Of a stretch of DNA of 34,649 bases, positions 1-34,649 are shown piece by piece. Under the pieces are notes generated by a model. The model had not been told where the DNA came from and did no database searches. It saw only the letters and a program-made list of their open reading frames with translations. The position numbers and the translations under genes are program-made. Every line of letters begins with the position of its first letter. The stretch's first letter is position 1. The stretch lies in the NCBI GenBank assembly GCA_024413465.1, contig JAKSVU010000002.1, positions 139,063 through 173,711 on the forward strand. The letters run 5' to 3'. The DNA comes from Alphaproteobacteria bacterium. Its GTDB lineage: Bacteria; Pseudomonadota; Alphaproteobacteria; CAAGCB01; CAG-977.

Positions 1-1
1 G

Positions 2-355
2 GAAGCAACTGCAGAACAGGGGCCACGGTGGTCTCCGAGTTTTTCAGAATTTTCTGATATTCCTGTAGCTCCGAATGCTTCAATGAATTTAAAGCTAACC
101 CACATATTTGGGGAGTCAAATAATTGGACTGGGACTTTGGTGTATAGCTCCATTGATCCTATGAGCGAAATGTATGATTTCTATAAACAAGAAATGCCAA
201 AATTTGGTTGGAGTGAAGTTTTAAGTGTTCGTTCCAAAATGTCTGTTATGACATACACAAATAAAGAAAGAGCAGCTTTAGTTCAAATGGAACCAAATAC
301 GATTAGTGGAACAACAGTTACTTTTACAGTTGGTTTAAAATCATCAGTTAAATAA
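2..355 (+). CDS. C-terminal part of an unrecognised conserved protein (5' end outside window)
   Basis: The reading frame is open from the first bases of the window to TAA at 353-355, so this is the tail of a longer gene. The ATG at 83 is internal, because the frame continues upstream without a stop. The visible 117 residues are soluble. They start with a Pro/Ser-rich segment (IPVAPNAS) and continue into a compact alpha/beta-looking region with the signatures DFYKQEMPKFGW and SVRSKMSVMTYTNKERAAL. I have the impression that a pattern of 'Pro-Val-Pro, then Tyr...Met...GW, then an arginine-rich strand' occurs in uncharacterised alphaproteobacterial envelope proteins, but I cannot name a family and no function is proposed. 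It converges on the ABC-F gene, and the two share the hairpin at 374-404. Confidence 0.7.
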   Translation, partial: EATAEQGPRWSPSFSEFSDIPVAPNASMNLKLTHIFGESNNWTGTLVYSSIDPMSEMYDFYKQEMPKFGWSEVLSVRSKMSVMTYTNKERAALVQMEPNTISGTTVTFTVGLKSSVK

Positions 356-373
356 AATAACGAATTTCTCTCT

Positions 374-404
374 AAAAGCCCACTTTCTTAAGTGGGCTTT
401 TTTT
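374..404 (+). terminator. Rho-independent terminator between convergent genes
   Basis: A 12-bp perfect stem (374-385 with 390-401) with loop TCTT is followed by a T run on the plus strand to 404. It lies 18 bases after the stop of the first gene. It also abuts the stop codon of the convergent ABC-F gene (stop at 403-405). On the minus strand the stem is followed by only four T, so termination in that direction is likely weaker. Confidence 0.88.
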
Positions 405-2301
405 ATTGTAGTGATTTTGTTAAATCTTCAAGTTCTGCAGATGCTGTCAACCATTGATCCTCTGTTTCTGAAATTTGATTTTCTAAATCAGCAAGGGCTA
501 TTCGGAGATTTTTAACCTTATTTCCATTCATTCCAAGCATATATAAGGAGGGATCTTCTAGTAGTTGTTCTAGTTCAGCCTGTTTGTCATTTAATTTTTC
601 TAAACGAGATTCTAAATCAGTGACCTTCTTTTTGAGAGGAGAAAGTAGTTTTCTTTTTTCTGCGGCATCTCGGCGTTCATCTTTGCGGGAACAATTTTCT
701 TTTTTATCCTTGATGTTTGTTGTTTGAAAACTGTTGTTTTGTAGTAAGAGATTTTTATAGTCTTCTAAATCTCCATCAAAATTTTTGATTGTTTTATCTT
801 TTACAATCCATAATTTTTCAGCAGTAAGTTCAACTAAAGAAGAATCATGGGTAATTAAAATAACAGCTCCTTCATAAGCATTTATTGCTTCAATTAACGC
901 ATCACGAGCATCAATATCAAGGTGGTTCGTCGGTTCATCTAGTAATAATATATGTGGAGCAGAACGCGACATCATCGCAAATAACAGTCTTGCTTTTTCA
1001 CCACCAGAAAGTTGTTGAATTTTTGTTTCTGCTCGTTGCTTTATTAATCCGAAACGTCCTAATTGCGAACGAAGTTCCGTTTCATTAGCATCAGGCATGA
1101 CAGTTTTTAATTGTTCAATTGGAGTTAGATTTTCAGACAGCTGTTCTGTTTGATGTTGCGCATAATAACCAATTAAAGTCTTTCCAGATTTTGTTAAAGT
1201 GCCTGATGTTAAATTTAATTGACCAGCCAATAATTTGACAAATGTTGATTTGCCATTGCCATTTGCTCCTAGTAAAGCAATTCGGTCATCACTATCTATT
1301 CGTAAATTTAATTTTGAAAGAACATCACCTTGCCCATATCCTGTTGCACCATTTTCAATTTTTATTAAAGGTGAGGGAACTTTTTCAGGGGAAGGAAAAT
1401 TAAAATGGGAAATCGTTTCGCTGGTAAAAATTTCTTTTGGAGGTAATTTTTCCAACATTTTTATACGGCTTTGAGCCTGTTTTGCTTTACTGGCTTTATA
1501 TCTAAAACGATCAACGTAGGATTGTAAATGTTGTCGTTGTTCTTCAGTTTTCTTTGCCATATTTACAGCATTTTCATGCTGAACAGCCCAAGTTTTTTCG
1601 AACGTTTCATAATTTCCTGTATAAGCTGTTATTTTTGCATTTTCGATATGTAAAATATGCGTGCAAATATGATTTAATAAAATTCTGTCGTGACTAATAA
1701 TCAAAAGGGTTCCCTGATATCTTAAGAGGAATGATTCTAACCAAAGAGATGCTTCTAAATCTAAATGGTTTGTCGGTTCATCAAGAAGAAGAATATCAGA
1801 GGGAACAAAAAGGGCGGTTGCCAATGCAACGCGCATACGCCATCCACCAGAAAAATCAGTAATAGGTTTTTGTTGGTCCGTTTCTGAAAAACCGAGACCG
1901 AACAAAATAGTTGCAGCTCTAGCTTCAGCAGAATAGGCTTGGATAATGTTTAACTGGTCATGAATTTCTGCAAGTTTTTCAACGTTGTTTTCATTTTCAG
2001 CTTGTTCCAATTCATTTAATAAGTAGGTTCTGTACGTATCAGATTGTAAAACGTAGTCGATTAGAGATATATCTCCATCTGGAATTTGCTGAGCAACGGA
2101 AGCAATACGATGTCCTTTTGTTATTCTAACTTCACCATCTGCATGAGAATTTAGACCAAGGATAATGTTAAACAAAGTTGTTTTCCCAGATCCATTTTTA
2201 CCGGTTAATCCAACTCGTTGTCCATCAGATATATGAGCAGACGCATTGTCGAATAGAATGCGTTGGCCAAAATTTAAAGAAATATCATTAATATCGATCA
2301 T
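403..2301 (-). CDS. ABC-F family ATPase, YheS-like
   Basis: This is a soluble twin-cassette ABC ATPase of the ABC-F class. These bind the ribosomal E site and relieve stalled or non-productive translation; they are not transporters. It is 632 residues long, close to E. coli YheS (637). Domain 1 has Walker A GKNGSGKT at residues 34-41, signature DFSGG at 149-153 and Walker B LLLDEPTNHLD from 171. The linker (about 240-285) carries the YheS/Uup-like sequence SYVDRFRYKASKAKQAQSR, typical of the P-site tRNA interaction motif region. Domain 2 has Walker A GANGNGKST from 345, signature LSGGEKARL and a second DEPTNHLD. A charged coiled coil ends the protein (about 560-632). There are no membrane segments. 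The subfamily call rests on overall similarity to YheS as I remember it. The gene stands alone and is divergent from the Sel1 gene. Confidence 0.93.
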   Translation of the reverse strand: MIDINDISLNFGQRILFDNASAHISDGQRVGLTGKNGSGKTTLFNIILGLNSHADGEVRITKGHRIASVAQQIPDGDISLIDYVLQSDTYRTYLLNELEQAENENNVEKLAEIHDQLNIIQAYSAEARAATILFGLGFSETDQQKPITDFSGGWRMRVALATALFVPSDILLLDEPTNHLDLEASLWLESFLLRYQGTLLIISHDRILLNHICTHILHIENAKITAYTGNYETFEKTWAVQHENAVNMAKKTEEQRQHLQSYVDRFRYKASKAKQAQSRIKMLEKLPPKEIFTSETISHFNFPSPEKVPSPLIKIENGATGYGQGDVLSKLNLRIDSDDRIALLGANGNGKSTFVKLLAGQLNLTSGTLTKSGKTLIGYYAQHQTEQLSENLTPIEQLKTVMPDANETELRSQLGRFGLIKQRAETKIQQLSGGEKARLLFAMMSRSAPHILLLDEPTNHLDIDARDALIEAINAYEGAVILITHDSSLVELTAEKLWIVKDKTIKNFDGDLEDYKNLLLQNNSFQTTNIKDKKENCSRKDERRDAAEKRKLLSPLKKKVTDLESRLEKLNDKQAELEQLLEDPSLYMLGMNGNKVKNLRIALADLENQISETEDQWLTASAELEDLTKSLQ

Positions 2302-2321
2302 AATAAATGTTATCTATCCTA

Positions 2322-2343
2322 TTTCTTTACAAAAATAAAGAAA
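2322..2343. repeat. Inverted repeat in divergent intergenic region
   Basis: Perfect 8-bp arms TTTCTTTA (2322-2329) and TAAAGAAA (2336-2343) are separated by CAAAAA. They lie in the 79-bp gap between the divergent ABC-F and Sel1 genes. It could be an operator or a chance AT-rich palindrome. Confidence 0.4.
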
Positions 2344-2380
2344 CATATTAAACTAAGCCACGTTTTTTTGTGAGAAGACA

Positions 2381-3022
2381 ATGGCTAATAAATTTTACTA
2401 TTTAAAAATTTTCTGGCTCCAGAACAGATTATATTTTTTGCTAGGCTTCTGTTTCTGTCTGTTTATTGTTTCAGGAATTTTATATTTCAACAGACCGAGG
2501 ATTCCTGTAACGGAACAAGAATTTGAAGAAGCTGTTCTTCAAGGTGAGGAACTTTATAACGAAAAAAAATATGAAGATGCTTTTGAATACTTGTATTATC
2601 CCGCATCACAAGGATATGCTAAAGCAAAATTTTTGATAGGTGAAATGTATTATAGCGGCTTAGGAACTGAAAAAGACGTTCAGAAAGCATATCAGAATTA
2701 TAAAGAATCGGCAGAGCAGATTATTGATTCTAAATACAAGATGGCAACTTTAGCTTTTCGTGGAGAGATAAAAGAACTACCAAAAGGGGAAGCAACTACA
2801 ATATTAACACAAACGGCTTATGCAGGATTTAAACAAGCTCAACGTGATTTAGGGCTATATTCGTATATGTCAAACGATTTTGAACAGGCATATTTCTGGT
2901 TGTCTTTGGCAAATAATGATGAAGAAAAGATGGATGCTGATATGTTAGAAAAAGTAAGATTAAAATTAAGTGACTATCAGCTTAGCTTACTAGATGCAGA
3001 AATTAAAGATTTTGTAAAATGA
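2381..3022 (+). CDS. Membrane-anchored Sel1-like (TPR) repeat protein
   Basis: A 213-residue protein with a basic N-terminus and one hydrophobic segment (about residues 17-36, LYFLLGFCFCLFIVSGILYF), followed by a presumably periplasmic helical-repeat domain. Sel1 signatures are visible: AFEYLYYPASQGYAKAKFLIGEMYYSGLGTEKD is split here as 'A-x-QGYAKAKF' and 'GEMYYSGLGTEKD' (about 70-98), followed by a second repeat with KAYQNYKESAEQ. Later repeats are degenerate (about 140-175, AGFKQAQRDLGLY). Sel1 repeats act as protein-interaction scaffolds, often in envelope or stress signalling; the partner here is unknown. A purine-rich GAGAAG lies just upstream of the ATG. It precedes ndk by 72 bases that contain a separate promoter candidate, so it may be its own transcription unit. 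Confidence 0.8.
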   Translation: MANKFYYLKIFWLQNRLYFLLGFCFCLFIVSGILYFNRPRIPVTEQEFEEAVLQGEELYNEKKYEDAFEYLYYPASQGYAKAKFLIGEMYYSGLGTEKDVQKAYQNYKESAEQIIDSKYKMATLAFRGEIKELPKGEATTILTQTAYAGFKQAQRDLGLYSYMSNDFEQAYFWLSLANNDEEKMDADMLEKVRLKLSDYQLSLLDAEIKDFVK

Positions 3023-3024
3023 TA

Positions 3025-3052
3025 TTGCAAAATACAAGAAGCCCTGTATAAC
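3025..3052 (+). promoter_or_regulatory. Candidate sigma-70 promoter for ndk
   Basis: TTGCAA (3025-3030), a 16-bp spacer and TATAAC (3047-3052) sit 42 bases before the ndk start. It matches 4/6 and 5/6 of the consensus by eye. A good RBS (AGAGGAAAAAA) precedes the ndk ATG. Confidence 0.45.
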
Positions 3053-3094
3053 AGAGACATTAAATTTATTTTTTATTTTAACAAGAGGAAAAAA

Positions 3095-3517
3095 ATGACA
3101 ATACAACGTACATTTTCTATTATTAAACCAGATGCAACACGTCGCAATTTAACAGGCAAAATCAATGCTATGATTGAAGCTGCAGGATTACGCATTGTTG
3201 CTCAACGCCGTGTTCGTTTAACAACAGAACAAGCAAAAGCTTTTTACGATGTTCATGCTGGTAAACCATTCTATGATGAATTGGTTGCTTTTATGACATC
3301 TGAACCAGTTGTCGTTCAAGTTTTGGAAGGTGAAGAAGCTGTAACTCATTATCGTGAAGTTATGGGTGCTACAAATCCAGAAAAAGCAGCAGAAGGAACA
3401 ATTCGTAAAACATTCGCAGTTTCTATGGGAGAAAATTCAGTTCATGGTTCTGACAGCGTTGAAAATGCTGCTCGTGAAATCAGCTTTTTCTTCTCAGCTT
3501 GCGACATCGTTGGCTAA
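3095..3517 (+). CDS. ndk: Nucleoside diphosphate kinase
   Basis: This cytosolic enzyme equilibrates nucleoside triphosphate pools by a ping-pong phosphohistidine mechanism, moving the gamma phosphate of ATP to other NDPs. At 140 residues it is full length for the family. It opens with the canonical [10 protein letters not shown] strand. The catalytic histidine is H117 in [10 protein letters not shown], and the arginine and threonine contacts of the nucleotide site are in GTIRKTFA (101-108). The C-terminus is the usual EISFFF...DIV. It begins a plus-strand cluster in which DUF2066 follows after 22 bases, then the PerM-like permease and the HdaA-like protein. Its codon choice looks richer in CGT/GCT than that of neighbouring hypothetical genes, in keeping with high expression (visual impression, not computed). 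Confidence 0.98.
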
Positions 3518-3539
3518 TTGACAGAAAGGACCGTTTGAC

Positions 3540-4619
3540 GTGAAAAAAATATTATTTTTATTTGTATTGATATTTTCGTTTGAAGCTCAAGCGGTCCCTT
3601 TTGATTCTAAAATGTTTTCAGCAATGAATATTAAAATTGATGCAACTGCTGAAAATGCTGCAAAAGCACGTGATCAAGCTATTTTAGAAGGACATAAACA
3701 CGCCTTGATGACTGTTATTGAACGTATTACACCAGATTACGTTGCAGAACAGTTACCAAGTTTGATTCCGGATGATATTACTGGAATGGTTTTAGATTAC
3801 AGTTTGTCAAATGAAAAAACGTCTCCAACTCGGTATATGGCTGATTTAGAAGTGCGTTTTTACCCAGAATTAGTGCGTGAAAAATTAAAACAATTAAATT
3901 TACCTTTTGTCAAAATGCCAGGTAGTCCAGTTGTTTTATTACCTGTTTATAGAAGCAGTTCTTCTGCTAATCCAATTTTGTGGGATGATGGTAACCCATG
4001 GTTAAGGGCTTGGATTAACAGAAAAACTGAAAGTTTTATGGTTCCTATTTCTGTACCAATGGGGGATTTGTCTGATGTCCAAACTTTGAATATGGGACAA
4101 GTTTTGGCAGGTGATGTTAATGCTGGAATGGAATTGGCAAAGAGATATAATGCTGATGGTATTTTGATTGCTGAATTAACCAGAAAAGGGAGTAATTTTT
4201 CGGTTTCAGTAAAAGGAATGGATACGGATACAGCATCAGAAATTTCATCCTTTGACGTAAAGGTTGAAGCTAAACAAAATTCAACGAAAACGTTTGAGGC
4301 TGCAGTTAAGCGTGTAATTGAAAAATTAGAGAAAAATTGGAAAAAAGAAAAAATGGTCCAATTTAATGAAACAACCAGCTTAATTGCTATGCTTCCTGTA
4401 AAATCATTAAAGGAATGGAAAGTTATTCAAGCAAGATTGGAACGCATTCCTGTTATCAATAAATTCTTTTTACAAGCCGGACGCGCAGGTGTTTTACAAT
4501 TAACAATTGAATATGGTTCAAGTGAAGAGAAGTTGATTGAAGAAATGAAGCGCAGAAACTTAGATTTTGTTAAAATGGATTCAGGGGCATTCCGGTTACA
4601 AGCATTGGATGCTTTATAA
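3540..4619 (+). CDS. DUF2066-family exported protein
   Basis: A 359-residue protein that starts with GTG at 3540, placed by the AGAAAGGA ribosome binding site at 3522-3529. The N-terminus is a clear Sec signal (MKKILFLFVLIFSFEAQA, cleavage after residue 18), so the protein is periplasmic or envelope-associated. The mature part carries the DUF2066 pattern: an N-terminal domain with ARDQAILEGHKHALMTVIERITP, a strand-rich middle with SPVVLLPVYRSS, and ISVPMGDLSDVQ. DUF2066 proteins occur beside purM/hda/perM genes in many Proteobacteria, and their role is not established. The conserved neighbourhood supports the call. No catalytic motif is visible. Confidence 0.8.
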   Translation: MKKILFLFVLIFSFEAQAVPFDSKMFSAMNIKIDATAENAAKARDQAILEGHKHALMTVIERITPDYVAEQLPSLIPDDITGMVLDYSLSNEKTSPTRYMADLEVRFYPELVREKLKQLNLPFVKMPGSPVVLLPVYRSSSSANPILWDDGNPWLRAWINRKTESFMVPISVPMGDLSDVQTLNMGQVLAGDVNAGMELAKRYNADGILIAELTRKGSNFSVSVKGMDTDTASEISSFDVKVEAKQNSTKTFEAAVKRVIEKLEKNWKKEKMVQFNETTSLIAMLPVKSLKEWKVIQARLERIPVINKFFLQAGRAGVLQLTIEYGSSEEKLIEEMKRRNLDFVKMDSGAFRLQALDAL

Positions 4620-4637
4620 TTAGCATAGAGAGTATGT

Positions 4638-5675
4638 ATGAATAAAAAAATTTTAAGTGCAATTATCGTTGGTATTTTTGTTCTGTTTTATTTATTAAAA
4701 GATATTTTGTTTCCATTCGTAGCTGGTGTGGGAATTGCATATTTCTTTGACCCACTTACTTGTTATTTTGAAAAAAAATTAAAATCACGTGTTTTATCAG
4801 TTAGTTTGATTTTTCTTATTTCAACTTTAGTAGTTTTGATCGGTTTGTTGATATTTGTTCCAATTATAAAAAAACAAGTTGTTTTACTGGTGAATAATAT
4901 TCCAGGATATTTAAATGTTTTGTGGGTAAAGGCAGATCCTTTATTGACTAAATTAAAAGAAGTTTCTCCAAACGTTTCTGATAATATACGCGAAAGTTTA
5001 AATGGACACGTTTCTTCTATTTCTAAGTTTGCTGTAGCCTCAATCAAACGAGTTTTATCGGGAAGCTACGTCTTTTTGAATTTCATTTCATTGGCGGTAA
5101 TTGCTCCAGTAGTAGCATTTTATTTAATGTGTGATTGGAAAGATTTTTGTAGTAAAATAAAAGGATTATTACCAGTTAAATCTGCAGATATGATTTTAAA
5201 ACTGTATTACCAAATGGATACAATGTTATCAGGTTTTGTTCGTGGACAAGCGACAGTTTGTGGGTGTTTGGCCATTTATTATGCAACTGGCCTAAGTATT
5301 GCCGGTTTAGATTTTGGCATATTATTAGGCCTATGTATCGGATGTGTTACATTTATTCCATTTGTCGGTGTGGGACTTGGTTTTGTAGCAAGTATGATTT
5401 TAGGAATTATTCAGTTTGATACATATTCGTCCTTAATCGGTGTTTTAATTGTTTTTGGAATAGGTCAGGTATTAGAAGGTTATTTCCTAACCCCAAAATT
5501 AGTTGGTGGCAAAGTTGGATTACACCCCGTTTGGATTATGTTTGCTTTATTAGCAGGTGGTGTTTTATTCGGATTTTTGGGTGTTGTTATTGCTGTCCCA
5601 ACAGCAGCTTTGATAGGTGTTTTAATTCGTTTTTTTGTAGATGAATATAAAAAATCAGATATTTATTTAGGATAA
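4638..5675 (+). CDS. AI-2E/PerM-family membrane permease
   Basis: An inner-membrane protein of 345 residues with about eight hydrophobic segments: two at the N-terminus (4-22, 24-42), one near 56-80, and a cluster from about 145 to the end. It also has the family's soluble loop (about 85-135) and the motif region GFVRGQATVC, followed by GLCIGCVTFIPFVGVGLG and a late LVGGKVGLHPVWIMFALLAGG. Members include E. coli PerM/YhhT and TqsA (autoinducer-2 export), and others act as sodium/proton antiporters, so the substrate cannot be assigned. It lies 18 bases after DUF2066 and 10 bases before the HdaA-like gene, an arrangement shared with other alphaproteobacteria and implying one transcript. Confidence 0.9.
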   Translation: MNKKILSAIIVGIFVLFYLLKDILFPFVAGVGIAYFFDPLTCYFEKKLKSRVLSVSLIFLISTLVVLIGLLIFVPIIKKQVVLLVNNIPGYLNVLWVKADPLLTKLKEVSPNVSDNIRESLNGHVSSISKFAVASIKRVLSGSYVFLNFISLAVIAPVVAFYLMCDWKDFCSKIKGLLPVKSADMILKLYYQMDTMLSGFVRGQATVCGCLAIYYATGLSIAGLDFGILLGLCIGCVTFIPFVGVGLGFVASMILGIIQFDTYSSLIGVLIVFGIGQVLEGYFLTPKLVGGKVGLHPVWIMFALLAGGVLFGFLGVVIAVPTAALIGVLIRFFVDEYKKSDIYLG

Positions 5676-5685
5676 ATGTAAAAGA

Positions 5686-6327
5686 ATGGAACACCAAGGT
5701 TTTCTTTCCTTTGATACAAGAACGTTGCAGTCAAGATCGAACTTTTTCGTAGCAAATTGTAATCAAGAAGCAGTCAATTTTATAGATCATTTTAGGGAAA
5801 TGAATATTTCTGCCGGTTTGATTTATGGTGAACAAGGGTGTGGAAAAACACATTTAACTCATTTGTTTGCAGAAAAAGGGAAAACTTTTTTTATTACAGA
5901 GGGACAAAACGATTATGTCGATAGTGACGCAGAACTTTTTGTTTTTGAATTAGGACGAAACTTTGATGAAGAGTTTTTGTTTCATGTTTTGAATACTATT
6001 TTTCAAAAAAAAGCATTTATTTTGTTGACTGCAGAAGACAATCAATTTGATTTTAAATTAAATGATTTGAAAACGCGTTTTAATTCTATTCCACAAATAA
6101 AAATACTTATGCCGACAAAGCAGGTAATGGATGCTGTTTTAATTAAGCAATTTGCAGATCGTCAATGGATTGTTGAACCAAATGTTATTTCCTATTTATT
6201 GAAAAATATGGACAGGTCCTTTTCTGTTTTAGAACAAGTCGTCAAAAAAATAGATAATCTTGTTTGCGAAACCAAAGGAAAAGTGACAATTGCTTTGGTA
6301 AAAAAAGTGCTTGAAGAGTTTACATAA
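5686..6327 (+). CDS. hdaA: DnaA-related AAA+ protein, HdaA-like regulator of replication initiation
   Basis: A 213-residue AAA+ protein equivalent to DnaA domain III without the DNA-binding domain IV, as in Hda/HdaA. In Caulobacter HdaA works with the sliding clamp to stimulate ATP hydrolysis by DnaA and limit re-initiation. The N-terminus has a short Q-x-F-type sequence (MEHQGFLSFD) that resembles a clamp-binding peptide. Walker A is GEQGCGKT (48-55). The arginine-finger strand NDLKTRFN and the family block KQFADRQW are present, as is the sensor-2 region DRSFSVLE. The Walker B position reads LFVFELGRN where relatives have an ED or DD pair, so the catalytic acid looks altered. It is the last gene of the ndk cluster; the terminator at 6447-6482 probably ends that transcript. 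Confidence 0.85.
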   Translation: MEHQGFLSFDTRTLQSRSNFFVANCNQEAVNFIDHFREMNISAGLIYGEQGCGKTHLTHLFAEKGKTFFITEGQNDYVDSDAELFVFELGRNFDEEFLFHVLNTIFQKKAFILLTAEDNQFDFKLNDLKTRFNSIPQIKILMPTKQVMDAVLIKQFADRQWIVEPNVISYLLKNMDRSFSVLEQVVKKIDNLVCETKGKVTIALVKKVLEEFT

Positions 6328-6446
6328 ATGTCATGGCTAGAACTGAAGCTTACGCCATGCCACTCCCTTAAGTTTTTAAAGAGGAATTATTAAGAAAAAT
6401 CAATAAAATAGTGTGTTTTATCTTCTAGCAGAGTGAGATGAAATGC
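6328..6446 (+). other. Untranslated stretch between hdaA and its terminator, with a stem-loop
   Basis: The stretch holds one clean hairpin: CATGGC (6332-6337) with GCCATG (6354-6359) around a 16-nt loop. It also holds CACTCC (6361-6366), which is complementary to GGAGTG (6447-6452), the 5' arm of the following terminator. It could be a 3'-UTR-derived small RNA or simply trailer sequence. A 21-codon reading frame (6328-6393) begins directly at the hdaA stop but has no clear ribosome binding site. I recognise no known RNA family here. Confidence 0.35.
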
Positions 6447-6482
6447 GGAGTGCCTCTGAATAAGAACAGGGGTATTCTTTTT
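6447..6482 (+). terminator. Rho-independent terminator after the ndk-hdaA cluster
   Basis: The stem GGAGTGCCTCTG (6447-6458) pairs with CAGGGGTATTCT (6467-6478), about 12 bp with some G-T pairs. The 8-nt loop is AATAAGAA, and the stem is followed by T residues to 6482. It lies about 120 bases after the hdaA stop and just before the proS promoter. Confidence 0.7.
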
Positions 6483-6492
6483 AAAAAAAAGA

Positions 6493-6520
6493 TTGATAAA
6501 TATGCGATTTTCTTTATAAT
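6493..6520 (+). promoter_or_regulatory. Sigma-70-type promoter for proS
   Basis: TTGATA (6493-6498), a 16-bp spacer and a perfect TATAAT (6515-6520) directly follow the preceding terminator. Transcription should start near 6527, leaving a leader of about 29 bases before the proS start at 6556. It is the clearest promoter in the window and probably drives proS-lolC-lolD. Confidence 0.75.
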
Positions 6521-6555
6521 TTGCGCAGTTTTATTTTATTTAAAGGATGAATAAT

Positions 6556-7869
6556 ATGCGTTTATCAAGATATTTAATGCCAACTTTAAAAGAAAATCCA
6601 GTTGAAGCACAGATTGTTTCCCATCGTTTGATGTTGCGTGCGGGTATGATTCGTCAAGCTGCTGCGGGTATTTATACCTGGTTGCCATTGGGATACCGCG
6701 TGTTGCGTAAAATCGAACAAATTGTTCGTGAAGAACAAGATCGTGCTGGGGCTCAAGAATTATTGATGCCTACTTTGCAAAATGCTGATTTATGGAAACA
6801 GAGTGGTCGTTATGATGCTTATGGTCCAGAAATGTTGCGTATTAAAGATCGTCATGACCGTGAATTGGTTTACGGGCCAACTGCTGAAGAAGTGATTAAT
6901 GATATCGCTCGTACAGAAATTAAAAGCTATAAAGAAACACCAAAGATTTTGTACAATATTCAATGGAAATTCCGTGATGAAGTTCGTCCTCGTTTTGGTG
7001 TTATGCGTGGTCGTGAATTTTTGATGAAAGATGCATATTCTTTCGATTTAACTTATGAAGCTGCAAAACATTCTTATAACAAGATGTTTGTTGCTTATTT
7101 AAGAACTTTTGCTCGTTGTGGGGTTCATGCTATTCCTATGAAAGCATCAACAGGACCTATCGGTGGTGATTTAAGCCATGAATTTATCGTTTTGGCAGAA
7201 ACGGGTGAAGAACAAGTTTATTGCCACAAAGATTATTTAACAATGGAAATTCCATCTGAAAACGTTGATTATGATTCAGATTTGGAACCAATTTATCAAA
7301 AATGGACTTCTTTGTATGCTGCTACCGAAGAAAAATTCGATGAAACAGAAGCAAAAAAAGTCGGTGATAATTTGTTGTCTGCTCGTGGTATTGAAGTCGG
7401 TCAAGTATTCTATTATGGTAAAAAATATTCTAACACAATGAACGTTTCCGTCATGGGTGAAGATGGTAAACCAATTTTGATTGAAGGCGGTTGCTATGGA
7501 ATTGGTGTGTCTCGCTTAATGGGGGCTATTATTGAAGCTTCACATGACGATAACGGGATTATTTGGCCTGAATCAGTTGCACCATTCAAAGTTGGTATAA
7601 TCAACACAACTGTTGGTAAAGAAGAAGCTGACAAAGCTAGCGAAGATATGTATAAAAAATTACAAGCTGCTGGTGTTGAAGTTTTGTTTGATGATCGTGA
7701 TGAACGCGCTGGCGTGAAATTTTCAACGATGGATTTGATAGGTTTACCATATCAAATTATTGTAGGTGTTCGTGGATTAGCAAAAGGTGTTGTCGAAATT
7801 AAAAATCGTAAAACCGGCGAACGCAAGGAAGTAAGTCCAGCTGAAGCAATCAATTTTTTCACGAAATAA
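6556..7869 (+). CDS. proS: Prolyl-tRNA synthetase (short alphaproteobacterial type)
   Basis: Charges tRNA-Pro with proline in the cytosol; a class II synthetase. The start is set at 6556 ([13 protein letters not shown], 437 residues), because AAAGGA at 6542-6547 stands 8 bases before it. An in-frame ATG at 6547 overlaps that ribosome binding site and is unlikely to be used. Class II motif 2 is [21 protein letters not shown], split here as '[10 protein letters not shown]' and '[13 protein letters not shown]', and motif 3 is [15 protein letters not shown]. The anticodon-binding domain follows (about 345-437). The large editing insertion found in the long E. coli-type enzyme (572 residues) is absent, as is usual for this class in alphaproteobacteria. 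Misacylated Ala-tRNA-Pro would then need a separate editing protein, not seen here. lolC follows after 9 bases. Confidence 0.96.
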
Positions 7870-7878
7870 GAGGACAGA

Positions 7879-9129
7879 ATGATTTTTTCAGCTTTTGAAA
7901 GAATGCTGGCATTTCGGTATTTGCGAGCCCGTCGTAAAGAGGGGTTCGTTTCCGTTATTGCAGCCTTTTCTTTTTTGGGAATTATGTTGGGTGTTGCAAC
8001 GCTGATTATTGTGATGTCTGTCATGAATGGTTTTCGCCAAGAATTGCTGTCACGCGTTTTAGGGCTAAATGGGCATTTGGGCATATATTCTTATCAGGGA
8101 ACAGTTTTAAACGGATATGACGAAATAGCTGATCATGTGTCTGAATTTAAGGGCGTAAAACTTGTTATGCCTTTGATTGAAGGACAAGTGATGGTGAGTT
8201 CTGTTCGAAGTGCTCAACCTGCAGTTATTCGTGGAATAAAACCAGAAGATTTTTTGAAAAGAGATATTTTAAAAACCAGTTTAACAACAGGAACAGTTGA
8301 TAGTTTTTCAGAACCAAGAACGATTTTGATTGGTGAAAAGTTGGCTCATAAATTGGGTGTTTATGCTGGTGAAGAAATTACTTTAATTTCTCCGAAAGGA
8401 AATGTGACTGCTTTCGGGACAATTCCAAGAATGCAATCATATACGGTTGGTGGTACTTTTTCCGTAGGTATGTATGAGTATGATGCTGGATTTATTTTTA
8501 TGTCCCTAGATGATGCTCAAAAATTTTTCAATATGGATGAAGGTATTACCAATTTGGAAGTATTTCTTGATCATGCTGATATGGTTAATAGTGTTCAAAA
8601 ACAAGTTCGTAATCAAATCGGTGATGGGTTCCGTGTTTATGATTGGCAACGTTCAAATGCGGCATTTTTCAATGCAATTCAAGTCGAAAGAAACGTGATG
8701 TTTTTGATTTTGACGCTGATTATTGTCGTTGCTGCTTTTAATATGATTTCAGGGCTGATTATGTTGGTTAAAGACAAAGGTCGTGATATTGCAGTTTTGC
8801 GAACAATGGGGGCCACAAAAGGAATGATTTTACGCATCTTTTTGATGAGTGGGGCTTCTATTGGGATAACAGGAACAATTTTTGGTGTGATTGTCGGATT
8901 AGTTTTCTGTGATAATATTGAAAATATCAGACAGTTTTTACAAAAATTAGCTGGGACAGATTTGTTTTCTGCGGAAGTTTATTTCTTGTCTAAGTTACCA
9001 GCAGAAGTAAATCCAACGGAAGTTGTCATGGTTGTCATTATGTCAATTTTGCTTTCATTTATTGCAACAATTTATCCATCTTGGCGTGCAGCAAGATTAG
9101 ATCCTGTGGAGGCTTTGCGTTATGAATAA
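7879..9129 (+). CDS. lolC: Lipoprotein-releasing ABC transporter permease (LolC/LolE/LolF type)
   Basis: Inner-membrane permease of the MacB/FtsX fold that extracts mature lipoproteins and hands them to LolA. It has 416 residues: a short cytoplasmic N-terminus (FERMLAFRYLRARRKEGFVS), TM1 (about 26-48), a large periplasmic domain (50-270), then three C-terminal segments (about 272-297, 318-345, 375-400). The ending YPSWRAARLDPVEALRYE is the family hallmark. Only one permease gene sits beside lolD, so the complex may contain a LolF-like homodimer instead of the enterobacterial LolC/LolE pair. An AGAGGA ribosome binding site precedes the ATG. The gene overlaps lolD by 8 bases, indicating translational coupling. 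Confidence 0.93.
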   Translation: MIFSAFERMLAFRYLRARRKEGFVSVIAAFSFLGIMLGVATLIIVMSVMNGFRQELLSRVLGLNGHLGIYSYQGTVLNGYDEIADHVSEFKGVKLVMPLIEGQVMVSSVRSAQPAVIRGIKPEDFLKRDILKTSLTTGTVDSFSEPRTILIGEKLAHKLGVYAGEEITLISPKGNVTAFGTIPRMQSYTVGGTFSVGMYEYDAGFIFMSLDDAQKFFNMDEGITNLEVFLDHADMVNSVQKQVRNQIGDGFRVYDWQRSNAAFFNAIQVERNVMFLILTLIIVVAAFNMISGLIMLVKDKGRDIAVLRTMGATKGMILRIFLMSGASIGITGTIFGVIVGLVFCDNIENIRQFLQKLAGTDLFSAEVYFLSKLPAEVNPTEVVMVVIMSILLSFIATIYPSWRAARLDPVEALRYE

Positions 9130-9871
9130 TATTACCTCAGCAGTCCCTGTTTTAGTTTTAAAAGATGTCCGTCGTAATTATATGCAAGGTAAAAGCGTTA
9201 TTGACGTTTTGCGTGGAATAGATTTGACAATTAATCATGCAGAAATGATTGCTTTGGTTGGTCCGTCTGGAGCAGGTAAATCTACTTTATTGCATATGGC
9301 TGGATTATTAGAATCTCCAGATGAAGGAGAAGTCATTTTAAGTGGTGCTCCTTGTGCAGATATGAATGATGATATGCGAACAAAAATGCGTCGTGAATAT
9401 TTAGGGTTCGTTTATCAAAATCACAATTTACAACCAGAATTTACAGCATTGGAAAACGTGATTATTCCACAAATGATTGCTGGAAAAAGAAAGCGTGAAG
9501 CTAAAGAATACGCAATGTTTTTGTTGGAAAAAATGGGATTAAAAGATCGCGTTAAACATTTACCAGCTCAGTTGTCTGGTGGTGAAGCCCAACGCGTTGC
9601 TATTGCAAGAGCTTTGGCAAATAAACCTCATTTATTATTGGCAGATGAACCAACGGGAAACTTGGATCCGATTACTTCTGAATCTGTTTTCGAATTTTTA
9701 ATGAATATCGTTCGTGAAACGGGGTTGTCAGCTTTAGTTGCAACACATAATCCAGAATTAGCAGAACGCATGGATCGTAAGATTACAATAAAAGATGGTA
9801 AGTTGGAAGAAATGGATACGTTGGGAATGAGTGGAAGAATAGCATTCAAACAACGTTTCATTGATGCTTAA
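9122..9871 (+). CDS. lolD: Lipoprotein-releasing system ATPase
   Basis: The ATP-hydrolysing subunit that powers lipoprotein release by the adjacent permease at the cytoplasmic face of the inner membrane. It has 249 residues. Walker A is GPSGAGKST (about 49-57), the Q-loop is in FVYQNHNLQPEFTALENV, the signature is LSGGEAQRVAIARAL and Walker B is LLLADEPTGNLD. The PEFTALENV and GNLD sequences are typical of the LolD/MacB/FtsE group. A tail of about 25 residues after the H-loop (ATHNPELAERMD) is slightly longer than in E. coli LolD (233). A good GTGGAGG site lies inside the lolC coding end. The order proS-lolC-lolD-dnaE is widespread in alphaproteobacteria, which supports LolD over a generic MacB-type ATPase. 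Confidence 0.95.
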   Translation: MNNITSAVPVLVLKDVRRNYMQGKSVIDVLRGIDLTINHAEMIALVGPSGAGKSTLLHMAGLLESPDEGEVILSGAPCADMNDDMRTKMRREYLGFVYQNHNLQPEFTALENVIIPQMIAGKRKREAKEYAMFLLEKMGLKDRVKHLPAQLSGGEAQRVAIARALANKPHLLLADEPTGNLDPITSESVFEFLMNIVRETGLSALVATHNPELAERMDRKITIKDGKLEEMDTLGMSGRIAFKQRFIDA

Positions 9872-9901
9872 ATGACCGTTTTTGGCATGAACTTGTTGTA
9901 G

Positions 9902-9922
9902 AATTGTTAAAGTTTAACAATT
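9902..9922. repeat. Perfect palindrome in the lolD-dnaE gap
   Basis: Arms of 10 bp (AATTGTTAAA, 9902-9911, and TTTAACAATT, 9913-9922) flank a single G, and two further T follow. It lies 16 bases upstream of the dnaE start. It could be an operator, or a weak AT-rich terminator ending the lolCD transcript. Confidence 0.5.
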
Positions 9923-9938
9923 TTATAGGATTTAAAGG

Positions 9939-12900
9939 ATGAGTGAAAACTTCAAATTTATTCATTTGCGTGTGCATAGTTGTTTTTCTTTATTAGAAGG
10001 TGCTGTAAAAATTTCACCTCTTGTCAATTTATGTAAAGAAATGAATATGCCTGCAGTGGCAATCACGGATACAAATAATTTATTTGGAGCAAAAGCGTTT
10101 ACAGAAGAATGTGAAAAAAATGGTATTCAACCGATTATCGGAACTCAGACTTGTATTGATATTGGAATTGAAGATCGGAAAAAATTATCGTTAAAAGAAA
10201 TAGAAAAGTGCTATTCAAATATTGTTTTATTGGCTCAAAATGAAGCAGGTTATAACAGTATTAGATTTCAGTCTTATAATGAATATATGGATCCAACCGA
10301 AGATAGAATTCCTCACGTTCCATATGAAAAATTATGTGAATATTCCGCAGGATTAATTTGTTTAACGGGAGGTGTGAACGGTCCAGTTGGAAAATATTTA
10401 CTTGCGGGAAAAAAAGAAAAAGCTGAGGAAGCATTACTTAAATTAAAAAAGGCATTTCCAGACAGACTTTATATGGAAATTCAACGACATGGAATGCCTG
10501 ATGAAGATAAAACGGAAGAAGATTTTATTGAATTAGCTTACAAACATGATGTTCCTTTGGTGGCAACAAATGAAGTGTTTTTTACTGATCCGGATATGTA
10601 TGAAGCCCATGATGCTTTGTTATGTATTCGTGATAAAACCTATATTGACGTTAAAGATAGATTCAGATTAAACAAAGAATATTATTTAAAATCACCAGAA
10701 GAAATGGTGAAATTGTTTGAAGATTTGCCAGAAGCTGTTCAAAATACAGTTTACATAGCGAAACGTTGTGGTTTTTCAGTTCAATCCAAGCCACCAGCTT
10801 TGCCTTTATATCCTTTCTGTGAAAAAATAGAAGGGGAAGAACAATCTGTTCGAAACGAAATTTACGATAAAATTCGTTGTTATTTTATTGAAGAAGCTGA
10901 AAAAAAAGGAAAACCTGAAGGGTGGGTTCAAGAACAATTAAATGCAAGAACAATGGGAGAATTGTTTGAAGCCTTGACTGTTCAAAAACGTGCTAGAGAG
11001 GGGTTAGAAGTTCGTTTACAAAATCACGTTTTTACGTCTGAAATGACAGAGGCGGATAAAGAGGGGGTTCGGAAAGTTTACTTTGAACGATTAGAATATG
11101 AATTGGGCGTGATTATCAGAATGAAGTTTTCAGGATACTTCTTAATCGTGTCTGACTTTATTTCTTGGTCTAAAAAACATGGTATCCCTGTTGGTCCTGG
11201 ACGTGGTTCTGGGGCGGGTTCTGCTGTAGCTTGGTCTTTGACAATTACTGATTTGGACCCAATTAAATTAAAATTATTGTTCGAACGTTTTTTAAATCCA
11301 GATCGTGTTAACATGCCTGATTTTGACGTTGATTTTTGTCAGACAAGACGTGGTGAAACAATTAAATATATGCAAAATACATACGGTGCAGATAAAGTTG
11401 CTCAAATTTTGGCAATTGGTAAAATGCAATCAAAATCCGTATTAAAAGACGTTGGTCGTGTCATGCAAGAAAATATGTTAGCTGACAGATTAGCTAAATT
11501 GTTTCCTGACAAAGATAAAGACGTTAAAAATTTAAAGATGGCGTACGATAAAGTTCCTGATTATGAAAAGGAAATTCGAGATAATCCTCAAGCAAAAATT
11601 TTGTGGGATTTAGCGACAAAATTGGAAGGTTTATACAGAAATGCTTCAACCCATGCAGCTGGTGTGGTTGTTGGACAAACTGCGTTAACAGATATTGTTC
11701 CAGTATTTCGCGATTTAAGTTCTGATTCAGAATGGCCTGTTACGCAATTTGATATGAAATATGTTGAAATGACAGGTTTAATTAAGTTCGACTTCTTGGG
11801 GTTGAAAACGCTGACTGTAATTAAAGATGCAGTCACAATGACGAATGAACGATTAGCTCGAGAAGGGAAGCCTTTATTAGAAATTGATAAAATTTCAGTT
11901 GAAGATCCAGATACTTTTGCTTTATTACAACGCGGTGAAACAGCAGGCGTGTTCCAATTGGAAAGTGAAGGAATGCGCAAGGTTTTACGTGATTTGGCTC
12001 CAACAAAATTTGAAGAAGTTATCGCTGTGATTTCTTTGTATCGTCCAGGACCTATGGATAATATTCCAATGTATATTGAATGTAAAAAAGGCAGACAAGA
12101 GCCGGACTATATGCATCCAATGTTGGAAGAAATCTTAAAAGAAACGTATGGAATTATGATTTACCAAGAACAGGTGATGCAGATTTCCAGAACGATGGGC
12201 GGTTATACCATGGGTGAAGCTGATCATTTGCGTAAAATCATGGGTAAAAAGAAGAAAGAAGAAATTCCAGCAGAACGCATTAAATTCGTTGATGGGGCTG
12301 TTAGCAATGGGGTTGATAAAGGGTTAGCAGAATTCATTTTTGATAAAATGGAAAAGTTTGCTTCTTACGGATTCAATAAATCTCATGCGGCTGCTTATGC
12401 TTTAGTAACATTCCAAACTGCTTTTTTGAAAGCACATCATCCTGTTGAATTTATGGCCTCCACAATGACGTATGATAGTGGTAATACGAAAAAATTGGAA
12501 GAATATAAAAATGATTTAAAGCGAATGAATATTCCTTTATTACCACCTAGTGTTAATAATTCAAAGATAGATTTTTCTGTTGAAAACGGAGCAGTTCGAT
12601 ATGCTTTGATTGCTGTCAAAGGTGCTGGTGAAGATAATTTAGCAGCAATTGTTAAAGAACGAGAAGAAAATGGTAAGTATAAATCAATTACAGATTTTAT
12701 TCGTCGTTTGGGATCAGAACATATTGATAAAAAAACTCTGGAAGCATTAATTAAAGCTGGAGCTTTTGATGAGCTAGAACCTAATCGTGGTATGCTGTTT
12801 GGTAATGTAGAAAATTTAATGAATAATGCCAAATTAGCAATGCAGGAAAAGAAAAGTTCACAAATTAGTTTGTTCGGTGACGTTGAAGCAAATAAACCGA

Positions 12901-13670
12901 TTATTTTAGCTAAAAAATCTGATTGGTATTTGGAAAAATTAGATAAGGAAAAAGAAGTTATCGGTTTTTATTTGTCTGCTCATCCATTAGATAAATATAA
13001 AAAATCGTTGAAATTGTTAAGAACAAAAACTTTTGAAGAAATTTCATCTATGTTGGAAACGGAAGAAACAACAGGGGCTGTTTATCCGAAAATTGCTTTT
13101 GTGATTACAGAAGACGTCAAAGCAAGATACAGCAAAAATAATAAACGGTTTGCTCGTTTATTAGTTTCTGATACAAGTGGTTCTTTCGATATTATGGTTT
13201 TCGAAAAAACGCTGAATCAATGTGAAGAGCTGTTAAAACCAGGTGTTCCTTTTTTGGCTCAAGTGAGGGCAGAACTTCAAGAAGATACTTTGAAGAAAAA
13301 AGAGGAAGTTTCTGTTGCCGTGGATGTTGATGATGAAAATTCTTCAGAATCTTCTGTGGAAGTTGAAAAACAGGAAAAGAAGAAAAAGGTATCCTTAATT
13401 TTAAATACAATCAAACCATTGGAAGAAGCAATATCTGGTTTAACTGATGGTTTGTTAATTTCTGTCAGTGATGAAAAAAGTGTTGAAAGCATATATGACA
13501 TTCTTTCAAAAGAACGTGGTGGTAGTACGCAAGTATGGATTATCGCAAAAATGGCAAACATTGATGTTGAAATTTCTTTGAAAAGGACGTTTACTATTAG
13601 TACGGAAGCAAAAATGAAATTGCGACAGCTTTTAGGTGTTGAATTAACGGAAATAACAAATGATGATTAA
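9939..13670 (+). CDS. dnaE: DNA polymerase III alpha subunit
   Basis: The replicative polymerase, of DnaE1 length (1243 residues). The N-terminal PHP domain begins at FIHLRVHSCFSLLEGA (about 5-20). The palm has the two catalytic aspartates in PDFDVDF (460-466, D461 and D463), and the third is in the IKFDFLGLKTLTVI block (about 617). Other family blocks are GRGSGAGSAVAWSL, RNASTHAAGVVVG, YRPGPMDNIP and GYTMGEADHLRKIMGKKK. The helix-hairpin-helix, clamp-binding and OB-fold regions follow from about 900. A charged, low-complexity linker (about 1125-1150, many Asp, Glu, Ser and Lys) sits in the C-terminal part. The start is chosen for the AGGA at 9927-9930. The 3' end overlaps the next gene by 11 bases. 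Confidence 0.97.
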   Translation: MSENFKFIHLRVHSCFSLLEGAVKISPLVNLCKEMNMPAVAITDTNNLFGAKAFTEECEKNGIQPIIGTQTCIDIGIEDRKKLSLKEIEKCYSNIVLLAQNEAGYNSIRFQSYNEYMDPTEDRIPHVPYEKLCEYSAGLICLTGGVNGPVGKYLLAGKKEKAEEALLKLKKAFPDRLYMEIQRHGMPDEDKTEEDFIELAYKHDVPLVATNEVFFTDPDMYEAHDALLCIRDKTYIDVKDRFRLNKEYYLKSPEEMVKLFEDLPEAVQNTVYIAKRCGFSVQSKPPALPLYPFCEKIEGEEQSVRNEIYDKIRCYFIEEAEKKGKPEGWVQEQLNARTMGELFEALTVQKRAREGLEVRLQNHVFTSEMTEADKEGVRKVYFERLEYELGVIIRMKFSGYFLIVSDFISWSKKHGIPVGPGRGSGAGSAVAWSLTITDLDPIKLKLLFERFLNPDRVNMPDFDVDFCQTRRGETIKYMQNTYGADKVAQILAIGKMQSKSVLKDVGRVMQENMLADRLAKLFPDKDKDVKNLKMAYDKVPDYEKEIRDNPQAKILWDLATKLEGLYRNASTHAAGVVVGQTALTDIVPVFRDLSSDSEWPVTQFDMKYVEMTGLIKFDFLGLKTLTVIKDAVTMTNERLAREGKPLLEIDKISVEDPDTFALLQRGETAGVFQLESEGMRKVLRDLAPTKFEEVIAVISLYRPGPMDNIPMYIECKKGRQEPDYMHPMLEEILKETYGIMIYQEQVMQISRTMGGYTMGEADHLRKIMGKKKKEEIPAERIKFVDGAVSNGVDKGLAEFIFDKMEKFASYGFNKSHAAAYALVTFQTAFLKAHHPVEFMASTMTYDSGNTKKLEEYKNDLKRMNIPLLPPSVNNSKIDFSVENGAVRYALIAVKGAGEDNLAAIVKEREENGKYKSITDFIRRLGSEHIDKKTLEALIKAGAFDELEPNRGMLFGNVENLMNNAKLAMQEKKSSQISLFGDVEANKPIILAKKSDWYLEKLDKEKEVIGFYLSAHPLDKYKKSLKLLRTKTFEEISSMLETEETTGAVYPKIAFVITEDVKARYSKNNKRFARLLVSDTSGSFDIMVFEKTLNQCEELLKPGVPFLAQVRAELQEDTLKKKEEVSVAVDVDDENSSESSVEVEKQEKKKKVSLILNTIKPLEEAISGLTDGLLISVSDEKSVESIYDILSKERGGSTQVWIIAKMANIDVEISLKRTFTISTEAKMKLRQLLGVELTEITNDD

Positions 13671-14412
13671 AAGATTTTCAGTACTAGAAATTTTAAAAGG
13701 CACTTTTTTATTTTTTTTCAATAAAAAAGTAATGAAGAATTTGTCTTTATCGTATTTGACGATGAGTGCTCTTTTTGCGTGTGTATGGAATTTTTTCCCA
13801 TTTATACAAGTGCATGAAAATCATACGTTAGAACTGAATATTATTTCAATAGGAATAATTCTTTCGTTAATTGGATATTTTTCAATGATGATAGTTAATC
13901 GGGTACAACAGTATATTTTCTTTGATAAAGAGATTTTGTATTCGTATTTTTATCGTCCTCAAAAAGATGATTTTAAGCTACTCATTTGTTTATTGAAAAT
14001 GTTCTGTGCAGGCATTATTTGTTCATATGTCTCAGTTGTTATATTTTCTTTATTAGGGCAAAAGTTTTTTAATATCTTACCTTTAACTTGGGTTGGAGTA
14101 ATAAAATATACAGCTATCTTTGTCCCATATTTTTTAATTTTACAATGTTATAGAATACCAGCATGCGTAGCAGGGGAACAAATAGGATTTTTTAGGGGAT
14201 TTAAAAAATCAAATCAGTTTGGGATGTTGTTATGCGTTGTTTATTTACTTATATCAATTTTTCCATTTATGATTGCATTTTTTTTATTTGCAAAAATTCA
14301 ATTGGGTGAATTTTTCAGTATAATTTTTGTTTCATTTGCTGGTTTTGTTTCAGTTCAAATACAAGCTACGTTTATGGGATATATGTATGCTATCTTAAAA
14401 GAAGGTAATTAG
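13660..14412 (+). CDS. Unrecognised polytopic membrane protein
   Basis: A 250-residue protein with about six hydrophobic segments (roughly 33-52, 60-81, 106-129, 138-161, 185-212 and 216-241) and a basic N-terminus (MMIKRFSVLEILKG). The conserved-looking loop before segment 5 (RIPACVAGEQIGFFRGFKKS) contains Pro, Cys and Gly-rich positions, reminiscent of small-membrane-protein families with an 'A..G....F.ga...s' pattern, but I cannot place it. No enzyme motif is visible. The ATG lies within the last codons of dnaE, so it is probably translated by coupling to dnaE. Codon use is very AT-rich, as expected for membrane residues such as Phe, Ile and Leu. A role linked to replication is not implied by the position. 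Confidence 0.75.
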   Translation: MMIKRFSVLEILKGTFLFFFNKKVMKNLSLSYLTMSALFACVWNFFPFIQVHENHTLELNIISIGIILSLIGYFSMMIVNRVQQYIFFDKEILYSYFYRPQKDDFKLLICLLKMFCAGIICSYVSVVIFSLLGQKFFNILPLTWVGVIKYTAIFVPYFLILQCYRIPACVAGEQIGFFRGFKKSNQFGMLLCVVYLLISIFPFMIAFFLFAKIQLGEFFSIIFVSFAGFVSVQIQATFMGYMYAILKEGN

Positions 14413-14459
14413 GTCTTTTATAAAATTTTGAATTAAATCAATTTAATTCTCTTTTTTAC

Positions 14460-14487
14460 TTGACAGATTGTTTTTTAAGTGTAAATT
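14460..14487 (+). promoter_or_regulatory. Candidate promoter for rpmG
   Basis: A perfect TTGACA (14460-14465), a 16-bp spacer and TAAATT (14482-14487) lie about 36 bases before the rpmG start. The -35 is consensus and the -10 is partial. Confidence 0.5.
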
Positions 14488-14523
14488 TTTCTTATATTTT
14501 ATTTTTGCAAAAGGGTGGTTATT

Positions 14524-14691
14524 ATGGCAAAGTCTGCAACAGTTCAAATTAAACTTGAAAGCACTGCCGGTACAGGTTACTTCTATACAACAAAGAAGAA
14601 TCCACGTACAAAAACGGAAAAATTAAATTTGAAAAAATATGATCCGAAGGCAAAAAAACACGTCATTTTTAAAGAAACAAAAATGCGTTAA
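14524..14691 (+). CDS. rpmG: 50S ribosomal protein L33 (bL33)
   Basis: A 55-residue basic ribosomal protein near the E site of the large subunit. The sequence starts [20 protein letters not shown] and continues with [20 protein letters not shown], the standard L33 pattern, and ends [10 protein letters not shown] (the family's VHKETK-like ending). The cysteine pairs of zinc-binding L33 are absent, so this is the C-minus, zinc-independent form usual in proteobacteria. The ATG follows an AAAGGGTGG ribosome binding site. It is flanked by its own promoter candidate and a terminator, so it is monocistronic. A position close to the topA/rnr cluster is common in alphaproteobacteria. Confidence 0.97.
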
Positions 14692-14707
14692 TGCTTGATT
14701 GAATTCG

Positions 14708-14736
14708 AAAGAGCCCGATTATTTCGGGCTTTTTTT
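14708..14736 (+). terminator. Rho-independent terminator after rpmG
   Basis: The core stem AGCCCGA (14712-14718) pairs with TCGGGCT (14724-14730). A-T and G-T pairs extend it outward, the loop is TTATT, and a T7 run follows the core stem to 14736. It lies 17 bases after the rpmG stop and before the corrected rlmJ start, which shows that rlmJ does not begin upstream of it. Confidence 0.93.
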
Positions 14737-14751
14737 ATGGAGCTTTTTATC

Positions 14752-15507
14752 ATGTTATCTTATCAACATATTTATCATGCAGGAAATTTGGCTGATGTTC
14801 ATAAACATGCATCGTTGTCAGTTTTGTTTGAATTGTTAACCAAAAAAGATAAACCGTTATCATACATTGAAACTCATTCTGGACGAGGAGTGTATGATCT
14901 GTCTAGTGTCGAATCAGAAAAGACAAAAGAAGCTCAATTTGGAATAAAACAGATTAAGCTACCTGAAAATCATATCTATACGAAATTGATAAGCAGGATT
15001 CATGAAGAAATAGGAGAAAATATCTATCCGGGATCTCCTTTTATTGCAGAAGCACTACTTCGTCCGACGGATACGTTGCATTTAATGGAATTACATCCAA
15101 CGGAATATAAATATTTATACCAGTATATGCGTTATCCAAATACACATTTACACCATCGTGATGGGTTCGAAGGGGGATTGGGAATTTGTCCTCCAAATCC
15201 AGCAAGAGGAATGATTTTTATTGATCCAAGTTATGAAGTAAAAACAGAATATAAAACGGTTGGTGACTTTGCGATAAAATTACACAAAAAGTGGAATGTT
15301 GGAATTATCTGTATTTGGTATCCTATTTTGAAAGAAAATTATCATTTTGAATTGGTTGAAACATTAAAAACAATGAATAATTTTTATAAAAGCGAAGTTT
15401 ATTTTTCTAAACCAGCAACGGCTTTATTAGGGAGTGGATTAGCAATAATCAATACTCCATTTGGAGCTGATGAAGAATTAAATAAAATTAAAAAGTGGAA
15501 TTTTTAA
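14752..15507 (+). CDS. rlmJ: 23S rRNA (adenine-2030-N6)-methyltransferase
   Basis: An S-adenosylmethionine-dependent enzyme that methylates N6 of A2030 in 23S rRNA. The start is set at 14752, giving MLSYQHIYHAGNLADVHKH, which matches the family opening MLSYRHSFHAGNHADVLKH. GGAG at 14739-14742 stands 9 bases upstream. An in-frame ATG at 14695 would place the rpmG terminator inside the gene and is rejected. The protein is 251 residues, somewhat shorter than E. coli RlmJ (280). The catalytic motif is DPSYE (158-162) in place of the more usual DPPYE. Other family marks are SYIETHSGRGVYDL, YPGSPFIAEALLRPTD and HHRDGFEGG. The 3' end overlaps the convergent S41 peptidase by 4 bases. Confidence 0.95.
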   Translation: MLSYQHIYHAGNLADVHKHASLSVLFELLTKKDKPLSYIETHSGRGVYDLSSVESEKTKEAQFGIKQIKLPENHIYTKLISRIHEEIGENIYPGSPFIAEALLRPTDTLHLMELHPTEYKYLYQYMRYPNTHLHHRDGFEGGLGICPPNPARGMIFIDPSYEVKTEYKTVGDFAIKLHKKWNVGIICIWYPILKENYHFELVETLKTMNNFYKSEVYFSKPATALLGSGLAIINTPFGADEELNKIKKWNF

Positions 15508-17039
15508 TTTTCTTCAGCTTGTTTTTGCTGATATTCAGAAAAATCTTTTTTGATATAAAATTCGATAATTGAAAGAGCTGATTCATACAATTTAGGATCT
15601 TTTAAAATACGAACGGCAATATCGTCATCTAATGAATTGTCTTTTCGTATTTGTTTTGGGCAATAGGATAAAAGTAATTTTTTGCGTTCTTCGTTTCCTT
15701 TTTGCCAGTTTACAATTCTGTTTACTGTAGCGATATCTTCATCAGATTTTTTCATAGTTGACGTACAAACGTTAGGATATAATCCGTATTTTTGGGGGCT
15801 ATATCCTGATGGCAGTTGATAATTTGCTGTTGTAACAGATAATTTTCCTTCGTTTAAAATATCATCTACACTCTGTAAAACGCCTTTTCCGTAAGTTGGC
15901 GTTCCAATAACAACTGCGTGTCTGTATTCTTGTAAAACGCCTGCAAAATATTCAGCACTGGAAGCCGTTTTTGCGTCAACTAAAATGACGATTGGAAAAC
16001 GATATTTCCTTTTTTTAATTGTTGAAGTGAAAGATTGGGTATCTGTTCTGCTGACAGTTTTTATCATTTGAAAATAAGGAGGAAGTAAAATATTTGCTGA
16101 TAATACGGCTTGTTTTAATAAGCCTCCCATATTTCCACGTAAATCTATAATAAGTCCTTCAGCTTTTTTTTGTCTTGCTTGATTTAAAGAAAAACGAAGT
16201 GTATTTTCAGTTTTTGATGAAAAAGAAGTAATCTTGATTGTCATTAGATTTGTTTTTAAATCATAAAAATAGCTAACAGGAGCCTCTTTTACAGGAAAAC
16301 GCTGAATTGTAATCGCATTATTTTTCCCATCTTGACGAACAACCATGGAAACAGTAGTACCTTCTTCATCACGTAAAGCATTTACAATTTCAGCAGAAGT
16401 CATGTTTAAAACTTCTTTGCCATCAATTGATTTTATCCGATCTAAGACGGATAAAGAGCTTTGTGCTGCAGGTGAATCTGGTAAAATTTCTGTGATTTCA
16501 AGATATTTTCCAATTTTTCTGTACCTAATTCCGATACTTGCTGGATTTTTTAAATCTTTTAGTTCAACTGGATCTGCTGGAGTGTAATGTGAATAAGCGT
16601 CAATTTTGGATAGATATGAATTAATGAAGTTATCTAATAAATCTGGGATAGGAAGTTTTTGAAGTTGTTTTGATAAAGGCCAAGTTTCTGCTGTTACCGC
16701 AGTTGTAATTCGTGCCCAATTATCACAATCATTTTCATCTGGAGCAGGAAAGGATTTTAAAATTCGTAAATCTGATAAAATCATCAATCTGTCTTTATCG
16801 ATAGCAAGTTTTACGGGATGATAAGCTTGAAGAGCTTCAATAGATTGTAAAGCTAATTGTTTTGCTGTTAATGGAGTAAGAGATTTTTGAGTTGTTATTT
16901 GACAAGCTTTTGATAAGGCTGAAAAAATGCGAACAGTTGGGACATTTGCATTTGAAGCAACAGTCTCCCACCAAGCTGGAGAAGGATTTGATGCATGAGC
17001 TAAAAAAGGAAATAAAGCAAATGCTAGAAATAATTTCAT
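15504..17039 (-). CDS. S41 family carboxy-terminal processing protease (PDZ-containing)
   Basis: An exported serine protease of 511 residues with signal peptide MKLFLAFALFPFLAHA (1-16). A PDZ domain (about 165-240) carries SIGIRYRKIGKYLEITEILPDSPA, shown here as 'IGIRYR' and 'ILPDSPA', then LDRIKSIDGKEVL. The S41 catalytic domain follows, with LIIDLRGNMGGLLKQA (296-311). The catalytic serine is S360 in KTASSAEY and the lysine K385 in PTYGKG. Their spacing of 25 residues equals that of E. coli Prc (S452/K477). CtpA-type enzymes trim periplasmic or lipoprotein substrates and peptidoglycan hydrolases. The N-terminal region (about 20-150) is longer than a minimal CtpA and of unknown role. It overlaps rnr by 4 bases and ends the minus-strand cluster. 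Confidence 0.92.
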   Translation of the reverse strand: MKLFLAFALFPFLAHASNPSPAWWETVASNANVPTVRIFSALSKACQITTQKSLTPLTAKQLALQSIEALQAYHPVKLAIDKDRLMILSDLRILKSFPAPDENDCDNWARITTAVTAETWPLSKQLQKLPIPDLLDNFINSYLSKIDAYSHYTPADPVELKDLKNPASIGIRYRKIGKYLEITEILPDSPAAQSSLSVLDRIKSIDGKEVLNMTSAEIVNALRDEEGTTVSMVVRQDGKNNAITIQRFPVKEAPVSYFYDLKTNLMTIKITSFSSKTENTLRFSLNQARQKKAEGLIIDLRGNMGGLLKQAVLSANILLPPYFQMIKTVSRTDTQSFTSTIKKRKYRFPIVILVDAKTASSAEYFAGVLQEYRHAVVIGTPTYGKGVLQSVDDILNEGKLSVTTANYQLPSGYSPQKYGLYPNVCTSTMKKSDEDIATVNRIVNWQKGNEERKKLLLSYCPKQIRKDNSLDDDIAVRILKDPKLYESALSIIEFYIKKDFSEYQQKQAEEN

Positions 17040-19204
17040 TTCTTTTTCCTTTTTTTATTTTTGAATTTATCTTTTTGTTTATGTTTGCTTGAAGATTGTT
17101 TTTTTAAACGGGAATCAATTAAACTGAATAATAATCCACCTGTTACAGGAACAGCTTCAACCAACAAAACGTTGACGTGTTGCCCCATTTTGAAAGTTGT
17201 TTTTGTTCGTGTGCCAATTAAAGCATTTTGAGATTCAATGAAATCATAAAAATCATTTTGAAGAGAACTGATTGGAATAAGTCCTTCTGCATTAGTTTCA
17301 TCTAATCGAACGAATAAACCAAATTGATTAACGCTTGAAATAATTGCTGTAAATTGCTCACCAATGTGGGAAGCCATATAATTTGCAAGATATCTGTCTT
17401 CAGCATCGCGTTCAGCAGCTTTCGCTTGACGTTCCGTATAGGAAATATGTTCACCGATTTCAGTTAAATCAATATCCTCATCTTCCAATCCGTCAGCTCC
17501 TAAATTTAAAGCTTTAATTAAACCACGATGAACAGTTAAATCTGCATATCTTCGAATAGGTGAAGTAAAATGGACGTATTTTTCCAATGCCAATCCAAAA
17601 TGGCCTACGTTTTCTGGGCAATATCTTGCTTGACTTTGTGATCTTAAAATCAATTCATTGATTAAAAAAGAAGCAGAATCATGTTCATGGAGAGAAATAA
17701 TTTTATTTAACTCTTCTTGATCACCTTTTTTCAAGGATATATTCATTTGAGAGAAAGATGTTTTTAAAGATAATTTCTTTTCTGGACTTGGTGGTTCATG
17801 AATACGATATAAAGTTGGTATTTCATGTTCTTCCAAAGCAGTTGCTGCTGCAACGTTAGCCAAAATCATCATTTCTTCAATCATTTTATGACTATCAAGG
17901 CGCTCTCTTGCTTTGATGTTTTTTATTTTTCCGTCAGCAGAAAGATAAATTTCTCGTTCAGGAACATATAGTTCAAGAGAATTTCGTTCTTTTCGTGCAA
18001 CAGCCAAAACTTCATAAGCTGATTTTAAATCAAGAATATGTCTTTTTAATTCTTCATTGAGGGGAGAATTTTTATTTGAAAAAACGTCTTGAACTTCATG
18101 ATAATTTAATCTAGCAGCAGACCTCATTACAGCGCGAACAAACTTATGTTTTTCAAGTTTTCCTGATTTGTTGATATATAAATGAACTGCAATACAAGGT
18201 CTATCTTCATTTGGTTTTAAGGAACATAAATCTGTTGATAGTTCTGCAGGTAACATTGGGATACATCTGTCAGGGAAATAAACGGAATTTCCACGAGAGT
18301 AAGCGCAAGAATCTAAAACGGATCTAGATGTTACAAAAAAGGCTACGTCTGCAATAGCGACAATAATGTGAAATCCATTTTCCGTTGGTTCGGCAAACAC
18401 AGCGTCATCAAAATCGCGAGCATCCTCACCATCGATTGTTACCAATGGAATTGTTCTTAGATCAGTTCTTTTGGCAAAACTGGGGAGTTTTAATTTTTTT
18501 GCAGCTTTTAATTCATCTAATGAAAATTCAGTTTTAATTCCATGAATAGCCGTTGCAATCAAACTTGCACAATGAGCATCTGTTGATTTTCCGATAACTT
18601 TTTTTATTTTTGCTGTTCTGCTGTCGAAAATTGATCCTTGTAATTCACAGATAACAACATCACCATTCTTGGCTCCTTTATTTTCAGAAACGGCAAAAGT
18701 ATGATTTATACGACGATCAACAGAAACAATGCGACCTGTTTTTGTGGAGCCATCATAAACACCAACAATCTGGTTGGGAGCATCTGATATTTTTCGAAGG
18801 ACTTTACCATCAAATGTGTTTTTACCAACAGGTGTCAACTTTACAAGAATCTCATCTCCAGTCGTTGGAGCTGGTCTGATTTTTGAACAATCAGTAATGA
18901 TAATTTGAGGCATTGGTTTTGTACTTGTCCAATCCATAGGACGGGCAATCAAATATCCTTCACTGTCTAATCCTGTAATAACGCAAGGGCAATTTTCGGG
19001 AATTTTATCAGAGTTTTTATCTTTATTTTTTGGAGTAGGGACCAAAGAACCTGATTGTTTTAATTCCCGAATCATTTCCTTTAATTTAATCCGATCGTCT
19101 CCTTTTATATGAAAGGCTTTAGCAACGTCTCGTTTGTCAGCATTGTTTTCATTCATAAATGCCAACAAATCTTTCATAGAAGGCAGTTCGGATTTTTTTA
19201 CCAT
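17036..19204 (-). CDS. rnr: Ribonuclease R
   Basis: A 3'-5' exoribonuclease of 722 residues that degrades structured RNA, rRNA fragments and faulty mRNA, and works with tmRNA in trans-translation. The domains are an N-terminal winged helix (about 8-60), cold-shock domains (about 70-220), the RNB catalytic domain with IDGEDARDFDDAV (257-269; the metal-binding aspartates are in this block), the EEMMILANVAAA and HFTSPIRRYADLTVHRGL blocks, and a C-terminal S1 domain (about 628-700, FTAIISSVNQFGLFVRLDE shown in part). A short lysine-rich tail ends it, typical of RNase R and used in RNA binding. The start codon overlaps the topA stop (TAATG), so the two are translationally coupled. Confidence 0.97.
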   Translation of the reverse strand: MVKKSELPSMKDLLAFMNENNADKRDVAKAFHIKGDDRIKLKEMIRELKQSGSLVPTPKNKDKNSDKIPENCPCVITGLDSEGYLIARPMDWTSTKPMPQIIITDCSKIRPAPTTGDEILVKLTPVGKNTFDGKVLRKISDAPNQIVGVYDGSTKTGRIVSVDRRINHTFAVSENKGAKNGDVVICELQGSIFDSRTAKIKKVIGKSTDAHCASLIATAIHGIKTEFSLDELKAAKKLKLPSFAKRTDLRTIPLVTIDGEDARDFDDAVFAEPTENGFHIIVAIADVAFFVTSRSVLDSCAYSRGNSVYFPDRCIPMLPAELSTDLCSLKPNEDRPCIAVHLYINKSGKLEKHKFVRAVMRSAARLNYHEVQDVFSNKNSPLNEELKRHILDLKSAYEVLAVARKERNSLELYVPEREIYLSADGKIKNIKARERLDSHKMIEEMMILANVAAATALEEHEIPTLYRIHEPPSPEKKLSLKTSFSQMNISLKKGDQEELNKIISLHEHDSASFLINELILRSQSQARYCPENVGHFGLALEKYVHFTSPIRRYADLTVHRGLIKALNLGADGLEDEDIDLTEIGEHISYTERQAKAAERDAEDRYLANYMASHIGEQFTAIISSVNQFGLFVRLDETNAEGLIPISSLQNDFYDFIESQNALIGTRTKTTFKMGQHVNVLLVEAVPVTGGLLFSLIDSRLKKQSSSKHKQKDKFKNKKRKKK

Positions 19205-21834
19205 TATTTTTTAGCCTTTTTTACAGTTGTTTTTGTTGTAGCTGCTTTCTTTGAAGTTGTTGCTTTTTTCGTTTTTGTTTTTTTAGCAGCTTCTTTTGCA
19301 GCTTTCTTGGCTTCTTTTTCTTCTGCCTTCGCCTTTTCTTCTTTTGGAGCAAGAAGTTTTATTGCTTCTTCTAGCGTTGGCTCTCTATTTTGTGCCAAGA
19401 TTTCTTTTGGAATTGATACGAAAACTTTTCCATGGCGAATGTATGGTCCAAAACGACCTTCACCGATAGAAATAACTTTTTTATCGTCAGGATGTTTCCC
19501 AATATCTTTTGCAGGTTTCTTTTGTTTGACACTCTTTAACAATTCCAAAGCATGGGGTAATTCAATCGTTAAAATGTTATCTGTTGGTTCCAGTGATTTA
19601 TACGTTGTTCCAATTTTTACGTATGGACCAAATTTCCCAAGTCCAACGGTGATTTCTTCATTTGTTTCAGGACTATTTCCCAAGACACGTGGTAAATTGA
19701 GTAATCCTAAAGCAACGGCCAAAGTTATTGTGTTTGGTGCCATATTTTTTGGTAAAGACATTCTCTTAATTTCTCTTTCAAGAGGATTATCTTGAATGTC
19801 GCCTAATTGAACGTAATAACCATAAGGTCCCTTGCGTAAGAAAACTTCTTCGCCAGAGGTTGGATCTGTTCCAAGAGCCTTTCTATCTGGTTCTTCAGCA
19901 GGGGCAGAAGGATCTTCATTGATTGTTTCACCAAATGGTTTTGTAAAACGACAACGAGGATAATTTGAACAACCGATGAATGCTCCAAACTTACCTAATT
20001 TTAGACTTAATCGACCATTATGAGCTTCACCACATTCAGGACAAATCCTGGATTTTTCATCTGGGAATAAGTGTTCTGAAAGAGCCGTTTCTAATTTTGA
20101 TAAAATATCAGAAATTTTAAGAGGATCGATACCTTTTACTGTTGCAATAAAGTTTGTCCAAAATTGAGAAAGTAACTTTTTCCATTCGAGTTTTCCGGCA
20201 GAAATATCATCAAGTGCATTTTCTAAATCTGCTGTGAAATCATATTGAACGTATTTGTTAAAGAAAGCTTCCATGAAAACGGTTACAATACGTCCTCGAT
20301 CTTCTGGAATGAAACGTCTTTTTTCAAGACGAACGTATTCACGTTCCTGTAAAACGGACAAAATAGTTGCATATGTTGATGGTCGTCCAATTCCCAATTC
20401 TTCTAACTTTTTAACCAAACTTGCTTCAGAATAACGAGGAGGTGGTTGGGTAAAATGTTGTAAGAAACGAACGTCAGCTTTTGTCAAAGCATCAGAGGTG
20501 TTCATTTGAGGAAGAATGGTGTTATTTTCATCGTCTCCATCATCTAAACTTTCATGATAAACTTTTAAAAATCCATCAAAAGCGACTGTTTGACCAGTTG
20601 CACGTAAAATAGTTTTTTTATTGTCAGAAACGCAATCAATACCAACTTTATCAAGTAAAGCATTTTCCATTTGGCAGGCGATAGCACGTTTATAAATCAG
20701 TTCATATAAATTTTTCTGATCTTTTGTTAAAAAAGCTGCCATTTGAGATGGAAATCTACGTAAGGAAGTCGGGCGAATAGCTTCGTGAGCTTCTTGAGCA
20801 TTTTTAACATTGTTTTTATAATGTCTTGCAGAATCTGGAAGATAATCTTTACCAAATTTTTCATTGATAACAGCGCGAGCTTCATCAATAGCATCTTGAG
20901 CCATAGCAATACCATCAGTTCTCATATAAGTAATTAAACCGACTGTTTCGCCACCAATTTCAATACCTTCGTAAAGTTGTTGTGCCAACTGCATTGTTTT
21001 TTTAGCAGGGAACATCAATTTACGAGCAGCTTCTTGTTGTAAGGTAGAAGTTGTAAATGGAGGAGATGGGGAACGTTTTACTGTTTTTCGTTCAACATCG
21101 CCTACGGTAAAATTTGAATTTTTAATCAAATTTGCAGCCGAGGTTGCTTCAGCTTCATTTTTTAAAGAATATTGTGTAATTTTTTGGCCGTCTAATGTTG
21201 TCAATTTCGCTGTAAATAATTCATCTTTTTGTGTTTTAAAATCTGCTTCAACGGACCAATATTCAGTATTTTTAAAAGATTCTATTTCATTTTCACGTTC
21301 ACAAACTAAACGCAAAGCAACAGATTGAACACGACCTGCTGATTTACTTCCTGGTAATTTACGCCATAAAACAGGGGAAATCGTAAAACCTACGAGATAA
21401 TCCAAAGCCCGTCTTGCCATATAAGCATCAACAAGAGGTTGATCAATATCACGCGGATTTTGAATAGCCGTTGTCACTGCTGTTTTTGTAATTTCGTTAA
21501 ATGTTACACGTTGAACAGTTTTATTCTTAACAGAACCACGTTTTGTTAATTCCTGTAATACGTGCCAAGCAATAGCTTCTCCTTCTCTATCAGGGTCGGT
21601 TGCGAGATAGATTTTATCTGCTTTATACACGAGTGATTGAATTGCTTTGATATGCTTTTCATTTTGTGGCTCAATATCCCAATCCATGGCAAAATCTTGA
21701 TCTGGTCGAACTGATCCGTTCTTTTTTGGTAGATCTCGGATATGACCATAGCTAGCGATAACTTGGTAATTTGATCCAAGGTACTTATTTATAGTCTTTG
21801 CCTTTGCAGGAGATTCTACGATAACAACATCCAT
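19204..21834 (-). CDS. topA: DNA topoisomerase I
   Basis: A type IA topoisomerase of 876 residues that relaxes negative supercoils. The TOPRIM domain has E7 and the acidic triad D80, D82, E84 in ATDPDREGEA. The active-site tyrosine is Y303 in LITYMRTDG. Gate and toroid blocks are seen in GRPSTYATILSVLQEREYV. One four-cysteine zinc ribbon follows (CPECG ... GCSNYPRC, about 612-640), then two or three TopA C-terminal repeats of the F-G-x-Y/F-[VI]-x-x-G type (GPYGYYVQLG, GKFGPYVKIG, GRFGPYIRHGKVF). It ends in a lysine/alanine-rich tail (about 840-876), common in alphaproteobacterial TopA. It lies between dprA (3-base gap) and rnr (1-base overlap). Confidence 0.97.
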   Translation of the reverse strand: MDVVIVESPAKAKTINKYLGSNYQVIASYGHIRDLPKKNGSVRPDQDFAMDWDIEPQNEKHIKAIQSLVYKADKIYLATDPDREGEAIAWHVLQELTKRGSVKNKTVQRVTFNEITKTAVTTAIQNPRDIDQPLVDAYMARRALDYLVGFTISPVLWRKLPGSKSAGRVQSVALRLVCERENEIESFKNTEYWSVEADFKTQKDELFTAKLTTLDGQKITQYSLKNEAEATSAANLIKNSNFTVGDVERKTVKRSPSPPFTTSTLQQEAARKLMFPAKKTMQLAQQLYEGIEIGGETVGLITYMRTDGIAMAQDAIDEARAVINEKFGKDYLPDSARHYKNNVKNAQEAHEAIRPTSLRRFPSQMAAFLTKDQKNLYELIYKRAIACQMENALLDKVGIDCVSDNKKTILRATGQTVAFDGFLKVYHESLDDGDDENNTILPQMNTSDALTKADVRFLQHFTQPPPRYSEASLVKKLEELGIGRPSTYATILSVLQEREYVRLEKRRFIPEDRGRIVTVFMEAFFNKYVQYDFTADLENALDDISAGKLEWKKLLSQFWTNFIATVKGIDPLKISDILSKLETALSEHLFPDEKSRICPECGEAHNGRLSLKLGKFGAFIGCSNYPRCRFTKPFGETINEDPSAPAEEPDRKALGTDPTSGEEVFLRKGPYGYYVQLGDIQDNPLEREIKRMSLPKNMAPNTITLAVALGLLNLPRVLGNSPETNEEITVGLGKFGPYVKIGTTYKSLEPTDNILTIELPHALELLKSVKQKKPAKDIGKHPDDKKVISIGEGRFGPYIRHGKVFVSIPKEILAQNREPTLEEAIKLLAPKEEKAKAEEKEAKKAAKEAAKKTKTKKATTSKKAATTKTTVKKAKK

Positions 21835-21837
21835 TTT

Positions 21838-22971
21838 TTATAATCCTGTAGATTTACGAATAAACTGATTAGCAGGTAATCTTTCGATTTGATTATCTAA
21901 TTCTAATTCTACTAAAATACCCGAAATTACGTCTGGTGCAAGTCCTGTATTGCGAATTATATTATCTAATTCGACAGGTGTGCTACTTAACATATTTAAA
22001 ATCTTCGATTTTTCGCCATTTTCTTTTGGAATATCAAAAGAAAATTCTGGTTCAATTTTTATTTTTTTCTTTGTTTTTTTTGGGGGGGAAGGAAAAAAAT
22101 TCAATGAATTTGGTATATTTTCTAAAATATCATTGACGTTTTCAGTTAAAAAAGCTCCGTTTTTGATTAAATAATTTACCCCAGAAGAATGAGAATCTAG
22201 TGGAAAACCTGGAACAGCAAATATTTCTCGTCCTTGATCAAGGGCATTATTTGCTGTCAGCATTGCTCCAGATTTAATAGCTGATTCAACCACAACTACT
22301 CCAAGAGATAAGCCAGATACAATTCTGTTTCGAGCAGGAAAATTCCCTGGTTGAGGAGCAGTATCAATTGCAAATTCAGATAGGATTAAACCTTTTTCAC
22401 GTAAGGCATCATATAATTTTCGATTCTCTTCCGGATAGGGGACATTGATTCCCGTTCCTAATACAGCGATTGTTGAAACATTTTGAGAAGCATTTTTAAG
22501 GGCACCAGTATGGGCGGCACAATCGATTCCTCGTGCCATGCCAGATACGACAGTGTAATCATTTTCAACTAATTGCGCCGAGATATTTGATGCAAAAATT
22601 TGCCCATTGTAAGAACAATTTCTTGTTCCAACAACAGCAATTTTTTTTGATTGTAACAAATTGATATCGCCCAAAGCTGATAAAACAGGAGGGGCATCCG
22701 AAATTGATTTTAATAAATCTGGGTATATTTCATCCGTTTCAAAAATAAAATGGCCGTTTGCTTTTTCTAAACGAGTAATTTCTTGTTCTATTTCTGAAAT
22801 AGATTTTATTTTTATGGGCCTTTTTCTTCCAGATTTCTTTGCTATGTCTGGTAAATTTTTTAGTGCTTCTACTGCTGAACCATAAGTTTGAATAAGGTCA
22901 TGATAAGCAGCAGGGCCGATTTGATCGGTCCTGTATAATTGTAATTGCGCTAATCTTTCATTATTCCACAT
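21838..22971 (-). CDS. dprA: DNA processing protein A
   Basis: A Rossmann-fold protein that binds incoming single-stranded DNA and loads RecA during natural transformation. It has 377 residues. The N-terminal helical part (1-65, WNNERLAQLQLYRTDQIGPAAYHDL in fragments) is followed by the Rossmann core with AVVGTRNCSYNG, VVSGMARGIDCAAHTGAL and the family sequences LGTGINVPYPEENRKL and FPARNRIVSGLSLGVVVVE. A linker (about 292-310) is encoded by adjacent C7 and A8 tracts. The C-terminal winged helix (about 320-377, VELDNIIRNTGL) is the DML1-like domain. With comF also in the window, some competence capacity is possible, although both genes persist in many non-transformable bacteria. Its start overlaps the plsY stop by 1 base. 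Confidence 0.95.
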   Translation of the reverse strand: MWNNERLAQLQLYRTDQIGPAAYHDLIQTYGSAVEALKNLPDIAKKSGRKRPIKIKSISEIEQEITRLEKANGHFIFETDEIYPDLLKSISDAPPVLSALGDINLLQSKKIAVVGTRNCSYNGQIFASNISAQLVENDYTVVSGMARGIDCAAHTGALKNASQNVSTIAVLGTGINVPYPEENRKLYDALREKGLILSEFAIDTAPQPGNFPARNRIVSGLSLGVVVVESAIKSGAMLTANNALDQGREIFAVPGFPLDSHSSGVNYLIKNGAFLTENVNDILENIPNSLNFFPSPPKKTKKKIKIEPEFSFDIPKENGEKSKILNMLSSTPVELDNIIRNTGLAPDVISGILVELELDNQIERLPANQFIRKSTGL

Positions 22972-23582
22972 TATTTTTTCTTAAATTTTATCTTACTTTC
23001 TTCCCCTTTTATTAAACGGGCAATGTTTTGATGGTGACGAATAACGGAAAGTAAAGCTAGAAATGAATAGAAATAAATATGGTCTGAAGTTGCAAAATAA
23101 ATTGCATAGACGGGAGCAAGAATTAATGCAACCAAAGCTGATAAAGATGAGTATTTAAAAGTAAAAGCCATTAATAGCCAAGTTAGACCGGAACAAAGGC
23201 CAACTTCCCAAGATGTTGCGAATAAGACACCTAATGTCGAAGCAACACCTTTTCCACCTTTAAATTTTAACCAAATTGGGAAATTATGACCAATTACACC
23301 AGCAGTTCCAGCAATCAATGCTGCTAAATCGCAAGTTGTTTCACTTGTTGCTTGATAAGCAATTATAGCAGCAATTGCAGCTTTACCTGAATCAAATAAG
23401 AGAGTTAAAAGAGCTAAATCTTTACGACCTGTTCTCAAAACATTTGTGGCTCCGATATTACCTGAACCGATTTTTCGAATATCACCTAAACCAGCCATTC
23501 TTGTGAAAACAATTCCAAATGGAATAGAGCCAAGAAGATAACCTAAAATACCGGAAATAATATAAAGTGTAGAATCTGTCAT
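22971..23582 (-). CDS. plsY: Acyl-phosphate:glycerol-3-phosphate acyltransferase
   Basis: An inner-membrane enzyme that transfers an acyl chain from acyl-phosphate to sn-glycerol-3-phosphate, the first acylation step of phospholipid synthesis in most bacteria (with PlsX). It has 203 residues, normal for the family. The three cytoplasmic motifs are visible: LGSIPFG (17-23), GSGNIGATNVLR (about 38-50) and KGGKGVAS (about 108-115). Hydrophobic segments lie near 3-23, 54-74, 80-102, 113-136 and 150-175. An AAGGAG site precedes the ATG. It is followed immediately by dprA (overlap), a pairing conserved in many alphaproteobacteria. Confidence 0.97.
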   Translation of the reverse strand: MTDSTLYIISGILGYLLGSIPFGIVFTRMAGLGDIRKIGSGNIGATNVLRTGRKDLALLTLLFDSGKAAIAAIIAYQATSETTCDLAALIAGTAGVIGHNFPIWLKFKGGKGVASTLGVLFATSWEVGLCSGLTWLLMAFTFKYSSLSALVALILAPVYAIYFATSDHIYFYSFLALLSVIRHHQNIARLIKGEESKIKFKKK

Positions 23583-23607
23583 CGAAAGATAACTCCTTTT
23601 CTAAAAT

Positions 23608-24591
23608 TCAGTTACTAGATACAACATTATTGAGGGCTTGTGCAACAATTTTAAATGAAGTATCTGGTTTTATTGATTCTTCTGTCAACAATCTGCGCCA
23701 TTGAGCTGCGCCAGGATCTCCTTTGAATAAACCAAGCATTGGTCTAACTAGCATATTTAAACGAATCCCTTGTTCTAATTGTGTCGTAATATATTCTTCC
23801 ATTTGTAAAACAGCTTGGCGTTTTGAACAAATTTCGGTTTTGCTGTCAAAAAAGGTTTGATCTGCCGTTTGAAATAAAGAGGGGTTAGCATAAGCTGCGC
23901 GACCAATCATACATCCATCAACAAATTGAAGATGCTTTTTTACTTCTTCAAAGTTTGTAATATCTCCATTGATTGAAATGGCGTAATTTGAATATTTTTG
24001 TTTGAAATCGTAGACGAGGTCATAATTGATAGGAAGTCTTTCTCTGTTTTGTTTCGGAGAAAATCCTGTTAAACGGGCTTTTCTGGCATGAATGATATAT
24101 TCAGAACAAGACTTAACAGTTTCAACAAAATTGCACAAATCATCAAAACCATTCGAATCGGGGGTCATTTCACATAAAGCAATTCTTGTTTTTATGGATG
24201 TCGGTGATTTTGAATTTTCTTTGATTGCTTCAAAACATTCCTTGACTAACTCTGGATTTTGCCGAAGTGATGCTCCAAAATTTCCAGCTTTAACTCGTTC
24301 TGATGGACATCCAACGTTTAAATTGATTCCATCATAATCAAAATCGTTCGCTATTTGACAGGCTTTTGCCAAAAATTCGGGATTAGCTCCACCAAGCTGT
24401 AAAATAAGAGGTTTTTCCAAAGGATTAAAAGATAATAATTTCTCGGGATTTCCGAAAACAATTGCTTGAGCCGTAATCATTTCAGAATACAAAACAGTCT
24501 TTTTCGTGAATTGACGAACAAAGTATCTGAAATGCTTGTCCGTCCAATCCATCATTGGAGCAATTGATAACTTTGAATTAGAAAAAATCAT
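23608..24591 (-). CDS. dusA: tRNA-dihydrouridine(20/20a) synthase
   Basis: A flavin-dependent NADPH oxidoreductase that reduces uridine 20/20a in the tRNA D-loop. It has 327 residues. The TIM barrel opens with KLSIAPMMDWTDKHFRYF, the DusA-specific version (DWTD). The catalytic cysteine is in LNVGCPSERVKAGNFGASL (about residue 96). Flavin and RNA-binding blocks are IIHARKARLTGFSPKQNR and VDGCMIGRAAYANP. The ARKARL/SPKQNR sequences separate DusA from DusB and DusC. The start overlaps the stop of the nucleoside hydrolase by 4 bases (ATGA type), so translation is coupled. Confidence 0.95.
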   Translation of the reverse strand: MIFSNSKLSIAPMMDWTDKHFRYFVRQFTKKTVLYSEMITAQAIVFGNPEKLLSFNPLEKPLILQLGGANPEFLAKACQIANDFDYDGINLNVGCPSERVKAGNFGASLRQNPELVKECFEAIKENSKSPTSIKTRIALCEMTPDSNGFDDLCNFVETVKSCSEYIIHARKARLTGFSPKQNRERLPINYDLVYDFKQKYSNYAISINGDITNFEEVKKHLQFVDGCMIGRAAYANPSLFQTADQTFFDSKTEICSKRQAVLQMEEYITTQLEQGIRLNMLVRPMLGLFKGDPGAAQWRRLLTEESIKPDTSFKIVAQALNNVVSSN

Positions 24592-25556
24592 GAAAGCAAT
24601 CTAAAATGTTCCAATACAAAAGCAAGAAAAGCTTCTTTGTCTGCTTTATAAGTGACTAAGCAGTTGCGTTTTTCTCCTGCAAGAAATGTTGTCATTCCGA
24701 ATTTTTCACTTCTAGAGTCAGTATTTACAGAAACAGAGCCATATTTCCCTGAAAAAAGTTCAGGACGAACTATGCAGGCAACAGCACACGGATCGTAAAG
24801 AGATGTTCCCAGCTCTGGAGAGAGATTTGCTGCAAGCATTTTATCGTACATTGGTGTTAATTTCTTAGCAGTTTCTTCGAGTAAATTTGCAGCCATCTTG
24901 GCACAACGTAAATTCATATCACGCAATTTTTCGATGTACGCATGATCCGCATAAACTTGTTGACCAACTTCCATTGGTAAAATGGTAATTCTTTGTCCTA
25001 AATTGAAAACAATATCAGCAGCATGAGGGTCTGCGTATATATTAAACTCTGCATAAGGTGTCGTATTTCCGCGAGGACCAAATTCATTAAAACCACCCCC
25101 CATAATTATAAGTTCATTAATTCTACTGATAATTTTGGGTTCTTTGAGAAAAGCTGTTGCGATATTCGTCAATGGACCAATAGCAATAATGGAAACTTCT
25201 CGTTCTGTTGATGACATTATCGTATCAATGATGAAATCAACCGCGTGGACGTTTGATTTTTTATTGGCTGGTTCGCCGAAATCTTGACCGGCTAATCCGT
25301 CTTCACCATGAATCCATTCTGCATTTAAAACAGATCGTTTCAACGGATGATCACATCCTTGAAAAACTTTTATTCCACTATGCCAAGCATATTCACAAAT
25401 CCGTCGCGCATTATATTCGGTCTGTTCAACTTTAACATTTCCATTTACAGTGGTAATTCCAAGAATATCAATGTCTGGATTTGCCATTGCCATAAACAAG
25501 GCAATGCAATCATCTACGCCTGGATCAGTATCAATAATTACTTTGTGTTTGGCCAT
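24588..25556 (-). CDS. Inosine-uridine preferring nucleoside hydrolase family protein
   Basis: Cleaves the N-glycosidic bond of ribonucleosides to ribose and free base, serving purine/pyrimidine salvage. It has 322 residues. The calcium-binding motif DTDPGVDD (9-16) is intact, as are GITTVNGNV and the AEFNIYADPHAAD block that supplies ribose contacts. There is no signal peptide, so it acts in the cytosol. The exact base preference (RihA/B/C or IunH) cannot be read from the sequence. It starts 4 bases after the flavodiiron gene and overlaps dusA, so all three are probably co-transcribed. A functional link is not obvious beyond nucleoside turnover and redox enzymes sharing one operon. Confidence 0.93.
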   Translation of the reverse strand: MAKHKVIIDTDPGVDDCIALFMAMANPDIDILGITTVNGNVKVEQTEYNARRICEYAWHSGIKVFQGCDHPLKRSVLNAEWIHGEDGLAGQDFGEPANKKSNVHAVDFIIDTIMSSTEREVSIIAIGPLTNIATAFLKEPKIISRINELIIMGGGFNEFGPRGNTTPYAEFNIYADPHAADIVFNLGQRITILPMEVGQQVYADHAYIEKLRDMNLRCAKMAANLLEETAKKLTPMYDKMLAANLSPELGTSLYDPCAVACIVRPELFSGKYGSVSVNTDSRSEKFGMTTFLAGEKRNCLVTYKADKEAFLAFVLEHFRLLS

Positions 25557-25560
25557 TTAT

Positions 25561-27354
25561 TTAATCTCCAATTTTTTCAAAATCAGCAGGACCATGTTTG
25601 CATAATGGACATATAAAATCATCGGGCAATTCATCTCCCTCATAAACATATCCACAAATTTTACAAACGTATCCTTTTTTCCCTTCTGTTTTTGGTTTAG
25701 GTTTTACGTTGTTTAAATAATAATCATAGGTCATCGTTTCTTTATCATTGATAACACGAGCTTCTGTTATCGTACAAATAAACATACCATGTGTATCCAA
25801 ATCGACATATTGTTCAACTTTTAATGACATAAACGCATTAATAAATTGGGGTAAAAAGGCTAAACCATTATCAGAATGAAGAGGTTGATAATTTTCAAAC
25901 TTGTCAACAGAACGCCCAGATTGAAATCCAAAATTTTCAAACAGCTGGAATGGGGCTTCAGTGGATAAGCAGTTAACGTTCATTATTCCAGTCTGTTGAA
26001 TAATATGATGGGAATAACTTTTTTTGTTGAGGCAAACAGCGATTCTGTTTGGTGAATTAGTTACCTGAGAAACTGTATTGACAATCATACCATTGTCTTT
26101 AGTTCCGTCATTTGAAGTAACAACATAAAGTCCATATCCAATTTTAAATAAAGCTGATAGGTCATTTTTATTAGCTTGTTCACTATTTTGAGCTATATAA
26201 TCTTGGCATAATTCCTTTGCTAATTCATCAATCTCAGCGAGAGATTCGTCATTCAAAGCAGACTTTATATGTACAGTCGTTTTGGCAAAAGTTATATTTT
26301 TTGAATTTTCGAACATCTTTGCCATAATTTTTGCAGCCATTGGAGCCCAAGAACCATTTTCAATAAAGGCAACAGTTCTATTTTGGTAATTACGCTCTAA
26401 TAAATGCGTAATAAATTCTCTCATAAATGGGAAAATATCTGCATTATAGGTTGTTGTTGCAAATACAATTTTTCCATAACGGAAAGCATCCTCTACATTT
26501 TCAGCCATATCTTCACGAGCAAGATCAACTAAGGCAACTTTTGGACAGCCCAATTTTTTTAATTTATCGGCTAATAGAGATGCTGCTTTTTTTGTGTTTC
26601 CATAGACAGAAGTATAAGCGACCATAATTCCATCTGTTTCAATTCCGTATGAAGACCAGGTGTTATATAACCCTAAGTAATATCCTAAATTTTCTGTCAA
26701 AACAGGCCCATGAAGAGGACAAATTTTTTGAATATCAAGTGCAGCTGCTTTCTTGAGCAAAGCTTGAACTTGAGCCCCATATTTGCCGACGATACCAAAA
26801 TAATAACGCCGAGCTTCACAAGCCCAATCTTCTTTGACATCTAAGGCTCCAAATTTACCAAATCCATCAGCAGAGAATAAAACCTTATCATAAGAATCAT
26901 AAGTGACAATTACTTCAGGCCAGTGAACCATAGGGGCAGTGACAAATGTAAGGGTATGTTTTCCAAGAGATAACGTATCACCTTCTCCAACAATTATTCT
27001 ATTTTCACTAAAATCTTTACCAAAGAAGTTTTGCATCATTTGAAAAGCTTTTACAGAAGACACAATTGTCGTTTCAGGATAGATTTTCATAAAATTTACA
27101 ATGTTTGCAGAGTGATCTGGTTCCATATGTTGGATAACAAGATAATTTGGTTTTTTATTTCCAAGTGTTTTTGCGATATTATCTAACCATTCATGTGTAA
27201 AATTTATATCAACGGTGTCCATAATAGCGATTTTATCATCATTGATAACGTATGAATTGTAAGCCATCCCATTGGGAACAACATATTGACCTTCGAACAA
27301 GTCAATTTTATGATCGTTAACGCCTACATAAAAAATGTCTGTTGTAATTTGCAT
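25561..27354 (-). CDS. Flavodiiron protein fused to flavin reductase and rubredoxin domains
   Basis: A 597-residue multidomain enzyme that reduces O2 to water and/or NO to N2O in the cytosol. Domain 1 is a metallo-beta-lactamase-like diiron site with H76-x-E78-x-D80-H81, H144, D163 and H215, all ligands present. Domain 2 is flavodoxin-like (about 240-385, FMN loop TSVYGNTK). Domain 3 resembles a flavin reductase (DIM6/NTAB type, about 400-550, GYGLYVVTSNDGTKDNGMIV shown in part). Domain 4 is a short rubredoxin (about 562-597) with CxxC pairs C564/C567 and C582/C585. The cysteine-pair spacing is that of the compact rubrerythrin-type rubredoxin. The added domains suggest an almost self-contained electron chain to the diiron centre. 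Such architectures are best known from anaerobes. A TATACT -10 candidate precedes it. Confidence 0.94.
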   Translation of the reverse strand: MQITTDIFYVGVNDHKIDLFEGQYVVPNGMAYNSYVINDDKIAIMDTVDINFTHEWLDNIAKTLGNKKPNYLVIQHMEPDHSANIVNFMKIYPETTIVSSVKAFQMMQNFFGKDFSENRIIVGEGDTLSLGKHTLTFVTAPMVHWPEVIVTYDSYDKVLFSADGFGKFGALDVKEDWACEARRYYFGIVGKYGAQVQALLKKAAALDIQKICPLHGPVLTENLGYYLGLYNTWSSYGIETDGIMVAYTSVYGNTKKAASLLADKLKKLGCPKVALVDLAREDMAENVEDAFRYGKIVFATTTYNADIFPFMREFITHLLERNYQNRTVAFIENGSWAPMAAKIMAKMFENSKNITFAKTTVHIKSALNDESLAEIDELAKELCQDYIAQNSEQANKNDLSALFKIGYGLYVVTSNDGTKDNGMIVNTVSQVTNSPNRIAVCLNKKSYSHHIIQQTGIMNVNCLSTEAPFQLFENFGFQSGRSVDKFENYQPLHSDNGLAFLPQFINAFMSLKVEQYVDLDTHGMFICTITEARVINDKETMTYDYYLNNVKPKPKTEGKKGYVCKICGYVYEGDELPDDFICPLCKHGPADFEKIGD

Positions 27355-27382
27355 AAATTAATCTCCATAAAAAACTAGAAAG

Positions 27383-27411
27383 AGTATAAATTTTTTTTAT
27401 GAGATTAAAAA
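27383..27411 (-). promoter_or_regulatory. Candidate promoter for the flavodiiron gene cluster
   Basis: On the minus strand TATACT (27388-27383) lies about 30 bases before the flavodiiron start. An A/T tract lies just upstream, and there is only a poor -35 (TTTTTA, 27411-27406) at 17-bp spacing. A GGAG ribosome binding site lies at 27366-27363. Whether the upstream channel gene reads through is unclear. Confidence 0.35.
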
Positions 27412-27413
27412 CT

Positions 27414-28058
27414 TTATTTTACTTGTTTTTTTAATTTTTTACTTAAATAACATAAACTTCCGATTGTAAAACCTGCAGCGATGGCTGAAGCCCAAAAAAT
27501 ACATGGACAATAAGTTGCATCAGATTTTGATGAAAAGAATATGGCTGTTGATCTAGCTGCATTTAAAGAACCTTGTGTAATGGGTAAGATAACAAGTTGG
27601 ACAGCTGTGAAAAACAAACCCCATGAAAAAGCGGAAGCTTCTCTTTTTATTAAGAAAAATAAAGCCATAAGAATATTTAAAATGGTTTCAGCAACAAAAA
27701 CTGCTTCAATAGAATATCTTAAAGGAACAATAGAATTAAAAAGTGTTCCTGCAACGTATCCCTGTTTTCCAGCCAAGATAAAGGTTAGCAAATAAACAGC
27801 TAAGAAGGCCGCAGAAGTCTGTAAAATTAAAAAAATCGCATTTTTTTTAGCACTTTTATAATCTGAAAAAAGTTCGGTGAGTGTGAACGTTGGACAAATG
27901 TGACTTTCAGGAAAAACATATTTTAAAAAACCAAACATCATTCCAAAACAGATGGCTATTCCAAGATATCCTATAAAAGGAGCTGCAAATAAATCAGCGC
28001 CAGCAGTAACAAAAACGAAAGAGAACGTTGCTAAAAATTCGAAAAAATATTTTGTCAT
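27414..28058 (-). CDS. Divergent aquaporin/glycerol-facilitator (MIP) family protein
   Basis: An inner-membrane protein of 214 residues with about six hydrophobic segments and the two half-helix regions of the MIP family. Loop B reads ESHICPTFTL (51-60) where typical members have GAHFNPAVTL. Loop E reads TQGSLNAARS (161-170) where typical members have TGGSLNPARS. The first Asn is Cys, the first Ala is Thr, and the second Pro is Ala, so both NPA boxes are altered while the framing residues (H, T, GSLN, ARS) are kept. The ATG at 28058 follows AAAAGGA; a TTG five codons upstream overlaps that site and is rejected. The substrate is unknown; water, glycerol, urea or another small solute is possible. 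It is divergent from the lipoprotein gene at 28107. Confidence 0.75.
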   Translation of the reverse strand: MTKYFFEFLATFSFVFVTAGADLFAAPFIGYLGIAICFGMMFGFLKYVFPESHICPTFTLTELFSDYKSAKKNAIFLILQTSAAFLAVYLLTFILAGKQGYVAGTLFNSIVPLRYSIEAVFVAETILNILMALFFLIKREASAFSWGLFFTAVQLVILPITQGSLNAARSTAIFFSSKSDATYCPCIFWASAIAAGFTIGSLCYLSKKLKKQVK

Positions 28059-28106
28059 GTTTGTCCTTTTCAATTAACATTGTTGATATTACAAAAATAT
28101 TGGTGA

Positions 28107-28844
28107 ATGTCAAATATGCAAAAGTTAGCTTTGGGAATAATTCTTTTACTGACAGGTTGTGCGTCACTTCCAGAACCAGAGGGAATGACGTATAAGGAAA
28201 TCAAAAATGAAGATTTTGATATAGCTTCATGGTACAGAATAGATAACAAAACAGATAAAACAATCCGTTTTTACGTCGAAGGTGATGGATTGGCTTGGTT
28301 AACAAGAACTCGGCCATCTTTTGATCCGACTCCCAGACATTCAAGCGTACTTGATTGGGCGATTAAAGATTTTGATCATAACGTTGTTTATTTAAGTCGT
28401 CCTTGCCAATATATTTTCCCAAACAGATGTGAAGTTTATTATTGGACAATGGGGCGTTTTGCTCCGGAAGTGATAAAAAGTATGGAAGGGGCTGTAAAAA
28501 AATATATCAATCTATACCATCCCGAAAAAATTGAATTTATTGGATATTCCGGAGGAGCAACGGTTGCAGCTTTTTTAACTTCTTATCATAAGGATATAAC
28601 GTCACAATTCATCACTGTTGCAGGAGTTCTTGATCATGAAATGTGGACTTCATATTTTGATGATACACCATTGACGGGATCCTTGAATGCAAAAGAAGTG
28701 TTAGAAGAAATAAAAGATATTCCTCAAATACACTATGTTGGTGAAAAGGATAAAGTTGTTCCTGTCGAGTTAGCTAAAAAATGGGCAGAAATTACAGTTG
28801 TTCCAGGGGCAACTCACTGGAATAATTTACCAGATAAATTTTGA
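28107..28844 (+). CDS. Lipoprotein with alpha/beta-hydrolase fold
   Basis: A predicted lipoprotein of 245 residues. The signal peptide ends at the lipobox LLTGC, with lipidation at C18. The mature part has an alpha/beta-hydrolase pattern: nucleophile elbow GYSGG (S148), then VGEKDKVVP carrying a candidate catalytic Asp and GATHWNN carrying the candidate His near the C-terminus. The region before the elbow has two Cys (100 and 108), which could form a disulfide in the periplasm. The substrate is unknown; a lipase, esterase or depolymerase role is possible. An alternative start at the ATG at 28116 would shorten it by three residues, and the ribosome binding site does not decide. The end overlaps the convergent tcdA by 31 bases. 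Confidence 0.78.
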   Translation: MSNMQKLALGIILLLTGCASLPEPEGMTYKEIKNEDFDIASWYRIDNKTDKTIRFYVEGDGLAWLTRTRPSFDPTPRHSSVLDWAIKDFDHNVVYLSRPCQYIFPNRCEVYYWTMGRFAPEVIKSMEGAVKKYINLYHPEKIEFIGYSGGATVAAFLTSYHKDITSQFITVAGVLDHEMWTSYFDDTPLTGSLNAKEVLEEIKDIPQIHYVGEKDKVVPVELAKKWAEITVVPGATHWNNLPDKF

Positions 28845-29566
28845 ATAACGAAGTTTGCTAATAATAAGCCAAAGATTCCCGTAATTGTTGGTAAGCTCCC
28901 CATAACAGTTCTTTCTCTTCCTAATCCAGGTGTAAGTTCGCTGTGTTCTGGATAAACGGGGGTAGGAATATTATCCAAAGGTTGTGTTGAAAAAACACAT
29001 GGAAAATCAAGAGGGACATTTCTTTTACGCAATCTTTTTCGAAGCATAAATGCAAGTCGACAATGATTAACTTGATTCATTGTGCCTGTTTGTATAAAAC
29101 GAGGATCTGTGCGTAAAGCAGCCCCCATAGCAGAAATAAAAGGCACGTTGTTTTCTCGTAAAAAGGCGATTAGTTCTGCTTTAGGATTCAAGGAATCAAT
29201 TGCATCTACAACAAAATTGGGGGAACCAGACATGTATTCAGAAACAGTGTCTTTGTTGATGAAGCCCTGAATAATTTCTACTTCACAATTTGGATTGATA
29301 TCAAGCACTCTTTGTTTAGCAATTTCAGCTTTAGGGCAACCTAAAGTGGAATGGAGGGCGTATAATTGTCTGTTGATGTTGCTTAATGAAACAGTATCAT
29401 GATCAATCAATCTCATTTTTTTGATGCCGCAACGGGCAAGGGCTTCTGTAGTATAACTTCCAACAGCACCAAGACCAGCAATAATGACAAAATTATTTTG
29501 TAATTTTTCTAGTCTCTCATCACCAAGGAGTAAACGTAATCGTGTATATTGATCAGAAATTGTCAT
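28814..29566 (-). CDS. tcdA: tRNA threonylcarbamoyladenosine dehydratase (TcdA/CsdL)
   Basis: An E1-like ATP-dependent enzyme that cyclises t6A37 in tRNA to ct6A. It has 250 residues. The nucleotide loop is GLGAVGSYTTEALARCGI (about 31-48), followed by the adenylation block LIDHDTVSLSNINRQLYAL (DxDxVxxSNxNRQ pattern) and the VVDAIDSLNPKAELI strand. The ending is shorter than in ThiF/MoeB and lacks the four-cysteine zinc site, as expected for TcdA. The stop overlaps the 3' end of the lipoprotein gene, and the start side overlaps the TatD hydrolase by 14 bases, so the two minus-strand genes are coupled. Confidence 0.92.
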   Translation of the reverse strand: MTISDQYTRLRLLLGDERLEKLQNNFVIIAGLGAVGSYTTEALARCGIKKMRLIDHDTVSLSNINRQLYALHSTLGCPKAEIAKQRVLDINPNCEVEIIQGFINKDTVSEYMSGSPNFVVDAIDSLNPKAELIAFLRENNVPFISAMGAALRTDPRFIQTGTMNQVNHCRLAFMLRKRLRKRNVPLDFPCVFSTQPLDNIPTPVYPEHSELTPGLGRERTVMGSLPTITGIFGLLLANFVIQNLSGKLFQ

Positions 29567-30215
29567 AAAAAACCTGTGAATTGTGTATTAAAACGTTCTT
29601 TTCTATCTTACTTATAGAAGTAATTTTATCTAAAATCAAAGGAAGATTTTGAGGAGATAGATACGATTTTGAAGGACTATCCGTTTCTATCAGTATCTTA
29701 TTTGAAGGAATATAGGATAGAAGTTCTGCTTTGAAATTTTTGTCTGTAAACGAATAAAAGCAATCAAATTGATTAAAAAATAAAACATCGTTTTTGGTTC
29801 CAGAAAAAGAGTGAAGTAAAATTTGTTTTGGTCGTTGTTTCAAAGATTTGAAAAAGGGACAAAGCTCATTAAATTTTTTAACACAATGAATAATGACGGT
29901 TCTGTTTAAATTCGTTGCAAGCATAAATTGTGATTTAAAAATTTCAAACTGATTTGGTGTTTTTTTACAACCATCTAATCCAATTTCTCCCACGCCAATT
30001 AACGGATTGTTGAGAAGTAAATTTTTTAAAAGAACTTCATCATATTTTTCTGTGAACCAAGGATGAGTTCCAATAGCACATTTAATATTTTGATTTTGAA
30101 GAGAAAAATTCAGATTTTTTTCGTAATTATCCGTATTGGTTGCGCAAGTAATCAATTTGATTGTCGGATCGGGAATTTGATCAAAATCACTTAAATGACA
30201 ATGAATATCAATCAT
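29553..30215 (-). CDS. TatD-family metal-dependent hydrolase
   Basis: A cytosolic TIM-barrel nuclease or amidohydrolase-type enzyme of 220 residues, slightly short for TatD/YcfH (about 260). The metal ligands are readable in order: HCH (HIDIHCHL start, H4/H6), GEIGLD (Glu), IIHCVK (His), LLHSFSG (His) and ETDSP (Asp). Family members show 3'-5' exonuclease or D-aminoacyl-tRNA deacylase activity, so the substrate is uncertain. The sequence between ligands is unusually rich in Asn, Lys, Phe and Ile, reflecting base composition. A GAAAGG site precedes the ATG. It leads a two-gene unit with tcdA and is divergent from rluE. Confidence 0.87.
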   Translation of the reverse strand: MIDIHCHLSDFDQIPDPTIKLITCATNTDNYEKNLNFSLQNQNIKCAIGTHPWFTEKYDEVLLKNLLLNNPLIGVGEIGLDGCKKTPNQFEIFKSQFMLATNLNRTVIIHCVKKFNELCPFFKSLKQRPKQILLHSFSGTKNDVLFFNQFDCFYSFTDKNFKAELLSYIPSNKILIETDSPSKSYLSPQNLPLILDKITSISKIEKNVLIHNSQVFYDNF

Positions 30216-30269
30216 AACTTGCCTTTCTGGTATTTTTGCAGATAATGTTCTTTCAAAGTGGGGAACTTC

Positions 30270-30818
30270 ATGAAATATATCTTATTCAATAAACCTTACG
30301 GTGTTTTGAGTCAATTTAAGAGTGAATGTGGACATCCTGGTTTGATGGATTTCCAATTTCCTGCAGACGTTTATCCAGCAGGTAGATTAGATCACGATAG
30401 TGAAGGAGCATTGCTTTTAACTGATGATGGCCCTTTTATTAAAAAGTTGTTAGATCCCAAATTTGCCCATTCAAGAACTTATTTAGTGCAAGTTGATGGT
30501 GATATAACGCCTCAAGCAATCGATCTTTTACAAAAAGGCGTTGATATTCAGGGATATCATACGAAAAAATGTATTGTTGAAAAAGTTGAAAATCCAAATG
30601 TTCCAGACAGAAATCCGCCTATTCGATACAGAAAAAATATTCCAACTTCATGGATAAAAATTACTTTAACTGAAGGGAAAAACAGACAAGTTCGTCATAT
30701 GACTGCTAAAGTTGGATTTCCGACGCTGAGGCTATTGAGAATAAAAATAGGTAAGTTGGAATTGGGGTCCTTACAAGTTGGAACATGGAAAGAAATATCT
30801 AAAAAAGATATTTTATAA
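30270..30818 (+). CDS. rluE: RluE-type 23S rRNA pseudouridine synthase
   Basis: An RsuA-family pseudouridine synthase without the N-terminal S4 domain, like RluE (23S rRNA U2457). The start is placed at the ATG at 30270 (MKYILFNKPYGVLSQF) because GGGGA at 30260-30264 serves as ribosome binding site; a GTG at 30258 overlaps it. It has 182 residues. The catalytic motif is GRLDHDSEGALLLTDDG with D41. The family ending GKNRQVRHMTAKVGFPTLRLLRIKIG is seen in parts. The RYRKNIPTSWIKITLTEGKNRQ stretch (split here: RYRKNIPTSWI, TLTEGKNRQ) is characteristic of RluE. It is followed by a strong bidirectional terminator. Confidence 0.92.
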   Translation: MKYILFNKPYGVLSQFKSECGHPGLMDFQFPADVYPAGRLDHDSEGALLLTDDGPFIKKLLDPKFAHSRTYLVQVDGDITPQAIDLLQKGVDIQGYHTKKCIVEKVENPNVPDRNPPIRYRKNIPTSWIKITLTEGKNRQVRHMTAKVGFPTLRLLRIKIGKLELGSLQVGTWKEISKKDIL

Positions 30819-30849
30819 AAAAAAGTCCTTCAATTTGAAGGACTTTTTT
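30817..30849. terminator. Bidirectional Rho-independent terminator
   Basis: The stem AAAAGTCCTTC (30821-30831) pairs with GAAGGACTTTT (30837-30847), with loop AATTT. A T6 run lies on the plus side (to 30849), and an A8 run on the other side (30817-30824) gives a U tract for minus-strand transcripts. It separates rluE from the convergent lipoprotein gene. Confidence 0.93.
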
Positions 30850-30868
30850 AGGAGTTGTTGTTTCTTTA

Positions 30869-31381
30869 TTAGTAGTATCCTAAATAAACTTTTTCTTCTT
30901 TCAAAATATTTGTGACCTGCTGGTCAAAAGATCCATGTCGTTCAACAGAATAAACTGTTGCTGAATAATCATGCTTTTTCCTTAAACATGGAGGCATATA
31001 AACAAACGGTTTGTCTTTTACGCGACTTTTCTGTTCTGAAAAAGCAAAAGAGTTGTATTCATCAGGTAAACTTTTTCTTTCACCGGGAATAGGAATTAAA
31101 ACGTGACGCGTATTTCCAGGTGTATGACGGAATCCAATAATTCCTAAACCTCCGTTTGATAATTCAGGAACAGAATCATTGTTAATAGCAAGCAAAATTA
31201 AATTTGCTTCATCAGGGATATCTGTGACCTCAATCATTGGGGTGGCAGGATGTCCACCTTCTTTGTGACATAATTGAGATGCTCGAATTTCTTTTCCGCT
31301 CCATTGTTCTGTGTTCATAATAGAAACGTCTGAAACGCAAGCAGACAAAAATAACGTTGCTAACAGCACAGTTTTTTTCAT
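30869..31381 (-). CDS. Predicted lipoprotein, possibly PEBP-like
   Basis: A 170-residue protein with signal peptide MKKTVLLATLFLSAC and lipobox LSAC (C15). The mature part has a pattern resembling the phosphatidylethanolamine-binding protein (YbhB/YbcL) fold: TPMIEVTDIPDEANLILLAINND (in parts; relatives have 'SPpL.W..vP.gt.S.aLi..D'), then HVLIPIPGE, and late FVYMPPCLRKKHDYSATVYSV, which parallels 'Y.GPcPP.G.HrY.ftvYAl'. The usual DPDAP motif is replaced by NNDSVP, so the ligand site may differ. The assignment is tentative; an unrelated beta-rich lipoprotein is possible. The gene is monocistronic, with a terminator downstream and comF divergent upstream. Confidence 0.6.
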   Translation of the reverse strand: MKKTVLLATLFLSACVSDVSIMNTEQWSGKEIRASQLCHKEGGHPATPMIEVTDIPDEANLILLAINNDSVPELSNGGLGIIGFRHTPGNTRHVLIPIPGERKSLPDEYNSFAFSEQKSRVKDKPFVYMPPCLRKKHDYSATVYSVERHGSFDQQVTNILKEEKVYLGYY

Positions 31382-31394
31382 ATTTTACTCCGTT

Positions 31395-31406
31395 TATATC
31401 GATATA
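31395..31406. promoter_or_regulatory. 12-bp palindrome in divergent lipoprotein/comF gap
   Basis: TATATCGATATA is perfectly self-complementary and sits in the 57-bp gap between two divergent starts. It could be an operator or part of overlapping -10 elements. It could equally be a chance AT palindrome. Confidence 0.3.
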
Positions 31407-31438
31407 TTACTTTTAAATTAGACGAAAAAGATTAAAAT

Positions 31439-32056
31439 ATGGTTATGTCAATTAAAGATGTTTTGAATTTTTTATTTCCACCTTGTTGTCCAGTTTGTCA
31501 TACGAGGACGATGGAGAATTTAGCTTTATGTTCAGAATGTTATCAAAAAATCAAATTTAACGTTTGTGAAAGTATTTTAAATGCTTATGCCGTTGAATAT
31601 AACGAAACGACGAAACAAATTATTTTACCTTTAAAATATGGGGACAGAACTGATTTTGCAGTTTTAATGGGAAATTTAATGGTACAAGCGGGGGAAAACG
31701 TTTTAAAAAACACTGACTTACTTGTTCCTGTTCCTATCCATTGGACAAGGTTGTTATCAAGGAAATACAATCAAGCAGGTTTATTGGCAAATCAAATATC
31801 TAAAAAAACAAAAATTAAAGTTGGACACACTGTTTTGAAAAGAGTGAAGCATACTGAAAAACAGGGGAGTGCTAAACAACGCTTTGAAAACGTAAAAAAT
31901 GCGTTCGTTTGTAAAAAGGACGTTCAGGGAAAACGAATAGTTTTGATTGATGACGTATACACAACGGGAGCTACAATTGAAGCTTGTCGAAAGGTTTTAG
32001 AAAAAGCAGGGGCAAAAGAGGTCAAATCTTTAGTTTTTGCCAAAAGAATTTTGTAA
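31439..32056 (+). CDS. comF: ComF family phosphoribosyltransferase-like protein
   Basis: A 205-residue ComF/GntX-type protein. The N-terminal zinc-ribbon pairs are visible (C17-x2-C20 and C31-x2-C34). The PRTase domain has LVPVPIHWTRLLSRKYNQAGLLA and the PRPP-binding loop VLIDDVYTTGATI (about 169-181). In Bacillus and Haemophilus ComF is needed for DNA uptake and interacts with the ComFA helicase or PriA; in other bacteria the role is unclear. It is shorter than many homologues (about 230-250), mainly in the region between the zinc ribbon and the PRTase core. The start could also be the third codon. The next gene begins 6 bases later. Confidence 0.93.
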   Translation: MVMSIKDVLNFLFPPCCPVCHTRTMENLALCSECYQKIKFNVCESILNAYAVEYNETTKQIILPLKYGDRTDFAVLMGNLMVQAGENVLKNTDLLVPVPIHWTRLLSRKYNQAGLLANQISKKTKIKVGHTVLKRVKHTEKQGSAKQRFENVKNAFVCKKDVQGKRIVLIDDVYTTGATIEACRKVLEKAGAKEVKSLVFAKRIL

Positions 32057-32062
32057 AATGGG

Positions 32063-33022
32063 ATGTTTGAGATGAAGAATAACTATTTATCTATATTAAA
32101 AAACATTTTTTTAAGTTTGCTTTATCAAAGATCATATCAAGCCACGATTGTTGAAAATTTGTTGCAAGAAACTTGTGATCGCAAATTGAAAGATTTGCCA
32201 AAATGCAAAAATTTAGTTGAAGAAATGGCCCATATCCAGCTTCCTGATAAATATGATTTATCCGCATATCATTCATCCCCAAATCAATTTAAGTATAAGG
32301 ATATTTCCGTTGTTACTTTTGGAAATAAAGATCAAGCAAAACAGCTGATTTTTTTTGTTCATGGTGGTGGATGGTTATTTGATTTAGATCCTGTTCATTT
32401 TCAATTTTGTGATAAATTGGCAAAAGATTTGAATGCTTTTGTCGTTGTCCCTGCTTATTTATTGGCACCTCAATATACGTTTAGTCAATCAATATCGACA
32501 TTAGTAGATTTATATGCAGAATTGCTTAAGGATTTTAAACAGCCGTTTTCTATGGTAGGGGATTCTGCTGGGGGACAAATTATATTATCTTTAGTGATGA
32601 TGTTTAGTGAAAAACAGATAAAGTTGCCAAATCAAATTATTGCGATTTCACCTGTAGTTGATGCGTCAATGTCAATCAATCCTAGAATGTATGCAAAATA
32701 TGAAAAACTAGATCCCATTTTGGGAACGGATTGTATTAGATTCATTGCTGAAAAATTTGTATCTGATTTTGAATTGACAGATTATAGAATAAGTCCATAT
32801 TTTTTTGATAAATGTGAGACGTTGCCCCCGGTTACATTAATTGTTGGAACGCGGGAAATTTTTTATCCAGACGTTTGTTCGTTTTATAAAAAATTGCGTT
32901 CAGCTGGAGTTCAATCAAAGTTAATTATCGGAACAGGATTAAATCACGATTTTGTGATTTATCATGATATTCCAGAATCAAAAAAAGTATTTCTTCAAAT
33001 TTGCGATATTTTGAGAGTGTAG
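32063..33022 (+). CDS. Alpha/beta hydrolase, hormone-sensitive-lipase type esterase
   Basis: A serine esterase or lipase of 319 residues in the HSL (family IV) group. The oxyanion-hole motif HGGGW is at 100-104 and the nucleophile elbow GDSAGG at 166-171 (S168). The candidate catalytic Asp lies in GTREIFYPD and the His in GLNHDFVIYHD near the end. An N-terminal cap of about 60 mostly helical residues precedes the core. There is no signal peptide, so it is probably cytosolic. The substrate is likely a short-chain ester but cannot be specified. Two ATG codons (32063 and 32072) are possible and neither has a strong ribosome binding site. It is probably co-transcribed with comF. No clear terminator follows. 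Confidence 0.9.
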   Translation: MFEMKNNYLSILKNIFLSLLYQRSYQATIVENLLQETCDRKLKDLPKCKNLVEEMAHIQLPDKYDLSAYHSSPNQFKYKDISVVTFGNKDQAKQLIFFVHGGGWLFDLDPVHFQFCDKLAKDLNAFVVVPAYLLAPQYTFSQSISTLVDLYAELLKDFKQPFSMVGDSAGGQIILSLVMMFSEKQIKLPNQIIAISPVVDASMSINPRMYAKYEKLDPILGTDCIRFIAEKFVSDFELTDYRISPYFFDKCETLPPVTLIVGTREIFYPDVCSFYKKLRSAGVQSKLIIGTGLNHDFVIYHDIPESKKVFLQICDILRV

Positions 33023-33092
33023 AATAAAAATTGAATTCCGATATATTTTCCCCCCTCACCAATCTTTGGGAAATTTTCGACTACCCCTAAAG

Positions 33093-33197
33093 AATTTCTA
33101 AGCTCATTTTTCGCTAAGAAATTGTTGCTCGCTTCGCTCGTCCCTTCGGGACCGCCTGTCGGCGTCATGAACTGCGTTCATCCCCCTAGCATGGGGG
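33093..33197. repeat. Cluster of five consecutive stem-loops
   Basis: In order: an 11-bp stem with one A-A mismatch (33093-33103 with 33113-33123), GTCCC-TTC-GGGAC (33140-33152), CGCC-TGTC-GGCG (33153-33164), ATGAAC-TGC-GTTCAT (33167-33181) and CCCCC-TAGCAT-GGGGG (33182-33197). The part from about 33128 is strikingly GC-rich for this genome. It looks like a palindromic dispersed element; its copy number elsewhere is unknown. Confidence 0.6.
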
Positions 33198-33267
33198 AAT
33201 AAGAAAAAAAAGATAATTAATAAAAACGTTGATTTGAGTCGATTGTCATAAAATTTCGAACAGAATC

Positions 33268-33349
33268 CGCGTCACGCGTTAATTCCGCTTGTTTTTCTCG
33301 GACCGGAGCCACGCAGTGGCGACAACCCGCATAAGTCCGGCTTGCGGGT
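33268..33349. repeat. Second GC palindrome cluster
   Basis: CGCG-TCA-CGCG (33268-33278), GCCAC-GCA-GTGGC (33308-33320) and a compound hairpin ACCCGC/GCGGGT (33325-33330 with 33344-33349) with an inner AAG/CTT stem. In addition CCCGCATAAGTC (33326-33337) is the exact reverse complement of GACTTATGCGGG (33400-33411), which overlaps the flagellin -35 and the start of the G run. Confidence 0.6.
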
Positions 33350-33397
33350 GTAAACCCCTTTAAATCCGCCATGTGTCACAAAAACGTAAAAAAAAGC

Positions 33398-33429
33398 TTG
33401 ACTTATGCGGGGGGGGGGTAAACTAAAAT
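33398..33429 (+). promoter_or_regulatory. Flagellin promoter candidate with G10 spacer (phase-variable type)
   Basis: TTGACT (33398-33403) is followed by TTATGC, ten G (33409-33418) and then TAAACTAAAAT. TAAACT (33419-33424) as -10 gives a 15-bp spacer; TAAAAT (33424-33429) gives 20 bp. Neither is the ideal 17, and gain of two or loss of three G would restore it. The order -35, homopolymer G, -10 is the layout of known slipped-strand promoters. Confidence 0.55.
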
Positions 33430-33432
33430 ATG

Positions 33433-33476
33433 AAGAAGGAGTGGTTCCTTTTTCCGTTATCGCAGAAGCGGTGATG
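33433..33476 (+). promoter_or_regulatory. Two stem-loops in the flagellin mRNA leader
   Basis: Hairpin 1 pairs 33433-33440 with 33446-33453 (loop GTGGT). Hairpin 2 pairs CGTTATCGC (33455-33463) with GCGGTGATG (33468-33476), 9 bp including G-T pairs, around loop AGAA, and is directly followed by six T. The AAGGAG ribosome binding site lies downstream at 33496-33501. The elements could stabilise the mRNA, bind a regulator such as FlbT, or attenuate transcription. Confidence 0.5.
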
Positions 33477-33508
33477 TTTTTTAATTTTATTAAAGAAGGA
33501 GACAGAAC

Positions 33509-34649
33509 ATGTCTACAAATAAAATTGCATTGACAAGCTCAATGCGTTCAAACTTGTTAAGTTTAAAAAATACTCAAAAATTGTTTGATTCAACTCAAGA
33601 CAAATTGTCAACGGGTTACAAAGTAAACAGTGCTATGGATAATCCATCCAGCTACTTCACTGCTCAATCTTTGAATTCTCGTGCAGACGATTTGAACACC
33701 TTGTTGGATAGTATCGGTCAAGCAGTTTCCACATTGCAAGTGACAGACCAAGGTATTACATCATTGCAAGACTTGGTTTCACAAGCAAAATCAATTGCAA
33801 ACTCTGCTCGTGATACAGCAAACGTCAAAGCAAATACGACTTCAAAAGTTTACTTTGATAAAGATGCCTTGAAGTCCAAATTGGTAACAGATTCTGTTAA
33901 AGGTACAGATGATGGTTCTGTGTCTGGTGAAGCTGATACAATGACCATTCGTTTTGGTGATTCTACCTCTATGACAGGGACAACCAACGTTCAGGAAGAT
34001 ACTTTATTATCAGGTATCAGTACTGAAGGAGATATGGGATCTGTTAAAATTGATGGTCATGAATACAAAATTAATACAGCTTCTACCTCTGGTAACAACA
34101 TGGAAACTGCAATTACATTTGCAGGTACAGATGCATTCAAAATTACTTTGAATGGGACAACATCCTATACATTGACAGATGCTGATGGAAATTCTTATGA
34201 ATTTACAGGTGATGGATCATCTCTTAAAGGTACAAACGGTTTTACAAAAGGTATTACTGAAATTACCGCAACTGTTTCTGAAGATGGGAAAACAACTTAT
34301 GCAGTAACTGGTGGTACAGCTGCAAAAGATGATGCTGCTACAACTACTACAGCTCATGCTTCAGCTTCAACAAGCACCATTAATGTTGCCGCAGGTTCAA
34401 CGGTTGGTCAAATGGCAAAAGTCATGGAAAACATGATTGGCGCTGATAAAGTATCTGTTTCTGTTCAAGATTCAAAATTGAATATTGCAACAAAGGATAC
34501 AACTTCTGTTGAAGTTACAAATGATGCTACAACAGGTGAAGGTATGGCTTCTGTATTCGGTATGGATAAAGGTCAAACAATCACATTGGAAGCTACAGAT
34601 ACAGCAGAATCTTTGCGTCAAAAAATTGATGCTTTGGATGGTGTATCCG
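33509..34649 (+). CDS. Flagellin (3' end outside window)
   Basis: The filament subunit, exported by the flagellar type III apparatus. The ATG follows AAGGAG, and the frame stays open for 380 codons to the window end. The N-terminal D0/D1 helices are canonical: MSTNKIALTSSMRSNLLSLK, then LFDSTQDKLSTGYKVNSAMD with NPSSYFTAQSLNSRADDL, and a coiled SIGQAVSTLQVTDQGITSLQ block. This N-D/NP-S/TYFTA version is like Rhodospirillales flagellins. From about residue 110 a large Thr/Ser/Gly/Asp-rich variable region follows (surface domains D2/D3), with few charged or aromatic residues, and there is no return to the conserved C-terminal helices before the edge. Codon use is more C-ending than in the neighbouring hypothetical genes, as expected for a very highly expressed protein. 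It is transcribed from the G10-spacer promoter and has a structured leader. Confidence 0.95.
   Translation, partial: MSTNKIALTSSMRSNLLSLKNTQKLFDSTQDKLSTGYKVNSAMDNPSSYFTAQSLNSRADDLNTLLDSIGQAVSTLQVTDQGITSLQDLVSQAKSIANSARDTANVKANTTSKVYFDKDALKSKLVTDSVKGTDDGSVSGEADTMTIRFGDSTSMTGTTNVQEDTLLSGISTEGDMGSVKIDGHEYKINTASTSGNNMETAITFAGTDAFKITLNGTTSYTLTDADGNSYEFTGDGSSLKGTNGFTKGITEITATVSEDGKTTYAVTGGTAAKDDAATTTTAHASASTSTINVAAGSTVGQMAKVMENMIGADKVSVSVQDSKLNIATKDTTSVEVTNDATTGEGMASVFGMDKGQTITLEATDTAESLRQKIDALDGVS

Follow-up and report, generated by a model that had tools for sequence, protein, structure and literature searches.

A poly-G tract in the predicted promoter spacer of a flagellin gene as a candidate phase-variable switch in an uncultured alphaproteobacterial family

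RESULTS

Flagellin promoter region

The analyzed window, that is, the whole stretch of 34,649 nucleotides with a G+C content of 34%, is part of a MAG of 2,026,263 bases (2.03 Mb) in 130 contigs. At its right-hand end lies the 5' part of a flagellin gene (33509..34649, + strand), recognized by Pfam PF00669 Flagellin_N (E = 1.3e-10) and by family-wide homologs; the contig ends inside the gene. Upstream of it are a ribosome-binding site, AAGGAG (33496..33501, +), and a promoter cassette of 43 bp (33387..33429, +), found by pattern search and pairwise alignment to be identical at 41 of 43 positions to the cassette of a type IV pilin-like gene of the same genome, with no similarity beyond it. The cassette includes the predicted -35 element TTGACT (33398..33403, +), conserved in the three copies of this genome and in relatives, the non-G portion of the spacer TATGC (33404..33408, +), kept in all three copies, the G10 tract as the proposed slippage site (33409..33418, +), the predicted -10 element TAAACT (33419..33424, +), and an alternative -10 element TAAAAT (33424..33429, +), again conserved in all three; the -35 and -10 labels are predictions from sequence.

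The initial annotation had placed ten G residues between TTGACT and TAAACT/TAAAAT, about 90 bases before the flagellin start codon, with a spacer of 15 or 20 bp, and the sequence bears this out: the ATG is at 33509, 90 bp past the end of the tract, and the spacer reads 15 bp to TAAACT and 20 bp to TAAAAT. TAAACT is preferred as the -10 element because in relatives the homologous position, elsewhere occupied by TATGAT, TAGAAT, TATCAT or TAAGAT, is the sole -10 within reach. A strict sigma-70 scan with spacers of 16 to 18 bp gave no promoter at the flagellin G10 site, which fits a 15-bp spacer.

The tract is the longest G or C run of the window, as had been noticed, followed by a G7 at 22082. 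Its supposed improbability by chance was confirmed with Markov models of order 0 to 3, in which 0.001 to 0.02 runs of at least ten G were expected in the window; in the whole genome, 3 such runs were observed versus 0.07 to 1.2 expected.

Two further features were observed around the promoter. An inverted copy of its left half lies about 50 bp upstream (33326-33343 versus 33394-33411, CCCGCATAAGTC / GACTTATGCGGG), matching over 18 nt at 89%, which 1 of 500 shuffles equalled; it was absent at the pilin and lipoprotein loci and at the locus of the congener G002. The predicted flagellin leader contains a hairpin followed by T6 (33455..33476, +) that resembles a terminator and may exert post-transcriptional control of flagellin. 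The leader is homologous to that of a predicted lipoprotein gene of the same genome, where a shorter stem seems to be retained at the position of the hairpin.

Copies of the cassette in the genome

The complete 2.03-Mb assembly contains five runs of at least nine G, all five at surface-type genes. Three of them are G10 tracts in a single promoter cassette, TTGACWTATGC-G10-TARAMTAAAAT, located before the flagellin gene (TTGACTTATGC-G10-TAAACTAAAAT), before a gene whose 193-aa product is type IV pilin-like and matches PilS and Bundlin (TTGACTTATGC-G10-TAGAATAAAAT), and before the gene for a 181-aa predicted lipoprotein (TTGACATATGC-G10-TAGACTAAAAT). The remaining two are within coding sequence, one in a repetitive ORF of 1848 aa that looks autotransporter passenger-like by eye and has no Pfam match, the other in a hexapeptide acetyltransferase gene inside a glycan locus. 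The search with the specific cassette pattern yielded these 3 sites in the genome versus 0 for reversed-pattern controls, and a device confined to flagellin was thus ruled out by the copies before the pilin-like and lipoprotein genes.

Beyond the cassette, the lipoprotein leader could be aligned to the leader and initial codons of the flagellin gene, with a local score of 81 (200 shuffles: mean 38, standard deviation 6.4, maximum 56). From this alignment, the lipoprotein promoter seems to descend from what was once a flagellin copy, of which the promoter was preserved and the remainder decayed.

A second pilin gene of the genome, whose protein is 91% identical, has no poly-G and carries the promoter TTGAAT-N17-TACACT, and another flagellin-domain gene of about 1130 aa on a different contig does not have the cassette promoter. 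In relatives, the flagellin genes mostly have ordinary promoters without poly-G, with spacers of N17-18 where read, e.g., TTGAAC-N17-TAGCGT. The poly-G-free pilin paralog and these ordinary flagellin promoters indicate that the poly-G is an element added at particular genes and not a general promoter feature. Matches to TTGACN-TANAAT in the genome were uninformative about the spacer optimum (109 versus 123 in the control). FliA was not found among three Sigma70_r2 matches (one RpoH and two small ECF-like); RpoD was missing too, so that the assembly or the search is incomplete.

Poly-G spacers in relatives

In 12 genomes of the family, which includes an alphaproteobacterial MAG from horse faeces, the runs of at least nine G were read, apart from about ten at contig ends, and a looser cassette search reaching down to G6 was added. 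The latter gave 12 distinct sites in four genomes of the genus versus 2 control matches. In the congener G002, the spacer was 15 bp with G8 before both flagellin and a membrane transporter-like gene, and 18 bp with G10 before an ORF without assigned identity. In the congener G001, the cassette TTGACAATACCATA-Gn was found with n = 9 before a glycosyltransferase gene (spacer 17) and n = 12 before a gene for a cysteine-rich secreted protein (spacer 20), and two more genes for cysteine-rich secreted proteins followed an interrupted tract (spacer 19) and a third copy of the TTGACAATACCATA cassette with its tract split by an assembly gap; two G001 pilins had spacers of 18 and 20 bp. A pilin of G004 (G10, spacer 18) and a gene without assigned identity in G006 (G11, spacer 17) were preceded by such promoters as well. 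The 13 spacers measured in the family were 15, 15, 15, 15, 15, 17, 17, 18, 18, 18, 19, 20 and 20 bp, with a mean of 17.1, and all copies of the studied genome were 15 bp. The initial annotation had called flagellin a classic target of immune-evasive variation in host-associated bacteria; surface genes as targets are supported by the poly-G spacers of 15 to 20 bp that recur in front of them, both here and in relatives.

Differences in tract length

Length change of the poly-G tracts, which the initial annotation had only postulated, is supported in this lineage by near-identical paralogs of relatives. The two G001 pilin paralogs share promoter flanks that are 96/100 identical upstream and 100/100 downstream, and their tracts are G10 (spacer 18) and G8AG3 (spacer 20), one copy having an interrupting A. 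Two glycosyltransferase paralogs of G004 (L182 and L183), 97/100 identical just past the tract, differ in that one has G12, which leaves the reading frame open, and the other G11, which closes it; they are candidates for classic translational phase variation, and the coding poly-G tracts of the lineage would accordingly switch translation.

Other tracts were uniform or interrupted. The three of the studied genome are all G10 and all give 15 bp, and the G002 flagellin promoter has G8 and still 15 bp, through a substitution (CT for GG) and no length change. The G001 site in C24 has its G tract broken by T; together with the A-interrupted pilin tract, it suggests that some G-rich spacers may be stable.

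Searches beyond the family

A cassette scan over all GTDB contigs returned four contigs, namely, that of the G002 flagellin and one each from Lachnospiraceae, other Clostridia and Peregrinibacteria, too few for conclusions; a scan of viral contigs for the module gave three matches. In the three MAGs outside the family (L084, L086 and L087), a closely similar module, TTGACNTATG(C)Gn-TANNNTANAAT, lies upstream of a lipoprotein-like or secreted-protein-like ORF. Of the matches to a class-wide search for poly-G spacers, many fell in GC-rich genomes, upstream of housekeeping genes or within coding regions. In low-GC families of Alphaproteobacteria other than the studied one (L093, L103, L104 and L105), TTGACG abuts a long G-rich or poly-G tract before secreted proteins, and one genome (G281) has two TTGACG/poly-G promoters that are one G apart. 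A different genus of the family contains many copies of a dispersed intergenic element resembling ctataaaaacat-Gn-catatttgtaacaaaagtgtaacaat, with n of about 12 to 18, frequently at contig ends and with a poly-G length that varies among copies (L221, L225, L231, L234, L238, L264, L266, L272, L274, L276, L277, L283, L292-L295 and L297).

DISCUSSION

Comparison with known switches

Transcription of Neisseria meningitidis porA and of Treponema pallidum tp0126, an OmpW homolog, is governed by a poly-G lying between -35 and -10, with an optimal spacing of 17 bp (PMC7864442), and in meningococci, homopolymeric tracts of 8 or more are mostly variable (PMC5084427). The flagellin promoter has the same arrangement, a G/C tract of at least 8 (here G10) between predicted -35 and -10 elements, and its cassette stands before genes for surface proteins (flagellin, the pilin-like protein matching PilS and Bundlin, and the predicted lipoprotein). 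The comparison with Neisseria porA, drawn from the outset, gains support from the recurrent poly-G spacers at surface genes and from the tract differences between paralogs. However, porA is a single porin in a different bacterial class, whereas here the switch is predicted and the cassette is common to three genes including flagellin. T. pallidum likewise has several poly-G promoters in one genome, but its GC content is about 52.8% and poly-G is common (PMC7864442), compared to five runs of at least nine G in a genome of 34% GC.

A homopolymeric promoter tract also controls expression of the surface protein Opc in Neisseria, as is proposed here, with the difference that the opc poly-C spans the -35 region and presumably works via a regulator (PMC7864442). 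In the phasomes of Campylobacter and Neisseria, coding poly-G/C tracts occur in glycosyltransferase, acetyltransferase and surface-protein genes, and the same is true of the studied family; the long G tracts of this genome are concentrated at surface genes (5/5 of at least nine G), but three of the five would affect transcription, not translation.

Proposed mechanism and alternatives

The best explanation, to which we assign a probability of roughly 0.7, is that G10 is a slippage-variable spacer of a sigma-70-type promoter that tunes flagellin transcription. DNA polymerase slippage on the run would add or remove G residues, and the changed count would alter the distance between -35 and -10 and with it the strength of flagellin transcription. 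With TAAACT as the -10 element, a spacer of 17 bp, and with it the highest expression, would be reached at G12, and the sequenced G10 (15 bp) would probably be low, as follows from the 17-bp rule of porA and tp0126; with TAAAAT instead, G7 would be high. Slippage as the cause, length change within the species, the ON and OFF values and an effect on motility are what we infer here. With another flagellin-domain gene present that does not have the cassette, flagellin switching may or may not alter motility. The paralog differences and the shared architecture support, at the level of sequence comparison, transcriptional phase variation by slippage as in Neisseria porA and Treponema tp0126.

The main rival that remains, although an unlikely one, is a fixed class of promoters, strong or specially regulated, whose 15-bp G-rich spacer is held by selection and whose G run serves in DNA structure or binding and not as a switch. 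It is favored by the constant 15 bp of the three copies of this genome (all G10) and of the G002 flagellin promoter, since such constancy is not required of a freely slipping tract; the second G8 promoter of G002 is also at 15 bp. The lipoprotein promoter, intact where the remaining flagellin-derived leader decayed, and the G-rich spacers (G7-8) before the housekeeping genes valS, groES, trxA, rplU and nuoA elsewhere in the class point the same way. Against these stand the 17 to 20 bp of further copies in the genus and family, the near-identical G001 pilin promoters whose tracts are two bases apart, the departure of 15 bp from the sigma-70 optimum, and the fact that a G-rich spacer does not require a pure G10.

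Action of the tract as a G-quadruplex or as a site for a DNA-binding protein, and not through spacer length, would be in keeping with the conservation of TATGC-G10 in the three promoters of this genome and with the regulator thought to mediate opc control (PMC7864442). We consider it quite improbable, as the non-G part of the spacer varies by species (TATGC, TATGCCT, ATACCATA and AATACATA) and the location between -35 and -10 is constant. A still smaller probability attaches to an assembly or sequencing artefact, i.e., a run miscounted or created by homopolymer error: the MAG is in 130 contigs, with a contig end 1.2 kb downstream within flagellin, and one G001 tract contains an assembly gap, but the tract and its elements are present at three unlinked loci and independently in other genomes, and a miscount by 1 or 2, while possible, would itself hint at mixed lengths. 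A chance or neutral G run with no function is rejected on the expected counts given above, all three genomic G10 runs sharing their position within one promoter motif.

Under slippage control of the spacer, the same cassette would place the pilin-like and lipoprotein genes each under independent random control, and the three cassette genes together with the two genes with coding poly-G/C tracts would make up a small group of contingency loci acting on surface structures. The wider proposal, that an uncultured alphaproteobacterial family bears a set of surface-gene switches in which a slippable poly-G cassette has been copied among unrelated flagellin, pilin and lipoprotein genes, each under independent random control, is one on which we see the odds as even.

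Significance

The literature search, with subscription journals mostly outside its reach, yielded no description of a flagellin promoter, or of any gut alphaproteobacteria, with a poly-G spacer. The working principle is already known; new, as far as the searched literature goes, are the host lineage, the flagellin target and the cassette common to unrelated genes. The switch hypothesis is directly testable with existing reads. Poly-G promoters that switch surface genes at random are known chiefly from a few human pathogens, and their likely occurrence at flagellin, pilin and glycan genes in this uncultured family suggests that organisms known only from metagenomes also employ the strategy.
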